Source: Gammaproteobacteria bacterium HGW-Gammaproteobacteria-15 (GTDB lineage Bacteria; Pseudomonadota; Gammaproteobacteria; Enterobacterales; Alteromonadaceae). From it: a DNA stretch of 64,000 nucleotides. The notes beneath the pieces are model-generated. The model had not been told where the DNA came from and did no database searches. It saw only the letters and a list, made by a program, of their open reading frames with translations. The stretch is from contig PGZF01000005.1 in assembly GCA_002840125.1 (NCBI GenBank), positions 372,001-436,000 of the forward strand, written 5' to 3'. Shown here one piece after another: positions 1-64,000 of this stretch. Each line of letters starts with the position of its first letter. The first letter of the stretch is position 1. Made by a program: the position numbers and the translations under genes.

Positions 1-497
1 GCTTTCAGGCACAAATTCATAACCTGCTTGAGCATATCAGCGAGCCCTTGATCGCCGGTTTATTGCTGGGTAAACACCACAAAGCCCGCGAAATGAATAT
101 CCGCTTTGAAGTTAGCAGTGACAGCCAGCTAGCCTCAGTCCAACGCCAGGACATGGCAGAACTGGTGTCTATATTGGGTAACCTGATCGACAACGCCCTG
201 GAAGCAGCGCAAAATGCGGTGCGCTTTCGGGCGCCGGCGGTGCGGGTAACGCTGGATGATGTCGGTACTAACCTGATTTTTGACGTTGAAGACAGCGGTT
301 TTGGCCTGGCAGCCGATCTGGACACCATTTTTACACCGCAGTACAGCTCTAAAAGCGATGCCCGCCATGGCATTGGTATGTATCTGGTAAAAACCCACCT
401 TGATGCCTGTCGCGGCACGCTGGAAGTGGGTAAGTCTGATCTTGGCGGCGCCAGGCTCAGTGTGTTTATTCCCAAAAACGGCAGGCAAAACGCATGA
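1..497 (+). CDS. Sensor histidine kinase, C-terminal part (DcuS/CitA-like), cut by window edge
   Basis: The reading frame is open from the first bases of the window, so only the C-terminal part of the kinase is present. It holds the HATPase_c ATP-binding domain: an N-box (GNLIDNALEAA), a G1 box (DSGFGL) and a G2 box (HGIGMYLVK). The stretch EPLIAGLLLGK just before the ATPase domain is typical of the DcuS/CitA/DpiB family, which senses di- and tricarboxylates with a periplasmic PAS domain. That sensor part lies outside the window, so the ligand cannot be judged. The stop overlaps the start of the next gene, a response regulator of the matching family, by 4 bases (ATGA), which indicates translational coupling of a cognate pair. 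Confidence 0.9.
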   Translation, partial: FQAQIHNLLEHISEPLIAGLLLGKHHKAREMNIRFEVSSDSQLASVQRQDMAELVSILGNLIDNALEAAQNAVRFRAPAVRVTLDDVGTNLIFDVEDSGFGLAADLDTIFTPQYSSKSDARHGIGMYLVKTHLDACRGTLEVGKSDLGGARLSVFIPKNGRQNA

Positions 498-1204
498 CTT
501 ACAGCGTTGTTATAGTGGAAGATGAAATAGAAGTAGCGCAATTACTAGCGCAGTACTTATTGTCGCCGGATAAAAGGCGCGCCAATGCACCACGTTACCA
601 GGTACTGGGCATAGCCAGCGATCTGGCCACGGCGCGCTCGGTATTGTCGGCACTGAACCCGGCGTTGATCCTGCTGGACGTGCATCTGCCTGATGGCAAT
701 GGCCTGACACTGCTGTCTGAACTGCGTGCCCGCGACACTAAAAGTGAGATTATGTTGCTAACCGCCGCCAAAGAAGTGCAGGTACTGGAAAAAGCTATGC
801 AACTGGGTGTTTGTGACTTTCTGGTCAAGCCTATAATGCTCTCCAGGCTGGACCAGGCATTAAGCCGGTTTGAAGAAAAACAGCAGCATTTATCTGCTGC
901 GCGTGAAGTCACGCAATCAATGGTAGATGCGCTGTTTTTAAACCCGGCCGACAACCCGAAAGACAACACTACTATCCGCCTGCCCAAAGGGGTAGACAGC
1001 CTGACCCTGCAAAAAGTACGGCAGGTTTTCAATGCGACACCCGAGCTAGCTTACACCGCCCAGCGTATCGGCGAGCAACTGGGCATCAGCCGCTCTACCG
1101 CACGGCGCTATCTGGAATATTTGCTGGAAAGTGCAGAACTGATGGTCGATCAACACTACGGCGCTATCGGTCGGCCAGAACGCAGCTATCGTAAGTGCCG
1201 TTAG
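494..1204 (+). CDS. Response regulator, DcuR/CitB/DpiA-like
   Basis: This 236-residue protein has an N-terminal receiver domain and a C-terminal helix-turn-helix. Visible receiver residues are the acidic pair E9/D10, the phospho-acceptor D62 in LILLDVHLPDGNG, T90 and K112 in FLVKPI. The C-terminal part, with AQRIGEQLGISRSTARRYLEYL, is the HTH typical of regulators paired with DcuS/CitA kinases. These regulators usually control uptake or use of C4-dicarboxylates or citrate. No such transporter is visible next to it; the next gene downstream is a TonB receptor with its own Fur box, so the target is not evident here. Confidence 0.9.
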   Translation: MTYSVVIVEDEIEVAQLLAQYLLSPDKRRANAPRYQVLGIASDLATARSVLSALNPALILLDVHLPDGNGLTLLSELRARDTKSEIMLLTAAKEVQVLEKAMQLGVCDFLVKPIMLSRLDQALSRFEEKQQHLSAAREVTQSMVDALFLNPADNPKDNTTIRLPKGVDSLTLQKVRQVFNATPELAYTAQRIGEQLGISRSTARRYLEYLLESAELMVDQHYGAIGRPERSYRKCR

Positions 1205-1253
1205 CCGGCTTATGCAGCGCTGACTTGACTTTTGTTAACAACAGCATTATAAA

Positions 1254-1268
1254 TGCGAACCATTCTCA
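1254..1268 (+). promoter_or_regulatory. Probable Fur box upstream of TonB receptor
   Basis: TGCGAACCATTCTCA matches the 7-1-7 Fur consensus TGATAATNATTATCA at 10 of 14 defined positions. It lies 27 bases before the start codon of the following TonB receptor, where bound Fur would block transcription under iron-replete conditions. Inferred from similarity to the consensus only. Confidence 0.6.
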
Positions 1269-1295
1269 TTGCATTTTGTGTTAATAAGGTTGGTT

Positions 1296-3383
1296 ATGTC
1301 TGCTCTGCCCCGCTTTACCCCATCGCGCATCGCTTTGGCATTGTTATTATGCAGCCCGCTGTTGCAGGCCAACGACGATGCTATAGAGCATATTCAGGTG
1401 AGCGCTACACGCAGCAGTGCGCCGGTCAGTACAGTGCCCGCCACCATTACTGTGATCACGCAAGAGCAAATTGCCAGCCAGCTGGCGTTTACCCAGGATA
1501 TTTCGGCCATTTTGGGCAACCTGTTACCCGGTTTTTCGCCCAGCCGGCAAAAGCTAACCTCGGCCGGTGAAACACTGCGCGGCCGCGAACCGCTGTATAT
1601 GATTGACGGTGTGCCACAGTCTAACCCACTGCGTAACGGCTCACGCGATGGCAAAACCATCGATCCGGCCATGATAGAGCGCATTGAAGTGATCCGCGGT
1701 GCCAATGCCATCCAGGGTATGGGCGCCAGTGGCGGCATTATTAACATTATTACCAAATCAGCCGCAGACAACCGCCACCAGCTTAGCGCCGGCTTTACCA
1801 CACCTACAGCCGGTGGCAGCGATAGCCAGAGTTATAAAGCCAGTTATTTACATAGCTATCAGCAGCAGGGTTTTGCTGTGGTAGCCGGCGTGGCGGCCAG
1901 CGATACCGGTATGTACCGCGATGGCAATGGCAAGCTGATTGGCGTTGACGGCACCCAGGGCGATACCATGGACTCGCGCAGCATTGATGTGTTTGTTAAG
2001 ACCCGGCAGCAACTAAGCGCTACGGAAACACTGCAACTGATGGTTAACCATTATAAGCTGCGCGGTAACGGCGACTATGTGCAGGTGCCGGGCAATGTGG
2101 CACAAGGAATAGCCGCGACCTCGGTACGCGGCGAAACCGAAGGCAAAGCCCCACAAAACAAGATAACAACGGCCTCGCTTGATTACACTAACCAGGCGGT
2201 GTTGGGCGGCAGTTTAAACTGGCAGCTGTTTTTACAGGACTTTGCGGCACTGTATGGCGGTGGCCGCTTTGCGGCATTCCAGGACCCGGCTTATGGCGAG
2301 AACCTGTATGACCAATCACAGAATAAATCCACCAAGTACGGCAGCCGTTTAACCTGGTTTAAACCTAATCTGGCATTAAACGCGCTGGATTTAAGCACCG
2401 GTGTTGATTGGTTACAGGATAAAACCTATCAGGAATTGGCCCTGACCGGCCGCAACTGGGTACCGGAGGCGAAATTTAACAATATCGCGCCCTTTGCCCA
2501 ATTACGTTACAGCGCAGTACCCGACTGGACCTTCAGCGTTGGTGGCCGTTATGAATACGGTAAACTAAAAGTCGCTGATTTTACTACGCTGGCGTCATAC
2601 AACAGTACCTTTGTTGAGGGCGGCGAACCGGACTTTAACGAGCTGCTCACCAATGCCGGTGTGGTATGGCAATTTCACCCTAATGTAAGGTTGTACGGTA
2701 GCTACAGCGAAGGCTTTAGTATGCCGGATGTCGGCCGCGTGCTGCGGGATATCAACACCCCGGGCTTGTCAGTGGACAGTTTTCTGACATTGCAGCCGGT
2801 GATTTCCGATAACCTGGAACTGGGCGTGGAATTCAGCTTTGACAACTGGCAACTGCGTGCCAGCGCCTATCGCTCGGATTCTGATTTAGGCTCACGCTTA
2901 GAACCCGATGCCGACGGCATTTACAGCGTAATGCGGGAAAAAACCGAGATAGACGGTATTGAAGCCGAAGGTCAGTACTATTTTAGCACTGACAGCCAGC
3001 TTGGCTTTAGCTATGCCCGTACCAAGGGCCGTTTTGACCGCGACAATGACGGCAAGGTTGACACCGATCTGGGCGGCGTAAATATCGCACCGGAACGGTT
3101 AAACCTGTACTGGCAGCAGCAGTGGCTGCCGGCACTGAGCAGCCGCTTACAAGCCAATATTTTATTCAGCCATACGCTGAACACGGCCGAGCAGTTTAAC
3201 GGTTACACCACACTGGATCTCAGCAGCAGTTACGATACAGCCTACGGCCGCTGGACCTTAGGTATAGAAAACCTGACCGATAAACAGTACTTTACCTACT
3301 ATGCGCAAAGTACACCGGCCAATGCCCGTTACTTTGCCGGTATCGGCCGTACGCTGAACTTAAGCTGGAGCCATAGCTTTTAA
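1296..3383 (+). CDS. TonB-dependent outer-membrane receptor, likely ferric-siderophore type
   Basis: This is a 695-residue outer-membrane receptor. The ATG at 1296 was chosen because AAGG lies 6 bases upstream and the protein then begins with a signal peptide (RIALALLLCSPLLQA). Next come a short TonB-box-like segment (IEHIQVSATR), the plug domain (TITVITQEQIA, then RIEVIRGANAIQGMGASGGIINIITK) and a 22-strand-type barrel ending in the aromatic residue F (LSWSHSF). The Fur box just upstream and the directly following PepSY gene point to iron-siderophore uptake, but the substrate cannot be read from sequence. Confidence 0.9.
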   Translation: MSALPRFTPSRIALALLLCSPLLQANDDAIEHIQVSATRSSAPVSTVPATITVITQEQIASQLAFTQDISAILGNLLPGFSPSRQKLTSAGETLRGREPLYMIDGVPQSNPLRNGSRDGKTIDPAMIERIEVIRGANAIQGMGASGGIINIITKSAADNRHQLSAGFTTPTAGGSDSQSYKASYLHSYQQQGFAVVAGVAASDTGMYRDGNGKLIGVDGTQGDTMDSRSIDVFVKTRQQLSATETLQLMVNHYKLRGNGDYVQVPGNVAQGIAATSVRGETEGKAPQNKITTASLDYTNQAVLGGSLNWQLFLQDFAALYGGGRFAAFQDPAYGENLYDQSQNKSTKYGSRLTWFKPNLALNALDLSTGVDWLQDKTYQELALTGRNWVPEAKFNNIAPFAQLRYSAVPDWTFSVGGRYEYGKLKVADFTTLASYNSTFVEGGEPDFNELLTNAGVVWQFHPNVRLYGSYSEGFSMPDVGRVLRDINTPGLSVDSFLTLQPVISDNLELGVEFSFDNWQLRASAYRSDSDLGSRLEPDADGIYSVMREKTEIDGIEAEGQYYFSTDSQLGFSYARTKGRFDRDNDGKVDTDLGGVNIAPERLNLYWQQQWLPALSSRLQANILFSHTLNTAEQFNGYTTLDLSSSYDTAYGRWTLGIENLTDKQYFTYYAQSTPANARYFAGIGRTLNLSWSHSF

Positions 3384-4457
3384 ATGGCCTTCACCGCGTC
3401 AAGGCTGCATCGCTATCTAAGCTGGGCCCTCGGGCTCTGGCTGGTATTGTTGTGCGTTAGCGGTGCCGTTTTGCTATATAAAAACCCGCTGCTGCGCTGG
3501 CAATATCCACAGTTGCAGCATATTCAGCCAGTGGCCGATATCAGCCACTGGGGGCCGCTGCTAAATCAGTTACAGCAAGATGCACAGTTTCGTTATGTGA
3601 AATTCCCCGCCGCCGATGCACTCTGGCTGGAAGCTGTGACATTTGACAATAGCCGGCATTATTATAATGAACAGCAGCAACTGCTGTTAACCCGTAAGGT
3701 ACATAGCGACTGGCTGGACTGGTTGTACGATTTTCATCTGCATTTACTTGGCGGCGAAACCGGCCATACCGTGAACGGCTTTATCGGCCTGTTTAGCCTG
3801 CTGTTATTACTCAGCGGCCTATGGCAATGGTGGCCGCGCCGCTTCAGCCGCCGCTTGTTTCACCTGCCCAAACCCGACAACAGCCTGCGTAGCTTACGCC
3901 AATACCACAGTGTGCTGGCGTTGCTGCTGTTGCCATTACTGCTGTTAACCAGTGCCACCGGCGCTATGATGGTGTTCAGTAAGCAAACGCAAACGGTACT
4001 GCATACCCTACTGCCGCCCTCTGCGCCGCCGGCACAACCGCTGCGCAGTATCGCGCCGGTGCCGCTTAATGCCACCAATTGGACAACCGCCCTGCAAAGC
4101 GCACAGCAGCATTGGCCGAAGCAGGCGTTGCGGCTGGTAAGCCTGCGACAACAAGACAGCGAGCCGATAAGTTTTCGCGCCAAAGCCGGCGACGAATGGC
4201 ACCCGAATGGTCGCGGCGTACTGCAACTTAACCCATTGGATAACAGTGTGCTGTACGCCGTACCGGCGGCGGAGCTGGCAACGGCAGAGCGGTTGCGTAA
4301 CAGTTTTTACCCGCTGCATCTTGCAGCAGTGGGCGGCACCCTGTATCAGCTGGCGTTGCTGCTAACCGGCATGCTGAGCCTGGCATTATTGCTACTGGGG
4401 TTGCTGTTTAGCTGGCGCCGGCTTAAGGCTCGTTCAGCTCGTTATGATGCTTGCTGA
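3384..4457 (+). CDS. PepSY-associated TM helix protein (iron-uptake associated)
   Basis: This 357-residue inner-membrane protein has an N-terminal TM helix (LSWALGLWLVLLCVSGAVLLY), a PepSY-like periplasmic segment, two central TM segments (about 135-155 and 175-195) and a C-terminal TM (LYQLALLLTGMLSLALLLLGLLF). Conserved histidines (HLHLLGG and RQYHSVLALLLLP) are typical of PiuB/PepSY_TM proteins, which are suspected of reducing or releasing iron from siderophores at the inner membrane. The ATG directly follows the TonB receptor stop codon, so the two form one transcript. The 3' end overlaps the convergent TRIC-family gene by 35 bases. Confidence 0.85.
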   Translation: MAFTASRLHRYLSWALGLWLVLLCVSGAVLLYKNPLLRWQYPQLQHIQPVADISHWGPLLNQLQQDAQFRYVKFPAADALWLEAVTFDNSRHYYNEQQQLLLTRKVHSDWLDWLYDFHLHLLGGETGHTVNGFIGLFSLLLLLSGLWQWWPRRFSRRLFHLPKPDNSLRSLRQYHSVLALLLLPLLLLTSATGAMMVFSKQTQTVLHTLLPPSAPPAQPLRSIAPVPLNATNWTTALQSAQQHWPKQALRLVSLRQQDSEPISFRAKAGDEWHPNGRGVLQLNPLDNSVLYAVPAAELATAERLRNSFYPLHLAAVGGTLYQLALLLTGMLSLALLLLGLLFSWRRLKARSARYDAC

Positions 4458-5055
4458 ACACCGGTATCGTTAATTGCCATTTCATTGCCGCTAAACGCAG
4501 CAGTAATAACGCCAGCATACCGCTAAGCATAGCGGGTAGTTGCGCCACGCCCAGTGCCAGCAAGCCGGTGTATACCACACCGCCAAAAATACAGGTTACG
4601 GCATATAGCTCGCCACGAAATACCATTGGCACCTCACGGCACAGCACGTCGCGTATCATACCGCCGCAAACCCCGCTCATCGTACCCAGCAATATTGCTA
4701 CCATGGTCGAGGTGCCGTGATCCAGCGCCTTTTGCGTACCCATAATAACGAAGAATGCCAGGCCCAGCGCATCAAATAATTGCAGTGTATTATGCGGAAT
4801 GGTTAAACGGTTGCGTAACAGTAGAATGGTGGCCACAACAGCGATAAAAATGGCGTAAAAATAGCTGTTGTTGTTAATCCAGATCACCGGGGTATCCAGA
4901 ATGACATCGCGCAAGGTACCACCGCCAATAGCGGTAACACTGGCCAGCACTATCACGCCGAAGCCGTCCATCTGGTTGCGCCATGCTGCTAGCGTGCCGG
5001 AAATAGCAAAGACAGCAATGCCAAGTAAATCAAACCAGTGAAAATAGCTTTCCAT
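4423..5055 (-). CDS. TRIC-type channel family protein (UPF0126, YicG-like)
   Basis: This 210-residue integral membrane protein has seven predicted hydrophobic segments arranged as two repeats. Each repeat carries the family signature: GGGTLRDVILDTPVIW in the first and GGMIRDVLCREVPMVF in the second. Bacterial TRIC homologues are trimeric cation channels, and some YicG-type members have been proposed to carry glycine, so the physiological substrate is uncertain. It is convergent with the PepSY gene and overlaps its end by 35 bases. It appears to be a single-gene unit. Confidence 0.88.
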   Translation of the reverse strand: MESYFHWFDLLGIAVFAISGTLAAWRNQMDGFGVIVLASVTAIGGGTLRDVILDTPVIWINNNSYFYAIFIAVVATILLLRNRLTIPHNTLQLFDALGLAFFVIMGTQKALDHGTSTMVAILLGTMSGVCGGMIRDVLCREVPMVFRGELYAVTCIFGGVVYTGLLALGVAQLPAMLSGMLALLLLRLAAMKWQLTIPVFSKHHNELNEP

Positions 5056-5214
5056 ATCCGCTCCCGGGCTGTTTCAGCGGCCAAAGTAACAGGCTTTGGC
5101 AACAGCGTAAATAGATGACATAACGATAAAAAAGCTGCCCGCTTTACTGTTCGGCCAGCACGGTTTGTGTTAACATTTTACCGTTTTTTTAACAAACACT
5201 TTTAAAGGATTAGT

Positions 5215-6165
5215 ATGAACAAGTCAGTGATAGCGTTGGTTGTGGTAGCTGTAGCCGCAGGCGGCGGGTTGTATTATGCCAATATGCTGGCAGAGGACGC
5301 CATTAAACAGCAGATTGAACAGGCAAACCAAAGCTACCGCGACCTTGCCGATAACGGCGAAATGCCGCAGTTCTCATTGGCGTATAAAGATGTATCGGCC
5401 AACGTACTAACCTCAAGCTATAGCATTAGTGGCCTGGAAGTGACCATGGCAGAACTGGGTAATGTTGCCACTATCGACCTTATCACTGCCAAAGGTGTTA
5501 AACCACAAAGCCTTGCCGACAAAGCCAGCATGCAAATAACCGGTATTAAAGCCGCACCTGCCGCACTGCAATTGCTGCCGCCCCATGTCAGCGCCTTTGT
5601 GCAAAGCATAGCGCTGCACGGTGATTACAGTTACGAATATCAGGCCAATGGCCAACTGTTATTTAGTCAGCAAACCCGTATTAACGACGAGTTTAGCCTC
5701 AGTTATGACTTCACCCTGGCGCAAATGCAGCAGTTCTGGCAATACGCCAAAGAGTTCAGCGCTCTGCCACCAGAGCAACAACAAGCACTGACGGTAAGCG
5801 AAGACTATGTACAGCAGGTAATGGCTAAACTGGCTAGCGGCGCATTAAGCAATGGCAATGTTGTCATTGAAAACAAAGGTTTTATCGAGCGCGCTGTTGC
5901 CATGGCAGCCGAGCAAGGCCAGGCACCGGATCTGAAAACCATACAGGGCATGGCACTGCTGAATATTTCGATGCTGGAACCCCTGCCACAGCCAATGAAA
6001 GACAGCCTGACAACCTTTGTCAATAAACCAGAAAAGTTAAAGCTAACCTTTAGCTTTGCCGAGCCACTGCAGTTTGAACAGCTGGCCAGCGGTGAACCCA
6101 TGCAAGGCCTGGAAACACCAGAAGCGATGATTGAATACGCCAATCTGAAACTGACCGCTAACTAA
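5215..6165 (+). CDS. DUF945 family protein (YdgA-like)
   Basis: This 316-residue protein starts at an ATG preceded by AAAGGA at good spacing. The N-terminus (MNKSVIALVVVAVAAGGGLYY) is a signal anchor, after which the protein is soluble and presumably periplasmic. Sequence style and layout, with repeated short beta-rich blocks, resemble the DUF945/YdgA family, whose function is unknown. It has its own 5' region and a strong terminator follows, so it is probably monocistronic. Family assignment is from recognition of overall pattern and is moderate. Confidence 0.7.
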   Translation: MNKSVIALVVVAVAAGGGLYYANMLAEDAIKQQIEQANQSYRDLADNGEMPQFSLAYKDVSANVLTSSYSISGLEVTMAELGNVATIDLITAKGVKPQSLADKASMQITGIKAAPAALQLLPPHVSAFVQSIALHGDYSYEYQANGQLLFSQQTRINDEFSLSYDFTLAQMQQFWQYAKEFSALPPEQQQALTVSEDYVQQVMAKLASGALSNGNVVIENKGFIERAVAMAAEQGQAPDLKTIQGMALLNISMLEPLPQPMKDSLTTFVNKPEKLKLTFSFAEPLQFEQLASGEPMQGLETPEAMIEYANLKLTAN

Positions 6166-6177
6166 AATACGCCTGAT

Positions 6178-6204
6178 AAGCCGGCTGCCCCGCCGGCTTT
6201 TTTA
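6178..6204 (+). terminator. Rho-independent terminator after DUF945 gene
   Basis: An 8-bp perfect stem (AAGCCGGC/GCCGGCTT) with a 6-base loop is followed by a T-rich run on the + strand, 12 bases after the DUF945 stop codon. Confidence 0.85.
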
Positions 6205-6242
6205 TTTAAACGCAAAACTGCAGCTTTGATAGAGCTATTCTG

Positions 6243-6653
6243 TCATCCGCCGCGCCGGCCACCCTGCGGCGGTACTAAAAACCAACTTATTACCACCAGC
6301 CCAGCAAATCCGGTATACAACAGCATAAAAACCCAATCCGGCGCCGTGTAATACAGCAAGCTTTGCAACCAGTGTTGAATAAAAGAACCGGCATACGTCG
6401 CTGCACCTGCCTTTTGCCGCAACGCCATTTCCCAAATGGTTAACGGGCAAATAACGCCAAGCCACGACTGCAGCACCACTATCCCTATTGCGATTAAATG
6501 CAGGATGCGAAAGGTGCGATTTCTAACCCAACGCCAGTTGAGAAAATACCCCAGGTAAATAGCCAGCAAACCCAATACTACGAATAACACAAACAGAAAG
6601 TGCAGCGTTAAAATAAAATCGGCAAGCCCAAGCAGTAACGACGCTTTTGACAT
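6243..6653 (-). CDS. DUF2784-type membrane protein
   Basis: This 136-residue protein has four hydrophobic segments. The ATG at 6653 was chosen because a strong GGAGG lies 6 bases upstream; the longer open frame to 6707 lacks a comparable ribosome site. The pattern of TM segments, with FLVLLVV-like helix 1, the RWVRNRTFRILHLIAIGIVVLQSW region and CPLTIWE, matches DUF2784, a family of small membrane proteins of unknown function. No operon partner is evident. Confidence 0.75.
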   Translation of the reverse strand: MSKASLLLGLADFILTLHFLFVLFVVLGLLAIYLGYFLNWRWVRNRTFRILHLIAIGIVVLQSWLGVICPLTIWEMALRQKAGAATYAGSFIQHWLQSLLYYTAPDWVFMLLYTGFAGLVVISWFLVPPQGGRRGG

Positions 6654-6755
6654 ACTGATCCTCCTGTAAGCTGACGCGGCAATAGTGTGCTGGCTTTGCA
6701 CTTTCAAACAGCGCAGGCCTGGTTACTGCAAATAATCCACTTTGCTAATGCAAAA

Positions 6756-7967
6756 CTAACTTAACCGTGGAAAACCAAATAATGGCGCCAGTGGATGGCT
6801 ACGTCCTTCAATAGTGGCACGCAGTAAACCAGCCCCTATCATGCTGTAACTAATACCATTGCCGCCATACGCCATGGCAAACAATACCCTTGGGCCCCAT
6901 TGTTGGTGCTCACCAAAAAACGGCAGGCCATCTTCGGTTTCGGCAAAGGTGCCGGCCCAGGAAAACGCCGGGCGCAAACTCAGCTGTGGCAGTAACTTTT
7001 CTACTTTTTTAACCAGCCCTTTGGCTTTGCTTTCAACCCTTTTATCACGGCGCGCCGGTATGTCGATATCGTCGTCATCGCCGCCCACCAGCAAGCGGTT
7101 ATCACCAGTGGTACGCATATACAGATACGGCCGGGCCGATTCCCACGCCATAGTTGAGGCTAACCAACCCAGCTCTTCTGCCGCCATAGGATCGGTAATA
7201 AATGCATAACTACTACGATTTTTTGCCACCGATTGCTTCAGCCATTTTTGCGAAGCGTAACCTGCCGCCATTACTACGTGTTTAGTGTGGATCTGATGCC
7301 CTTCAGGAGTACGCAAAGTTACCTTATCTGCGGTGGGTTTAATGCTGGCAATTACCGTGCGGTCAAACACTCTGCCACCGCGCTCTGCCAGGCGCAGTAA
7401 TAGCCGGGATGCCATCCGGTACGGGTCAATACTGCCAGCATGTTTGCTGAGAATAGCGCACGGTGCTTTAATACCAAATTGCTCTTTCACCCTGCCTGCA
7501 TCCAGCCATTGCATAGCAAACTGGTGCTTTTTACGCAGCAGATACTCCTCACGCAACGCCGCTTTGTCTTTGCCTTTACTGGCGTAATAAAGGCTGTGCT
7601 GCATGCTAAAGTCGACATCGCCCAGCTCATTGGCCAGCTTACCGATATCTGTAATTGCCGCCGCGCACGCCTTATAAGCCAGCACGGCCTGGGTTTCGCC
7701 ATACATTGTGGCTAAATCGACCATATGGGTATCAATTTCATATTGCAACAGCGCCGTACTTGCCGCAGAACTGCCCCAGCCGATATCGCGCTGCTCTACC
7801 ACGACGGTGTCAAATCCATGCGTTGCCAGCTCATCGGCAATCAGTGAGCCGGTAATACCACCGCCCACTACAACGACATCGCAATGAATATCGGCCTGCA
7901 ATTGCGGAAAAGCGCACATCAGGCCGTTTTTGATGGCCCAGAAAGGGTAGCCGTTTTTCAGATCCAT
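6756..7967 (-). CDS. FAD-dependent oxidoreductase, D-amino-acid oxidase (DAO) superfamily
   Basis: This 403-residue protein carries an N-terminal dinucleotide-binding motif VVVVGGGITGSLIADEL with the acidic residue (VVVEQRDIGWGSS) that ends the second beta strand of the FAD Rossmann fold. The C-terminal FAD-binding stretch (AMAYGGNGISYSMIGAGLLR) is typical of the DAO/GlpD-like superfamily. Members oxidise amine or amino-acid substrates or act in sugar/glycerol metabolism; the substrate here is not deducible. No C-terminal Rieske domain is present, unlike one common subfamily. No functional partner lies next to it. Confidence 0.85.
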   Translation of the reverse strand: MDLKNGYPFWAIKNGLMCAFPQLQADIHCDVVVVGGGITGSLIADELATHGFDTVVVEQRDIGWGSSAASTALLQYEIDTHMVDLATMYGETQAVLAYKACAAAITDIGKLANELGDVDFSMQHSLYYASKGKDKAALREEYLLRKKHQFAMQWLDAGRVKEQFGIKAPCAILSKHAGSIDPYRMASRLLLRLAERGGRVFDRTVIASIKPTADKVTLRTPEGHQIHTKHVVMAAGYASQKWLKQSVAKNRSSYAFITDPMAAEELGWLASTMAWESARPYLYMRTTGDNRLLVGGDDDDIDIPARRDKRVESKAKGLVKKVEKLLPQLSLRPAFSWAGTFAETEDGLPFFGEHQQWGPRVLFAMAYGGNGISYSMIGAGLLRATIEGRSHPLAPLFGFPRLS

Positions 7968-8050
7968 CCGTCAGTCCTCAGGTAACTCTGCTTATTAACA
8001 TAATGTTATTATGGCTTACTAAGCACAGTACGTCGTTTAGCCTGGCAAGA

Positions 8051-8653
8051 CTATTGCAGTTTCAGTAACAAAACCTGTTTAACCCGGGCCTGTAGCTTTG
8101 GCAATAGCTGCTCTGCAAACCAGGGGTTACGTTTCAACCAGATATTATTGCGCGGGCTTGGGTGTGGCAGCGGTATAATGTCTGGCCAGTAATCCTGCCA
8201 GGACGCCACGGTATGGGTTACCGACGATTGGGCAGTCGGTAAGTGATAAGCCTGTGCATACTGGCCGATAACGACAGTCAGCTGCAGATTTTTTAGCGGT
8301 TTTAACAATGCCTGACGCCATGCCGGAGCGCATTCTGGCCGCGGCGGTAAATCGCCACTTTTGCCGGTACCGGGAAAGCAAAAGCCCATTGGCAATATTG
8401 CCACCAGCTGTGGGTTATAAAATTGCTCTGCCGTTAACCCCATCCAGCCACGTAAACGCTCACCACTGGCATCAGCAAATGGCAGGCCAGCATCATGCGC
8501 TTTGCGCCCAGGTGCCTGGCCGGCAATTAAAATCCGTGCTTGCGGGTGCCACTGCAAAATGGGCCTTGGCCCAAGCGGTAAATGCGCTGCGCACAGGCTA
8601 CAGTGGCGCACCTTATTAAGTAGCTCGGTGCTGGCATCATTGTGATTATCCAT
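8051..8653 (-). CDS. Uracil-DNA glycosylase family protein
   Basis: This 200-residue protein has the uracil-DNA-glycosylase superfamily fold signatures: motif A, ILIAGQAPGRKAH, and motif B, LPHPSPRNN. An N-terminal CSLCAAHLPLGPRP segment with two cysteines recalls the family 4-like/SMUG2-type group. It probably acts in base-excision repair or is a divergent relative of unknown substrate. The GQAPG motif lacks the Asp/Glu that serves as the catalytic base in canonical families 1 and 4, so activity on uracil is not assured. The spacing to its neighbours suggests a separate transcript. Confidence 0.8.
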   Translation of the reverse strand: MDNHNDASTELLNKVRHCSLCAAHLPLGPRPILQWHPQARILIAGQAPGRKAHDAGLPFADASGERLRGWMGLTAEQFYNPQLVAILPMGFCFPGTGKSGDLPPRPECAPAWRQALLKPLKNLQLTVVIGQYAQAYHLPTAQSSVTHTVASWQDYWPDIIPLPHPSPRNNIWLKRNPWFAEQLLPKLQARVKQVLLLKLQ

Positions 8654-8673
8654 TTGCGTGCGATCTTACCCCG

Positions 8674-9852
8674 TCAATTAAAAAAGTGCTTCACCGCTGC
8701 AGCTATCAGCATAACAGCAAGCAACGCCGTTACAACCACCAGCAGCGACACCGCAGGCCAGCCAAAAGCGCCGGCAATTGCGCCCGCCGCAACAGGGCCA
8801 AGCAACAGGCCGATATTATTACCCTGCATGGCAAAACCCAAGGTCACACCCAGCAGCGCCTCGCGGGGCGCAAAGCGCGCTGCACTGGTAAAAATAACTA
8901 CCGGCACTAAGCCGCCGGCAAAAGAAAACACTATACATAAAGCGTACATTACCTGCCCCGGTAACAGGGCGCTAAATGCGCCCACAGCACAGAGCGCCAT
9001 GGTAGCAAAACTAAGCAACAGCAGCCGCGCCGGTTGCACACCACGCGCCAGCAATTGGCCACAAACAAGGTTACCTGCACCGCTGGTTGCAATGGCCACT
9101 GCACTGAGCATGCTGGCCGCTTCACTGCTGATATTAAGCCGCTGCGTTAATAGCGCCGGCAAAAAGCCAAACAGGGCAAAAAATAACACGGAGAAAGCGG
9201 CAAACAAACCACACAGCAACCAGGGGCCGGGCGCCGTAATCGCTTCGCCGATATCCTTCAGCACAGACCGCGGCGTTACTGTCGCCGTTTTTACCGCGGG
9301 CAAAACCCACAGCAACAGCATGGCATAGCTTAGCAACGCCGCACCATTCAGCAACCAAAAACCGCGCCAGCTCAGCCAGTGCAGCAGCGGTGCCGCCAGC
9401 ATTGCTATCGTCATACCGACCGGCATAAACGTGGCCCACAGCGCCATAGCCCGGCCACGGCTTTGCTCTGTAACCACGGCGACAATCAGGGCCGGGGCTG
9501 CGACAACAAGACCAAGAAAACCAAGCCCCTCCAGTACACGGCTTGCCATCAGACTGCCGGCGCCGGCTGTTATTGCGCCCAAGGCAGAACCCGCCGCCAT
9601 TAACAATAAGCTCAGCACCACCATTTGCTTTGCGCCAACACGGTCGACAAACAGTCCGACAGGCGCGCCGGCAAGCGCCCCTACTACCGCGAATGCTGAA
9701 ATCAGCCAGGATGCGGTACTCAGACTAAGGCTTAATTCCTGCTGCACCGCCAGCATTGCCATTGGCGCCTTACCAACCTGACAAGCCGCCATCACGCCAG
9801 CGCCAAATAGCAATATTATGCTAAACCACATACTGCGATAGCTACGCATCAT
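8674..9852 (-). CDS. MFS transporter
   Basis: This 392-residue, 12-TM major facilitator has a signature between TM2 and TM3 (GAPVGLFVDRVGAKQMV). It probably exports a drug or metabolite, or takes up a small anion in the manner of CynX-type carriers. Its ATG overlaps the stop codon of the upstream ECF41 sigma-factor gene by one base (TAATG), so both genes are translated from one message. That makes it a likely member of the ECF41-controlled unit that starts with the NTF2-like gene. Confidence 0.88.
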   Translation of the reverse strand: MMRSYRSMWFSIILLFGAGVMAACQVGKAPMAMLAVQQELSLSLSTASWLISAFAVVGALAGAPVGLFVDRVGAKQMVVLSLLLMAAGSALGAITAGAGSLMASRVLEGLGFLGLVVAAPALIVAVVTEQSRGRAMALWATFMPVGMTIAMLAAPLLHWLSWRGFWLLNGAALLSYAMLLLWVLPAVKTATVTPRSVLKDIGEAITAPGPWLLCGLFAAFSVLFFALFGFLPALLTQRLNISSEAASMLSAVAIATSGAGNLVCGQLLARGVQPARLLLLSFATMALCAVGAFSALLPGQVMYALCIVFSFAGGLVPVVIFTSAARFAPREALLGVTLGFAMQGNNIGLLLGPVAAGAIAGAFGWPAVSLLVVVTALLAVMLIAAAVKHFFN

Positions 9853-10736
9853 TAATGCAGCCCACTTAGCTTGTCCGGGTTACGCACAGCATAGATATGC
9901 TGGATACGCCCGGCGTGGGTTTCGATGGTAATGGCAGTGGCAAGCTGCTGATTTTCAAACACTAACACGCCAAGCGAGCCATTAAAGCGTTGTGGTTGTA
10001 AGCAGATTTCAACGCCATTTTGCCGGTAAGCCGAGAAAATTCCGGCCAGAAAGCCTGCCACTTCACCGGCGCCCCGCATCACTTCTGCCAACGCCTGCAC
10101 CTTACCGCCGCCATCAGAGTAAAGCTCCACATCCTGCGCTAACAGCGTAAGCAACTTAGCGCTATCATGTTGTTGCGCTGCAGCTATAAACCCCTCCAGC
10201 AAGGCGCTGTGCATCTCCGGCGTGGTGACAAAACGACGGCCCTGCTGACGAATATGTTTTCTGGCCCGCGTTGCCCACTGCCGGCATTGCACAGCAGACT
10301 TCTGCAGCACCTGCGCAATTTCCGCAAAACTCAACTCAAAAATATCATGCAGCAGAAATGCTGCCCGCTCCAGTGGCGACAGCTTTTCTAACGCCAGCAG
10401 CAAGGCAAATGACATACTATTGTTAAGCTCTGTCTGCCATGCCGGGTCATCCGATTGCATGGCAACCTCATCCGGAAAAGGTTCTGGCAACCATTCGCCA
10501 CTATATATTTCCCGTTGCTTGCGGGCTGACTGCAACTGATTCAGCGCAATTCTGCTGCATACGGTAATTAACCAGGCCCGTGGCCGCTCTATTGCCGTAA
10601 TATCAGCATGGTGCCATTTCAGATAGGTTTCCTGCACCGCATCATGGGCTTCAGCAAGTGTGCCCAGCATGCGGTAAGCCAGCCCTTCTATGGTTTTACG
10701 ATGTTGTGCAAAAATTTCTGTTCTTTGGTCAGTCAT
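9852..10736 (-). CDS. ECF41-type RNA polymerase sigma factor (SigJ-like) with C-terminal SnoaL-like domain
   Basis: This 294-residue sigma factor has region 2 at the N-terminus (AYRMLGTLAEAHDAVQETYLKW), region 4 (EKLSPLERAAFLLHDIFELSFAEIAQVL) and a C-terminal NTF2/SnoaL-like extension of about 110 residues. The C-terminus contains NPDKL, a sequence signature described for ECF41 sigma factors, whose extension both activates and inhibits the factor in place of an anti-sigma factor. It lies between an NTF2-like gene and an MFS gene, with 5-base and minus-1-base gaps. A promoter of ECF41 type precedes the first gene, which implies positive autoregulation. Confidence 0.92.
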   Translation of the reverse strand: MTDQRTEIFAQHRKTIEGLAYRMLGTLAEAHDAVQETYLKWHHADITAIERPRAWLITVCSRIALNQLQSARKQREIYSGEWLPEPFPDEVAMQSDDPAWQTELNNSMSFALLLALEKLSPLERAAFLLHDIFELSFAEIAQVLQKSAVQCRQWATRARKHIRQQGRRFVTTPEMHSALLEGFIAAAQQHDSAKLLTLLAQDVELYSDGGGKVQALAEVMRGAGEVAGFLAGIFSAYRQNGVEICLQPQRFNGSLGVLVFENQQLATAITIETHAGRIQHIYAVRNPDKLSGLH

Positions 10737-10741
10737 GCCCG

Positions 10742-11188
10742 CTACTCATTTGGATTAGACATTAACACCGCAAAGCGCCAGCCCTGGCTGGTACGGCGGA
10801 AGATATGCGTATACTTCTGCCTGGCAGAATAAACACCGGCGGCATCTGCCTGGTTTTTTATCTGTACCTGCTGCACGCCCACTTCGTAGGCCAAATCGCC
10901 ACTGCGCACCACCAGCGCCGGCTGTTTTTCAAAGCCAATAAAGCTGGCAGAGCGAAACAGTGCCTGCTCTACCTGCAGAAACGCGGTTTTACCCGAAACC
11001 AGCTCTTTAGATGGGATCAACAGCTGTATATCATCGTGGCAAAGCTCAGCATAGACGCTGGCATCACCGGCGACTATAGCCGCCGCCTGGCCGGCACGCA
11101 GCTGTTCAATGTCGTGTTTATCTTGTTCGCTAAATTCGCCCTGCCACAACGGCGATTCAGCTGGCTGGCATACTTGTTTTGTCGTCAT
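10742..11188 (-). CDS. NTF2-like (SnoaL/DUF4440-type) protein, first gene of the ECF41 operon
   Basis: This 148-residue cytoplasmic protein belongs to the NTF2 superfamily: an alpha helix (IEQLRAGQAAAIVAGDASVYAEL), then strands ending in YTHIFRRTSQGWRFAVLMSNP. The ATG at 11188 fits AGGAG 6 bases upstream better than the open frame beginning at 11203. Such proteins bind or convert small molecules. ECF41 operons are known to carry a conserved partner protein of the carboxymuconolactone-decarboxylase, oxidoreductase or epimerase type; here that place is taken by an NTF2-like protein, which resembles the sigma factor's own C-terminal domain. Confidence 0.8.
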   Translation of the reverse strand: MTTKQVCQPAESPLWQGEFSEQDKHDIEQLRAGQAAAIVAGDASVYAELCHDDIQLLIPSKELVSGKTAFLQVEQALFRSASFIGFEKQPALVVRSGDLAYEVGVQQVQIKNQADAAGVYSARQKYTHIFRRTSQGWRFAVLMSNPNE

Positions 11189-11219
11189 CGGTAACTCCTG
11201 CAATTGTCAGTTCCCATAA

Positions 11220-11246
11220 GACAAATCAGCGCAGTAAAATGTGACA
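11220..11246 (-). promoter_or_regulatory. ECF41-type promoter
   Basis: On the minus strand TGTCACA is followed after exactly 16 bases by TGTC. The published ECF41 promoter consensus is TGTCACA, 16-17 bases, CGTC, so only one position differs. It lies 32 bases upstream of the NTF2-like start codon, the expected place for a promoter of this operon. The match supports autoregulation by the sigma factor encoded in the same operon. Confidence 0.7.
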
Positions 11247-11315
11247 GCGGTGTGCCGACACCGGGCAGATAACACCGCAATCTCCTGTAATACTAAAATC
11301 TGGTAATCAATTTTG

Positions 11316-11945
11316 CTAAGCTGCCGCCTTGCGGGCTATGGCTATCTCAGCCGACTCCAGCGCATTTTTCACCCGTCCGTCTTGAAATTCCTCGTAGCCA
11401 ACACGGACAAACTCTACATTGTGCAAGCCAATAAATTCCAGCATTGTCAGCAAGTGCGGCTCCAGAAAATTCATCTGTGACATCGGGCCTCCAGGCAACA
11501 GGTCGCCGTTACCCACGGAGATAATAACGGTGACGGGTTTGTCGGCCAACAGTGGTTGATAGGGAAAGTCAGCCTCAGGAACATAGGCAAAAGAACGGCT
11601 CACCCGGATGATTTGATCAAAATAGGCCTTCAATTGCGATGGCAGGCCAAAATTATACATAGGAGCACCCAGTACAATAGCGTCAGCCGCTTCTATTTCT
11701 GCCAGTAAGGTTTCGCTTTCTGTTAATGCCTCATGCATTTGTGGTGTACGGTCTTGTGCTGACGTAAAAGCGCTGGCAATCCATGCTTCATTAACCGCAG
11801 AGGGTGGTTGTAACGCCAGGTCCCGTTCGGTCACCTTTCCGTCTGGATGAGCCGTTAACCAGCATTCGGCAAATTGTTGGGTTAAGCGGCGAGTAATAGA
11901 ACGGTTGTGGCGTCCGCTTGAATTAATAACCAATAATTGTGACAT
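11316..11945 (-). CDS. azoR: FMN-dependent NADH-azoreductase
   Basis: This 209-residue flavodoxin-fold quinone/azo reductase has the FMN-phosphate loop near the N-terminus (LLVINSSGRHNRSITRRL), the conserved LGAPMYNFGLPSQLKAYFDQIIRVSRSFAY segment and an AzoR-type SVGNG loop. It reduces quinones by two electrons with NADH and azo compounds incidentally, and protects against thiol-reactive stress. It lies downstream of an HxlR-family regulator on the same strand, with an operator-like repeat between them, as in the YodB-azoR pairs of Bacillus. Confidence 0.9.
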   Translation of the reverse strand: MSQLLVINSSGRHNRSITRRLTQQFAECWLTAHPDGKVTERDLALQPPSAVNEAWIASAFTSAQDRTPQMHEALTESETLLAEIEAADAIVLGAPMYNFGLPSQLKAYFDQIIRVSRSFAYVPEADFPYQPLLADKPVTVIISVGNGDLLPGGPMSQMNFLEPHLLTMLEFIGLHNVEFVRVGYEEFQDGRVKNALESAEIAIARKAAA

Positions 11946-12027
11946 AAGACAAACCTCTTTTAGCTGAATAAAGTGAAATGATCAGCTTTATTGTTCATGT
12001 CTTTGAGGTTTGGATCCACGACCAAAG

Positions 12028-12056
12028 TTGTGAGTTACTCACAAAACAGTGAGTAA
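12028..12056. promoter_or_regulatory. Overlapping palindromic operator, probably for the HxlR regulator
   Basis: Two perfect palindromes share a half-site. The first, 12028-12044, is TTGTGAGT-T-ACTCACAA; the second, 12035-12056, is TTACTCAC, 6 bases, GTGAGTAA. That gives three copies of GTGAGT/ACTCAC. The block lies 83 bases upstream of the azoR start codon and just after the HxlR gene, the place expected of an operator controlling azoR. Binding by the HxlR protein is inferred. Confidence 0.65.
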
Positions 12057-12070
12057 GAGGGGGGCAATTT

Positions 12071-12454
12071 TTAAAGATGACTTTTCCGATGCGCCAGATA
12101 GGATGTTCCCCAGTCGTCAAGGCTGTTTATCAGCTCAAATAGCGTAGTGCCAAACTCAGATAACCGATACTCCACCCGAACCGGCACTTCTGCATACACC
12201 TCACGCGCCACCAGGCCGTCAGCCTCTAACTGCTTTAATTGCGTGCTGAGCGCTTGAGGTGAAATACGTGGTAATGCTCGCTGCAGTTCAGAATACCGTA
12301 GCGAGCTTTGCTTTAACGCATACAAAATAGAGGGTTTCCAGCGACCTCGCACAATATCCAATGCTGCCTGCACCGGACAATTTTCATGCAAGGAGCCGAG
12401 TTTCTTCTGATAGTTGGACAGTGGGTCATAGTCTCGCGATAAAGGGGGGCGCAT
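12071..12454 (-). CDS. HxlR-family transcriptional regulator
   Basis: This 127-residue winged-helix regulator has the family signature CPVQAALDIVRGRWKPSILYAL, then the recognition helix region RYSELQRALPRISPQALSTQLKQLE and the wing. The ATG at 12454 has GAGG 8 bases upstream; a TTG at 12487 would add 11 residues. The cysteine preceding PVQAAL is the conserved redox-sensing position in YodB/QorR-type members, which lose DNA binding when it is oxidised or modified by quinones. With azoR downstream, a quinone or electrophile response is the likely role. Confidence 0.85.
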   Translation of the reverse strand: MRPPLSRDYDPLSNYQKKLGSLHENCPVQAALDIVRGRWKPSILYALKQSSLRYSELQRALPRISPQALSTQLKQLEADGLVAREVYAEVPVRVEYRLSEFGTTLFELINSLDDWGTSYLAHRKSHL

Positions 12455-12546
12455 ATGGTGGCCTCTCGTCGCTAATTTAAATGGCAATTAGTTTGCTGCG
12501 AATTATCGCCAATAGCAATACATAACGCGCTGACCAATGGCCAACA

Positions 12547-12894
12547 TTATGGCCGGGTGCCGCCCGCTGCCGCATAGATCCAGCATTCGGTAGCTGATTT
12601 CAGCATCGCTTTTACCCGTACATAAGCATCAACTTCGTAGTCGTCAGCCTGTGCCAGTTCGGCGTCAGTTAGCTCGAACACGGTACCGGCCACTTCATCC
12701 ACGAGCTTGCCGGTAAAGCGCAAAATCGGATGAAATGCCTTACCGCTTTCGCGCAGCACGCGCTCGTCGGTAATTTCCACTTCACCAACAATATAGCCTT
12801 GCAGTATGTCTTTATGGCCACTTAGCTCGCGGCCAAAGTTGGCTAGTTGGACGTTTTTTTGCTGCAGGGTGCCGTAAGAAAATAGTTTAGCCAT
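12547..12894 (-). CDS. Gamma-glutamylcyclotransferase-like (AIG2/BtrG) family protein
   Basis: This 115-residue protein starts with the family signature LFSYGTLQ and has a compact beta-barrel pattern with the acidic residue after the conserved SGKAFHPILRF segment. The family includes cyclotransferases acting on gamma-glutamyl amines and several uncharacterised members; the substrate is unknown. A heptanucleotide tandem repeat begins only 15 bases upstream of its start codon, in the 5' untranslated or promoter region. Confidence 0.8.
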   Translation of the reverse strand: MAKLFSYGTLQQKNVQLANFGRELSGHKDILQGYIVGEVEITDERVLRESGKAFHPILRFTGKLVDEVAGTVFELTDAELAQADDYEVDAYVRVKAMLKSATECWIYAAAGGTRP

Positions 12895-12908
12895 GGTTAA
12901 CCTTGCTC

Positions 12909-12954
12909 AGTGTTGAGTGTTGAGTGTTGAGTGTTGAGTGTTGAGTGTTGAGTG
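12909..12954. repeat. Heptanucleotide tandem repeat (AGTGTTG, 6.5 copies)
   Basis: AGTGTTG occurs six times without error from 12909 to 12950, followed by AGTG. It sits between the gamma-glutamylcyclotransferase-like gene (start at 12894) and the DUF6644-type gene, upstream of the former. Perfect short repeats of this kind change copy number by slippage. Confidence 0.97.
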
Positions 12955-13026
12955 CGATAAGTTTACTGCCGCAGTGGGCGAAGGTACAGCGTCTTTCGGG
13001 CTGCAAATCGGCATCTAGCGCCAAGG

Positions 13027-13503
13027 CTAAACAAAGGCGATCCAACGGCCGGCAGTGATAATGGCAAGCCATAAAGTAAGCGAGATTAAGGCGGTGAGTT
13101 TCAGCAGCAAAGTAGCTGGCTGGCCTGCCAGCATGGCGCGCCAGGACGGCAGACAATGCACTACCATTACATTGATTAACGCCAGACTAATCAATGACAA
13201 TTTCAGCAAAAAAGCACTATTGCCAAGATAGTGTGCCGGCTGCACGCTGAACAACAGCACCCCGGTTAGTATTGCCAGCATAAAGCCGCCCGCAGCAACC
13301 CGGCTTAATAATGGTGCCAGCTCGCTGAGGGTACCGCGCTTAATGATGCGTAAAATGCGTAAGTCGAGCGTGACGATACTACCCACCAGCAAACCCAGGC
13401 CCATAATATGTGCAGAAGCTACCAGCGGATAGGCAATATCCGACTGGCGCAGTGCCGATGCTAAAGCTGTATCTCCCAGAGCCAACAACAAAGCCGTCAG
13501 CAT
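13027..13503 (-). CDS. Four-TM membrane protein (DUF6644/DUF2214-like)
   Basis: This 158-residue protein has four hydrophobic helices, with a histidine in the second (LVASAHIMGLGLLVGSIVTLDLRILR) and another in the fourth segment region (MVVHCLP). That layout resembles the CopD/DUF2214-type membrane families. Function is unknown; the histidines could ligate haem or copper, which is only an inference. The gene starts 6 bases after the DUF6152 gene ends, so the two form an operon. Confidence 0.65.
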   Translation of the reverse strand: MLTALLLALGDTALASALRQSDIAYPLVASAHIMGLGLLVGSIVTLDLRILRIIKRGTLSELAPLLSRVAAGGFMLAILTGVLLFSVQPAHYLGNSAFLLKLSLISLALINVMVVHCLPSWRAMLAGQPATLLLKLTALISLTLWLAIITAGRWIAFV

Positions 13504-13509
13504 TGCGGG

Positions 13510-13896
13510 TTAATCTTCACGCAGCAATTCCGGGTAAAAGGTATATTGCTTGTTATTAATAGTGGCACGTACTGCTTTGATAATATGTTCATCTTTGTTG
13601 GCAGAGCGGTGGCCGCGTATCAGCACCGTATCACCGGTTTTGGCTTCGCCTTCAACAAAACCGGCAGCTTTGGTTTGCCGGGGGTTACCTAAGTCTACCT
13701 GCCAGGGGCCGGTATCGGTTTCAATCATCAGCCGCGGGTGAGGCGGGCCAATAAAAACCTCGGTGATAGTACCGGTCATCTCTGTCTGTTTGTCTTCGGC
13801 CCAGTTCCAGCCATGGTGCGCTGCCACTTCAGGTAACCAAAGCAGTATCGCCGCCAAAGCGCTGATAACCGTAATTGCTGTGTTTTTGCTACGCAT
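13510..13896 (-). CDS. DUF6152 family exported protein
   Basis: This 128-residue protein has a signal peptide (AITVISALAAILLWLPEVAA) followed by HHGWNWAE, a histidine pair right after the predicted cleavage site. The remainder is a small OB-like beta domain (GTITEVFIGPPHPRLMIETD ... GDTVLIRGHRS). It matches DUF6152, a family of periplasmic proteins of unknown function commonly found with DUF6644 membrane proteins. The exposed N-terminal histidines and the His-containing membrane partner suggest a metal-related role, which is inference. Confidence 0.75.
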   Translation of the reverse strand: MRSKNTAITVISALAAILLWLPEVAAHHGWNWAEDKQTEMTGTITEVFIGPPHPRLMIETDTGPWQVDLGNPRQTKAAGFVEGEAKTGDTVLIRGHRSANKDEHIIKAVRATINNKQYTFYPELLRED

Positions 13897-13928
13897 ATAT
13901 TTTACCCCGCCGCTAAATTAAACCTGCC

Positions 13929-14291
13929 TTATGACCTCAGAATCTTTTCCATCTTGCGGCCTTTTGCAAGTTCGTCTACCAGTTTATCCAGGTATCTGAC
14001 CTGCTTGGTTAAGGTAGTTTCAATTTCTTCAATTCGATAACCACAAATTGGACCCGTGATCAGGCTTGCTTTCGGATTGATCGTAGCCTCAGAAAAGAAT
14101 TTTTCAAAGGTAGCCTGATTTTTAATCAGGCGCTGCAAATCTTTCGCTTCGAAACCAGTAAGCCATGCTATGACTTGATGTAATTCTGCTATGGTTCGCC
14201 CTTTCTTTTCAACTTTCGCAACATAGTGTGGATAAACAGAGGAAAATGTCATGTTCGCGATTCGTTCGTCGTGTTCTTTGGTTGTCTTCAT
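13929..14291 (-). CDS. DUF2200 family protein
   Basis: This 120-residue protein is a strong match to DUF2200 by pattern ([65 protein letters not shown]). The family is cytoplasmic and uncharacterised. It has a GGGAG ribosome site. Its base composition and codon choice are more AT-rich than the leu operon genes, and it is the last of four small unrelated minus-strand genes that resemble an integron cassette set. No attC-like element was seen after its stop codon. Confidence 0.85.
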
Positions 14292-14481
14292 ACGAGGACT
14301 CCCGCTTGTTTAGTAATAAGTAAGTTCGCTGAGGGAGCCCCTCAAGTTTGCTCATAATGTCAGGCATTTCTTATATGCATCTGGGGTGGCTCGGTGCACA
14401 GTATATTTATACACTCATAGTCACCGGGCACAAAGTAGAGGCGAAGCCGCAACGCAAAAGCTGCCGCTGCGCTTAGCCTTG

Positions 14482-14934
14482 TTAACGCACATTTTGACGA
14501 AGCTCCATTGGCTGATAAAGCACACCATCTTTTTCGCCAACGGAAGCTGACTCCACGAAGCCGAAACGTTTATAGACAGGTATGGCATTCAGAGACGACC
14601 TGACCGTGTATGTACAATCATCCAGCAGCTTAGCTGTATGCTCCCAGAGTAAACGCGCAATGCCTTGACCTTGATGCAACTCGACCACAAAGAGGTGATA
14701 CAAATGCCCTGGACGTTTGATTGAGATATAAGCCACCACCTCGCCGTCGAGCTCATATACGTAGTTGTAGTAGTCATTGCCGGACAGGCGATCAAGGAAC
14801 TCGGCTTCGCTAAGGCTGCTAGCGAGCCAAGTTGGAAGGGGCGCGTCTGGATCCCGCAAGTAGAACCTTGAAAGATCAGAGACCAAACTTCGCAGTCTTG
14901 GGGCATCGCTACTATTGGCTGTTCGTATGCTCAT
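14482..14934 (-). CDS. GNAT-family N-acetyltransferase
   Basis: This 150-residue acetyltransferase has the acetyl-CoA pyrophosphate-binding motif A (LYHLFVVELHQGQGIARLLWEH). ATG 14934 was chosen because AGGA lies just upstream; the open frame to 14952 would run into the attC-like element. The acceptor substrate is unknown. Its stop codon TAA lies within GCGTTAACAA, which looks like the start of an attC site, but the other half of such a site is not recognisable. It follows the OsmC gene and the attC-like element 14947-15037. Confidence 0.85.
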   Translation of the reverse strand: MSIRTANSSDAPRLRSLVSDLSRFYLRDPDAPLPTWLASSLSEAEFLDRLSGNDYYNYVYELDGEVVAYISIKRPGHLYHLFVVELHQGQGIARLLWEHTAKLLDDCTYTVRSSLNAIPVYKRFGFVESASVGEKDGVLYQPMELRQNVR

Positions 14935-14946
14935 AAGTCTTCCTGT

Positions 14947-15037
14947 CACCAACGCCGCCAGCAGCGGCCGAAAAACCGCACAACGGGTTTAAGATCCAGC
15001 CCTCGCAGTGGGCGTTGCTGGCTGGCATTGTTAAGCA
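14947..15037 (-). repeat. attC-like recombination site after the OsmC gene
   Basis: On the minus strand the element begins GCTTAACAATGCCAGC (R''-like, RYYYAAC) containing the OsmC stop codon, and ends CTGGCGGCGTTGGTG (R'-like). The two ends form an imperfect palindrome: AAC-AAT-GCCAGCCAGC against AAC-GCC-GCCAGC-AGC, with an extra unpaired base as is usual in attC sites. Length is 91 bases. R' deviates from GTTRRRY at its last positions. Confidence 0.55.
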
Positions 15038-15498
15038 TTGATTTCAGTTGTTACTTCTGTTTTTACCGAGTTCGCAATAAAACATTGCTCATGTGACAAG
15101 TGATGCATTTCTTCAAGCTCTTCTTTTGAAGGTATCCTGTCACCCGAAAATACTACTTTTGGCCGGAGAGTAACCTTTGTCATGGATATTTTACCTGATT
15201 GGTCTTTTTCCATGATGCCCAAAGCATCATCAGTATAACTGTCAATCACGTACCTTTTTTTAGCTGCGATTGATAGAAAAAAGAGCATGTGACAACTCGA
15301 TAAAGAGGCCACAAATGCTTCTTCAGGATCAACATTTTTTTCAACAGAATACGGCAAAGGGACTACATGAGGCGATGAAGAGGCCGGAATACAAACACCA
15401 CCATCAAACTCCCAAACATGCCCGCGACTATATTTATTGTCTATGTAGGGTTCATCTTTGCCACGAGTCCACTTCACCAAAGCACTATATTCTGACAT
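15031..15498 (-). CDS. OsmC-family peroxiredoxin-like protein
   Basis: This 155-residue protein belongs to the OsmC/Ohr superfamily, which reduces organic hydroperoxides with two conserved cysteines. Both are present: SSCHMLFFL (first, around residue 67) and HEQCFIANSVKTEV (second, near the C-terminus). The sequence GRGHVWEFDGGVCIPASSSP resembles the OsmC subgroup that begins with an extended sheet rather than Ohr. The stop codon lies inside an attC-like end and the ATG follows another such element by 24 bases, so the gene sits like a cassette between two recombination sites. Confidence 0.88.
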   Translation of the reverse strand: MSEYSALVKWTRGKDEPYIDNKYSRGHVWEFDGGVCIPASSSPHVVPLPYSVEKNVDPEEAFVASLSSCHMLFFLSIAAKKRYVIDSYTDDALGIMEKDQSGKISMTKVTLRPKVVFSGDRIPSKEELEEMHHLSHEQCFIANSVKTEVTTEINA

Positions 15499-15522
15499 TT
15501 TTTATCCTTCAAACTACGTGAT

Positions 15523-15602
15523 GCTTAACACCCGCCAAAAACACAAGCAACGTGTTGCGAGTCGAGCGCCCATAGGGTGCGTTTTGATAACGATTGTTAT
15601 GC
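15523..15602 (-). repeat. attC-like recombination site after the VOC gene
   Basis: On the minus strand it starts GCATAACAATCG and ends GGCGGGTGTTAAGC; the last seven bases, GTTAAGC, fit the R' consensus GTTRRRY exactly. The ends pair as GCWTAACA followed by AAAACRCA on both sides, with unpaired bases between. The VOC stop codon TAA is inside the left end. Length is 80 bases, within the range of known attC sites. Confidence 0.6.
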
Positions 15603-16025
15603 ATCTTGCTCCGGAAGTAGCTGCGGATTCCAAACGACCTCCCACAAATGGCCATCAAGATCCTGAAAATAGCCCGCATAACCACCCCAGAAAGTTTCAT
15701 TTGCCACTTTTACAATGCTGGCGCCAGCACTTTCAGCTTGTGCCATTACCTCATCAACCTCGGATTTAGACATCACGTTATGGCCGATGGAAAATTCTGT
15801 TGCGCTTGAACTTTTCAGTTGTAGTCCCGAATCATGAGCAAGGCTCCGTCTCGGCCAAAGAGCTAGCTTGAGACCAGTACTTAGATCGAAAAATGCCACA
15901 GCCCCATACTCGAACTCTTTCCCGACAATTCCTTCTGTCGGAAGCCCAAGACCGTCCCGGTAAAACCGGACAGCCTTTTCAAGATCATCTACGCCAAGTG
16001 TGATAACAGAAATTCTAGGCTTCAA
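15597..16025 (-). CDS. VOC-family protein (glyoxalase/bleomycin-resistance-like)
   Basis: This 142-residue protein is made of two beta-alpha-beta-beta-beta modules, starting RISVITLGVDDLEKAVRFYRDGLGL and ending YFQDLDGHLWEVVWNP. The terminal Glu in DGHLWEV and the histidine in FSIGHNVMS are the usual metal-ligand positions. Members act on varied small substrates or antibiotics, so none is assigned. The start is a TTG at 16025 with AAGGAG 9 bases upstream; no in-frame ATG fits better. It is the first of the four cassette-like genes on this strand. Confidence 0.88.
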   Translation of the reverse strand: MKPRISVITLGVDDLEKAVRFYRDGLGLPTEGIVGKEFEYGAVAFFDLSTGLKLALWPRRSLAHDSGLQLKSSSATEFSIGHNVMSKSEVDEVMAQAESAGASIVKVANETFWGGYAGYFQDLDGHLWEVVWNPQLLPEQDA

Positions 16026-16374
16026 TGTTTAGGTCTCCTTAATGCAACGCTTTGCTAATGGGTTGCCGCAGCGCGGAACGCAATTAGCAATTTGTCATTT
16101 AAATTCCGATAAAGGAAACATGGATTCCCAGTCCTTTCAAAAACAGCAATTAATCTTCAACTTCTATTTTCACGGTCTGGAAAAGCAAGCATTATATTTC
16201 GGTGGCCGTGCATTATATTTCTAAGCCACGCAGCCTTAAGTCCCTAATTTATAGCAGGTAGCTGGCACAGGCAACAATATAAAAGAACACCTCAGGGCAG
16301 ATATGCCGTGAGGTGTTTTTGTTAACTGCCAGCCCTTTTGATCGTAGCTGAGGTTTTAGGAGCCGGTGTAGTGG
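16026..16374. other. Gene-less stretch between VOC gene and aldehyde dehydrogenase
   Basis: No convincing gene was found. It holds an inverted repeat with perfect 8-base arms TTGCTAAT (16052-16059) and ATTAGCAA (16083-16090) with further imperfect pairing inside, possibly the remnant of another recombination site; an exact 12-base direct repeat GCATTATATTTC at 16189 and 16210; and a terminator at 16286-16320. A 34-codon frame at 16120-16224 has AAAGGA upstream but no recognisable relatives. Confidence 0.6.
16286..16320. terminator. Hairpin terminator, works for the minus-strand dehydrogenase and possibly both ways
   Basis: A 9-bp perfect stem (AACACCTCA/TGAGGTGTT) encloses an inner GGCA/TGCC pairing. 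T-runs follow on the + strand and a T-rich stretch follows on the minus strand. It is 55 bases past the end of the minus-strand dehydrogenase gene. Confidence 0.75.
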
Positions 16375-17751
16375 CTAAGCCGCTATCATAATCAGCTTTA
16401 TATTCACAAACTCCCGCAGGCCAAAGCCACCATGCTCACGGCCGTAGCCGCTGTCTTTTACGCCACCAAACGGAAGATTAGGCTGCGCCAGTGCGTAGCC
16501 GTTAATGTTTACCATACCGGTATCAAAATGCTTTTTAGCCAGTTCAACAGCGCGCTCTACGTTGGCAGAAAATATCCCGCCACCTAAGCCATAGCGCGAG
16601 TCGTTGGCAATTTGCATGGCTTGGACATCATCTTTTGCACGAATAAGTGCTGCTACCGGGCCAAACAACTCATCATCGTATGCAGGCATTTGCGGGCTGA
16701 CATTTTCTAAAATTGACGGTGGATAGAAAAACCCCGTTTGCTCAGGAATTTCGCAACCGCACACCACAGTTGCGCCAGCTTCGATAGATTCGGTCACTTG
16801 TTGGTGCAGCTTGTCGCGTAAGTCAGCTCTTGCCAGCGGCCCAACATCGGTGTCTTCAGAGTTAGGATCGCCCATTTTCAGGCTGCTCATTGCCGCTGAA
16901 AATGCGCTTTTAAAAGCAGCATAATTTTTTTCAGTCACGATAAAGCGTTTTGCCGCTACGCACGTTTCGCCATTGTTAATAATGCGGCCTTTCACGCAGG
17001 TTTTTACTGCCAGCTCAATATCGGCATCATCCAGGATAAGATAAGCATCGTTGCTGCCCAGTTCCAGTACGGTTTTTTTCGCCAGTTTCGCTGCAGCCCC
17101 GGCCACTGCCTTACCCACTTCGTCGCTACCGGTAAAGCTTACGCCTTGCACTTTAGGGTGGCTGATTAAGCTGGTGGCGATATCGCCGTCAATTAGTAAC
17201 GACTGGTAGCAGTGCGTTGGAAAACCGGCTTCAATAAACATGGCCTCAATTTTCTCTGCCATGCCAAATACGTTTGAAGCATGCTTTAACACTGTGGTGT
17301 TACCGGCCACCAGATTAGCAATGCTATAGCGGATCACCTGATATAAGGGGAAATTCCACGGCTGAATGCCTAAAATTACACCAATTGGCTGGTAGCTGAT
17401 AATCGCCCTGCCGTCTTCTGCATTGCGCTCTTCATCGGCTAATACTTTACTGGCCTGCTGAGCGGTGTAACGACAAATTTCGGCGCAAAGCTGCACCTCT
17501 TGCAAACCCTGGGCGCGCACTTTGCCCATTTCGTCTGTCATTAACTGTGCTAGCTGCTGTTGCTGGCTTTCCATCACCTTTGCCAATTTCAGCGCTAACT
17601 CAGCCCGCTCTTTAATACTGACAAGCTTCCAGCTTTGAAAGCATTTATCCGCGTTGTCTACCGCCTGCTGCGCGGCCTCTTTATCCAGTAATTGATATTC
17701 TTTAATCGGTTGTTCGGTGTATGGGTTAATAGTAGTAACGGTGCTAGTCAT
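16375..17751 (-). CDS. NAD(P)-dependent succinate-semialdehyde dehydrogenase-like aldehyde dehydrogenase
   Basis: This 458-residue aldehyde dehydrogenase superfamily protein is full length for the Sad/YneI-GabD type. The cofactor region shows IQPWNFPLYQ and FTGSDEVGKAV; the catalytic glutamate is in LELGSND and the catalytic cysteine in NNGETCVAAKR. The likely reaction is oxidation of succinate semialdehyde to succinate in GABA breakdown, but related aldehydes are possible. No gabT neighbour is present. It has its own terminator and is separated from leuD by 212 bases. Confidence 0.88.
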   Translation of the reverse strand: MTSTVTTINPYTEQPIKEYQLLDKEAAQQAVDNADKCFQSWKLVSIKERAELALKLAKVMESQQQQLAQLMTDEMGKVRAQGLQEVQLCAEICRYTAQQASKVLADEERNAEDGRAIISYQPIGVILGIQPWNFPLYQVIRYSIANLVAGNTTVLKHASNVFGMAEKIEAMFIEAGFPTHCYQSLLIDGDIATSLISHPKVQGVSFTGSDEVGKAVAGAAAKLAKKTVLELGSNDAYLILDDADIELAVKTCVKGRIINNGETCVAAKRFIVTEKNYAAFKSAFSAAMSSLKMGDPNSEDTDVGPLARADLRDKLHQQVTESIEAGATVVCGCEIPEQTGFFYPPSILENVSPQMPAYDDELFGPVAALIRAKDDVQAMQIANDSRYGLGGGIFSANVERAVELAKKHFDTGMVNINGYALAQPNLPFGGVKDSGYGREHGGFGLREFVNIKLIMIAA

Positions 17752-17914
17752 GGTTTACCCCTTCAACTTATGCAAATAGGGGTAAAGGACGCAAAGGCAG
17801 TGCCAAGTCTGAAGTTACGCTACAGATTCATTTAACAATATGATTATGTTCATTTTTAATTAGAAACCATCACGTGTGGATTCAGCACGCCAGCAATGGC
17901 GTGTGAAAACTTTG

Positions 17915-17952
17915 CAGAACACCGGCACCTTATTTACAGTGCCGGTGTTCTG
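17915..17952. terminator. Long perfect stem-loop downstream of leuD
   Basis: A perfect 14-bp stem (CAGAACACCGGCAC/GTGCCGGTGTTCTG) with a 10-base loop lies 11 bases after the leuD stop codon. Neither strand has a clear T-run after it, so it may be a transcript-stabilising or processing hairpin rather than a classical terminator. Confidence 0.55.
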
Positions 17953-17963
17953 TAGGCAGCCTC

Positions 17964-18566
17964 TTACCCCAACCAGGGGTGGCTGGCTTTGCGGCTTTGC
18001 TCGTAATCGGCTATTTGTGAATTTAACTGCTCGCTGCTGCCGATAAAATCTAAGCCGGATAACAGCCTTTGCTTAATATCGGCGTCGATATTAAAACCCA
18101 TGGCGGCATTGTTGCCGAACATAATCTCCTGGCTGGCTAAATCAATTTGCCACTGCTGCGGGCCTTGCTGGCAGCGGTTAAACAGTAAGTCGATATTGGT
18201 TTTACTCAGCTGAATTAACAACATGGCGTTATTGACACTGTTATTAAAGAAAATATCGGCAAAGCTTTCGGCAATAATCACATTAAAGCCATACTGCTTA
18301 ATCGCCCAGGGTGCGTGCTCGCGGCTGGAGCCACAGCCAAAATTAGCGCGGGTCAGCAATATACTGGCACCCTGATATTCCGGCCGGTTAACAACAAAGT
18401 CCGGGTTTGGACTGCCATCGGCTAAATAGCGCCAGTCAAAAAACATTGCCTCGGCAAAACCATCGCGGCTAACGCTGGTTAAAAACTGCTTCGGGATAAT
18501 CTGGTCAGTATCAACGTTATTTTTATCCAGCGGGCACACCAGGCCCTGTGCAAATATCTTACTCAT
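17964..18566 (-). CDS. leuD: 3-isopropylmalate dehydratase small subunit
   Basis: This 200-residue protein is the swivelling domain subunit of isopropylmalate isomerase, which interconverts 2- and 3-isopropylmalate with LeuC in leucine synthesis. It shows [17 protein letters not shown] near the N-terminus and the [13 protein letters not shown] substrate-contact motif, both hallmarks of LeuD. Length is normal. It is the last gene of leuABCD and overlaps leuC by 4 bases. Confidence 0.98.
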
Positions 18567-20007
18567 GGCTGTTCTCCTGCTGCTGTTACTGTAGTCTGGG
18601 CTGCGATATTAACAAATTTACCGGCAATCGCCGCGGCGGCGGCCATGGCCGGGCTAACCAAATGGGTGCGGGCACCGCGGCCCTGGCGGCCTTCAAAGTT
18701 ACGGTTTGACGTAGAAGCGCAGCGCTGGCCGGCTTCGACCCTGTCGTCATTCATACCCAGGCACATACTGCAGCCCGGTTCCCGCCATTCAAAGCCGGCG
18801 TCTTTAAAAATGGTGGCCAAGCCTTCAGCTTCGGCCTGGCGTTTTACCACGCCCGAACCCGGCACTACTAAAGCGCGCACACCGGCAGCGACTTTTTTAC
18901 CCTGCACCACACTTGCGGCAGCGCGTAAGTCTTCAATCCGGCTGTTGGTGCAACTGCCAATAAACACTACATCTACTTTACAGTCGGTCAGCTTTTGCCC
19001 CGCCTCAAGCCCCATATAGGCCAGCGCCCGCTCGGCGGCGTCGCGCTTGGTAGCGTCAGTAAAGCTGGCTGGCGCCGGTACGCTTTGATCCACGGCCATC
19101 ACCTGCTCGGGGTTGGTGCCCCAGGTAATTTGCGGCGTAATAGCAGCGGCATCAATCTCCACCACAGTGTCAAACACCGCATCAGCGTCAGAATACAGGC
19201 TTTGCCAGTAGGCTACTGCGCCGTCCCAATGCTCTGCTTTGGGCGCATGCGCCTTGCCTTTGATATAGTCGAAGGTGATTTGATCCGGTGCAATTAAGCC
19301 GGCTTTGGCGCCCATTTCTATGCTCATATTGCACAGCGTCATGCGCCCTTCCATGCTCATAGCACGGATAGCACTGCCGCTGAACTCGGCAACATAGCCA
19401 TTACCGCCGGCAGTACCCAGCTTACCGATTACCGCCATAATCACGTCTTTTGGCGTCACATAAGCGCTTAACTCGCCGTTTATCTCCACTTTTAACGTTT
19501 TTGCCTGCTGCTGCGGCAGGGTTTGCGTGGCCAGTACGTGCTCGACCTCTGAGGTACCTATACCAAAGGCCAGCGCGCCGAAAGCACCGTGGGTTGAGGT
19601 GTGGGAGTCACCACAAACGATAATCATGCCAGGCTGGGTTAAGCCCTGCTCCGGGCCAATCACATGCACTATGCCCTGATCGGGGTGGGTTAAATCCAGC
19701 AGTGGGATGCGGTTTTCTTCGCAGTTAGCCGCTAAGGCTTCCAGCTGTTTGCGTGAAGTCTCACCGGCAGCGTCGATGCTACGGCGCTGGGTTGAGACGT
19801 TATGGTCCATAGTGGCGAAAGTTAAATCCGGCCGGCGCACATTGCGGTTGGCCAGTTTTAAACCGGAAAACGCCTGCGGCGAGGTAACTTCGTGAATTAA
19901 ATGCCGGTCGACATACAATAAGTCGGTGCTGGGGTTTAACTTACCCACTACGTGGCTGGCGTAGATTTTTTGATACAAGGTTTGAGCTTTCGAAGTAGCC
20001 TGGCCCA

Positions 20008-20008
<1 letters not shown>
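18563..20008 (-). CDS. leuC: 3-isopropylmalate dehydratase large subunit
   Basis: This 481-residue aconitase-family subunit carries the [4Fe-4S] cluster of isopropylmalate isomerase. The three cluster cysteines are seen in [14 protein letters not shown] and in [12 protein letters not shown]. Other family marks are [16 protein letters not shown] and [14 protein letters not shown]. Length matches the enterobacterial LeuC. It overlaps leuD at its end and touches leuB at its start (shared base), consistent with one tightly coupled leuABCD transcript. Confidence 0.98.
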
Positions 20009-22676
<2,668 letters not shown>

Positions 22677-22737
22677 CTTGTGTTTCCTGTTCCGTTATCT
22701 CGGTGTAGGTTGCAACCTGTGGCGGGGGTTTAAATGC

Positions 22738-22767
22738 AAAAAACCCCGGCCAGTGGCACGGGGTTTT
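22738..22767 (-). terminator. Attenuator terminator of the leu operon
   Basis: On the minus strand AAAACCCCG and CGGGGTTTT form a stem with inner GCC/GGC pairing, followed by a T-run. It lies 24 bases after the leader peptide stop and 62 bases before leuA. The left arm (ACCCCGTGC, 22756-22764) can alternatively pair with GCGCGGGGT (22806-22814) inside the leader coding region in 8 of 9 positions, giving an antiterminator. Confidence 0.85.
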
Positions 22768-22790
22768 AGCTTTATCGGTTCGTTACGTTT

Positions 22791-22868
22791 TTACCAATAA
22801 GCAGCACCCCGCGCGCCGGTGAGGAGCACGAGGAGGCCAATTGTAGAAACGCGACGGTTAAAATTCAT
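22791..22868 (-). CDS. leuL: leu operon leader peptide (25 codons)
   Basis: A short frame begins at ATG 22868 and ends at TAA 22791, too short for ordinary gene finding. It contains the run GLLVLL with four leucine codons, all CTC, and ends GARGAAYW. When charged tRNA-Leu(GAG) is scarce the ribosome would stall there, leaving the downstream GCGCGGGGT free to form the antiterminator, so leuABCD is transcribed. Position, leucine codons, antiterminator and terminator all fit classical leu attenuation. Symbol given by function. Confidence 0.85.
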   Translation of the reverse strand: MNFNRRVSTIGLLVLLTGARGAAYW

Positions 22869-22909
22869 TAATTGCTCTGTTGGTTACATTGGTTAGCAAA
22901 ACGCCAATA

Positions 22910-22938
22910 GTAATAGCATGGTTATTTTTTTACTGCAA
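22910..22938 (-). promoter_or_regulatory. Candidate sigma-70 promoter of the leu operon
   Basis: On the minus strand TTGCAG (-35) and TATTAC (-10) are separated by 17 bases. It lies about 40 bases upstream of the leader peptide start. Only an approximate match to consensus; other hexamers nearby (TATACT) are possible. Confidence 0.4.
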
Positions 22939-23056
22939 CAGTATAGATGGCTAAATGGCAAAAAACTTTTATTAGCATTGAAAAGCACTTGCATATTACG
23001 GCAAGGTTACATAAGATGCGCGCCGTCTTACCAAGCGCTTTGCCGCAAACGACTCT

Positions 23057-23143
23057 GCCCGGGTGGTGAAATCGGTAGACACAAGGGATTTAAAATCCCT
23101 CGCTCGAAAGGGCGTGCCGGTTCAAGTCCGGCCCCGGGCACCA
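23057..23143 (+). tRNA. tRNA-Leu (anticodon UAA)
   Basis: The 87-base sequence starts GCCCGGG and ends CCCGGGC followed by an encoded ACCA end. The anticodon stem AGGGA/TCCCT encloses the loop TTTAAAA with anticodon TAA. A long variable arm (CGCTCGAAAGGGCG region) and the T-arm with GTTCAAGTC are present, as required for a class II leucine tRNA. It reads UUA and UUG, not the CTC codons in the leu leader. Confidence 0.97.
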
Positions 23144-23185
23144 TTTCTCTGCTGTTATACCCCCGACTTCCCATTGTTGTCGCTA

Positions 23186-23530
23186 TCAGATAAGCAGAAT
23201 CAACTCAAACAACAGCTTTTGCAGATTCTGCCGGCTATCCATCAGTAATAATAATTCGATACGCTGCTTTTGCCCGTCAACCCTGTAAAACAACAGATTG
23301 TGCTGGTCTACCTGCCACTGCCGGTAATCTGCAATACCCAGCGCCAGCAAACGTTCGCTGATAGGTGCCAAGGTGGGATGCGTTGCCAGATCCTGCTTAA
23401 TGCGCTGTTTAATATGCGCTAGCGTATTTTGCGTCAGAGTGGCGGAGTACTTTTCGGTTAAAAATGCAGCAAGCCGCTGCTGTGATAATTTAAACAGTGG
23501 CGAGGCAACAATAGCGTAGGCGTTACTCAA
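23186..23530 (-). CDS. RelE/ParE-family toxin
   Basis: This 114-residue basic protein has the RelE/ParE toxin pattern: an N-terminal strand (AYAIVASPLFKLSQQRLAAFL), two helices, then strands YRQWQVDQHNLLFYRVD and QRIELLLLMDSRQ. Such toxins cleave ribosome-bound mRNA (RelE) or poison gyrase (ParE); which applies is not clear. The only suitable start is TTG at 23530, inside the end of the antitoxin gene (8-base overlap), so translation must be coupled to the antitoxin. Confidence 0.8.
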   Translation of the reverse strand: MSNAYAIVASPLFKLSQQRLAAFLTEKYSATLTQNTLAHIKQRIKQDLATHPTLAPISERLLALGIADYRQWQVDQHNLLFYRVDGQKQRIELLLLMDSRQNLQKLLFELILLI

Positions 23531-23741
23531 ATGCCTGATCCAGTGTTAATTCAGCACCTTGCAATGACTTTTCCGACAGCTTCAGCATTTTTAGCAATGC
23601 TAACGTGTCTTGCTGAAACTGATAATCCTGATAAGACTGCACCACAAAAGCCGGTTTGCCATTTTTGGTGATTAGTAGCTCCTCGCGCAGTTCCAGCGTG
23701 TTGGCGTGCTCTTTTAAGTAGGTAATCGTTTCAGTTTGCAT
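23523..23741 (-). CDS. Phd/YefM-family antitoxin
   Basis: This 72-residue protein has the Phd/YefM pattern: TITYLKEHANTLELREELLITKNGKPAFVVQSYQDY, i.e. the DNA-binding N-terminal domain, followed by a flexible, acidic toxin-binding tail (SLQGAELTLDQAFE). ATG 23741 was chosen over the open frame to 23753 because GAGGG lies 5 bases upstream. It comes first in the pair, as usual for antitoxins that repress their own promoter. Confidence 0.85.
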   Translation of the reverse strand: MQTETITYLKEHANTLELREELLITKNGKPAFVVQSYQDYQFQQDTLALLKMLKLSEKSLQGAELTLDQAFE

Positions 23742-23844
23742 AACCGCCCTCAAAAAGACTTTATTCAGACTGATCTAGCCTAGCAGATAATCTGCCACTG
23801 CACCAACCTAAGCCAGTTAAACACGCTGCCGCTGTTTACCTGAC

Positions 23845-24837
23845 TTAGCGCAAAGTCTGGATCTGGCATTGGGATAGAGTAGCAGTGCCCGCTTGTTGTG
23901 CCTGAATAATTTGCTGTTCGCTATCGAGCAAATTGCCATCTTGCGGCGCCAGTTGCAGTGCTGTCGTAATTAATTCTGCGGCTTTGTTGTGGCAACCCAG
24001 CTCACTTAACAGCACAGCGTAGTTATTCAGATACGACACTTCTTGCTGAGCCATCGCCAGGCCTTTGTCAAACCAGGCCGCAGCAACTAACGGCTCTACA
24101 GAGAAATAATGATTACCCAGTAAAAAATACGGTAACCAGTAATCCGGCCATTGCCGGGTGGCCCTTTTAAGCGCAGCAAGGCCGGCATCAGGCTGGCCGG
24201 TGTTAAGTAAATCCTGGCTGGCTCTGGTGTATAAAAACGATTCTAACTGCGTACTGGTTTTATCCGGCGGCAACATGGCTAACAACCAATAATTACCGCG
24301 CTGCCAGGTGCGCTCAAAGGTGGCAAAGTTAAGCCGGTGTGCCTCTGTTACGCCGGTATGCAAAACCACCTCGGCTGCGTCAAGGTCGTAGCCAATTACT
24401 ACGGCATAGTGCCACTGCGGCAACCAGGCAATAGAGTTGTTTTGCAGCACAATCACCGGAATGTTTTCTGCTACCAGGCTGAGTAGCTGCGCCATAGTGG
24501 CACGCGGCTGTGCATAAGCCACCAGCCCCAATTGCCGGGTTGCGGCTGCCATCTCAATTTGTAAGGTGCCATCCAGACTGGGTATAAAGGTGGCTGGCGC
24601 AATATCGTCAGGGCTTTTACTCAGGCCATAAAAACCCGCTACTTCAGCTAAGGTTGTCGGGCCACAGAAAAACTGTTGCTGCGGATAAAACGGTACCTGC
24701 GCAATAACATGCTGGCGGGCAATATCAGGTGGATTGGCGAGTAATTGCCGGGTTTGTGGTGGTGTCTGGCAAGCGGTTAAACCAAGCAACAGACCAGCCA
24801 ACAGGCTGGCCTGCCACACTAAACGGAGAAACAACAT
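23845..24837 (-). CDS. PA2778-family lipoprotein cysteine peptidase (C39-like) with TPR domain
   Basis: This 330-residue protein begins with a lipoprotein signal peptide ending LTAC (lipidated C23). The peptidase domain has C58 in FFCGPTTLAEVAG and H143 in WHYAVVIGY, the C39-like cysteine-protease pair, with Q55 as likely oxyanion residue. The C-terminal part (about 200-320) has TPR-like repeats. The lipid anchor places it in the periplasm. It lies 3 bases after the PA2779-type gene, so the two form an operon. PA2778 proteins are conserved but uncharacterised; substrate cleavage is not shown. Confidence 0.85.
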   Translation of the reverse strand: MLFLRLVWQASLLAGLLLGLTACQTPPQTRQLLANPPDIARQHVIAQVPFYPQQQFFCGPTTLAEVAGFYGLSKSPDDIAPATFIPSLDGTLQIEMAAATRQLGLVAYAQPRATMAQLLSLVAENIPVIVLQNNSIAWLPQWHYAVVIGYDLDAAEVVLHTGVTEAHRLNFATFERTWQRGNYWLLAMLPPDKTSTQLESFLYTRASQDLLNTGQPDAGLAALKRATRQWPDYWLPYFLLGNHYFSVEPLVAAAWFDKGLAMAQQEVSYLNNYAVLLSELGCHNKAAELITTALQLAPQDGNLLDSEQQIIQAQQAGTATLSQCQIQTLR

Positions 24838-24840
24838 TGA

Positions 24841-25215
24841 TCAGATGGGGCGGATAAACGGATAAACGTCAGTAATACCCATCAGGTCCAGCACGGCAAC
24901 GACTACCAGCACTGTAATGATAACGCCCACGATACCACCTGCCGGCATATCATTAAGCTCATTGTTTAACGCATCCAGCTCAGCCGTAGTCATGGCAGCA
25001 ATACGTTGTTTGGCATCATCCGGGTTTACCCCCAGTTCTATCAGTTTGTTTTGCACTTCAGCGCTGTCGACAAAAGATAACACCTGCTGCTTGTTGTATT
25101 GGTGCTGTTGCGCCGCAATTACCTGCTCTGAACTGTATACACCGGCGCTTGCCTGGCCCATACCGAAGATTAACATCACAGTTGCGATGCCGACTGCTAC
25201 AAATTTATTTATCAT
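24841..25215 (-). CDS. PA2779-family small exported protein
   Basis: This 124-residue protein has an N-terminal signal peptide (FVAVGIATVMLIFGMGQASA), a helical soluble domain (about 27-88) and a C-terminal membrane helix (GVIITVLVVVAVLDLMG) preceded by PAGG at residues 91-94. ATG 25215 fits AAGGA 7 bases upstream. PA2779 proteins occur next to PA2778 peptidases; function is unknown. The diglycine before a hydrophobic stretch recalls the cleavage site of C39 peptidase substrates, an inference not supported by data here. Confidence 0.82.
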   Translation of the reverse strand: MINKFVAVGIATVMLIFGMGQASAGVYSSEQVIAAQQHQYNKQQVLSFVDSAEVQNKLIELGVNPDDAKQRIAAMTTAELDALNNELNDMPAGGIVGVIITVLVVVAVLDLMGITDVYPFIRPI

Positions 25216-25436
25216 GCATGTATCCTTCAACTTATTGTTTTTAGGGAAAAATTAATTTTTATAGGTAAGATTTACAACGCTGACTATTAAATATGCGGAG
25301 TTTCACAGAGTAGACCATATACCGGCCCTGTGCAACTGAGCAAAGGGCAACCGGTGGTTACGCACCGGATCCGCTGTGTACGCCGACAACAGCAAGCAAA
25401 TATACCGATGAATTACGGCTTCAACGCGTTAACTGT

Positions 25437-26324
25437 TCACAGCCTTATTCTGGCAATATCCCGTGCTGGCGGGCGGCCGAACATACGGGCATATTCGCGG
25501 CTAAACTGCGATGGGCTCTCATAGCCAACTTTGTAAGCCGTGCTTGCTGCATCCATTTGCTGCGAGATCATTAAGCTTCGCGCCTCCACCAGCCGAACTG
25601 ATTTCTGAAACTGCAACGGGCTCATATTTGTTACAGATTTAAAATGCACGTGAAAAGAGGACACGCTCATACCGGCAAGGCTCGCCAGTTCTTCTATCGT
25701 TACTGTTTGATCATAATCACGCCGCAGCTTTTGAATAGCGACAGAGATACGTTGTGTCGGTGTACCTTTTAACGAAATTTGCGCGATTTCTTTGCCATAA
25801 TTACTACGCAGCATGCGGTAGTGCATCTCACGAATAAGTGCTTCGCTTAACACCGGTATATCGTCTGGCTCTTCGAGCAGTGTAAATAAGCGCAACAGGC
25901 TGTTGCCCATTTGCCGGTCTACCTGGCCGATAAACAAGCCGCTTTTCGCCGTTTTGTTGGCTACAGCCAGATATTGCATTTGCAACAACAACTCAGAAAG
26001 CAGCCGGACATCAATATTTATCTGAATAACAAAATACGGCCGCTGTTCTGACGCTTCAACCACGGTGCCCAGGATAGGCAAATCCACCGAGGCAATAAGA
26101 AACTCCAGTTCGCCATAAGACAGCATCTCAGTGCCCAGCAGCACGTTCTTGCGGCCTTGTACAATAATGCACAGGCAAGGCTCATACACAGCCGGCATAG
26201 TGATCTGCGGGCAGCAGATTTTGTAGCAGAACACGTTGGGGATGGCCGTGCTATTTAAACCTTCATTCACGGCAACCTGCTGCACCAGCTGCAATAGCTT
26301 TTGCTGTAGCATATCGTTTTCCAT
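25437..26324 (-). CDS. AraC-family transcriptional regulator (YqhC-like)
   Basis: This regulator has the AraC_N-type (PF06719-like) N-terminal cupin domain (YEPCLCIIVQGRKNVLLG) and C-terminal AraC HTH pair (TIEELASLAGMSVSSFHVHFKSVTNMSPLQFQKSVRL and AASTAYKVGYESPSQFSREYARMFG). The ATG at 26324 has AGG 8 bases upstream; a GTG at 26339 is the alternative. It is divergent from an SDR gene and close to a yqhD homologue, as YqhC is to yqhD in E. coli, where it answers to aldehydes. That makes activation of the neighbours likely. Confidence 0.88.
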   Translation of the reverse strand: MENDMLQQKLLQLVQQVAVNEGLNSTAIPNVFCYKICCPQITMPAVYEPCLCIIVQGRKNVLLGTEMLSYGELEFLIASVDLPILGTVVEASEQRPYFVIQINIDVRLLSELLLQMQYLAVANKTAKSGLFIGQVDRQMGNSLLRLFTLLEEPDDIPVLSEALIREMHYRMLRSNYGKEIAQISLKGTPTQRISVAIQKLRRDYDQTVTIEELASLAGMSVSSFHVHFKSVTNMSPLQFQKSVRLVEARSLMISQQMDAASTAYKVGYESPSQFSREYARMFGRPPARDIARIRL

Positions 26325-26474
26325 ATTGCTTACCTGCACAAGTTGGATAATCAGGCAATGATACCGTATCTTTGGGTATCCATAACAGCACTTGATAGCG
26401 TTAGCATAACAGGCATCGGGGCAACCCGTATTTAACCAGCAGTATTTCCTGTTTATCTATTAAGGAGTCTTGTT

Positions 26475-27206
26475 ATGACAACTAATAAAGCCAAAGTTAT
26501 TCTGATCACCGGTGCCAGCAGTGGTATCGGCGAAACCACAGCAAAAGTGTTAGCAAAAGCCGGTCATACTGTTCTTGTTGCCGCCCGGCGCACTGATCGT
26601 CTTGACGCCCTTGTTCAGACAATTAAGCAAGATGGCGGCATGGCCAAAGCCTATGCGCTGGATGTGACATCGCGTGACAATTTCAAAGCCGTGGTTGCAG
26701 CAGCTACTGATGAGTTCGGCCCGATTGATGTATTGGTTAACAACGCCGGTTTAATGCCGCTATCGCCGATGGCAGCGCTTAAATCGAACGAATGGGAGCA
26801 GATGATCGACGTTAACATTAAAGGTGTGTTAAATGGCATAGAGTCGGTTTTAACGTCGATGGAACAGCGCGGCGGCCACATTATTAATACCGCTTCTATC
26901 GCCGCACATAATGTATTTCCCACCGCTGCGGTGTATTGCGCCACTAAGTTTGCCGTGCGTGCTATTTCAAACGGCCTGCGCTTAGAAACAAAAAAGGTGC
27001 GGGTTACCACTATTTCGCCAGGCGTAGTGGAAAGTGAGTTGGCGCACACCACAACAGATACCGCAACTAAGGCATGGTTGGAGGATTTCCGTAAAGTGGC
27101 GTTAAAACCAGAAGCCATAGCCAACGCTATTGCTTATGCCATTGCACAACCCGACGATGTGAATGTGGATGAGATCATAGTGCAGCCCACTCAGTCCGGC
27201 TACTAA
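26475..27206 (+). CDS. Short-chain dehydrogenase/reductase
   Basis: This 243-residue SDR of the classical type has the cofactor motif ITGASSGIGETTAKVLA, the NNAG motif (LVNNAGLMPL), catalytic serine (TASIAAHNVF) and YxxxK (YCATK). The RR after the second strand (ARRTDRL) suggests NADPH. The relatives reduce carbonyl compounds or oxidise alcohols. AAGGAG precedes the ATG. It is divergent from the AraC-type regulator, which probably controls it. Confidence 0.93.
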   Translation: MTTNKAKVILITGASSGIGETTAKVLAKAGHTVLVAARRTDRLDALVQTIKQDGGMAKAYALDVTSRDNFKAVVAAATDEFGPIDVLVNNAGLMPLSPMAALKSNEWEQMIDVNIKGVLNGIESVLTSMEQRGGHIINTASIAAHNVFPTAAVYCATKFAVRAISNGLRLETKKVRVTTISPGVVESELAHTTTDTATKAWLEDFRKVALKPEAIANAIAYAIAQPDDVNVDEIIVQPTQSGY

Positions 27207-27223
27207 GGCTCAGTAAGCCAACG

Positions 27224-27259
27224 AAAAAACCCGGCAGCATATGCATGCGCCGGTTTTTT
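27224..27259. terminator. Terminator between SDR and yqhD genes
   Basis: AAAAAACCCGGC and GCCGGTTTTTT form a stem with one bulged C, with A/T runs on both sides, so it can end both the + strand SDR transcript and the convergent yqhD transcript. Confidence 0.8.
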
Positions 27260-27296
27260 CTATTGATAGAAGCGGTACAGTGTTAAACCTTTACCG

Positions 27297-28451
27297 TTAC
27301 AACGCCAGCGTGAGAATTTGCCGGGCTTTGGCTAAATCAATATCTGCGTGTTCACCCAAGGTGGTCATGCCGTTGCGTTCGAGGTTGGCGATAAGTTTGT
27401 CGATATCCGTCGCGGCCAGGTTGTAGTCCGACAAGCGGGTTTTTACGCCCATATGCTCGAAAAAGTCCTGCGTGGCTTTAATAGTTTTATCGATAATCTC
27501 GTCCTCAGTACCGTTACTGATATCAAACACCCGCTGGCCAAACTGCAGCAGCTTTTGCCGTTTAGTCTCGCGCTGCACATACATTAGCGGCGGTAACACT
27601 ATGGCTAAGGTTTGCGCATGATCCAGGCCAAATAGCGCAGTTAGCTCGTGGCCAATCATATGGGTAGCCCAATCCTGCGGTACGCCTTTGCCAATCAAAC
27701 CATTAAGCGCCATCGTGGCAGACCACATAACATTAGCGCGCACATCGTAATCTTGCGGCGTGGCCAGTGCTTTGGGCCCTTCGCCGATCAGCGTTTGCAA
27801 GATGCCTTCGGCAAAGCGGTCCTGTAGCGGGGCGTTTACCGGATAAGTCAGGTATTGCTCTATCACATGCACAAAGGCATCTACCACACCGTTACCCACT
27901 TGCTTTAATGGCAACGAATAGGTGTATACCGGGTCGAGCACGGCAAAAACCGGTTGCACTAAATCTGAGGCAAAGGCACGCTTCTGTGCGGTGGCTTTGT
28001 TAGTCACTACAGAATTGCCGTTGCTTTCTGAGCCTGTAGCGGGCAGGGTTAGCACAGCACCGATCGGTAAAGCCGAGCTAAACGCAGCACCTTTAGCCAG
28101 AATATCCCAGGGCTCGCCGTCAAAGTGTGCGGCGGCGGCAACAAACTTGGCACCGTCAATCACACTGCCACCACCGACAGCCATAATAAAATTAATATCT
28201 TTGACGCGCACCAGTTCAACTGCCTGCATCAGAGTTTTCAGCGTCGGGTTGGGTTCAACACCAGAGAACTCATGGTAAGTGATACCATCCAGCAGTGTTA
28301 TCACATCGTCGTACACGCCGTTACGTTTTATTGAACCACCACCGTATAACAGCAATACTTTGGCATCTTTGGGCAAACGGCTTTTTACTTCTTTAATCTG
28401 GCCTTTGCCAAATAAGATTTCGGTTTGATTTTTAAAATTAAAATTCAGCAT
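27297..28451 (-). CDS. yqhD: Iron-containing alcohol dehydrogenase (YqhD-like NADPH-dependent aldehyde reductase)
   Basis: This 384-residue family III alcohol dehydrogenase has the GGGSVIDGAKFVAA cofactor site, the GSESNGNSVVT region and the metal-ligand residues in DAFVHVIEQYLTYP and the histidine-rich IGHELTALFGLDHAQTLAIV. Sequence style matches E. coli YqhD, which reduces short and unsaturated aldehydes with NADPH. GGAG precedes the ATG. It lies 27 bases before the DJ-1-like gene on the same strand, so the DJ-1-like gene is upstream and the two may be cotranscribed. Confidence 0.93.
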   Translation of the reverse strand: MLNFNFKNQTEILFGKGQIKEVKSRLPKDAKVLLLYGGGSIKRNGVYDDVITLLDGITYHEFSGVEPNPTLKTLMQAVELVRVKDINFIMAVGGGSVIDGAKFVAAAAHFDGEPWDILAKGAAFSSALPIGAVLTLPATGSESNGNSVVTNKATAQKRAFASDLVQPVFAVLDPVYTYSLPLKQVGNGVVDAFVHVIEQYLTYPVNAPLQDRFAEGILQTLIGEGPKALATPQDYDVRANVMWSATMALNGLIGKGVPQDWATHMIGHELTALFGLDHAQTLAIVLPPLMYVQRETKRQKLLQFGQRVFDISNGTEDEIIDKTIKATQDFFEHMGVKTRLSDYNLAATDIDKLIANLERNGMTTLGEHADIDLAKARQILTLAL

Positions 28452-28478
28452 AACAACTCCTGTACCGTATTATTACCA

Positions 28479-29321
28479 TTAACGCTGCTGTTGCAGTTGC
28501 TCTAACACAGCTTGCGCCAGGGCTTTATCGGAAAACGGGTTTTGCCCGGTGATCAGCTCGCGATCTACCACCACATTCGGCGTCCAGGCTTCACTGTATT
28601 GCATAGCACCACCAGCCTGTTGCATGGCTTTACCCGGATAATATTGCAGTTTGTCGCCGTTTAATGACGCTTCAAATACGGCTTCTTCGGCGTCTGAGAA
28701 AATAGTCATCTTGTAGCCGGCATAAATCCAGTTGCCGGCTGTGGCCGGACTTTGTTGCACCAGCGCCTGCAGGTACTGCTGCGGGTTTTGCTGGGCTGAT
28801 AACAGCGCTATGGGGCCATGACAGATGGCGGCAGTAGGTTTAGCCTGTGCATTAAAATGCGTCAGAATGGTGCCTACTTCAGGGTTATTGGCTAAATCAA
28901 TTAACGGTGCATGGCCACCTGGAATAAACACCGCCCGGTATTGCGCCAAACCGCCGTCGATAACCTCTTTTAACGATAAGGTATCGTCGATACCCGGAAT
29001 AGCCGCCACTACCTGACTAATACGCTGCATTTCAGCCTCACTGCCAGCAAAATACTGCACCGTGACCGACTTTTCATCCACCGCCGGGGCGTTACCCTTT
29101 GGCGTGGCTAACACCAGCTCATAGCCGGCCTTTATAAAGGCATCAGCCGGTACGCCAAACTCGTTCAGGTAGTAGCCTGTGCTTAGCGTTTTACCATCTT
29201 GTAGTTGCATCTGGCTTTCGCTGGATAACAACACCAGAATCTGACCTTTACTGTCAGCCGCGAACGCCGTTTGACTAAAAGTGCCCAGCAGGGCAACGGC
29301 TAATATTGTTTGCCTGAACAT
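28479..29321 (-). CDS. Exported DJ-1/PfpI-family protein (Hsp31/glyoxalase III-like)
   Basis: This 280-residue protein has an N-terminal signal peptide (MFRQTILAVALLGTFSQTAFA), unusual for this mostly cytoplasmic family, followed by a DJ-1/PfpI domain. The nucleophilic cysteine is in AAICHGPIALL and the conserved acidic residue that polarises it precedes it in the fold. Relatives act as glyoxalase III or deglycase. With YqhD downstream and the LysR divergent upstream it belongs to an aldehyde-stress group. AAGGA lies 6 bases before the ATG. Confidence 0.87.
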   Translation of the reverse strand: MFRQTILAVALLGTFSQTAFAADSKGQILVLLSSESQMQLQDGKTLSTGYYLNEFGVPADAFIKAGYELVLATPKGNAPAVDEKSVTVQYFAGSEAEMQRISQVVAAIPGIDDTLSLKEVIDGGLAQYRAVFIPGGHAPLIDLANNPEVGTILTHFNAQAKPTAAICHGPIALLSAQQNPQQYLQALVQQSPATAGNWIYAGYKMTIFSDAEEAVFEASLNGDKLQYYPGKAMQQAGGAMQYSEAWTPNVVVDRELITGQNPFSDKALAQAVLEQLQQQR

Positions 29322-29344
29322 ACATTTTCCTTACCAAAAGTATG

Positions 29345-29451
29345 GCTGAGCGGATACTCAGCGCTGTATTAATTGCGGCCAGCTTAGGGCGTTTCGCTTG
29401 TAGTGAGAACTCAGCTCTTTTACTATCAGCCATCATATTTCTGATGGCTGA
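29345..29451. promoter_or_regulatory. Divergent control region with four GCTGAG half-sites and a hairpin
   Basis: The half-site GCTGAG (or CTCAGC) occurs at 29345, 29357, 29410 and 29447. The first pair forms GCTGAG-6-CTCAGC. A perfect 10-bp inverted repeat, TCAGCCATCA/TGATGGCTGA with a 6-base loop, spans 29426-29451, ending 6 bases before the LysR start codon and overlapping its ribosome site. Location between divergent DJ-1-like and LysR genes suggests LysR binding; the hairpin may also act on translation. Confidence 0.6.
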
Positions 29452-29457
29452 GGCGTT

Positions 29458-30360
29458 ATGTCGTACTTTGTGCAGTTACGTACTTTTGTTGAGGTGTATC
29501 GCTGCGGCACCATTACCAAAGCTGCGGCTAACTTAGGTTTATCGCAACCAGCGGCCACCGCGCATATTCAAAGCATAGAATCACTGGTGGGCTTTGCGTT
29601 GTTTGCGCGTAAAGCGCGCGGTGTCGAACCGACAGCGGCGGCACATGATTTAGCGCTGCAGATATCCTCTCACTTAGACGCGGTAGAGCAAAAGCTGGCC
29701 TCGGTGCGTAACCGCAGCAATGCCGTATACGGCACGCTGAATATTGCCGGCCCGGCTGAATATGTCAGCCATATTGCCGGTGCCCAGTTTGCTAATTTGT
29801 TGCAGGCCGGTGAAGTGAATCTGGTGGTGCATATCGGCAATAAAGACCGCATTTACCAGTGGCTGGCCGACGGCACGGCGGAGCTGGCGATCAGCGGTTC
29901 AACGCCCGATGCGGCCCTGTACGACTATCAGATTATCGACAGCGAACGGCTGATGTTGGTGGCCAACCGCTTTACCGGCGCGCATTTATCACAGCAGGCG
30001 GTTGATGCAGAACGGCTGCGCTTATACCCGGTAGTGAGCTATGATCCCACCCTGCCGCTGATCCGCCATTACTTTAACGCCGTGTTTAACCAAAGCTGCC
30101 AATCACCGATAGCCGCCATTTGCCCCGATATCCGCGCCATTGCTGGTATTGTTAAAGCCGGTGTAGGTTACAGCGTGCTGCCGGATTACTTATGCCGCGG
30201 TGCCATAGCCAGCGGCGAGCTGGTGCAACTTGGCGCACCCGGACCGGAGAATTTTATTTACCTGGTGTGGCGCAAAGGGGCGCTAAAGCACCCGCGCGTT
30301 AGCTATGCCAAAGATATTTTAATGGCCTTTGCCAATATCAATAAATATGCCGCCAACTAA
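29458..30360 (+). CDS. LysR-family transcriptional regulator
   Basis: This 300-residue regulator has the N-terminal winged HTH (FVEVYRCGTITKAAANLGLSQPAATAHIQSIESLVG) and a type 2 periplasmic-binding-like effector domain (about 90-295). It is divergent from the DJ-1-like/yqhD genes, the usual layout for a LysR protein acting on the neighbour. The effector is unknown. The start codon is close behind a perfect hairpin that partly covers the ribosome-binding region. Confidence 0.92.
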   Translation: MSYFVQLRTFVEVYRCGTITKAAANLGLSQPAATAHIQSIESLVGFALFARKARGVEPTAAAHDLALQISSHLDAVEQKLASVRNRSNAVYGTLNIAGPAEYVSHIAGAQFANLLQAGEVNLVVHIGNKDRIYQWLADGTAELAISGSTPDAALYDYQIIDSERLMLVANRFTGAHLSQQAVDAERLRLYPVVSYDPTLPLIRHYFNAVFNQSCQSPIAAICPDIRAIAGIVKAGVGYSVLPDYLCRGAIASGELVQLGAPGPENFIYLVWRKGALKHPRVSYAKDILMAFANINKYAAN

Positions 30361-30443
30361 GCGCTTTGCCAACGAAAACCACGCAAATTGCGATACACTT
30401 AGCGCAATTATTTGTTGCAGTAAGTGTTTGTTAAGGAGCCGCT

Positions 30444-31670
30444 ATGCCACGTTATTCTGCTGAGTTTATTAAAGAGATGCCCAAATCTGATTTACACCTG
30501 CATCTGGATGGCAGCCTGCGGCTGGATAGCCTGATAGAAATGGCCAAACGCACCGGCACTAAACTACCAGCCGATACAGTAGAAGGCTTAAAACAGCTGG
30601 TATTTAAAGAAAAGTACAACAACCTGGGCGAATATTTGCACTGTTTTCAGTACACCTGTGCTGTGCTGCGCGATATGGAAAACTTAGAACGTGCGGCTTA
30701 TGAGCTGGCAATAGATAACCAGTTGGAAGGCGTAAACTATATTGAAGTGCGCTTTGCGCCGCAGCTGTTAATAGACCTGCCCAACGGTATCGATTTCGAC
30801 CGCGTAATGCATGCGGTTAATAACGGTTTAAAGCGCGCCATGAGTGAGTATAACCGCAGCGAAGTGGTAATGAGTGGCCAGAAACCGCCATTTGCCTACG
30901 GTATTATTAACTGCGCCATGCGGATGTTTGGTGATAAAGGCTTTTCGCCCTATTACACTAACCTGTTCCAGTTGATGCGCGATTTTGCGCCAATAGACGT
31001 CATTAAACTGGCCGCCATGGAGCTGGTGCGGGCCAGCGTAAGGCTGCGCGATGAAGAAGCTATACCAATAGTCGGGCTGGATTTAGCCGGCCAGGAATCC
31101 GGTTATCCGGCCAGTAAGTTTAAAGAGGTTTACGAATATGCCCACCAGCACTTTTTGCTGAAAACCCTGCACGCCGGTGAAGCCTATGGCGCTGAAAGCG
31201 TGTTTGAAGCCATTACCGAATGTTATGCCGACCGCATTGGCCATGGCTATTCGATGTTTATCCCCGAAATGATTTCGCACCCCGACATCGTCGACAAAGC
31301 CGCCTATATCCGCAACCTGGCGTCTTATATTGCTGATAAACGCATCGCCATAGAGGTTTGTTTAACCAGTAACCTGCAAACTAACCCCGCTATTAGCGAT
31401 ATTAAGCAGCATAAATTTAAAGATATGCTGGATAACCGTATTGCTACCGTTATTTGCACCGATAACCGTTTAGTGTCTAACACCACCGTTAGCAAAGAAT
31501 ACCAGCTGGCGCTGGACAACTTTGATATTCCGCTAAAACGGCTAAAAGACATCGTAGCCTATGGCTTTAAAAAGAGCTTTTTCCCCGGTACTTATGTGGA
31601 AAAGCGCGAATATGCCAAGCAATGTCTGGAGTATTTCGATCACGTTGCCAAGCGCTACGGCTTTATTTGA
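30444..31670 (+). CDS. Adenosine deaminase family protein with altered TDN motif
   Basis: This 408-residue amidohydrolase is longer than the usual 330-350 for bacterial adenosine deaminase. The metal and catalytic motifs are seen: KSDLHLHLDGSL, TLHAGEAYG (catalytic Glu) and RIGHGYSMF (catalytic His). The last motif, normally TDDP, reads CTDNRLVSN, so the metal-ligand Asp is kept but the second Asp, which contacts the purine N7, is Asn. It probably deaminates adenosine or a related nucleoside, with specificity uncertain. AAGGAG precedes the ATG. Confidence 0.85.
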   Translation: MPRYSAEFIKEMPKSDLHLHLDGSLRLDSLIEMAKRTGTKLPADTVEGLKQLVFKEKYNNLGEYLHCFQYTCAVLRDMENLERAAYELAIDNQLEGVNYIEVRFAPQLLIDLPNGIDFDRVMHAVNNGLKRAMSEYNRSEVVMSGQKPPFAYGIINCAMRMFGDKGFSPYYTNLFQLMRDFAPIDVIKLAAMELVRASVRLRDEEAIPIVGLDLAGQESGYPASKFKEVYEYAHQHFLLKTLHAGEAYGAESVFEAITECYADRIGHGYSMFIPEMISHPDIVDKAAYIRNLASYIADKRIAIEVCLTSNLQTNPAISDIKQHKFKDMLDNRIATVICTDNRLVSNTTVSKEYQLALDNFDIPLKRLKDIVAYGFKKSFFPGTYVEKREYAKQCLEYFDHVAKRYGFI

Positions 31671-31694
31671 TGAAAATCAATAAGATAAACACCA

Positions 31695-31780
31695 TGTCGC
31701 AAAAAGCATACACAATAACTATTTGAAAAATAACATTTTTATATTTAGCCTACATTAACTGTTGCTAAACAGCGACAGTT
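31695..31780. promoter_or_regulatory. Candidate GlrR-type upstream activating sites
   Basis: E. coli GlrR binds TGTC-N10-GACA. The sequence at 31757-31780, AACTGTTGCT-AAAC-AGCGACAGTT, is an inverted repeat with one mismatch and contains TGTT-N10-GACA. A weaker copy, TGTC-N10-TACA, is at 31695-31712. They lie about 80 and 150 bases upstream of the sigma-54 promoter, the usual range for enhancer sites. Assignment to the GlrR encoded nearby is inference. Confidence 0.55.
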
Positions 31781-31860
31781 AATTCCTCTGCTGCGCCGCA
31801 CCTCATCACAAACAAATAATAAGCCGTTGATTAAAAACAAGAATAAAATAATTTTCAGAG

Positions 31861-31877
31861 TTGGCACAAGGCTTGTA
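31861..31877 (+). promoter_or_regulatory. Sigma-54 promoter (-24/-12)
   Basis: TTGGCACAAGGCTTGTA matches the sigma-54 consensus TGGCAC, 5 bases, TTGCA/T: the -24 element is perfect, the -12 element reads TTGT in place of TTGC, and the GG-to-G spacing is the required 12 bases. Transcription should start near 31888. No other promoter of this type was seen in the window. Confidence 0.75.
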
Positions 31878-31900
31878 TTAGTTATGCCAAGCGACGCTAC

Positions 31901-31958
31901 AGGAGAATGTCGCAAGCGCAACCAGATACACCGGAAGCTGCCTTTGCAACATTCTCCT
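31901..31958 (+). ncRNA. Candidate structured RNA: 15-bp hairpin at the 5' end of the sigma-54 transcript
   Basis: AGGAGAATGTCGCAA (31901-31915) and TTGCAACATTCTCCT (31944-31958) pair in 14 of 15 positions around a 28-base loop. It begins about 13 bases after the expected start of the sigma-54 transcript. Because enterobacteria have the sigma-54-driven sRNA GlmY at this place before glrK, a small regulatory RNA, or a leader that controls the next small gene, is possible. No sequence match to GlmY is claimed. Confidence 0.5.
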
Positions 31959-32013
31959 TCAAAACGTCTTAACGCAGCAAAATAGAGTAAAGGCTGCACT
32001 TACGGAGGTTGTT

Positions 32014-32214
32014 ATGGACTTTTTCTTACTTGGTACAGTGTTGTTTTTAATGGCTAACGTAGCTGTAGCAGTATCCATGTTACGCCGTGTAAATTTAAAC
32101 AATGACAGCGTTCTGGCTTGGGAGCAGGCTCAGGTTGTAGCAACACCAGCAGTTGCAGCGCCTCAGGTTCCGGCTACTCAGTATCAACCGGTTTATATGG
32201 CAAAGGCTGCTTAA
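32014..32214 (+). CDS. Small single-TM protein of unknown function under a sigma-54 promoter
   Basis: This 66-residue protein begins with a hydrophobic helix (FFLLGTVLFLMANVAVAVSML) then RRVNLNN and ends in an Ala/Pro/Gln-rich tail (AQVVATPAVAAPQVPATQYQ). It would be anchored in the inner membrane. A strong GGAGG lies 6 bases before the ATG and tandem terminators follow, so the gene is real and expressed as a short transcript of about 400 bases. It lies between a sigma-54 promoter and the glrK-qseG-glrR operon. I do not recognise its family. Confidence 0.75.
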   Translation: MDFFLLGTVLFLMANVAVAVSMLRRVNLNNDSVLAWEQAQVVATPAVAAPQVPATQYQPVYMAKAA

Positions 32215-32242
32215 CAGCACCTTTGCGTTACGATCCCATGAG

Positions 32243-32296
32243 TTCAGCACTTGCTGAATTTTTGTAAGGCCAGCACCCCACTGGCCTTTTTTTTTT
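32243..32296 (+). terminator. Tandem terminators after the small protein gene
   Basis: First hairpin: TTCAGCA-CT-TGCTGAA followed by TTTTT (32243-32263). Second: AAGGCCAG-7-CTGGCCTT followed by a run of ten or more T (32266-32296). Together they isolate the short transcript from glrK. Confidence 0.9.
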
Positions 32297-32346
32297 GCCA
32301 CGAAAATAGGGTATGCTTAACAGCCCTGTGATTAAGACAAACAATT

Positions 32347-33765
32347 ATGCGTTTTTCGATTCAGACCGCCTCTTTACGCCAGTTGGTATTGCTGAGCTTT
32401 TTTCTGGCGCTGATCCCCGTAGCCGTGCTGCTATGGCAAAGCCATAAAGCACTAAGCGGTGTCAGCCAGAATGCTGTAGCCGAAGCAGAAACCTCGGTAG
32501 CCAGTGTACGCCGGGCAGAGAATATGCAAAATCTGGTTGTGGATATAGAGCGTGCAGTACGCCAACATGCGGTGGTAAAAACCGATGCGCTGGCGCGGGT
32601 GGCGCGCACCCACCTGAACAGTTATCAGCAATTGCTGCGTCAGGTATGTGACAATGTAGGCCAGTCGCAACTGTGCCAGCAACAACAACTGCAGCTTGGC
32701 ATACTACTGGATAACTTTACTGAGCTTAGCAGCACAGAACTTGAACCGCTGATGCAGCAGTTCCGCCAGCAACAGCAACAGCTTACACAACAAATCTGGC
32801 TGCTGCTGGAGCAAAACCTGCAACAACAACAACGCTTTGTGGTAGAAAGCCAGCAACAGCTAGCCTGGCAAACTGTTGCGCTGGTGCTGTTAACGCTGCT
32901 GATCGTGCTGTGGGCATCTGGCCGGATCACCGCCCCGGTGCGTAAACTGGATAAAATGATCCGTGCTATTGGCCAGCAACATCAATTCCCCGATGAAAAA
33001 CTTACCGGGCCGCGTGAGTTGGCCGAATTGGGCGAACAACTGCGCTGGCTTAGTTCCCGCCTGCAACAACTGGAAGCCTTACGGCTGATTTTACTGCGCC
33101 ACGCCTCGCATGAGTTAAAAACGCCGCTGTCCAGTATTCGTGAAGGCTGCGCTTTGTTAAGTGAGCAGTTAGTTGGCCCGCTGAACAAACAACAACTGGA
33201 AGTGGTTGGCCTGCTAAACGGCAGTGCCGATAGGCTAAGCCAGTTAACTGAGCAACTGCTGGACTACAACCGCTTATTACAGCAAGCCAAACCCGAGCCA
33301 GACTGGCATTCGCCACAGCAATTATTTACCGACTGCTTTAACGACCATGCCTTATCACTGCAGCAGCGCGGCCAGGCTGTTGAGCTTAGCTGCCAGCTAA
33401 GTGCAATTTATACCGATATTACGCTGTTCCGGCGTATACTCGACAATCTGATCAACAATGCTCAAGCATATGGCAGCCAGGACAGCCCGGTGTGGGTAAA
33501 ACTATATCAGCAGGAACATCAGCTGATTTTAGATGTCGCAAATAACGGCAACCCTATTCCTACATCATTAAGGGAAAAACTGTTTGAACCGTTTCAGCGT
33601 GGTACTACACCACGCTTTGACTCAGTGCAGGGCTCTGGCCTGGGGTTGTCGATTGTTGCCGATTGTGCCCGCCTGTTGGGCGGCCATGCTGATATTGTTG
33701 ATGTTATTTATGCCGATGTCTGTATTAGGGTACGGCTACCGTTATTAGAGGAAAAACTGGGATGA
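32347..33765 (+). CDS. glrK: Sensor histidine kinase GlrK/QseE-like
   Basis: This 472-residue kinase has two TM helices (about 12-30 and 174-190) enclosing a glutamine-rich periplasmic helical domain, then a HAMP-like linker, the phospho-acceptor H255 in HASHELKTPLSSI and the ATPase domain (NLINNAQAYG, GSGLGLSIV). The operon order kinase, lipoprotein, sigma-54 activator matches glrK-qseG-glrR of enterobacteria, where the system responds to envelope stress and drives the sRNA glmY. It overlaps the lipoprotein gene by 4 bases. Confidence 0.9.
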   Translation: MRFSIQTASLRQLVLLSFFLALIPVAVLLWQSHKALSGVSQNAVAEAETSVASVRRAENMQNLVVDIERAVRQHAVVKTDALARVARTHLNSYQQLLRQVCDNVGQSQLCQQQQLQLGILLDNFTELSSTELEPLMQQFRQQQQQLTQQIWLLLEQNLQQQQRFVVESQQQLAWQTVALVLLTLLIVLWASGRITAPVRKLDKMIRAIGQQHQFPDEKLTGPRELAELGEQLRWLSSRLQQLEALRLILLRHASHELKTPLSSIREGCALLSEQLVGPLNKQQLEVVGLLNGSADRLSQLTEQLLDYNRLLQQAKPEPDWHSPQQLFTDCFNDHALSLQQRGQAVELSCQLSAIYTDITLFRRILDNLINNAQAYGSQDSPVWVKLYQQEHQLILDVANNGNPIPTSLREKLFEPFQRGTTPRFDSVQGSGLGLSIVADCARLLGGHADIVDVIYADVCIRVRLPLLEEKLG

Positions 33766-34367
33766 GAACTGGGTTAATTTTTGTGGCCATACTGGCACTT
33801 AGCGGCTGCCAGCTTGCACCACAACCGGTAGCGCCTGAACCAATAGCCGAGCCCTTGCTGGAGGCCGAACCAGAGCCGGTAATGCTACCCGAGCCTGAAC
33901 CGGTAAAAACCCCTTTAGCCATTGCCGGTGATGCCGCAACGTTGCAGGCCTGGGTAAATTACCGCGCAGCCATGTTAAACCGCATTAATGAAGAGCGCGA
34001 TTTACTTAACAGCGAAACGGCCCAGGACGATGTATGGATATTAAAGCGCACCATTTTACAGCTGCACCCGGATACGCCTTACCTTACCCGCTTACGGGTG
34101 CAGATGCAGTCGGCCGATCAACTGGCGGCTTTACCTGCGCCTTTGGCCGCACTACTAAGCTGGGATCTGGTGTTTAACCAAAAATTACTGGAAGCCGAAT
34201 CAGCGGTAAGTGCCTTAACCCGGCTTAATGCGCAGCAGCACGATAATCTTGAACGGCTGCAAAAAACCAACAAAGAACTGCAGAAAAAAATTGATGCGCT
34301 AACCCAGATAGAAGCGCAGTTAAACCAGCCCGCGCCGGTTAAAGAGGACAACAATGGCCAGCCCTAA
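33762..34367 (+). CDS. QseG-like lipoprotein
   Basis: This 201-residue protein has a lipoprotein signal peptide (IFVAILALSGC, C16), an acidic proline-rich stretch (about 20-50) and a C-terminal coiled coil (LERLQKTNKELQKKIDALTQIEAQL). Its place between the kinase and sigma-54 regulator genes, with overlaps of 4 and 14 bases, matches QseG/YfhG, an outer-membrane lipoprotein that interacts with the kinase. The sequence itself is poorly conserved, so the call rests largely on context. Confidence 0.8.
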   Translation: MRTGLIFVAILALSGCQLAPQPVAPEPIAEPLLEAEPEPVMLPEPEPVKTPLAIAGDAATLQAWVNYRAAMLNRINEERDLLNSETAQDDVWILKRTILQLHPDTPYLTRLRVQMQSADQLAALPAPLAALLSWDLVFNQKLLEAESAVSALTRLNAQQHDNLERLQKTNKELQKKIDALTQIEAQLNQPAPVKEDNNGQP

Positions 34368-35703
34368 GCCTAAGTTATTGCTTGTTGACGATGATCCCAG
34401 CTTACTGCGCCTGCTAACCCTGCGTCTTGAAGGCGAAGGTTATCAGGTGATCAGTGCTGATTCAGCAGAGGCAGCTTTGCCACTGCTGATGAAAAACAGC
34501 GTGGATGTGGTACTAAGCGACTTGCGGATGCCTGGCCTGGACGGCATGAGCCTGTTTGATGAAATTGCCAAACGCTACCCCGGCCTGCCAGTGGTGTTGA
34601 TGACGGCACATGGCTCAATCCCTGAGGCTGTTGCTGCCACTCAGCGCGGTGTATTTGGCTTTTTAACCAAACCGCTTAACACCAATGAGCTGCGTGATAT
34701 TCTGCAAAATGCTGTGCATCAGTCCGTGCCGGAACAGGCCGAATGGCGGGCTGAAATTATTACCCGCTCCCGTTTAATGGAAGAACTGCTGGAACAAAGC
34801 TACCGCGTGGCACAGCGCGATGTCAGCGTGCTGATCACCGGCGCCAGCGGTACCGGTAAAGAGCTGTTGGCAAAAGCTATTCATAAAGCCAGCCCGCGCG
34901 GAAGTAAGCCATTTGTTGCCATTAACTGTGGCGCCCTGCCCGAGCACTTGCTGGAATCAGAATTATTTGGCCACACCAAAGGTGCCTTTACCGGCGCCGT
35001 TACCGAGCACGGCGGCCTGTTTCGTGAAGCCGATGGCGGCACACTGTTTTTAGATGAAATTGGCGATATGCCGGTGTCTTTGCAGGTAAAACTGCTGCGT
35101 GCACTGCAGGAGCGGCAAATACGCCCGGTAGGCAGCAGTAAAACCGTGCCGATCAACGTGCGGGTGCTGTCGGCAACTCACCGTGATTTACAGCAGGCAA
35201 TGGGCGATGGCAGCTTTCGTGAAGACTTATACTACCGCTTAAACGTGGTTAACCTGCAACTGCCCAGCCTGGAACAGCGGCCGGAAGATATTCCGCTGCT
35301 GGCGCGCCATGTGCTACAGCAAAGTGTTGAGCGCCACCAGGTAGATGTAACCCGTTTTTCTGATGATGCATTGCAGCTGTTAGCCACCGCCAAATGGCCC
35401 GGTAACGTGCGCCAGCTGGTAAACGTGGTAGAGCAATGTGTGGCGTTAACCCACAGCCCGGTTATTGGTGCGGCGCAGGTCGAGCAGGCGCTGTCGCATG
35501 ACAGCAGCTACTGGCCAACGTTAACCGAAGCGCGTGACCAGTTTGAGCGCCAGTACCTTATCCGCGTATTGCAGATGACAGAAGGCAATGTTACCCGCGC
35601 CGCAGAACTGGCCGGGCGTAACCGCACCGACTTTTATAAATTACTGAAAAAACATGAACTCAGCGCCGCTCAGATCACTGAGCAAAGCGATGAAACGGAA
35701 TAG
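34354..35703 (+). CDS. glrR: Sigma-54-dependent response regulator GlrR/QseF-like
   Basis: This 449-residue regulator has a receiver domain (phospho-acceptor D56 in DVVLSDLRMPG), an AAA+ sigma-54 activator domain with Walker A GASGTGKE, the sigma-54-contact loop GAFTGA and FLDEIGDMP, and a C-terminal Fis-type HTH (NVTRAAELAGRNRTDFYKLLKKH). It is the likely activator of the only sigma-54 promoter in the window, located about 2.5 kb upstream in front of the same operon. Confidence 0.93.
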   Translation: MASPKPKLLLVDDDPSLLRLLTLRLEGEGYQVISADSAEAALPLLMKNSVDVVLSDLRMPGLDGMSLFDEIAKRYPGLPVVLMTAHGSIPEAVAATQRGVFGFLTKPLNTNELRDILQNAVHQSVPEQAEWRAEIITRSRLMEELLEQSYRVAQRDVSVLITGASGTGKELLAKAIHKASPRGSKPFVAINCGALPEHLLESELFGHTKGAFTGAVTEHGGLFREADGGTLFLDEIGDMPVSLQVKLLRALQERQIRPVGSSKTVPINVRVLSATHRDLQQAMGDGSFREDLYYRLNVVNLQLPSLEQRPEDIPLLARHVLQQSVERHQVDVTRFSDDALQLLATAKWPGNVRQLVNVVEQCVALTHSPVIGAAQVEQALSHDSSYWPTLTEARDQFERQYLIRVLQMTEGNVTRAAELAGRNRTDFYKLLKKHELSAAQITEQSDETE

Positions 35704-35712
35704 CGAGCAGGT

Positions 35713-36069
35713 ATGACAGCAATAACGCCACCCGATGCTTATCTGGCTGACGAAGCAGAAAGCCCCGAGCTGATAAAAGCTAAAATTGTCAGTGAAACAG
35801 CCCGGATTAACTGGCTGGAGCTACAGAAATTTTATGCCGCCGGTGCCGTTATTACGGTAGCGTCTGAGCTGGATTTAGTTGAGGTAGCGTTTGCCTTTAG
35901 CCTGGACGATAAAGCAACAGTTGCTGACTTGCTGGCAAAGGGTACCGTAGGGCGCACCAGCGAGCAGCAGGCACAGCAGTGGTTTGATAACCAAACTGAG
36001 CTATGGGCGGTGGTAATTTCGCCATGGATACTGGTACAACATAAGCCGCTACCGCAAGAACTGAATTAA
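35713..36069 (+). CDS. DUF2288 family protein
   Basis: This 118-residue cytoplasmic protein fits DUF2288 (ETARINWLELQKFYAAGAVITV, WFDNQTELWAVVISPWILVQ). Function is unknown. It lies 9 bases after glrR, so it is probably cotranscribed. Confidence 0.8.
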   Translation: MTAITPPDAYLADEAESPELIKAKIVSETARINWLELQKFYAAGAVITVASELDLVEVAFAFSLDDKATVADLLAKGTVGRTSEQQAQQWFDNQTELWAVVISPWILVQHKPLPQELN

Positions 36070-36122
36070 GCTTTGCTACGCATTAAGCTTTGCTAAACCT
36101 GGTGCAGTTAAACCTGGTGCAG
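36065..36122. repeat. Two adjacent direct duplications
   Basis: ATTAAGCTTTGCTA is present at 36065 and 36082 (period 17), and TAAACCTGGTGCAG at 36094 and 36109 (period 15). The first copy includes the DUF2288 stop codon. They look like recent tandem duplications in the intergenic space before the thioesterase gene. Confidence 0.9.
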
Positions 36123-36145
36123 CTTAACTAACATACAGGACCGTT

Positions 36146-36697
36146 ATGACTGATCTCTATAAAAAAAGCAGCAGTTCCCGCGTAACACTGTCGCAGCTGA
36201 TGCTGCCGTCGCATTCCAATTTCAGTGGTAAAATTCACGGTGGTTACTTGCTGTCACTGATGGACCAAATCGCCTTTGCCTGCGGTTCAAAATTCAGTGG
36301 CCGTTATTGTGTGACTGCCTCGGTAGACAGAGTCGATTTTCTGAACCCGATTGAAGTCGGCGAGCTGGTCACGTTAAAAGCGTCAGTTATTTTTGTTGGT
36401 AACAGTTCAATGGTGGTGGGTATTCGCGTTGAAGCGCAAAATATTCAAACCAGTAAAGTAAAGCACTGTAATTCATCATACTTTACCATGATTGCCAAAG
36501 ATGAGCAGGGCCATAATGTACGGGTACCCCGGCTGATTTTAACCAGCAAAGAAGAAGTGCTACGCTTTGTAAAAACCACTCAACGCCTGAAACTACGGCA
36601 CAGCTACGCCGAGCTGTGCGCCGATTTTGACGGTGATATGCAGCAGGCTATCGAGCAAATCACCGCCAATTATCAGGTGCAGGTGCAGCTGGGTTAG
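36146..36697 (+). CDS. Acyl-CoA thioesterase, hotdog fold (YciA/YkhA-like)
   Basis: This 183-residue hotdog protein has the family motif NFSGKIHGGYLLSLMDQIAFACG, with the acidic residue of the catalytic helix in MDQIA, then CVTASVDRVDFLNPIEVGELV. It probably hydrolyses acyl-CoA esters. A C-terminal extension of about 40 residues follows the usual domain. Its 3' end overlaps the convergent ggt gene by 4 bases. Confidence 0.87.
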   Translation: MTDLYKKSSSSRVTLSQLMLPSHSNFSGKIHGGYLLSLMDQIAFACGSKFSGRYCVTASVDRVDFLNPIEVGELVTLKASVIFVGNSSMVVGIRVEAQNIQTSKVKHCNSSYFTMIAKDEQGHNVRVPRLILTSKEEVLRFVKTTQRLKLRHSYAELCADFDGDMQQAIEQITANYQVQVQLG

Positions 36698-38418
36698 TAC
36701 CCCGCCGCCTGGCCGTCTTTACGTGATTCAGATGCCCCCACCCAAACACCGTTGGCGTGATCACGCATAATGGCCTGATAACCGCCGTAGCCGCCTAAAC
36801 CATAGCGTACATCGTGGCCTTTTTTCATCAGCTCGCGGGCGGTTTCGTAAGGTATGCCACGCTCTACTTCAATATAGCCGCCGTTTTGCAGATACATGTC
36901 GCTGCCATCGGTTGGCTCGGTGCTACCCAGATGCTGCCAGCGCGCGGCGTCTCCGGCTTCTTGCAGGTTCATGCCGTAATCCACCATATTGATCAAAATC
37001 TGCACGTGGCCCTGTGGCTGCATAGCGCCCCCCATTACACCAAAGCTCACCAGTGGCTTATCGTCTTTGGTGATAAAGGCCGGAATAATGGTATTAAACG
37101 GCCGCTTGCCCGGCTGATACGCATTGGCGTGTTTTTTGTCCATCGAAAACAACTGGCCACGGTCCTGAAATACAAAGCCTAAGCCCGGAACCACTACGCC
37201 TGAACCCATGCCGCGGTAGTTGCTTTGAATTAACGACACCATATTGCCGTCTTTGTCGGCGGTGGTCATATAAATGGTATCGCCTTCATACAAATTCGGG
37301 TTACCGGCATCAACCCGTTTGGCGGCTTTGTCACCAATCAGTTTGGCGCGTTCGCGGCCATATTCTTCTGAAATAAGTGCCTCTACCGGCGCCTTGTTAA
37401 AATCTTCATCAGCGTAGAATTTGGCTCTGTCTTCAAAGGCCAGCTTTTTCGCTTCAACCAACAGGTGCAAACTTTCCGGCGTGTTAAAACCAGTGGCTTT
37501 TAAATCGAAGTTCTTCAGAATTTGTAGCATCTGCAGCGCGGCTATGCCCTGGCCGTTAGGTGGCAGTTCCCACAGTGTGTAGCCTTTGTACTCTACACCA
37601 ACCGGCTCTACCCAGCTTGAGCGGTGGTTGGCAAAGTCGGCGTAACGTAAATAGCCGCTATTGGCGCGCATAAAGCGGTCAATTTCTACTGCTATATCGC
37701 CTTTATAAAAAGCATCGCGGCCGTCTTTTGCCAGCGCTTTAAAGGTATTGGCCAGCGCCGGGTTTTTAAACATTTCGCCTTTAGCAGGCGCTTTACCGTT
37801 AACCGTAAAAGTACCGCTGAAATCGCCTGGTTGCTGGCTTAATACCGGCACACTGCGGTCCCAGTAATATGCAATCAACTCACTAACGGGGAAGCCGTTT
37901 TCAGCATAACTGATAGCCGGTTGCAGAATTTGGGGCATAGGCATACTGCCAAATTTCTGATGTAGCTCAAACCAGCCGTCAACCGCGCCGGGAACGCTTA
38001 TCGGCAACATACCGTGTGGAGGTAAATCGGTGCGGCCAAGCTTTTGCAGTTCATGCGCCAGCATTTCATAACTTAAACTCAGCGGCGAACGGCCGGAGGC
38101 ATTTAAACCATGTAGCTTTTGTGTTTTGGCATCCCAGACAATGGCGTATAAATCGCCGCCTATGCCATTGCCGGTAGGCTCCATCAGCCCCAGTGCAGCA
38201 TTGGCAGCAATGGCGGCGTCAATGGCATTGCCACCACGGCGCATAATATCCAGTGCAATTTGCGTTGCTAACGGCTGGCTGGTAGCCGCCATAACATTAG
38301 GGGCGATCACTTCAGAACGGCTGGCAAAATCGGCGCCGGTAATGCGGTCATACCCCTGGGCATTGCCTGCCAACACCAGGCTTACGCCAATGGCCAGCCC
38401 CATAAACACGCTTTTCAT
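36694..38418 (-). CDS. ggt: Gamma-glutamyltransferase / glutathione hydrolase
   Basis: This 574-residue protein is an autoprocessed Ntn-hydrolase. A signal peptide (MKSVFMGLAIGVSLVLAGNAQG) sends it to the periplasm. The conserved GGNAIDAAIAANAALGLMEPTGNGIGGD region is present, the catalytic threonine of the small subunit lies in YMTTADKDGNMVS, and the glycine pair in the YRGMGSGV segment shapes the oxyanion hole. It cleaves the gamma-glutamyl bond of glutathione and other gamma-glutamyl compounds. Confidence 0.95.
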   Translation of the reverse strand: MKSVFMGLAIGVSLVLAGNAQGYDRITGADFASRSEVIAPNVMAATSQPLATQIALDIMRRGGNAIDAAIAANAALGLMEPTGNGIGGDLYAIVWDAKTQKLHGLNASGRSPLSLSYEMLAHELQKLGRTDLPPHGMLPISVPGAVDGWFELHQKFGSMPMPQILQPAISYAENGFPVSELIAYYWDRSVPVLSQQPGDFSGTFTVNGKAPAKGEMFKNPALANTFKALAKDGRDAFYKGDIAVEIDRFMRANSGYLRYADFANHRSSWVEPVGVEYKGYTLWELPPNGQGIAALQMLQILKNFDLKATGFNTPESLHLLVEAKKLAFEDRAKFYADEDFNKAPVEALISEEYGRERAKLIGDKAAKRVDAGNPNLYEGDTIYMTTADKDGNMVSLIQSNYRGMGSGVVVPGLGFVFQDRGQLFSMDKKHANAYQPGKRPFNTIIPAFITKDDKPLVSFGVMGGAMQPQGHVQILINMVDYGMNLQEAGDAARWQHLGSTEPTDGSDMYLQNGGYIEVERGIPYETARELMKKGHDVRYGLGGYGGYQAIMRDHANGVWVGASESRKDGQAAGY

Positions 38419-38511
38419 AGCAGACTCCGGAAAATGATTATTGTTCGACCTTACTCAGCTTGCGCCTACCATACCAGAGCTTTACGACCAGTGAAACGTA
38501 GCCTGCGATGT

Positions 38512-38907
38512 TTACGCATTATACAGATGCTGATTAAGCTGTTGTTTTTGCAATGCACTAATCACCACGGCTTTATTGGCAGCATAATCAAACTGCACTA
38601 ATACTGCAGTGCCCGACACGGTTTTTACGCCGTGTTGCCAGGCTTGCTGATAAACATCAAAAGAGCTGCCGCCAACGCGGTTGATATAAGTGCGGATTTC
38701 AACATCGGCGCCGTAATGAGTTTGGGCATGGTAATCCAGCTTTACGCTGGCAATAATCAGCGGCCACTGGCGTAAATTAAGCTCTGGTGTAAAAATTTTG
38801 AAAACATCTTGTCTTGCGCCTTCAAACCAGACCGCAAACACAGTATTGTTGATGTGCCCCAGCGCATCCGTGTCAGAGAAACGCGGAGAAATAATGTCTT
38901 GCCACAT
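38512..38907 (-). CDS. Acyl-CoA thioesterase, 4-hydroxybenzoyl-CoA/YbgC-like
   Basis: This 131-residue hotdog protein has the 4HBT signature RFSDTDALGHINNTVFAVWFEGAR with the catalytic Asp and the helix after it. It should hydrolyse an acyl-CoA thioester; substrate unknown. Its start codon is only 12 bases from the start codon of a divergent dioxygenase gene, so the promoters of both must overlap the opposite coding regions or 5' ends. Confidence 0.88.
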   Translation of the reverse strand: MWQDIISPRFSDTDALGHINNTVFAVWFEGARQDVFKIFTPELNLRQWPLIIASVKLDYHAQTHYGADVEIRTYINRVGGSSFDVYQQAWQHGVKTVSGTAVLVQFDYAANKAVVISALQKQQLNQHLYNA

Positions 38908-38919
38908 AAAGGTAACCCG

Positions 38920-39624
38920 ATGACCGATTTTATAGAGGTGTACGATAATGCGTTAAGCAGCGAGTTTTGCCAACAGCTGATTAAGGTGTTTGACCAAAGC
39001 CCGCATACCGCAGCCGGCCGCACCGGTGGTGGTGTGGATACCAGTAAAAAAATCAGTACAGATTTATATCTGTACCAGCATGCAGAATACCAGCCGTTAC
39101 TAAAAGTGATCTGGGAAGCCACCACCCGCTATGCCTGTGAATATTTCAAAAAGTACCATTTTGCGCTGATTGGCCCTATGGGGTTAACCATAGCGCACCC
39201 GCAAACCGGCCAGCCCACCGCCATTACACATGATAACTTTGCTGAGCTGGGTGAACCTAAAGCGCTGGATTTTATGCGCGCGCTGTTTCGTCTGGGTAAT
39301 ATTCAGGCGCAAAAATATCAGGCTGGCGTGGGTAATTACGGTTACTGGCACAGCGAAGTGTACCCACAGCAAGGCAGCACCGAGCCGCTGCACCGTACCT
39401 TATTGTTTATGTTTTATTTAAATGACGTAGCCGAGGGTGGCCAAACCGAGTTTTACTACCAAAACAAAAGCATTTCGCCCAAAACCGGCCGCATGGTCAT
39501 AGCACCGGCATACTTTACCCACACCCATCGCGGCTGTGTACCGGTATCAAACGACAAGTATATTTTAACCAGCTGGATCCTGTTTAACAGCGCCGAACAA
39601 ATATACGGCCCGCCGCCACGTTGA
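38920..39624 (+). CDS. Fe(II)/2-oxoglutarate-dependent dioxygenase (prolyl-4-hydroxylase-like)
   Basis: This 234-residue protein has a jelly-roll dioxygenase pattern: a conserved core from YWHSEVYPQ to YILTSWILF. The facial-triad positions are H144 and E146 (HSE, where most family members have HxD), and a distal histidine, H201 or H203, in FTHTHRG; K213 stands where 2-oxoglutarate is bound. ATG 38920 has AAAGG 7 bases upstream; the upstream extension to 38809 would overlap the divergent gene. Target of hydroxylation unknown. No operon partner. Confidence 0.78.
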   Translation: MTDFIEVYDNALSSEFCQQLIKVFDQSPHTAAGRTGGGVDTSKKISTDLYLYQHAEYQPLLKVIWEATTRYACEYFKKYHFALIGPMGLTIAHPQTGQPTAITHDNFAELGEPKALDFMRALFRLGNIQAQKYQAGVGNYGYWHSEVYPQQGSTEPLHRTLLFMFYLNDVAEGGQTEFYYQNKSISPKTGRMVIAPAYFTHTHRGCVPVSNDKYILTSWILFNSAEQIYGPPPR

Positions 39625-39646
39625 GTATGCCGCAACATCATAAATA

Positions 39647-39676
39647 AAACAGGGCAGAATAATCTGCCCTGTTTAC
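39647..39676. terminator. Convergent terminator
   Basis: A perfect 12-bp stem (AAACAGGGCAGA/TCTGCCCTGTTT) with a 4-base loop lies between the convergent dioxygenase and TonB-receptor genes. Confidence 0.85.
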
Positions 39677-39698
39677 GCTGCTATTGGTACGGCGTTAA

Positions 39699-41777
39699 TT
39701 AGAAGCTGTAACGTACGCCCAGTTCGAAAGCACGCTCTGGCCCGACATAAATACCCTGGCGTAAGCCGGCAATATAACGCTTGTCGGTCAGGTTTTTCAC
39801 GCTGCCTGATACACTGATGTTATCGGCCAGTTTGTACTGCGCGGTTAAATCCAGCACGGTGTAAGACGGTATTAAGCCACCCCAGATCCCACCGGCCGCA
39901 TTTGCCGGAATATCTTCACGGTTGCTGGCATCGCCGTATTGCTCGCCACGATGGTGCGCGCTTAATGCTGTGGTTAATTGCTCTAATTGGTAGCTCAGCG
40001 CTACGTTAGCAATAATTTTCGGCGCATACGGCAGGCGGTTACCTTGGTTGCTGCCGGTTTTAAACTCTGAGGTAGGTACCCAGGTTGCATTGGTATCCAG
40101 GCTAAACCCGGCGCCCAGTGCATAACCGAACATAAATTCCATACCGCGGTGCTCGGTTTTACCTGCATTAGACTGCGATAAGTTTGGATCGCTGTTGCCG
40201 GTAACAACCTGATTACTGAAGTCCATAGCAAAGGCAGCCACTTCATAACTGACAGCACCTTGTTTACCACGAATACCCAGCTCAAAATTGGTAGAGCGCT
40301 CGCCATCAAGCTGCTGATCGGTCAAACCGTCCAGTGCCACGCCATTAGAGGCGGGTGAGAAGGCCCGGTACACACCACCATACAACTGCGCAGACTGATT
40401 CAGATCATAGGTTGCACCAACCCCAGGCAAAAACTCTGTATTGCTGGTTTTGGCAGTAGCGTTATTGTCGGATAACACCACTCGTTTTTGCTCGTAAGAT
40501 TCCACCCGTAAACCCGGTGTAACAGCAAAACGTTTTGTCAGCTCAATCCGGCTTTGCGCATAAGCGGCTACACTGTCGGCCGAATCAACAATATGCCGGT
40601 CATTTACGCCGGTACGGTCTGAACCACGCACAGCGCGAATACGGGTGTCATTCGCCTCTTCTTGCATAAAACGCAGACCAAACTCACTGCTGGCCACACT
40701 GCCAAATAAGTTGTGATCCAGCGTCAGGCGGGTTTCTATACCAACCCGGTCAAAGCTGCGGTTGTTACCTGTTAACGTATCAGCATATACCCAGCGGCCA
40801 GCAGCATTCGAGGCTGCAGTATTAACATCATAACGCCAGTAATCACGGGTCAGTTCACTCCAGTACAGCAGCGTTTTCAAGGTGGCCTGGCTCGATAACG
40901 TCCACTCATGATTCAGATCTATTGCAGTACGGTCGGTCAGATAATAGTCATCTGGTGCCGGGTTATACTTGGCACCATTCTGATAATCGGCCAGTAATAA
41001 ACCCCGGTAAGAGATGTTGGCATCGTTCTCATGGCGTGAGGCTTTAATACCCAACTTGTGGCTGTCACTGAATACCACACCGGCTTTGGCCATCACGTCA
41101 GTCATTTCGTAACCTTTGTCCATAAAACCATCGCTGGTCGCGTGGGTGGCAACGACACCGGCAAAAGCGTCGCCTGAAACACTCTTGCCACCGGCTTCGA
41201 CATTCACTTCACGCAAGTCAAACGAGCCGGCGCGGCCGGACAGTTTAACGCCATCGTCCGGCGTTTTTGTCTGGTAATTGACTACGCCACCAATGGTAGA
41301 AGGGCCATAACGTAACGACGATGAGCCTTTTAATATCTCAACCTGCTCTACCCGCTGAATGCGTGGGTTATAGTAACGGTCGTTGCCAATAAATAAACCA
41401 GGCGCCACCGGGACACCGTCTTCAAGCACTAACGATTTTGATTCACTGGCAGATAAACCACGCATACCAAAGTTAGACACAATTGAGGTTTCTTCTTCGC
41501 TGGCAACGTTAATACCGGCAATACGGCGTAACACGTCTTCAGTAGATAGTGGCTGAATTTGCTCTATTTGCTGACGGTCAATGACCACCACGGTACCGGT
41601 TTGCTCCAACAGCACCGGTGCTGCCTCACCTACCACCCGGATGACTTCCAGCGTTGGCATAATACTTTTACGCTCAACACTGCTTTCTTTCGTAGCGGTT
41701 TGCTGCTGAGCCACAGCACTTAATGATACCGAAGCCAGCACAACGGCTGCGGCTAAGCGCGACAATTTAAATTGCAT
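39699..41777 (-). CDS. TonB-dependent receptor, ferric-siderophore (FecA/PupB-like)
   Basis: This 692-residue receptor starts at ATG 41777 (GGAG 6 bases upstream), with signal peptide LSRLAAAVVLASVSLSAVAQ, a plug (EVIRVVGEA, VVVIDRQQIEQIQPLSTEDVLRRIAGINVA, VEILKGSSSLRYGPSTIGGVVNY) and a barrel ending in ELGVRYSF. A Fur-box-like sequence lies about 60 bases upstream, indicating iron control. The open frame continues to 41852 but lacks a ribosome site there. Confidence 0.92.
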   Translation of the reverse strand: MQFKLSRLAAAVVLASVSLSAVAQQQTATKESSVERKSIMPTLEVIRVVGEAAPVLLEQTGTVVVIDRQQIEQIQPLSTEDVLRRIAGINVASEEETSIVSNFGMRGLSASESKSLVLEDGVPVAPGLFIGNDRYYNPRIQRVEQVEILKGSSSLRYGPSTIGGVVNYQTKTPDDGVKLSGRAGSFDLREVNVEAGGKSVSGDAFAGVVATHATSDGFMDKGYEMTDVMAKAGVVFSDSHKLGIKASRHENDANISYRGLLLADYQNGAKYNPAPDDYYLTDRTAIDLNHEWTLSSQATLKTLLYWSELTRDYWRYDVNTAASNAAGRWVYADTLTGNNRSFDRVGIETRLTLDHNLFGSVASSEFGLRFMQEEANDTRIRAVRGSDRTGVNDRHIVDSADSVAAYAQSRIELTKRFAVTPGLRVESYEQKRVVLSDNNATAKTSNTEFLPGVGATYDLNQSAQLYGGVYRAFSPASNGVALDGLTDQQLDGERSTNFELGIRGKQGAVSYEVAAFAMDFSNQVVTGNSDPNLSQSNAGKTEHRGMEFMFGYALGAGFSLDTNATWVPTSEFKTGSNQGNRLPYAPKIIANVALSYQLEQLTTALSAHHRGEQYGDASNREDIPANAAGGIWGGLIPSYTVLDLTAQYKLADNISVSGSVKNLTDKRYIAGLRQGIYVGPERAFELGVRYSF

Positions 41778-41836
41778 AAAAACTCCGTTTATTAACAAAT
41801 AAGCTTTGATGCGCGCAATTAGAACACAGTAAAAAA

Positions 41837-41851
41837 TACGAATCAATCTCA
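41837..41851 (-). promoter_or_regulatory. Probable Fur box for the minus-strand TonB receptor
   Basis: On the minus strand TGAGATTGATTCGTA matches 9 of 14 defined positions of the 7-1-7 Fur consensus. It lies 59 bases upstream of the start codon. Confidence 0.5.
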
Positions 41852-41993
41852 TTCGAACATAGTATTAATAAGGGGTACAGCGCGAACGGACGGCGCATAT
41901 GGTTAGAAAACAACGTGATAATTTAATGTTAATTTAAATGCTTGCCATTTTTAGTCTCTAAAACAACAACAGAATAATGATTGATCTTAATAA

Positions 41994-42008
41994 TGATAAT
42001 AATTATCA
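41994..42008 (+). promoter_or_regulatory. Fur box, perfect 7-1-7 palindrome
   Basis: TGATAAT-A-ATTATCA matches the Fur consensus at all 14 defined positions and extends to a 9-1-9 palindrome (41992-42010). It lies 74 bases upstream of the TonB receptor at 42083, so strong iron repression of that gene is expected. Confidence 0.93.
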
Positions 42009-42082
42009 TTCGCTGCATCATTTACATTAATTTACATTCGATCTGGCTCTGCTGCCTGAAAACACTATCAAAGGAGTTTAAA

Positions 42083-44506
42083 ATGTTGTTTCGCCCTACC
42101 GCGCTGGCGTGCGCTGTTGCAGCTGTGTTTACCCTACCCTCTGCCCATGCCGAACTTGCAGCTGCAGCCCCTGATTACAATATGGAAGTAATAGTGGTGA
42201 CAGCCTCTGGCTTTGAACAAAAGCTGGTAGATGCACCCGCCAGTATTTCGGTGATAACACAGGAAGAACTGTCAAAGCGCCCTTATACTACCCTGCTGGA
42301 TGCAGTACGGGATTTAGAAGGCGTGGATATCGGCGAAACCCGTGACAAAACCGGCCAGGGTACCATCAGTATGCGGGGTATGGGCTCAGACTATACGTTA
42401 ATTCTGGTAGACGGTAAGCGGCAGAATAACCACGGCGATATTTACCCTAACAGCTTTGGCGGCAACCAGTTTGGCCATATTCCGCCGCTGGATGCGGTAG
42501 ACCGGATTGAAGTAATCCGCGGCCCGGCATCAACGCTGTACGGCGCCGATGCGTTAGGTGGTGTAATCAATATTATTACCAAAAAAGTTACCGATAAGTG
42601 GATGGGCTCTGTCAGCCACAGCCGTACGGTACAAACCGATGACGCTTTTGGCAATGATATCACTACCGATTTTAATGTGATGGGCCCATTAATCCCCGGC
42701 GTACTAGGTATGTCACTGCGTGGTAGCTTCTATAACCGTTTATCTTCTATGCCACAATATGCGCCGGTAGAATATCCCAATGGTGAAGTGCGCAACCGCT
42801 CGCTAGGCTTTGGTGCCGGTGGTAAAACAGTCGACAACGAAAACGAAGTTTTCGGCGGCCGCTTAAGCTGGACCCCAGCTACTAATCAAACAATCTGGTT
42901 TGATATTGAAAGCTCTAAACAGCAATATGACAACGCGCCGGTTATCAATGACAGCGGCGAGAAAGAGTACCCTGTAGGTACGGTAGATAATATTGACAGC
43001 ATCTGGATAGCAGGAAACTACTGTCAAGGTGCAGCTGGCAATAATCAAAATGCCTGTCTTAATAATGGCGGCACCTGGTCACGTCGCGCTAACCCACGCG
43101 TTGGCTACAGCCCAACACAGGAGTTTACCCGTGATACCTGGTCTTTAACCCATGAAGGTAAATGGGATTTTGGTAACAGCTTTGTGTCGCTATCTTACGT
43201 AGATACCCAAAACCATGGCCGTACCCTGCCATTTACTGTTGCTGAACGTGAATTACTGCTGGCGATGTTTGACGCTACCGGTGAGTATACAGGCTTAAGC
43301 CTGGATGCACGCAAAGACTTAGCTGAAGCTACTTTCTTACCGCGTGAAAAACGTAAAATGGCCAGCAATCAGTACACGCTGGACGCCAAACTGGATATGC
43401 CGTTTGAACTGGCAGGCCAGCATATTTTGGTCACTGGTGCACAGGTGATCCGTGGCGAGCTGGAAGACGGTGTATTTGGTATGGAAAGCGGCACTCCCGG
43501 CGCAGTGCAAGAACATAATATGTGGTCGGTATTTGCCGAAGATACCTGGGATGCGACCCAGTCATTTTCTATAACAGCCGGCTTACGTCGTGACGACCAT
43601 GAAGTATTTGGCAGCCAGTTAAGTCCAAGGTTATATGGTGTATACACCGTAAACGAAAGCTGGACCATTAAAGGTGGTGTAAGTACTGGTTACAAAACAC
43701 CCAAAACTACCGATTTGTACGATGGTGTTACGGGGTTTGGTAGCCAGGGCACGTCGCCAATGTTTGGTAATTCGCAGCTAAAGGCAGAAACCAGTCAGTC
43801 ATCTGAAATTGCCGCTTACTGGCAACACTCCGACGGGCATAACTTCAACCTGACGGTATTTAGAAATGACTTTGATGACAAAATTGATTCACAGCCTTGC
43901 GGCACTGGTACCAATATTGAGTGCAACAACTCTGGCGAATACGCCAACTTAGGTTATGCCACCAGTAACAAAAAGGTGAACATTGATAAAGTGACCATTC
44001 AGGGCGCAGAACTGGCCGGCCGCTGGCAAGCAACTGATAGCTTGGCGCTACGTGCCAACTATACCTATACCGATAGCGAGCAAAAAAGTGGCGCTGAAAA
44101 AGGCCGTCCACTGGGTAGCAGTGCTAAGCATATGGCTAACCTGACGTTAAGCTGGGAGGCGACAGACGCACTGAATGTGTTTCTGACATCTGAGCTACGT
44201 ACCAAGCGTTACCGGTCATGGGATGTGCAAAATGACCGGGCGCTGTACTACAAAGCCTATAATGTATTCCATTTGGGCGCATCGTTTGAAGCCAGTGAAT
44301 CGGTTACCTTTAATGCCCGCATTAATAATCTGTTTGACCGTGACTTCACCACCTACAATATCGCCTTTACTCAATGTAGTGATACTGCCGCCAGTTGTAT
44401 CTACGACGGCAATGGCGCCAATGGCTACAGCGCCAGCTATGTCGATGACTACAACAACAAAGATAAAGCGCGTAATTTCTGGGTTAGCGTAAACGTGCGT
44501 TTCTAA
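42083..44506 (+). CDS. TonB-dependent receptor, FepA/CirA-like ferric-siderophore receptor
   Basis: This 807-residue receptor starts at ATG 42083 with AAGGAG 7 bases upstream; the open frame to 41981 covers the Fur box and is not coding. It has a signal peptide (ALACAVAAVFTLPSAHA), a TonB-box-like MEVIVVTASG, a plug with SISVITQEELSKRPYTTLLDA, GMGSDYTLILVDGKRQ and RIEVIRGPASTLYGADALGGVINIITKK, and a barrel ending in NVRF. The extracellular loops carry several cysteine pairs. FepA/CirA style suggests a catecholate siderophore. Confidence 0.93.
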   Translation: MLFRPTALACAVAAVFTLPSAHAELAAAAPDYNMEVIVVTASGFEQKLVDAPASISVITQEELSKRPYTTLLDAVRDLEGVDIGETRDKTGQGTISMRGMGSDYTLILVDGKRQNNHGDIYPNSFGGNQFGHIPPLDAVDRIEVIRGPASTLYGADALGGVINIITKKVTDKWMGSVSHSRTVQTDDAFGNDITTDFNVMGPLIPGVLGMSLRGSFYNRLSSMPQYAPVEYPNGEVRNRSLGFGAGGKTVDNENEVFGGRLSWTPATNQTIWFDIESSKQQYDNAPVINDSGEKEYPVGTVDNIDSIWIAGNYCQGAAGNNQNACLNNGGTWSRRANPRVGYSPTQEFTRDTWSLTHEGKWDFGNSFVSLSYVDTQNHGRTLPFTVAERELLLAMFDATGEYTGLSLDARKDLAEATFLPREKRKMASNQYTLDAKLDMPFELAGQHILVTGAQVIRGELEDGVFGMESGTPGAVQEHNMWSVFAEDTWDATQSFSITAGLRRDDHEVFGSQLSPRLYGVYTVNESWTIKGGVSTGYKTPKTTDLYDGVTGFGSQGTSPMFGNSQLKAETSQSSEIAAYWQHSDGHNFNLTVFRNDFDDKIDSQPCGTGTNIECNNSGEYANLGYATSNKKVNIDKVTIQGAELAGRWQATDSLALRANYTYTDSEQKSGAEKGRPLGSSAKHMANLTLSWEATDALNVFLTSELRTKRYRSWDVQNDRALYYKAYNVFHLGASFEASESVTFNARINNLFDRDFTTYNIAFTQCSDTAASCIYDGNGANGYSASYVDDYNNKDKARNFWVSVNVRF

Positions 44507-44521
44507 GCCAGCATCAACAGC

Positions 44522-44550
44522 AAAAAGCCGCGTTTAACGCGGCTTTTTTT
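44522..44550 (+). terminator. Terminator after the FepA-like receptor
   Basis: AAAAAGCCGCG and CGCGGCTTTTTTT form an 11-bp stem with a 5-base loop and a long T-run on the + strand; it can also work for the convergent elaA gene. Confidence 0.9.
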
Positions 44551-45004
44551 ATTGCACCGGTTTTATCATTTTTATATGCGGAATATCATCTTCCAGATAA
44601 GGTTCGCTGGCAGGCTTAAAGCCTAAATCCTGATAAAACTGTTGCAGGTAACACTGGGCAGAAATATGAATATCGGTATCCGGCCACAGCTCTGCTGCCA
44701 CACTAAGGGTTTTCTCAACCAATACCTGGCCCAAACCTAAACGGCGTGCGGTTTGTGATACGCATACCCGGCCAATACCCGGAAAGCCATCAAAGCTGAC
44801 ACCCGGCGCCAGTACCCGCGAATAGGCTATTACCTTATCGCCTTTTTTTAAAATAATGTGGCGGGTTTGTGTGTGTAAGTCTTTATCATCCAGCTCCGGA
44901 TAAGGGCAATTTTGCTCTACCACAAACACATCGACCCTTAACTGCAACAAGCTGTATAGCGTGTAGGTGTCCAATTCACCGAAGGTTAGTACCTGCCACT
45001 GCAT
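44549..45004 (-). CDS. elaA: GNAT-family acetyltransferase ElaA
   Basis: This 151-residue protein closely matches ElaA by pattern: LYSLLQLRVDVFVVEQNCPYPELDDKDLHTQTRH, then the acetyl-CoA site GRVCVSQTARRLGLGQVLVEKTL and the C-terminal ISAQCYLQQFYQDLGFKP. Acceptor substrate unknown. It is convergent with the FepA-like receptor and lies beyond its terminator. Confidence 0.92.
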   Translation of the reverse strand: MQWQVLTFGELDTYTLYSLLQLRVDVFVVEQNCPYPELDDKDLHTQTRHIILKKGDKVIAYSRVLAPGVSFDGFPGIGRVCVSQTARRLGLGQVLVEKTLSVAAELWPDTDIHISAQCYLQQFYQDLGFKPASEPYLEDDIPHIKMIKPVQ

Positions 45005-45199
45005 TTATTCCCGCTCCCTGACGACTTAAAACCGTACTATACCAGACGAAAAAGCCTTACGCCTATCCTGAAACCCTGACACTGACACCGCCATGTCATC
45101 TTAGCATCATAAAACTGCTATCTCACTGTAACAACACTGACATTAAGCATGGGTTTAATAGCACAAACTTCTAAAGCGCTTATTATGGAGCCTATAATA

Positions 45200-47206
45200 A
45201 TGTCAGACAGTAAAACCGTTGTAACGATAGATAACTCGGGTGTTGACCCGCAAACTAACTTTTCGCTTAACCCTACTTTTGCTGCCATTGTTGACAGCCG
45301 TATGGCTCGGCGTAAATTTCTTAAAGGCAGTGTCGGGGCCGCAGTGGCAGCCTTTATCGGCGGCTCGCTTGTAGGCTGTGGCAGCAGCAGTAATGACGAT
45401 GCTGAAACAGTGCCGCCGGAAACTGCTGTTCCACTGCTGGGCTTTACGGCCATTGCCACTAACCGCGCCGATGCCATCACTGTGCCGCAAGGTTATACCG
45501 CTCAGGCGTTTTTGCCCTGGGGTACGCCGTTAAATGGCAGCTACCCTGAATATCTGGACGATGGTAGCAACAGCGGCAGCGATCAGGAACAACAAGTGGG
45601 CAGCCACCATGACGGCATACACTTTTTCCCAATTGACGCACGCGGTGCTGGCGAAAACTCGCAGGAAGGCCTGTTGGTGTTTAACCATGAATATATCGAC
45701 AATAACCTGATCCATACCAACGGTATTACCACAGTACCGCGGCTGGCCGACGAAGTACGTAAAGAAGTCGCTGCTCACGGTGTCTCGGTGGCACATATTC
45801 AGCAGCAGGCTAATGGTAGCTGGGCACTGGTTAATAACAGCCCGTTTAACCGTCGTATTACCGGCGCAACGCCGATGGAACTGGCAGGCCCGGTGCGCGG
45901 CAGTGAGAAAGTGGTAACCAAATACAGCCCGGATGGCAGCCGCGCCCGCGGTACACTGAATAACTGCGGCAACGGCTTTACCCCCTGGGGCACCTATTTA
46001 ACCTGTGAAGAGAACTGGGCCGGTTACTTTGTTAATACCGATGCGCAAAAACCACGTGAACACAGCCGTTATGGCGTAGCGTCAGCTAACGGCCGTTATT
46101 TCTGGGAAACCGCCACACCGGCAGCTGATGTGTATCAGCGCTTTAATGCCAGCACTATCGGCGCTGAAGCGAAAGACGATTACCGTAACGAGCCAAACAC
46201 TTTTGGCTGGATAGTAGAAATAGACCCGTTTAACCCCGACAGCGTGCCACAAAAACGCACGGCCCTGGGCCGCTTTGGCCATGAAGGTGTGATTTTTGGC
46301 AAACTGGAAGAAGGCCAGCCCATAGTCGTGTACTCGGGTGACGATTCTACCTTTGAATATATCTACAAATTTGTCTCTACTGCGCCGTACCACAAAAATA
46401 CCGCCGGTGGTCATTTACTCAATGACGGTATTTTATATGTGGCGCGCTTTAACGAAGATGGCAGCGGTGAATGGTTGCCACTGGATATCAACAACGCTGA
46501 TTTTATTGCCAAAGCCACGGCAGCCGGCGTTACCTTTGCTGATCAGGCTGATGTGTTGCTAAATACCCGTTTGGCTGCCGATATTGCCGGTGCCACCAAA
46601 ATGGATCGGCCGGAATGGGGTGCAGTACACCCGGATACGGGCGAAGTGTATTTTACCCTGACCAACAATACTCAGCGCACTGCCGCCCAGGTGGACGCCG
46701 CCAACCCGCGCGCCAGCAATGCTACTGGCCATATTATCCGCTGGAATGAGCGCGAAACGCAGGCAGCCACGGCCTTTGACTGGGATATTTTCCTGTTGGC
46801 GGGTGATGTCGGTACTCAAACGCCGGGCACCGAACTGGAGCTTACAGCCGATAACCATCTGGCCAGCCCGGATGGCTTATGGTTCGACCCTAACGGCGTG
46901 CTGTGGATCCAAACCGATATGAGTGGTTCGCAACAAGGTACCGGCCCTTACGGCAACAACCAGATGCTGGCCGCCGACCCGGTTACCCGCGAAGTAAAAC
47001 GCTTTTTAGTTGGCCCAATTGATTGCGAAGTTACCGGCGTGATTATGACACCGGATCGGAAAACCATGTTTGTTAATATTCAGCATCCGGGGGATCGCTC
47101 AGCACCGGGTGATTTCACCAGCCACTGGCCAGATGGCGGCAGCAGCCGGCCACGTTCAGCTACCGTTGTTATTACTAAAAACGATGGCGGTGTGATCGGT
47201 AGTTAA
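45200..47206 (+). CDS. phoX: PhoX-family alkaline phosphatase
   Basis: This 668-residue protein has a Tat signal (RMARRKFLKGSVGAAVAAFI) near residue 35, unusually far from the N-terminus, followed by GCGSSS. The DUF839 beta-propeller fold of PhoX is recognisable (NNCGNGFTPWGTYLTCEENWAGYF, GRFGHEGVIF, HPGDRSAPG). PhoX enzymes are Ca/Fe-dependent and remove phosphate from organic esters outside the cytoplasm. A Cys in GCGSSS could be lipidated. The start at 45200 has GGAG 9 bases upstream. It is convergent with the PstS-like/porin/GGDEF-EAL operon. Confidence 0.93.
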   Translation: MSDSKTVVTIDNSGVDPQTNFSLNPTFAAIVDSRMARRKFLKGSVGAAVAAFIGGSLVGCGSSSNDDAETVPPETAVPLLGFTAIATNRADAITVPQGYTAQAFLPWGTPLNGSYPEYLDDGSNSGSDQEQQVGSHHDGIHFFPIDARGAGENSQEGLLVFNHEYIDNNLIHTNGITTVPRLADEVRKEVAAHGVSVAHIQQQANGSWALVNNSPFNRRITGATPMELAGPVRGSEKVVTKYSPDGSRARGTLNNCGNGFTPWGTYLTCEENWAGYFVNTDAQKPREHSRYGVASANGRYFWETATPAADVYQRFNASTIGAEAKDDYRNEPNTFGWIVEIDPFNPDSVPQKRTALGRFGHEGVIFGKLEEGQPIVVYSGDDSTFEYIYKFVSTAPYHKNTAGGHLLNDGILYVARFNEDGSGEWLPLDINNADFIAKATAAGVTFADQADVLLNTRLAADIAGATKMDRPEWGAVHPDTGEVYFTLTNNTQRTAAQVDAANPRASNATGHIIRWNERETQAATAFDWDIFLLAGDVGTQTPGTELELTADNHLASPDGLWFDPNGVLWIQTDMSGSQQGTGPYGNNQMLAADPVTREVKRFLVGPIDCEVTGVIMTPDRKTMFVNIQHPGDRSAPGDFTSHWPDGGSSRPRSATVVITKNDGGVIGS

Positions 47207-47221
47207 TCCGAGATAAAACGG

Positions 47222-49648
47222 TCAGCGCAGCAACTGCGCTGGCCATTTGTTTTGCGTAACCTGGCTGACAAAAGCTGCCAGTTGCGCCTCTGGCAACGGC
47301 CTTGAGAAGTAAAACCCCTGCACCAAATCACAGTGATGCTGTTGCAGTAACTGCAATTGCTGATAGTTTTCCACGCCTTCGGCCACCACTTGCAGCCCCA
47401 GTTTTTGCACCATGGCAATGGTTGACACAATAATCTGGTAGTCAGACGGGTTATCCAGCATGCCAAGTACAAAGCTTTTATCAATTTTTATGGTGTCTAC
47501 CGGCATACGTTTGAGGTAATTCAGCGATGAATAACCCGTACCAAAATCGTCGATAGCAAAGCTAAACCCCAGCGCTTTTAGTTGATGCATAATATCCAGC
47601 GTCTGGCTGACATGGCTGACTAAGGTGCTTTCGGTCAGCTCCAGCTCAAACTGCTGGCCACTGACATTATACTGCTGCATTAACTGGCGAAACCGCTCCG
47701 GCAATCCTGGCTGCAAAAACTGATCTGCCGACAAATTAAGCGCAATAACCACCTGCGGCAGGCCCATTTCAGCTAACTCGTTGCTTAGCTGACAACAGCG
47801 TTCAAACACCCAGTAACCCACATCAACAATCAGCTGGGCTTGCTCCAGTACACTGATAAACTCATCCGGCCCCACCATACCACGCAACGGGTGGTGCCAG
47901 CGTAGTAAGGCTTCAAACCCGGCAAGCTGGCCGCTGCGTAAATTTACTTTAGGCTGCAGGTTTAACGAAAACTGTTGCTGGCTTATAGCCAGCCGCAGTT
48001 CAGCCTCCAGTTGCAGCCGGTTAGCCAGGTCGCTCGACATTTGCTCATTAAATACATAGTAGCAATTGCGGCCATTACTTTTGGCCTGGTACATAGCTAA
48101 ATCAGCACGGCGGATTAATTCTTCCTCTGCCAGTGCGGGCTCAGCAGTAAAGCTGATACCGATACTGGCACTAAGCGACACTGCGCCCTGCCCTTGTAAA
48201 AACGGCTGATCAAACACCGCCAGCACCCGCCATGCCATAAGCTCGGCTTGCTGCGGCTCGTTAATATGCGGCATAACCAGCGCAAATTCGTCGCCACCAA
48301 AACGACACACCACCTCGCCGTGATCGCACAGGCTTTGCAGCCGCTGTGCGGTTTCAATTAACAGTAAGTCACCGGTAGCATGGCTGCGGCTATTGTTAAT
48401 GGTTTTAAACTTATCCAAATCAAGAAACAATAAACCGACATAGCCGCTATGCAGCGGCAAACCAGCCAGTGCCACCCGCAGTTGTTGTTGCAGCAGGTTG
48501 CGGTTGGCCAGGCCGGTAAGCGGGTCATACATAGCAATTTGCTGCAGTGCTGTGGTGTTATCGGCTAACCGTTGATCCAGATGCTCCAGCTCGTAACTCA
48601 GGTTAAGGACAGACTGGCTAAACGTACTCAGTTCGTCCTGCAGTAACCCTGTGGGCAGTTGGCTGGCATGGCGAAACTCATGATACCGCCGCTGTGCCAG
48701 CAGCGGTAAAGCAGCTGCCAGTTGTAAAATACGGCTGCTAATACGGCGGGTAATAAATAAAATCAGCACCAGCACCGCAACAAAACAACCTGCTGCCACC
48801 AATAAAATTTGTTGCTGATAGCGCTGTTTATCCTGCATGGCACTGCTGACATCCTCAACCATGAGTAGTTGATACGACATGGCGTTGTCAGGGTCCAACG
48901 GAATTAAATGCAGGTAGTAGCTCATATCTTTCAGCGCAATAACAATGCCGTTACTGCGTAATGAACCCACTTCTATATCGTCTGGCAACTGCTGATACAA
49001 CTGTCGTATCAGCTGCCGGTCAGATGCCTGTAGCAGGCGGAATTGCTGCGTTATGGTCTGGCCCGGCTGGTAACTAAGCAAAGCCACTTCAGTACCCAGT
49101 GTCTGGTGCAGATTAAACAGCACTTCTGTAAGCTCAGTGATCATTAGCACCACTGCGACCTCACCATCGGCATTCAGCAATGGCAAAGTCAGTAGCTTAT
49201 AGCATTGTTCGTCACAGCGGATCATAGCTTGCGGGCTTTGTTGCTGCAGGGTCTGTTGTACAATATCGTTACTGTGTGCGGATAACTGCGGGCTACTCTG
49301 ATAAATGCTCTGCTGCGCAGGGCTAAACAGTGCCAGGTGGCGTAGTGCAAAGTTAAGTTGTAATGACTCAACCTGCCCCGGCAACGCAGCAGCAAACCGG
49401 CTGAACCCCTCACGGCCGGTCACCTGTTGCAGCTCGGCAAAGCTTTGCATCCAGGTTAATAACTGTTGATCTACTGAGCGGTTATATAACTGAAAGTACT
49501 GCTGGCCTTGTGTCTTACGTAGTGCTTGCTGGCGGTTAAACTGATCATTCATATGCAGCAGCGACAGGCTGGTAAACCAGATCAGCAACAGCAGCAACAT
49601 AGTTAACATCAGTAGCAGTATCTTCCATGACAGGCTCAGATAACGCAT
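47222..49648 (-). CDS. Membrane GGDEF-EAL protein
   Basis: This 808-residue protein has TM helix 1 (about 10-30), a periplasmic sensor domain of about 240 residues, TM 2 (about 280-300), then GGDEF and EAL domains. The cyclase motif is intact (CRFGGDEFALVMP); the phosphodiesterase motif is intact (GFEALLRWHHP, then NLSADQF, ELELTES, DDFGTGYSSLNYLKRM). It could make or break c-di-GMP. It is the third gene of an operon with a PstS-like and a porin-like gene, 3 bases behind the latter. Confidence 0.93.
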   Translation of the reverse strand: MRYLSLSWKILLLMLTMLLLLLIWFTSLSLLHMNDQFNRQQALRKTQGQQYFQLYNRSVDQQLLTWMQSFAELQQVTGREGFSRFAAALPGQVESLQLNFALRHLALFSPAQQSIYQSSPQLSAHSNDIVQQTLQQQSPQAMIRCDEQCYKLLTLPLLNADGEVAVVLMITELTEVLFNLHQTLGTEVALLSYQPGQTITQQFRLLQASDRQLIRQLYQQLPDDIEVGSLRSNGIVIALKDMSYYLHLIPLDPDNAMSYQLLMVEDVSSAMQDKQRYQQQILLVAAGCFVAVLVLILFITRRISSRILQLAAALPLLAQRRYHEFRHASQLPTGLLQDELSTFSQSVLNLSYELEHLDQRLADNTTALQQIAMYDPLTGLANRNLLQQQLRVALAGLPLHSGYVGLLFLDLDKFKTINNSRSHATGDLLLIETAQRLQSLCDHGEVVCRFGGDEFALVMPHINEPQQAELMAWRVLAVFDQPFLQGQGAVSLSASIGISFTAEPALAEEELIRRADLAMYQAKSNGRNCYYVFNEQMSSDLANRLQLEAELRLAISQQQFSLNLQPKVNLRSGQLAGFEALLRWHHPLRGMVGPDEFISVLEQAQLIVDVGYWVFERCCQLSNELAEMGLPQVVIALNLSADQFLQPGLPERFRQLMQQYNVSGQQFELELTESTLVSHVSQTLDIMHQLKALGFSFAIDDFGTGYSSLNYLKRMPVDTIKIDKSFVLGMLDNPSDYQIIVSTIAMVQKLGLQVVAEGVENYQQLQLLQQHHCDLVQGFYFSRPLPEAQLAAFVSQVTQNKWPAQLLR

Positions 49649-49651
49649 CGG

Positions 49652-50836
49652 CTAAAACCTGTATGTCAGCTGTGCGGCATAAAGCTGCCAGTATTTATGC
49701 CGGTTTGTTACCACGTCAGGCAATATTACCGGCGATAAACGGCCTGCCCCCTCAACCCAGTGAATTTCCGCACTTAACCTTAAACTGCTGCTGATATCAT
49801 AACTTAGCCCACCTGCTACCGATTGCTGGTAGGCAAAGTATGCCGGTACAGTACCGCCACTATTTTCATTTAACAGTTGCCCCCGCCGGTCGTCCTTATT
49901 GGCTACAGAGTAATCCAGCATAGCAAACCATCTTAACTGCGCTGAGTGGCGGTATTGCGCCATCACGTAGCCACCCTGGCCCAATTGGTCCTGGCGAAAT
50001 AGTGGTGCGAAAAAACCGTCGATTTGCAGCCTTTCTTGTTGGATTTCGCTGGAAAACTCCCATTTTTCCAGTTGATAACGCATGTTCAGCATCACCCGGC
50101 TTACCGTAAAGTCAGCAGCAAAAAAAGGCTCGGTTTCAGTGGCACTGTAACTAAAGTTAGAATCCAGCAGCACCATACCAAAACTGAAACGGCTAAGCTG
50201 TGGCAGCCAATACAGGCTGGCCTGATGGTCAAAATTCATTTTCAGTTTGCCGTCAATAACTCCGCCAAGCAGCAACTCGCTTTGCTGCGTTGACACCGGC
50301 GTAGTACCGAGACTCCAGTTAAAGGTGAAATCGCCCAGGTGGTTATAGTGGCGCGCTTGCAGTGCCATACCATCACTGCCTACTGCTATATCGCGAAAGG
50401 CATCAAAATACACTGATTGCGGCAACACAATAGAAGGCCGGGTAAAAGGCACATCACGGGTACTGGAATACAACCAATGCTGGTTTTTTATCCGTCCCAG
50501 ATACAGGTTGGCTTGCAGGTCGGTACTGTTATAGAAATACCAGTCCAGAAATAAATAGTCCAGCCGCAAGCCCGGCGGATAACGGTTGCCGCCATCCAGA
50601 TAGACCAACTGCCCGGAAAGGTGCCAGGCTGGCGCTAACCGCAGGCGGCTGTTCAGGCCCAGCTCGGTTAGCTCAGCAGAAATATCTCCGCTGCTGTTAA
50701 CAAAACCGCTGTCTGGGGCCTGGATCAGGCCCTGGGCAATAAAGCCGTTCCAATCAATAGCGGCAGCGGCTACCGAGGCCGGGTAAAACCATGCGCTAAA
50801 CAAAGCCACTGCTGCGATATTATAGATATTATTCAA
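49652..50836 (-). CDS. Porin-like outer-membrane beta-barrel protein
   Basis: This 394-residue protein has a signal peptide (YNIAAVALFSAWFYPASVAAAA), then alternating hydrophobic strands and short turns, and a C-terminal aromatic residue (QLYAAQLTYRF). These are outer-membrane barrel features. I do not recognise a specific porin family. It overlaps the PstS-like gene at its start by 8 bases and is followed by a GGDEF-EAL gene, so all three are one transcript. Confidence 0.75.
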   Translation of the reverse strand: MNNIYNIAAVALFSAWFYPASVAAAAIDWNGFIAQGLIQAPDSGFVNSSGDISAELTELGLNSRLRLAPAWHLSGQLVYLDGGNRYPPGLRLDYLFLDWYFYNSTDLQANLYLGRIKNQHWLYSSTRDVPFTRPSIVLPQSVYFDAFRDIAVGSDGMALQARHYNHLGDFTFNWSLGTTPVSTQQSELLLGGVIDGKLKMNFDHQASLYWLPQLSRFSFGMVLLDSNFSYSATETEPFFAADFTVSRVMLNMRYQLEKWEFSSEIQQERLQIDGFFAPLFRQDQLGQGGYVMAQYRHSAQLRWFAMLDYSVANKDDRRGQLLNENSGGTVPAYFAYQQSVAGGLSYDISSSLRLSAEIHWVEGAGRLSPVILPDVVTNRHKYWQLYAAQLTYRF

Positions 50837-51245
50837 TGCGCACCTCCTTTACTGCCGGGTCGGCCTGATACTGCTCAACATAGCCAATACTGCCAGGCGT
50901 AGTGCGTAACAACTCCATCATATGTGCTTGGTCTGTAGCCAGCCATGGCCGGCTGGCGGTGCCGGAGAAGCTTTGTCGATCCCAAATATTGGTTAACTGA
51001 TACGGAAACAGCCGCAGCTGTTCACGGCTAAAACGTTGATGCTCGGCGCTGTTATCGGGTAATACTACAACATAGATAGGAGAACCATCCGGCCATTGAA
51101 TTTGCCGCATGGTAAAAATACTGCGCAATTGTGCTGGTGTCAGTTTATCCAGTGCAACACTGTTATTGACCACAACAGTACTTGCGGCCGCACTTTTAAC
51201 GGTGCAACACCACAATACTACTGCCAACAAGGCTAACCACCTCAT
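50829..51245 (-). CDS. Small PstS-like periplasmic phosphate-binding protein
   Basis: This 138-residue protein has a signal peptide (LALLAVVLWCCTVKSAAAS) and one half of a PstS-like binding fold: VVVNNSVALDKLTPAQLRSIFTMRQIQWPDGSPIYVVVLPDN ... GSIGYVE. It is far shorter than PstS (about 340), so it has only one lobe. Such half-PstS proteins occur alone in many genomes. It starts the operon with the barrel and GGDEF-EAL genes, across from phoX. A role in sensing or binding an anion is inferred. Confidence 0.8.
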   Translation of the reverse strand: MRWLALLAVVLWCCTVKSAAASTVVVNNSVALDKLTPAQLRSIFTMRQIQWPDGSPIYVVVLPDNSAEHQRFSREQLRLFPYQLTNIWDRQSFSGTASRPWLATDQAHMMELLRTTPGSIGYVEQYQADPAVKEVRIE

Positions 51246-51408
51246 TGCCTAACCACACTGAAAATAGCTATAAACCGGGTATATGCTCTGATCACTGCAA
51301 TCTGCTTTTAATAGAAAAGTGCCGGTTAAAATAACAAGCACTCAGGGAAATCTCATTCTAGCACAGCAGGTTACACCTTGCCGCGGGCAAGATGTAACTG
51401 ATTAAAGA

Positions 51409-52662
51409 TTATTTTGCTCTGTTAGCTGGCCGGGCCGCCGGGCGTTGGCCATCGCGATGTTCTGGCTTTGGTGCTTTAGGCTTTTTCGGTGAATACGGCT
51501 TAGTATTCAGCTTAGACTGCGGCAATACATTTACCGGCACAAAGCCTTCCAGCACCTGGCGTGGTAATTCCTGTTTAATTAAACGCTCAATACCGGCCAG
51601 TTCTTTGCTTTCATCTGCACACACCAGTGATACAGCATGCCCGGCTGCACCTGCACGGCCGGTACGGCCAATACGGTGCACATAATCTTCTGCAACATTA
51701 GGCAGTTCAAAGTTAACTACCTGCGGTAACTGGTCAATATCCAGACCACGGGCCGCAATATCGGTAGCCACTAAAGCACGTACGGCACCGGCTTTAAAGT
51801 CGGCCAGCGCTTTGGTGCGGGCATTCTGGCTTTTATTGCCATGAATAGGCGCAGCTTTAATACCGGCATTTTCTAAATGCAGGCTGAGTTTATTCGCCAT
51901 ATGCTTGGTTTTGGTAAAAATAAGCACCTGTTGCCAGTTATTGTCGTTAATTAACTTGGTTACCAGTGCTGCTTTGCGGTTTTTATCTACCGGGTAAATA
52001 ACCTGCTCGACCCGCTCAGCGGTGGTATTGGCCGGGCTGACTGATACTTCCAACGGGTTGTTTACCAGGCCTTTAGCCAGTTTGCGGATATCATCGGAAA
52101 AAGTGGCCGAGAACAACAGGTTCTGGCGTTTTTTCGGCAGCAGCGCCAGCACTTTTTTAATGTCGTTGATAAAGCCCATATCCAGCATGCGGTCGGCTTC
52201 GTCCAGCACCAGCACTTCCAGTTGGCTAAAGCGCACAGCGTTTTGCTGGTATAAATCCAGCAGGCGGCCCGGTGTTGCCACCAGTATGTCGACGCCACGG
52301 CGCAGTGCCATCATTTGCGGGTTAATTTTAACGCCGCCAAATACCACCGTACTTTTCAGTGGCAGATACTTGCCATACACCGCCACACTTTCGGCGACCT
52401 GAGCTGCCAGTTCGCGGGTTGGTGTTAAAATAAGTGCCCGCACCTGGTTAGGTTGTACTTTAGGGCCATCGGTTAGTAATTGCAGTAACGGCAGAGTAAA
52501 ACCCGCCGTTTTGCCGGTACCGGTTTGCGCCGCAGCCATTAAATCACGGCCGCCAAGTACTGCAGGAATCGCCTGCAGCTGAATAGGAGAAGGAGTGGTA
52601 TAGCCCTTGTCGGCAATGGCTTTAAGCAGCGCTGCCGACAGGTTTAAATCAGTAAATTGCAT
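51409..52662 (-). CDS. rhlE: DEAD-box RNA helicase RhlE
   Basis: This 417-residue helicase starts at ATG 52662, which gives the normal N-terminus ([20 protein letters not shown]) of RhlE. Motifs are in order: Q motif PSPIQLQAI, Walker [25 protein letters not shown] (LFSATFSDD), and HRIGRTGR in the second domain, followed by a basic C-terminal tail ([19 protein letters not shown]) typical of RhlE. A longer frame to 52722 has no ribosome site. The 5' region of about 250 bases contains several hairpins. Confidence 0.93.
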
Positions 52663-52920
52663 GCGATATCCCGCAGTTAATGCTGCGAAAAAAAGTCTGC
52701 CGCAGCTGCAGTTGCCTCCCATACGGAGGGGCGCGCAGCTTACAGCAAAAGCGCTGTCAGCGCGAGGAGTATCCGTTATTCATTTACCCCAGCAACAAGC
52801 TGATTGTTCCTATTCTGACACTGGCGCAACCGGTATAGCTTGGTTAAGCTGACTGTATAATAGTTAAATAATGCAAAGTGTTATGCCTGCGGGCGCAGCC
52901 CTTTCACTACCGGAGCAGGC

Positions 52921-53646
52921 ATGAGGCTATGGACAACTGCACTTTTGCTCTACTGCTGGCCGGCACTATCATGCCAATGGCCTGAGCTGACATTTTTAGT
53001 TGGCGTAAACAAGCCACCCTATATAGAAGTAGCAACACAAACCGGCTATGAGCTGGAGTTATTGCAGCAGGTGAGTCTGAAAATGCACCGCTGCGCCGTA
53101 TTTCTGCATACGCCTAATGGCCGGCTACTGGAGCTGTTTAAACAAGGCCAGGCTGATTTTGTTTCGCTGCAGCGTACTGTGCCGGAAGGTTTTAATGCAA
53201 CAGTGCCTTATATTCATTACGAAAATGTGCTGATCACCCGCACAGATCTGCAGCCTCCGGTCAATACGCTGGCCGATTTAGCCGGCAAGCGGGTACTGGC
53301 ATTTCAGAATGCGCACCTGTTTTTACCGCAAGACTACGCGCAGCTGATCCCCGGCTTTGCCAGTTATCAGGAAGTGGTAGATCAACAAAAGCTACCGGCT
53401 ATGCTGTTAAAAAGCCGGGTTGATGTGCTGGTAATGGACAAAAATATTTTTGCCTACTACTACCAGCAAACCGCCCCCGGTGATACCCGCCTGCAGCAAC
53501 TGCCGCTGTTTGGTATTAACAGCTATCACCTGCTGGGGCGTGACACCTGGCTGGTGCAGCGTTTTAATCAGGCCTTGCTGGCATTTCAGCAAAGCCCGCA
53601 ATACCGGCAACTACAGCTCAAATACTTTCAACAGGCAGATCAATAA
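52921..53646 (+). CDS. Periplasmic substrate-binding protein (SBP_bac_3-like)
   Basis: This 241-residue protein has a signal peptide (TALLLYCWPALSCQ) and a bacterial extracellular solute-binding family 3 fold: FLVGVNKPPYIE, YELELLQQVSLKM, LFKQGQADF, NTLADLAGKRVLAFQNA. No transporter genes are next to it, so it may bind amino acids for a distant transporter or sensor. It is divergent from rhlE and convergent with the pullulanase gene. Confidence 0.82.
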   Translation: MRLWTTALLLYCWPALSCQWPELTFLVGVNKPPYIEVATQTGYELELLQQVSLKMHRCAVFLHTPNGRLLELFKQGQADFVSLQRTVPEGFNATVPYIHYENVLITRTDLQPPVNTLADLAGKRVLAFQNAHLFLPQDYAQLIPGFASYQEVVDQQKLPAMLLKSRVDVLVMDKNIFAYYYQQTAPGDTRLQQLPLFGINSYHLLGRDTWLVQRFNQALLAFQQSPQYRQLQLKYFQQADQ

Positions 53647-53669
53647 AGCGGTTATGCTTGCGGGTGCAT

Positions 53670-53694
53670 AAAAAAGCCGCAGCAAGCTGCGGCT
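53670..53694 (-). terminator. Terminator of the pullulanase operon
   Basis: AGCCGCAGC and GCTGCGGCT form a 9-bp stem followed on the minus strand by TTTTTT. It lies 40 bases after the end of the pullulanase gene. Confidence 0.85.
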
Positions 53695-53733
53695 AAACAC
53701 CAGGGGAACCCGGCTGATGCCGGAGTAACACCG

Positions 53734-56700
53734 TTAAAGCTTGGTGATTGTCATTACCGGTGCCTCCGAATTTGTGGCATTTACGCTAAAGCGGTAAGTG
53801 CCAATTTCGGTGACATTAAGCGACAAGTCACCGGAGTTATATTCCAGTAGTTTTGGCGTATTCAGCGTCATAGCACCCACTGCAGCGCCATAGTTAATGG
53901 CACCCCAGCTGGCATCGGCAAACTTGAACGAGTACACTTTCACTTCATCCAGCAGCAGATCCACCTGGTACAGGTTACCACCGGCATAGCCCATGGCATC
54001 GACAGGGTCCCAGTTTTTAGCACCGCGCAAATACACGGTAGTACTTACACCGTAGGGTTGGCGCTCTTGCACTGTTAACACCGGCGCGTCTTTATTATTG
54101 GCATCCAGGGTAAACACATAGGTTGCGGTGTTCGGGATTACCACATTCAAATCGCCGCCGGGGCTGGCCAGTGTTTTTGCCATACCCAATGTGACGCTGT
54201 TACCATCGGCACCTCCACCAAAAATAGGTGTCGTCCAGTCCGCATCGGCCACTTTAAAGTTGTAGCTGCCGGCCACCAGGTCCAGCGCTAATGAATAAAC
54301 ACCATCACCATCATAGGTCATGGCATCTACCGCCCCCCAGCCGTTCATTTCACCTTTAACGTAGATAGTGGTAGCTTCGTAGGGTGGAATATCCGGAGCA
54401 CCCGAGGTGGCATCGGCTGCCAGCCCTGTACCCTGTGCGCCCTGCTGCTGTTTTACAAATACCGCCATCGTTTGCGCCGGTACGGTAAAGGTGCCCTCAT
54501 CTGCGCCCTGGCTAAAACTGGCTACACGTACCCTGGTATCGGCAGATGCCTGCTGGATGGGGTGTAAGTCAAAGCCTGCTGCCGTGCGCACAGTATGCGC
54601 TTGCTCTTGCGACGTGCCGTTAATCACCACCACTAAGGCATCTAACATCGGGTCCAGATCGGTTAACCCTGCACCGTCGTCAATGCTCATAACAATTAAG
54701 CCTTGTGTCTGGTTTTTACCGATATTATGAAAACCTACTCGGGCTATAACATCATCAGCGCTAACCAGCCGGAACAAGTTGCTACCGGCCCGGATACTTA
54801 AAAACTCTTTAAATACATCACTGGCAAAACGGATATCGTCTGCTGCCGGTTTAGCATTGGGGTTAGTCAGTATATTGCTGATGCGCTGCCAGTTGGCTGC
54901 GTTCTTTTCTGCCAGCGGTAAACCAATAGCAAAATTGTTAGTTTGCATACTGAAATCAACAAAGTTAAACCAGTCGCCAGAGTCGTAGCTATCACGGTCC
55001 ATTGATTTTGACCGCAGGAAATCATCACCCATTTGCAAAAACGGAATACCCTGGCTCATCAGCGGTATGGCAAGAGCAATATTGTGCACCCGCACCCGCT
55101 CGTCGATACTCACACTTGGCGCTAAGCCATACTGCAGCTGATCCCACAGCGTTTCGTTATCGTGCTTAGACACATAGTTAATAATATCAGCCGGTTTTTC
55201 GGCATAACCTGCCGCCTGGCCGTTCCAGCTATAGCTGGATGCCGGGCCTGCAATACCCTGATAATTTTGCAGCACATAGTCTTTTAACGTACCGGCCAGG
55301 CCAATACGGATTAAATCCTGTTTACGCAGGTTTTCCTCAGTGGCGGTAGGGTTAGCACTAAACAGTACGGCACTGCGCACTTCATCGCGCAGCCTGTCGT
55401 TAAAGGTACCGACGCCCGAGCCTGCCATATCCTGCTGCTTGGCCTGGACAAATAAACGGTTGTTGGTTACTTCGCCAAAATTCCAGCCTTCACCGTAAAA
55501 GTACACATCAGGCGCTACGCTGCGCACTATGTCGCGGGTGGCCAGAATGCTGTCTTTCGGGTGGTGGCCCATTACGTCGAAGCGGAAGTCGTTAAAGCCA
55601 AAATCCCGCGCCAGAATCACCATCGAATCCTGCATAAACTTCTCAAACATGCGATGCTCAGTAGCAGTGTTCTCGCAGCAGGTTGAGCGCTCCATTGCGC
55701 CGCTAACCGGGTTATAGCGGTGGTAATAACCGGGCACTATTTTGTCAAATACTGAGGTGGTGTTCAGGCCGGAAGCACTGGTATGGTTGTATACCACATC
55801 CAGCACGGTGCGCAGGCCAAGATCATTAAGCGCCTTGTTCATTGCCCGCACTTCGGTAACCCGCGCCACGCCATCCGGGTTCGAGGCATAGCTACCTTCC
55901 GGGGCAATAAAGTGCTGTGGATCATAACCCCAGTTAAAGCCGTCAATACTGCGGATAGCCTGCACCAGCTCCTGTGCTTTCTCGCCAAACGACGAATAGT
56001 CTTGCAGTACCGACAATAAGGTTGCACCGGCAGCGGTGTTGCCACATACCGGCGCTGTCGCATTTAACTGACATAAACGGCCAACAGTGTCGGTAAGTTC
56101 AATACGGCGGCTGGCATCTTCATTAATGTTGGCCTGGTCGTTTAACGGCAGTATGTGGAAGTGTGTTAAGCCGTTATCTGCTAATGATTTTAAGTGTTTT
56201 ACCGGTTCAGAGTCTGTTTCGGTAAAAGCCAGATACTTACCGCGGTTAGCGGCAGTGACACTTTGATCACGGATGGAAAAATCCCGTACATGGCCTTCGT
56301 AAATCACGATATCTTCCGGTTTGGCTACAGTAGGAACCGTGCGATCATCCCAGCCAGCCGGTTTTAAGTCGTCATCATCCAGGTTAACAAACTGACTGTA
56401 CCGGCCATTGGTGGACACACTGAGCGAATACGGATCGGTGGCTTCGGTGGTTTCTACCTTGCGGGTTTGCGGATGATATACCGTGACTTCATAGCGATAA
56501 AACTGGCGGTCCAGCGCACTACTGCCGGTATGGCTCCAGATGCCGGTTTCACTGTCTGCTGTCATCGCATGGGTGGCAGTAAGGGTTTTGCTGGCATTGT
56601 AAACCTTCAGGTTCACACTGCGCGCAGTGGGGGCCCACACTTTGGCAGTAATATTACCGCCTTCGTAAATAACCCCTAAGCTGGCTTCGTCGGCGTCGTT

Positions 56701-57717
56701 ATCTGCTTTGGTATACAAATCGTCCAGCACTTTTGCTGCCTGCACCCAGGTCGCATCCAACAGCACGTTTTCGCTGTCATACGCAGCCAGCACTAACTGG
56801 TTTTTCAACATTGCTTTGGCTTCATCAGCGCTAAAATCTACGCTAAATGCGCTTTGCTCTGCCAGATGCGGCACGAATGCTTTTTGCTCATCGCTAAGGT
56901 TTGCCGGTGTTAATGACACGGCACTGCCGGTTATTTTCTCGTCGAAGTTTACGTCAAGGCTGGCATCGACAGCATAGTGCAGCTTTACCTCTGTCGCTGT
57001 TGCCGCAATCGCAGAACTCCAGACAAAAGTATGCTGATCTAGCCAGTGCGCTGCCGCACCGGCAATACTGACACCTAAAGATACCACCGGGTACTGATAC
57101 ACATCCGGCTTACCGGAGAAGGTCCAGTTCATGCGGGAGAAATCCGGCTCACCTTCCGGTTGCTGCTGGGTCAGCGGCATTTTCATGTCGGCGTCGCTTA
57201 AGTCTTTCTCATCGCCTTTGTGCACAATAAAGTTACCGCAGGCGCCCTCAGTACCAGCGTACCCCGGTTTTAAGGTAAGTAGCCAATAAGCACCATAGTT
57301 TACATCTACACCGTTATGCACCAGGCCATTTTGCCAGGATGGCGCAACCGAGGATGGCTCATAGGCATCGCAACTTTCATTATTCCAGGTGTGTAAAATC
57401 CAGCCGGTATAATTGCCATCGGGGCGTTTGTAATACAGCACCGCCTGATTTGCAGCCGCCATTACCACAGGTACAGGGGCGCCAGGGTCATAACCAATAA
57501 TACAGGACTCATTATTCGCACTGGGAAACGACGGTTTTTTGCATTTTATCGGTGGCGGATCAACACATTCTTTGCCGGCCGCATCAGGAATTTGCGGCAC
57601 ATTGCAGGTTAGCAGTACTGTACCGGGTTTAGTTGAATCACCGCCGCCACAGGCAGCCAGCAGGTGTGCAGCCAGTGCCAGTGCCGCAAGCTTTAGCAGT
57701 TTTATTGTTGTAGTCAT
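53734..57717 (-). CDS. pulA: Lipoprotein pullulanase (GH13), with C-terminal starch-binding modules
   Basis: This 1327-residue surface enzyme has a lipoprotein signal (LAAHLLAAC, C23), a CBM41-type pullulanase-associated domain (about 75-180, LYYKRPDGNYTGWILHTWN), a CBM48 region and a GH13 barrel. The barrel shows region I DVVYNH (near 638), region II FRFDVMGHH (near 711, nucleophile Asp), region III GEGW (near 740, acid Glu) and region IV SKHDN (near 850). Two similar C-terminal modules (TTIYVKGEMNGWG near 1115 and TTVYLRGAKNWDP near 1226) probably bind starch. It cleaves alpha-1,6 bonds of pullulan and branched glucans. The TonB receptor gene lies 21 bases upstream. Confidence 0.92.
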   Translation of the reverse strand: MTTTIKLLKLAALALAAHLLAACGGGDSTKPGTVLLTCNVPQIPDAAGKECVDPPPIKCKKPSFPSANNESCIIGYDPGAPVPVVMAAANQAVLYYKRPDGNYTGWILHTWNNESCDAYEPSSVAPSWQNGLVHNGVDVNYGAYWLLTLKPGYAGTEGACGNFIVHKGDEKDLSDADMKMPLTQQQPEGEPDFSRMNWTFSGKPDVYQYPVVSLGVSIAGAAAHWLDQHTFVWSSAIAATATEVKLHYAVDASLDVNFDEKITGSAVSLTPANLSDEQKAFVPHLAEQSAFSVDFSADEAKAMLKNQLVLAAYDSENVLLDATWVQAAKVLDDLYTKADNDADEASLGVIYEGGNITAKVWAPTARSVNLKVYNASKTLTATHAMTADSETGIWSHTGSSALDRQFYRYEVTVYHPQTRKVETTEATDPYSLSVSTNGRYSQFVNLDDDDLKPAGWDDRTVPTVAKPEDIVIYEGHVRDFSIRDQSVTAANRGKYLAFTETDSEPVKHLKSLADNGLTHFHILPLNDQANINEDASRRIELTDTVGRLCQLNATAPVCGNTAAGATLLSVLQDYSSFGEKAQELVQAIRSIDGFNWGYDPQHFIAPEGSYASNPDGVARVTEVRAMNKALNDLGLRTVLDVVYNHTSASGLNTTSVFDKIVPGYYHRYNPVSGAMERSTCCENTATEHRMFEKFMQDSMVILARDFGFNDFRFDVMGHHPKDSILATRDIVRSVAPDVYFYGEGWNFGEVTNNRLFVQAKQQDMAGSGVGTFNDRLRDEVRSAVLFSANPTATEENLRKQDLIRIGLAGTLKDYVLQNYQGIAGPASSYSWNGQAAGYAEKPADIINYVSKHDNETLWDQLQYGLAPSVSIDERVRVHNIALAIPLMSQGIPFLQMGDDFLRSKSMDRDSYDSGDWFNFVDFSMQTNNFAIGLPLAEKNAANWQRISNILTNPNAKPAADDIRFASDVFKEFLSIRAGSNLFRLVSADDVIARVGFHNIGKNQTQGLIVMSIDDGAGLTDLDPMLDALVVVINGTSQEQAHTVRTAAGFDLHPIQQASADTRVRVASFSQGADEGTFTVPAQTMAVFVKQQQGAQGTGLAADATSGAPDIPPYEATTIYVKGEMNGWGAVDAMTYDGDGVYSLALDLVAGSYNFKVADADWTTPIFGGGADGNSVTLGMAKTLASPGGDLNVVIPNTATYVFTLDANNKDAPVLTVQERQPYGVSTTVYLRGAKNWDPVDAMGYAGGNLYQVDLLLDEVKVYSFKFADASWGAINYGAAVGAMTLNTPKLLEYNSGDLSLNVTEIGTYRFSVNATNSEAPVMTITKL

Positions 57718-57738
57718 TATTCTTGCTCCAAAATCCGG

Positions 57739-60627
57739 TTAAAAGGTGTACACCGCGCCAAGGTAGAACTGGCGGCCAAAAAACTGGATAGTGCCGGTTT
57801 GCGCCTTGTCACCGAAATAGCTTTTTGTTGGCTCGTCTGTCAGGTTGTTAACCTGAAACAGCACTTTGAACTGCTCGGTAATGTCGTAAGAGGTTTGCAG
57901 GTCAATTACCGTTTCGCTGTCAAAGTTAGTGATTTGCTCATCTATACCCACTTGAGACGACACAAACGGCGAGCGGTAGCGGGCGCTGATACGGGCGTCA
58001 AAGCCCTGATAGTTCCAGAACACCGTGCCACTGAATACGTCTTGCGACAGGCCTTCGAAGGTGGTTTCTATCGCGGCACCACCCAGGCTGTTGATCAGGC
58101 TGACTTGGCTTTCGGTATAGGAGTAACTGCCCTGCACACCCAGGCCGGACCACAGCTCCGGCAGGAAATCGAACACCTTGGTAAAGGCCAGCTCGGCGCC
58201 GCGGATATAACCGCCTGCGCCGTTATTTACTGCAGTAGAGAAAGCGCCGTTAAAGGTTGTACGCGGAATACCATCTTCATCAATAATCACCTCAGGTACA
58301 TCAAAACCTGCCGCGGCGAAATCAAATTCCTGAATGGTAAAATCATTTACAAATGACTTAATGTCTTTATAAAACAAAGCAAAAGCGATGGCACCTGACG
58401 GTATGTAGTATTCATACGATAAATCGTACTGGGTAGCCTCAAATGGCCGTAAAAACGGGCTGTTGGCGCTGCTACCGTTAATTTCACCGTCATCGCTGAT
58501 GGTAATAGAGGTGTTAGACGCCAGCCGGTTAATCGGCGGGCGCGACATCACTTTGGCTGCGGCAAAACGAATTTGCGAGTTGTCGGTAATGGCAAAGTTC
58601 AGGTTAAGCTGTGGCAACACATCGGTGTATTTTTCACCCAAAACGCCGGGCGCATAACGGGTGTTTACCAGGCCAGCATCATCGGTAATATTTTGCGCCC
58701 CGCGCAACGGGTCGCCATTTACGTCGGCTAAGTCGGTAGCACTTTGATCGGTTTGCACTACACGCACACCAATATTACCGGTTAGCCCAATGCCAAAAAT
58801 TTCCGTATCCAGGTTCGCCATCACATAACCGGCCAGCACATCTTCGTATACTTCACCGCTTTCTAGCATGGTCCACCCTGTATCAGGGCCATTCGCCACT
58901 TGCTGCGACGGCAGGATACCGGCATTACCGGTGCCCCAGGTTTGCACCGGTTGCGGAATACCCTGCGGGAACCAGGCATTTAATGCTTTATCCAGATCTA
59001 TCGCCAGGTAGCTGGGGTAAGTGGCAAAGTCACCTTTAAAATTCACCACCTCTACCATGTCGGCAGTTAAACGCAGCGGTGGCTGCGAGGTTAAAAAGGC
59101 ACCGTCGCTGCCGTATTCAAATACTGAGCGATTATTTTTGTAGGTGCGCTCGGAGTACCGCACACCGGCTTCCAGTGAGGCAATAACCGGCATATCCAGC
59201 GCCCAGCTGGCATCAAAGCGGTAAGCGGTAACTTCATCTTCATTCACATAGGGGTAAATGCCGTATTTGCTTACCATTACCTTATCAATATCAGCAAACG
59301 CAGCCGCCTGGTTAAAACCCACGCTTGGCAGGTTAAGGCCATTTAACAGGTAAGAAATGGACACATTGCTATCCAACACCGGCGTAGCGGCGGTAGCATC
59401 TTCGGCGACCAGGCCCCATAACAAGCCATTGCGAAAATCGCTTTTGGCGCTGGAATGCGACACATCAAATGACAGGTTTACGCTGGCACTGACATCCCAA
59501 TCGGCATTAATACCAAAGCTGCGTACTTCGTCATAATCGCGGTTGTCATCATTAACCAGTTCAACCCGGGTAAAGCTGCTGGAAGTACGGTTAAAGGTGC
59601 CACCAATGACCGAGCTGCCATTTAATACCGGGTTGCCCAATGCCGCTGTCGGGCCGCCAAACTTAACGCGAAAGCCACGGGCAAAGGCTTCTTTTTCAAA
59701 CTTAGATAAAAATGCATCCGCTTTTAATGTAAAAGCATCGTGCGGTGTCCATTCCAGCGCGGCCATATAGCCATCGCGGGTTTCCTCACCGCCTTTATGC
59801 TGGATCTCAAAACCTTCGCTGATATATTCATTTACGCCATCATCGTTGGTGTCTTTCTGGCCGTTATAGGCCAGGCCGGCAAACTGTGTGGCTACGCTGG
59901 GCTGATATAAGCGGGCATAGCCGGCAGCAAAACCCAGTGTGTCGCCAAGAAACTTACCCTGATACGACATACTGAAACGGTGGCCAAAATCGACCCCGTC
60001 CGGCACTTCGTTGGCGCGGTCGTTGTACATACCGCGGGCATTTACCGTAAAGGTGTGTTGTTTGTCATTACGCAGCGGGCTGGCCGTTTGCAACTCTACC
60101 GTACCGGCCACACCGCCTTCAATTAATGAGGCTTTTGGCGATTTATACACTGCCGCCGAATTAATCAGCTCCGACGGATACTGATCAAACTCAATATTAC
60201 GCTTGCCGCTGGTAGATACCTGCTCGCGGCCATTCAGCGTAGAAAACACAAAACCACCCGACATACCGCGGATATTAATTTCTGCTGCCTGGCCCCCGGT
60301 ACGCACCGCCGAAATACCCGGTAAGCGGGTCAGCGCATCGGCCATCGACACATCCGGCAAGGCGCCTAAATCATCTGCCGAAATGGTTTCTGATACGGTA
60401 TCGCCAAAACGTTTGGCGTCCAGTGAACGGAACAGGCTGCTGGCAAAGCCGCGCACCTGAATAATCTCAACCGCATCTTCCGCTGCCGGCTGAGTATTGT
60501 TTTGTATAGTTGCCTGTTGAGTTGCTGATTGCTGCGCCTGCTCTGCTGTTTGTGCCACAGCAGAACATGCCAGACTACCCACCCCTGCCATAGCAAGTGT
60601 GAGCAGACTAAGCTTGAACTTATTCAT
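57739..60627 (-). CDS. TonB-dependent receptor for maltodextrins, large type
   Basis: This 962-residue receptor starts at ATG 60627, giving a signal peptide (FKLSLLTLAMAGVGSLACSAVAQ). Plug motifs are typical of carbohydrate TonB receptors of alteromonads: IIQVRGFASSLFRSLDAKR, DALTRLPGISAVRTGGQAAEINIRGM, then ASLIEGGVAGTVELQT. The barrel ends in LGAVYTF. Context with pullulanase downstream and LacI-type operators upstream indicates uptake of alpha-glucan oligosaccharides. Confidence 0.92.
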   Translation of the reverse strand: MNKFKLSLLTLAMAGVGSLACSAVAQTAEQAQQSATQQATIQNNTQPAAEDAVEIIQVRGFASSLFRSLDAKRFGDTVSETISADDLGALPDVSMADALTRLPGISAVRTGGQAAEINIRGMSGGFVFSTLNGREQVSTSGKRNIEFDQYPSELINSAAVYKSPKASLIEGGVAGTVELQTASPLRNDKQHTFTVNARGMYNDRANEVPDGVDFGHRFSMSYQGKFLGDTLGFAAGYARLYQPSVATQFAGLAYNGQKDTNDDGVNEYISEGFEIQHKGGEETRDGYMAALEWTPHDAFTLKADAFLSKFEKEAFARGFRVKFGGPTAALGNPVLNGSSVIGGTFNRTSSSFTRVELVNDDNRDYDEVRSFGINADWDVSASVNLSFDVSHSSAKSDFRNGLLWGLVAEDATAATPVLDSNVSISYLLNGLNLPSVGFNQAAAFADIDKVMVSKYGIYPYVNEDEVTAYRFDASWALDMPVIASLEAGVRYSERTYKNNRSVFEYGSDGAFLTSQPPLRLTADMVEVVNFKGDFATYPSYLAIDLDKALNAWFPQGIPQPVQTWGTGNAGILPSQQVANGPDTGWTMLESGEVYEDVLAGYVMANLDTEIFGIGLTGNIGVRVVQTDQSATDLADVNGDPLRGAQNITDDAGLVNTRYAPGVLGEKYTDVLPQLNLNFAITDNSQIRFAAAKVMSRPPINRLASNTSITISDDGEINGSSANSPFLRPFEATQYDLSYEYYIPSGAIAFALFYKDIKSFVNDFTIQEFDFAAAGFDVPEVIIDEDGIPRTTFNGAFSTAVNNGAGGYIRGAELAFTKVFDFLPELWSGLGVQGSYSYTESQVSLINSLGGAAIETTFEGLSQDVFSGTVFWNYQGFDARISARYRSPFVSSQVGIDEQITNFDSETVIDLQTSYDITEQFKVLFQVNNLTDEPTKSYFGDKAQTGTIQFFGRQFYLGAVYTF

Positions 60628-60760
60628 GCCCTGTATCCCCGTTTTATTTTTATAGCGTTTATTTTTATAAAGGGTTGCGCGTTCCATGCGACCGGCATGA
60701 AAACCTGCAGCCTGTTGTTTCAGTGTTTATTTATTGACCGTTAAACGGTAACCCGCAATA

Positions 60761-60774
60761 TGAATACGTATTCA
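60761..60774. promoter_or_regulatory. LacI-type operator, perfect palindrome
   Basis: TGAATACGTATTCA is a perfect 14-base palindrome with a central CG, the form bound by LacI-family regulators such as MalR of alteromonads. It lies about 134 bases upstream of the maltodextrin receptor start codon. No LacI-family gene is in the window. Confidence 0.7.
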
Positions 60775-60908
60775 GTCGTCCAACACGGTGCAAAAAGGCT
60801 AGAGCTGTTCCCGCAGCCGCACCAAACTGGTATATAAAACATGTAGAACACCGCACAAAGCACTGTTGTCGTGCAGGCAAGCTAAGCACAAAGCACAGCT
60901 TTGGTGCA

Positions 60909-60922
60909 CGAATACGTATGCA
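60909..60922. promoter_or_regulatory. Second LacI-type operator
   Basis: CGAATACGTATGCA matches the first operator at 12 of 14 positions and keeps the AATACGTAT core. It lies 134 bases from the other, on the side of the truncated GH13 gene. Confidence 0.55.
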
Positions 60923-61034
60923 TAAACTTGTATGCAGCCGCCGAAACGTTTATCCATTAACCAGCGGGATTGTTAACCAATAAAACAAATTAACAGGCAC
61001 CCGGCAGGCCACCTGCCACCAAAAGAGAGATAAT

Positions 61035-61563
61035 ATGCTCAACATTAAACTGACACCGGTAATGGCCGGATTGCTGGCGGCAGGCACACTGTTCTATGCC
61101 ACTGCAGCTGCGGCTTTTTGCCCGCAAACTTCAGATGCCACACCCAAAGGCCCCATTGCACTGAATGAACAGGGCGAATTTGTGCCTGGCTGGGCTAAAA
61201 GTGCAATCTGGTATCAGGTATTTCCTGAGCGCTTTCGCGATGGTGATCCGGCAAATAACCCAACAGTAGCCGATATTGCCGGTGCAGATCCGGTTGCGTA
61301 ACAGCCTGCCGGCGTTACAACTGGGTGACTTCAGCACCCTGCTTGCCGATAACGACAAAGCGCTGTATGGCTTTGAGCGGCGCTATCAGCAGCAACGGGT
61401 ACGGGTTATTCTGAATAACAGCGATAAACCGCAGCAAGTAACACTAAGCCGTGACCAGCTAAACTGGCAAGAACAGATTGACCAACTGCCGGTAACGGTA
61501 AGCGGCGATAAAATCCGCCTGACCATACCTGCCAAATGGGGCGCGGTGCTGCTGGCGCAGTAA
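61035..61563 (+). pseudogene. GH13 alpha-amylase/cyclomaltodextrinase-like gene with internal deletion
   Basis: The first part (61035-61301, 88 codons) has a signal peptide and the beginning of a GH13 enzyme of neopullulanase type: WAKSAIWYQVFPERFRDGD, NNPTVADIAGADP. The second part, in another frame and open to 61563, is the C-terminal end of such an enzyme: LRNSLPALQLGDF, ALYGFERRYQQQRVRVILNNS. The catalytic barrel between them is missing, and the reading frame breaks at about 61285-61300. So about 1.3-1.5 kb has been lost. The fragment has a full control region and a terminator. Confidence 0.85.
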
Positions 61564-61581
61564 CGGCGCCTGCCAAACCAC

Positions 61582-61608
61582 AAAGGCCACCGGCATAAGG
61601 TGGCCTTT
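61582..61608. terminator. Bidirectional terminator between GH13 remnant and halogenase-like gene
   Basis: AAAGGCCACC and GGTGGCCTTT form a perfect 10-bp stem with a 7-base loop, followed by short T-rich sequences on both strands. Confidence 0.85.
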
Positions 61609-61614
61609 GTTATA

Positions 61615-63105
61615 TTAACGGCCTTGCTGCAAAAACTGCTGATGCGCCGGTAACTGCTCGGCAGTGCGGCTAATAATGGCTTTTAAATCGGCCAGAAAGC
61701 CGTTTAACTGAGCATCGGTTAAGCTATCTGCCAGCGGGTGATAATGTTGTGGCCGTAAATGCTGCCCCAACATTACCTGCTGCCAGGCTACTTCGGTAAA
61801 CAACTCATCCTGTTGGCGAAATACCGCCCCTGACTGGCGAAACAGTTCAATGCGCTGTGCCAGTGAGTCCGGTAACGCCATAGTGCGGCAATACTGCCAT
61901 AAGCCATTATCGTTACGCTGGTTTAAATGGTAATGCAGGATGATAAAATCGCGGATCGCTTCAAACTCCTGCTGCGACTGGCGGTTATATTCCCGGCGTA
62001 GCGCGGCCATATCGGCCTGTTGCGGAAAACACTGCACCAACCGCACCACGGCACTTTGAATAAGGTGAATACTGGTTGATTCCAACGGCTCAAGAAAACC
62101 GCTGGATAAACCAATAGCCACGCAGTTTTGCAGCCACTGCTGTTTACGCCGCCCGGTTACAAAGCTGATTTTACGCGGCTCGGCCAGAGCTTCTGCATCC
62201 AGATTGCTCATTAAGGTTTGGCGCGCAGCGTTATCGTCCAAAAAGCGGCTGCTGTACACCAAACCATTACCGGTGCGGTGTTGCAGCGGAATACGCCACT
62301 GCCAGCCGCCGCTATGGGCAATAGCACGGGTGTAAGGCATAACCGGCAAGGTAGCCGCTGTTGGCACTGCCAGTGCGCTGTCACAGGGCAGCCAGTGGCG
62401 CCAGTCTTCATAGCCGCCGCCCAGTTCCCCGCCAATTAACAACGCACGTAAACCGGAGCAATCTATAAATAAATCTGCACTAAAGCTTTGGCCATCCTTT
62501 AATGTCACGCTGGCAATATCACCGGCCGGAGTTTTCACCACTGCGCCAATGGTGCCTTCGGTTCTTACCACGCCAAGCTGTTCACTGTAACGGCGTAAAA
62601 AAGCCGCGTACAGGCTGGCATCAAAATGGTACGCATGCACTAACCCTTGCAGCGGAGTATTGGGAATGTGCGACAAAGGTGCATACTTGCCGGTATGGGC
62701 CGCCTGATAATTGAGTGAATAATCCCAAAAACTGCTGTTGTCGCCGCGCGCCTGCGCCGCCAGCCAGTAATGATGAAAAGCGGTAAACCCCAGTGGCCGG
62801 CCCACCGGACCAAAGGCGTGCATGTAGCTGTCGCCGGCTTTACCCCAGTTTTCAAACTGGATACCCAGTTTAATAGTGCCCTGGGTAGATTGTAAAAACT
62901 CTGCCTCGTTAATACCCAAAGCCGCATTAAAGTGCTGAATAGCCGGTATGGTAGCTTCACCCACCCCCACAGTACCGATAGCATCTGACTCTATCAACCG
63001 GATGCTAAGCTGTGGCCCCATCAGTTTTGATAACATGGCTGCTGTCATCCAACCTGCAGTGCCACCGCCAACAATCAGCACTTGTTTTACTGTGTGGTTT
63101 GTCAT
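61615..63105 (-). CDS. Flavin-dependent tryptophan halogenase family protein
   Basis: This 496-residue protein starts at ATG 63105 with GGAGAG upstream. It has the FAD motif VLIVGGGTAGWMTAAML, K79 in TIKLGIQFENWG (the lysine that carries the hypohalous species in PrnA/RebH), the halogenase signature WQWRIP at 268-273, and E342 in LEPLESTSIH, equivalent to the catalytic Glu of PrnA. The protein therefore keeps the whole catalytic set. Its substrate is not known; members near carbohydrate TonB receptors are common but uncharacterised. It lies beyond the terminator of the receptor upstream, so it has its own promoter or depends on read-through. Confidence 0.9.
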   Translation of the reverse strand: MTNHTVKQVLIVGGGTAGWMTAAMLSKLMGPQLSIRLIESDAIGTVGVGEATIPAIQHFNAALGINEAEFLQSTQGTIKLGIQFENWGKAGDSYMHAFGPVGRPLGFTAFHHYWLAAQARGDNSSFWDYSLNYQAAHTGKYAPLSHIPNTPLQGLVHAYHFDASLYAAFLRRYSEQLGVVRTEGTIGAVVKTPAGDIASVTLKDGQSFSADLFIDCSGLRALLIGGELGGGYEDWRHWLPCDSALAVPTAATLPVMPYTRAIAHSGGWQWRIPLQHRTGNGLVYSSRFLDDNAARQTLMSNLDAEALAEPRKISFVTGRRKQQWLQNCVAIGLSSGFLEPLESTSIHLIQSAVVRLVQCFPQQADMAALRREYNRQSQQEFEAIRDFIILHYHLNQRNDNGLWQYCRTMALPDSLAQRIELFRQSGAVFRQQDELFTEVAWQQVMLGQHLRPQHYHPLADSLTDAQLNGFLADLKAIISRTAEQLPAHQQFLQQGR

Positions 63106-63126
63106 GTTGAAGCTCTCCTGCTGCAA

Positions 63127-63164
63127 TAAAAAAGCCCTGCTTTAACGTAACATTAAAGCAGGGC
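63127..63164 (-). terminator. Terminator after the right-edge TonB receptor
   Basis: GCCCTGCTTTAA and TTAAAGCAGGGC form a perfect 12-bp stem; on the minus strand it is followed by TTTTTT. It lies 23 bases after the receptor stop codon. Confidence 0.9.
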
Positions 63165-63187
63165 CTGATAGACAGCTATCTTACTGA

Positions 63188-64000
63188 TTAAAATTTATAA
63201 GATAAACCCGCCATAAAGGTACGGCCATAACGTTGATATTCAATCAACTGACCATTTTCAGTACGAACAAAGGGCTCATCAGTAATGTTGTTGGCCTGCA
63301 ACAGCAGAGTTAAACCTTCAAACTGACCTTCGTCGAAGTTGTAGCTTATTTGCGCATCAACCACGGTTTCCGCTTCAATCATTTTTAAATCACGGCCACT
63401 GCCAAAGCCTGAAATTTCACCCAAAAACTCTGAACGGTAACGGCCACTGACACGGGCAGCAAAACCGCCATTTTCATAGTACATGGTTACGTTGGCAACG
63501 CGCTTAGACAAACCAGGTAAAGGCGTTGACGGGTTATTAGGATCAGACTCTATGCTGCTGTCTGTCCATGAACCTGTCAGGATAGTACCGAAGTTTTCTA
63601 ACATCGGTGACACCATAGCGCCGCTTAATGACAAGCTGAACTCAAGGCCGTTAATACGACCACCGTCGCCGTTTTGCGGCTTGGTGGCAACACCTTCGTT
63701 AATCACCGGCGTAATACCGCCTGAAGGGAAACCAGTGAAATCCTGAATAGTGGCCTGATCGTAAATATAAGTTTCAAGATCTTTATAGAACGCGGCCAGT
63801 GACATATAGCCCAGGCTGTCATCGAAGTAATATTCGTATGACACGTCCAGCGCATTGGCCAGCCATGGCTTAAGTGCCGGGTTACCGCCTGTTGCGCTCC
63901 ACGGCGAGTTGTTTTCAGGAGTGGCCTGGCTGTTATTGTTAGCCGGGTTAAAACTGAAATCCTGGCTGGCGCGCAGCTGGTCCATACGGGCACGGGCCAT
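63188..64000 (-). CDS. TonB-dependent receptor, C-terminal part, cut by window edge
   Basis: The frame is open to the window end and gives the last 270 residues of a barrel: ALDVSYEYYFDDSLGYMSLAAFYKDLETYIYD, GLEFSLSLSGAMV, VTMYYENGGFAARVSGRYRSEF, LLLQANNITDEPFVR, and C-terminal AGLSYKF. The style is that of the maltodextrin receptor at 57739-60627, the carbohydrate type. Its start and controls lie beyond the window. With pullulanase and halogenase-like genes it belongs to the alpha-glucan locus. Confidence 0.92.
   Translation of the reverse strand: MARARMDQLRASQDFSFNPANNNSQATPENNSPWSATGGNPALKPWLANALDVSYEYYFDDSLGYMSLAAFYKDLETYIYDQATIQDFTGFPSGGITPVINEGVATKPQNGDGGRINGLEFSLSLSGAMVSPMLENFGTILTGSWTDSSIESDPNNPSTPLPGLSKRVANVTMYYENGGFAARVSGRYRSEFLGEISGFGSGRDLKMIEAETVVDAQISYNFDEGQFEGLTLLLQANNITDEPFVRTENGQLIEYQRYGRTFMAGLSYKF

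Follow-up and report, generated by a model that had tools for sequence, protein, structure and literature searches.

We find that the slot in front of glrK, which in enterobacteria holds the small RNA gene glmY, very probably carries a stand-alone GlrR/sigma-54 unit whose output is a 66-amino-acid (66-aa) membrane microprotein instead of GlmY, judging from the 64,000-nt stretch of Rheinheimera DNA analysed here (the window) and its relatives. The kind of unit, a GlrR/sigma-54 output located before glrK, is known; its product is new. GlrK/GlrR is known mostly through GlmY of enterobacteria; beyond that group it would have a protein as output. The locus suggests a case in which the regulatory position and its switch are conserved while the products, RNA or protein, are exchanged.

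All elements of the unit lie in a 676-base gap between an adenosine-deaminase-family gene and the glrK-qseG-glrR genes (Table 1). The product of glrR comprises a receiver domain, a sigma-54 AAA+ domain and a Fis-type helix-turn-helix (Pfam domains), and comparison with E. coli GlrR shows that the GRNRTxFYKLL stretch of the recognition helix is retained in this helix-turn-helix. Among NCBIfam models, the GlrR model NF011695 scores 695.7 bits and the next model 416. This score lies below the NCBI equivalog cut-off of 763, which may be tuned to enterobacteria, and the orthologue call therefore rests on identity and gene order. The protein encoded at the qseG position resembles E. coli QseG only weakly (E = 0.012). 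Together with the promoter elements described below, these neighbouring genes agree with the original prediction that the glmY position is occupied by a unit of the sigma-54/GlrR type.

Table 1 Features of the microprotein unit and its surroundings (positions in the window)
Feature	Position	Strand	Basis or remark
add (adenosine-deaminase-family gene)	30444-31670		Upstream neighbour
GlrR-type upstream activating site 1, TGTCGCAAAAAGCATACA (TGTN12ACA)	31695..31712	+	Consensus match; 65 bp before site 2
GlrR-type upstream activating site 2, TGTTGCTAAACAGCGACA (TGTN12ACA)	31760..31777	+	Consensus match; inside inverted repeat TTAACTGTTGC/GCGACAGTTAA
IHF-like site, AATCAACGGCTTA (WATCAANNNNTTR)	31820..31832	-	Consensus match; weak alone
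Sigma-54 promoter TTGGCAC-N5-TTGTA, TTGGCACAAGGCTTGTA	31861..31877	+	Sequence; 38/38 loci
Leader RNA hairpin near predicted 5′ end	31901..31958	+	~20 pairs; -23 kcal/mol
66-aa single-helix membrane microprotein gene	32014..32214	+	ORF; GGAGG before ORF; conservation
First terminator-like hairpin, TTCAGC-ACTT-GCTGAA-TTTTT	32243..32263	+	6-bp stem, by eye; missed by terminator scan
Second, strong intrinsic terminator	32266..32296	+	8-bp stem and T-run, scan match; retained in relatives
Putative glrK promoter element, conserved AAAATAGGGTATGCTTA	32303..32319	+	-10 type, no clear -35; read from relatives
glrK-qseG-glrR	32347-35703		Downstream of gap
glrK (qseE), sensor kinase	32347..33765	+	Pfam/NCBIfam; 34.6% identical to E. 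coli QseE
qseG-position lipoprotein	33762..34367	+	Position; lipobox LSGC read from sequence
glrR (qseF), sigma-54 response regulator	34354..35703	+	NF011695 best by far; 64% identical to E. coli GlrR

The TGGCAC of the sigma-54 promoter begins at 31862. The E. coli glmY locus, used as a control, has its TGGCAC at 1275 and the GlmY RNA at 1302, and applying this offset predicts a transcript start at ~31889, compared with 31888 in the original prediction. The pattern TGGCACN5TTGTA has five copies in the 4.7-Mb genome, another of which precedes a flgB-like flagellar gene. The two upstream sites match the GlrR/QseF consensus TGTN12ACA (PMC6075780), and site 2 is positioned 102 bp from the -24 element. 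Two or more TGTN12ACA sites appeared in this upstream stretch in only 3 of 2,000 dinucleotide shuffles. The IHF-like site also appeared in 70 of 2,000 shuffles and is weak evidence on its own; the relatives examined have IHF-like sites that are exact or carry one mismatch.

We compared the control regions of 38 loci (30 of the genus Rheinheimera, four of Alkalimonas and four of a sister genus). The sigma-54 site is present in every one of them; poor conservation of the promoter in relatives had been named as grounds for rejecting the proposal. In 36 loci the paired TGTN12ACA sites are present at a spacing of exactly 65 bp. The distance from site 2 to the -24 element takes values of 80–81, 91–92, 101–102 and 112–114 bp across the loci. 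These steps of about one helical turn are the pattern expected if the enhancer has to face the polymerase. The helical phase of this distance gives a Rayleigh R of 0.95; computed over the nine distinct distances, R is 0.90 with p ~7e-4, which serves as a guide only, the loci being related and not independent. The anatomy, conservation, coding capacity and geometry of the unit are read directly from compared sequences, whereas control of the microprotein promoter by GlrR and RpoN is predicted.

The locus shares with the glmY-qseE-qseG-qseF locus of Enterobacteriaceae its position before glrK, the sigma-54 promoter, the upstream TGTN12ACA sites, a regulator of clear sequence identity (64% to E. 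coli GlrR) and, apparently, a separate promoter for the downstream kinase operon (PMC6075780). The product differs, being the mRNA of a membrane protein here and the RapZ-binding small RNA GlmY in Enterobacteriaceae, as does the gene upstream (add here, purL there). The window locus has two sites with a spacing of 65 bp, the second being 102 bp from -24. E. coli glmY has three, of which the last two, TGTCGCTTTCTGGCGACA and TGTCTCTTTTTGGCGACA, are 63 bp apart, with TGTCTCTTTTTGGCGACA 107 bp from -24. At this distance, the spacing phase of the Rheinheimera-group loci fails for the E. coli promoter, but the type of site agrees.

The 66-aa protein matched nothing in Pfam, NCBIfam or the PDB, searched singly or as a set of 14 relatives, in line with the earlier view that it belongs to no recognised family. 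The best weak matches of the family (E 0.037–0.14) are to unrelated families, and the Psp families of Pfam and NCBIfam gave no match. R. pacifica and Rheinheimera sp. EpRS3, the closest named relatives, have an identical protein, and relatives of it are encoded in every one of the 31 genomes of the genus (the taxonomy used counts Arsukibacterium within it), in all four Alkalimonas genomes and in all four sampled genomes of one sister genus. A profile search of 395 genomes of the order confined good scores to the Rheinheimera genus, Alkalimonas and the sister genus. Five further matches at the level of the order (E 0.0001–0.008) were partial, four being interrupted by internal stops, and are probably fortuitous.

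Most pairs with measurable dS have a dN/dS of ~0.03–0.14, and changes fall mostly at third positions. The ORF is under strong purifying, protein-level selection, and its synonymous sites are near saturation. Together with the GGAGG that precedes it, this agrees with the proposed 66-codon membrane protein with a strong ribosome site. M1, D2, F11, N15, R24, V33, E37 and Q40 are invariant in the family. AlphaFold2 predicts one helix spanning residues 3–43 followed by disorder, a model that describes the helix and says nothing of function. Because D2 precedes the hydrophobic stretch and RR follows it, the positive-inside rule predicts an N-out, C-in topology, with the conserved RR(I/V)(D/N)LNNxSVxAWExxQ stretch then facing the cytoplasm.

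In 35 of the 38 loci, glrK is located 115–210 nt from the microprotein gene, so that homologues keep the same neighbour, as had been anticipated. In three of the four sister-genus loci the two genes are separated by 1 kb or more of inserted DNA, showing that this tight linkage is not required. One sister-genus genome has a tandem array, reading as MDWNLRRAGTSPRPYRVKIIPDDFLFVSIHGAYPT repeats, between the microprotein gene and glrK (L016:1787-2650). The tandem terminators that had been proposed behind the ORF are both found, the second by scan and the first by eye; hairpins similar to the first (32243-32263) are present in Rheinheimera and Arsukibacterium. Beyond them, AAAATAGGGTATGCTTA is a putative promoter element of glrK, analogous to the sigma-70 promoter of qseEGF that is located downstream of glmY in E. 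coli (PMC6075780). The terminators and this conserved TATGCT-like element before glrK suggest that the microprotein gene is a separate transcription unit. In this detail the locus would differ from the original prediction, which placed the gene with the glrK operon.

The leader hairpin is also present, with ~20 pairs rather than the 15 bp first proposed. On its own it has z = -4.7 relative to shuffles, but the whole leader reaches only z = -1.5. Across 12 Rheinheimera leaders, 17 of 18 consensus pairs are unchanged, and the loop varies in length. No pair in these leaders changed on both sides, so the structure rests on stability and invariance and not on covariation. That it stays constant when synonymous changes in the codons approach saturation suggests a function, perhaps in mRNA stability. 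Arsukibacterium is without the hairpin and has a predicted start ~19 nt before the ATG, and the sister genus has a different leader hairpin. The hairpin thus seems to be an add-on, and the persistence of protein and promoter with a ~19-nt leader in Arsukibacterium indicates that the protein, not the leader RNA, is the common product. A search for GlmY (Rfam RF00128) found no match in the window, in its genome or in 18 congeners; the E. coli positive control was matched, its glmY locus scoring 147 bits at the expected start. These results fit the suggestion that the protein stands in place of GlmY. The leader matched no Rfam RNA at the gathering score. A weak match to Burkholderia ncS54 (E = 0.0016), located at the terminator, was rejected because its 25.8 bits fall short of the gathering score, 43.

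These data bear on three readings that compete with a GlrR-driven protein unit. The first makes the leader hairpin the functional output, as a small RNA of the GlmY kind, and the ORF a passenger. In its favour are the unchanged stem of the 12 Rheinheimera leaders, despite near-saturated synonymous sites in the ORF, and the covarying structured leader RNA in the glrK slot of other genera (see below). We nevertheless consider this improbable: the short-leader Arsukibacterium locus retains promoter and protein, the ORF is under strong protein-level selection, GlmY has no match, the hairpin (31901-31958) is not followed by a T-run and the genome has no second full copy of the leader. Slightly less probable still is a sigma-54 promoter served by an enhancer-binding protein other than GlrR. 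Several activators of this class are encoded in such genomes, but the sites fit the GlrR/QseF consensus TGTN12ACA (PMC6075780) and resemble those of E. coli glmY, and the regulator encoded next to the unit is the close homologue of E. coli GlrR. Some copies of TGGCACN5TTGTA elsewhere in the genome are probably without function, which would leave room for a chance sigma-54-like site before a spurious intergenic ORF; the promoter, the paired sites and the ORF are all conserved across 38 loci from several genera, which makes chance implausible and in effect refutes this reading.

For a GlrR-driven protein unit, we envisage the following mechanism. An envelope condition would be sensed by GlrK and its lipoprotein, phosphorylated GlrR would bind the two TGTN12ACA sites and a bend at the IHF-like site would bring it to the sigma-54 polymerase. 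A short mRNA (~31889-32296) would be made, its 5′ hairpin probably shielding or tuning it, and the terminators would separate the unit from glrK. The microprotein, translated from the strong ribosome site, would be held in the inner membrane by one helix, where it would most likely act as an accessory or feedback modulator of GlrK–QseG, with a role as an envelope effector nearly as likely.

What the microprotein does we infer from analogy. Small envelope proteins encoded beside a two-component system often serve that system, as ZraP and CpxP do, which gives a slight lean to the accessory or feedback role; taken by itself, this modulator role is held tentatively, at a little under even chances, and the inserts between the gene and glrK in three sister-genus loci weigh against it. 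ZraP, CpxP and MgrB each modulate the kinase of the two-component system that controls them. The first two are periplasmic proteins, and the gene of ZraP, a sigma-54-dependent target of ZraR, is located beside its two-component system. The microprotein resembles these three in being a small envelope protein whose gene is a target, predicted here and known there, of its two-component system; by sequence they were compared through the family searches. The topology of MgrB is opposite to that predicted here. PspB and PspG are sigma-54-dependent small inner-membrane proteins activated by PspF. PspB is N-out, C-in, like the prediction here, and the activator differs. The competing role, which we regard as quite possible though also short of even, is that of an envelope-response effector acting on the membrane, on envelope enzymes or on transport without contacting GlrK, and placed before glrK for its enhancer and promoter slot. 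An unrelated secreted EF-hand protein occupies the slot in other Alteromonadaceae, a likely second target with the same promoter layout is a secreted microprotein encoded far from glrK, and the product of the E. coli slot, GlmY, is itself an effector whose over-expression did not significantly change the level of QseG (PMC6075780). Nothing specific speaks against an effector, except that the microprotein gene is closely co-inherited with glrK in all genera that have it.

The second target was found through another strong palindrome in the genome, which precedes a gene for a 59-aa secreted microprotein (G000:C5:450268-450655, minus strand) adjoining frdC-, frdD- and frdB-like genes. In seven of the 31 genomes of the genus, this unit has two sites 65 bp apart with the -24 element at 91–93 bp; site 2 of the unit differs from the consensus at its first three positions. 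Among ~20 GlrR-like places in the genome, a convincing sigma-54 site is present only at the glrK slot and at this frd-adjacent unit, where it was detected without requiring TTG at -12. The layout common to two unrelated genes points to one activator, for which GlrR is the natural candidate, and the genome thus likely has at least two GlrR targets; we found nothing in the literature on GlrR targets in this group. The arrangement provides a rule for finding further targets in Alteromonadaceae (two sites 65 bp apart, ~92 bp from -24), and these small envelope proteins offer a set of concrete candidates for testing.

In other Alteromonadaceae (L088-L103), whose GlrK is 42–47% identical, the slot mostly carries the small secreted EF-hand protein. 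Kinship of the 66-aa protein with it, raised by one member's weak EF-hand_8 match and by the RIDLNN stretch, is not supported, the hhalign probability being 1%. Most of these slots have sigma-54-like promoters, of variable quality, and TGTN12ACA sites, which are often at 157 or 92 bp. In many of them (L088-L098), the EF-hand gene follows a structured leader RNA that carries CTGGTTCCT and TGCGATGGCGTTTGCAAC and is located ~0.5–0.65 kb before glrK. The five-pair hairpin around CTGGTTCCT covaries, with 12 cells changed on both sides compared with 0 of 500 shuffles. This leader has no Rfam match, and under strict filters its model matches the glrK slot only, in two genomes among 296. A later GGCAAGGATGCC-type hairpin of the same leader resembles a CsrA site.

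It is conceivable, though we would put it below even chances and below either role of the microprotein, that the glrK slot is a GlrR/sigma-54 output cassette of gammaproteobacteria. Its type of enhancer would be constant and its product exchanged, from GlmY in enterobacteria, through a new structured RNA with a secreted EF-hand protein in several Alteromonadaceae, to a GlrK-feedback membrane microprotein in the Rheinheimera clade. At the level of the class, the kinase search returned only relatives of 26–34% identity. As a separate observation, a genome from another family of the order (L187, G156:C1:648738) has a true GlmY before a GlrK relative of 33% identity, with three TGTN12ACA sites.
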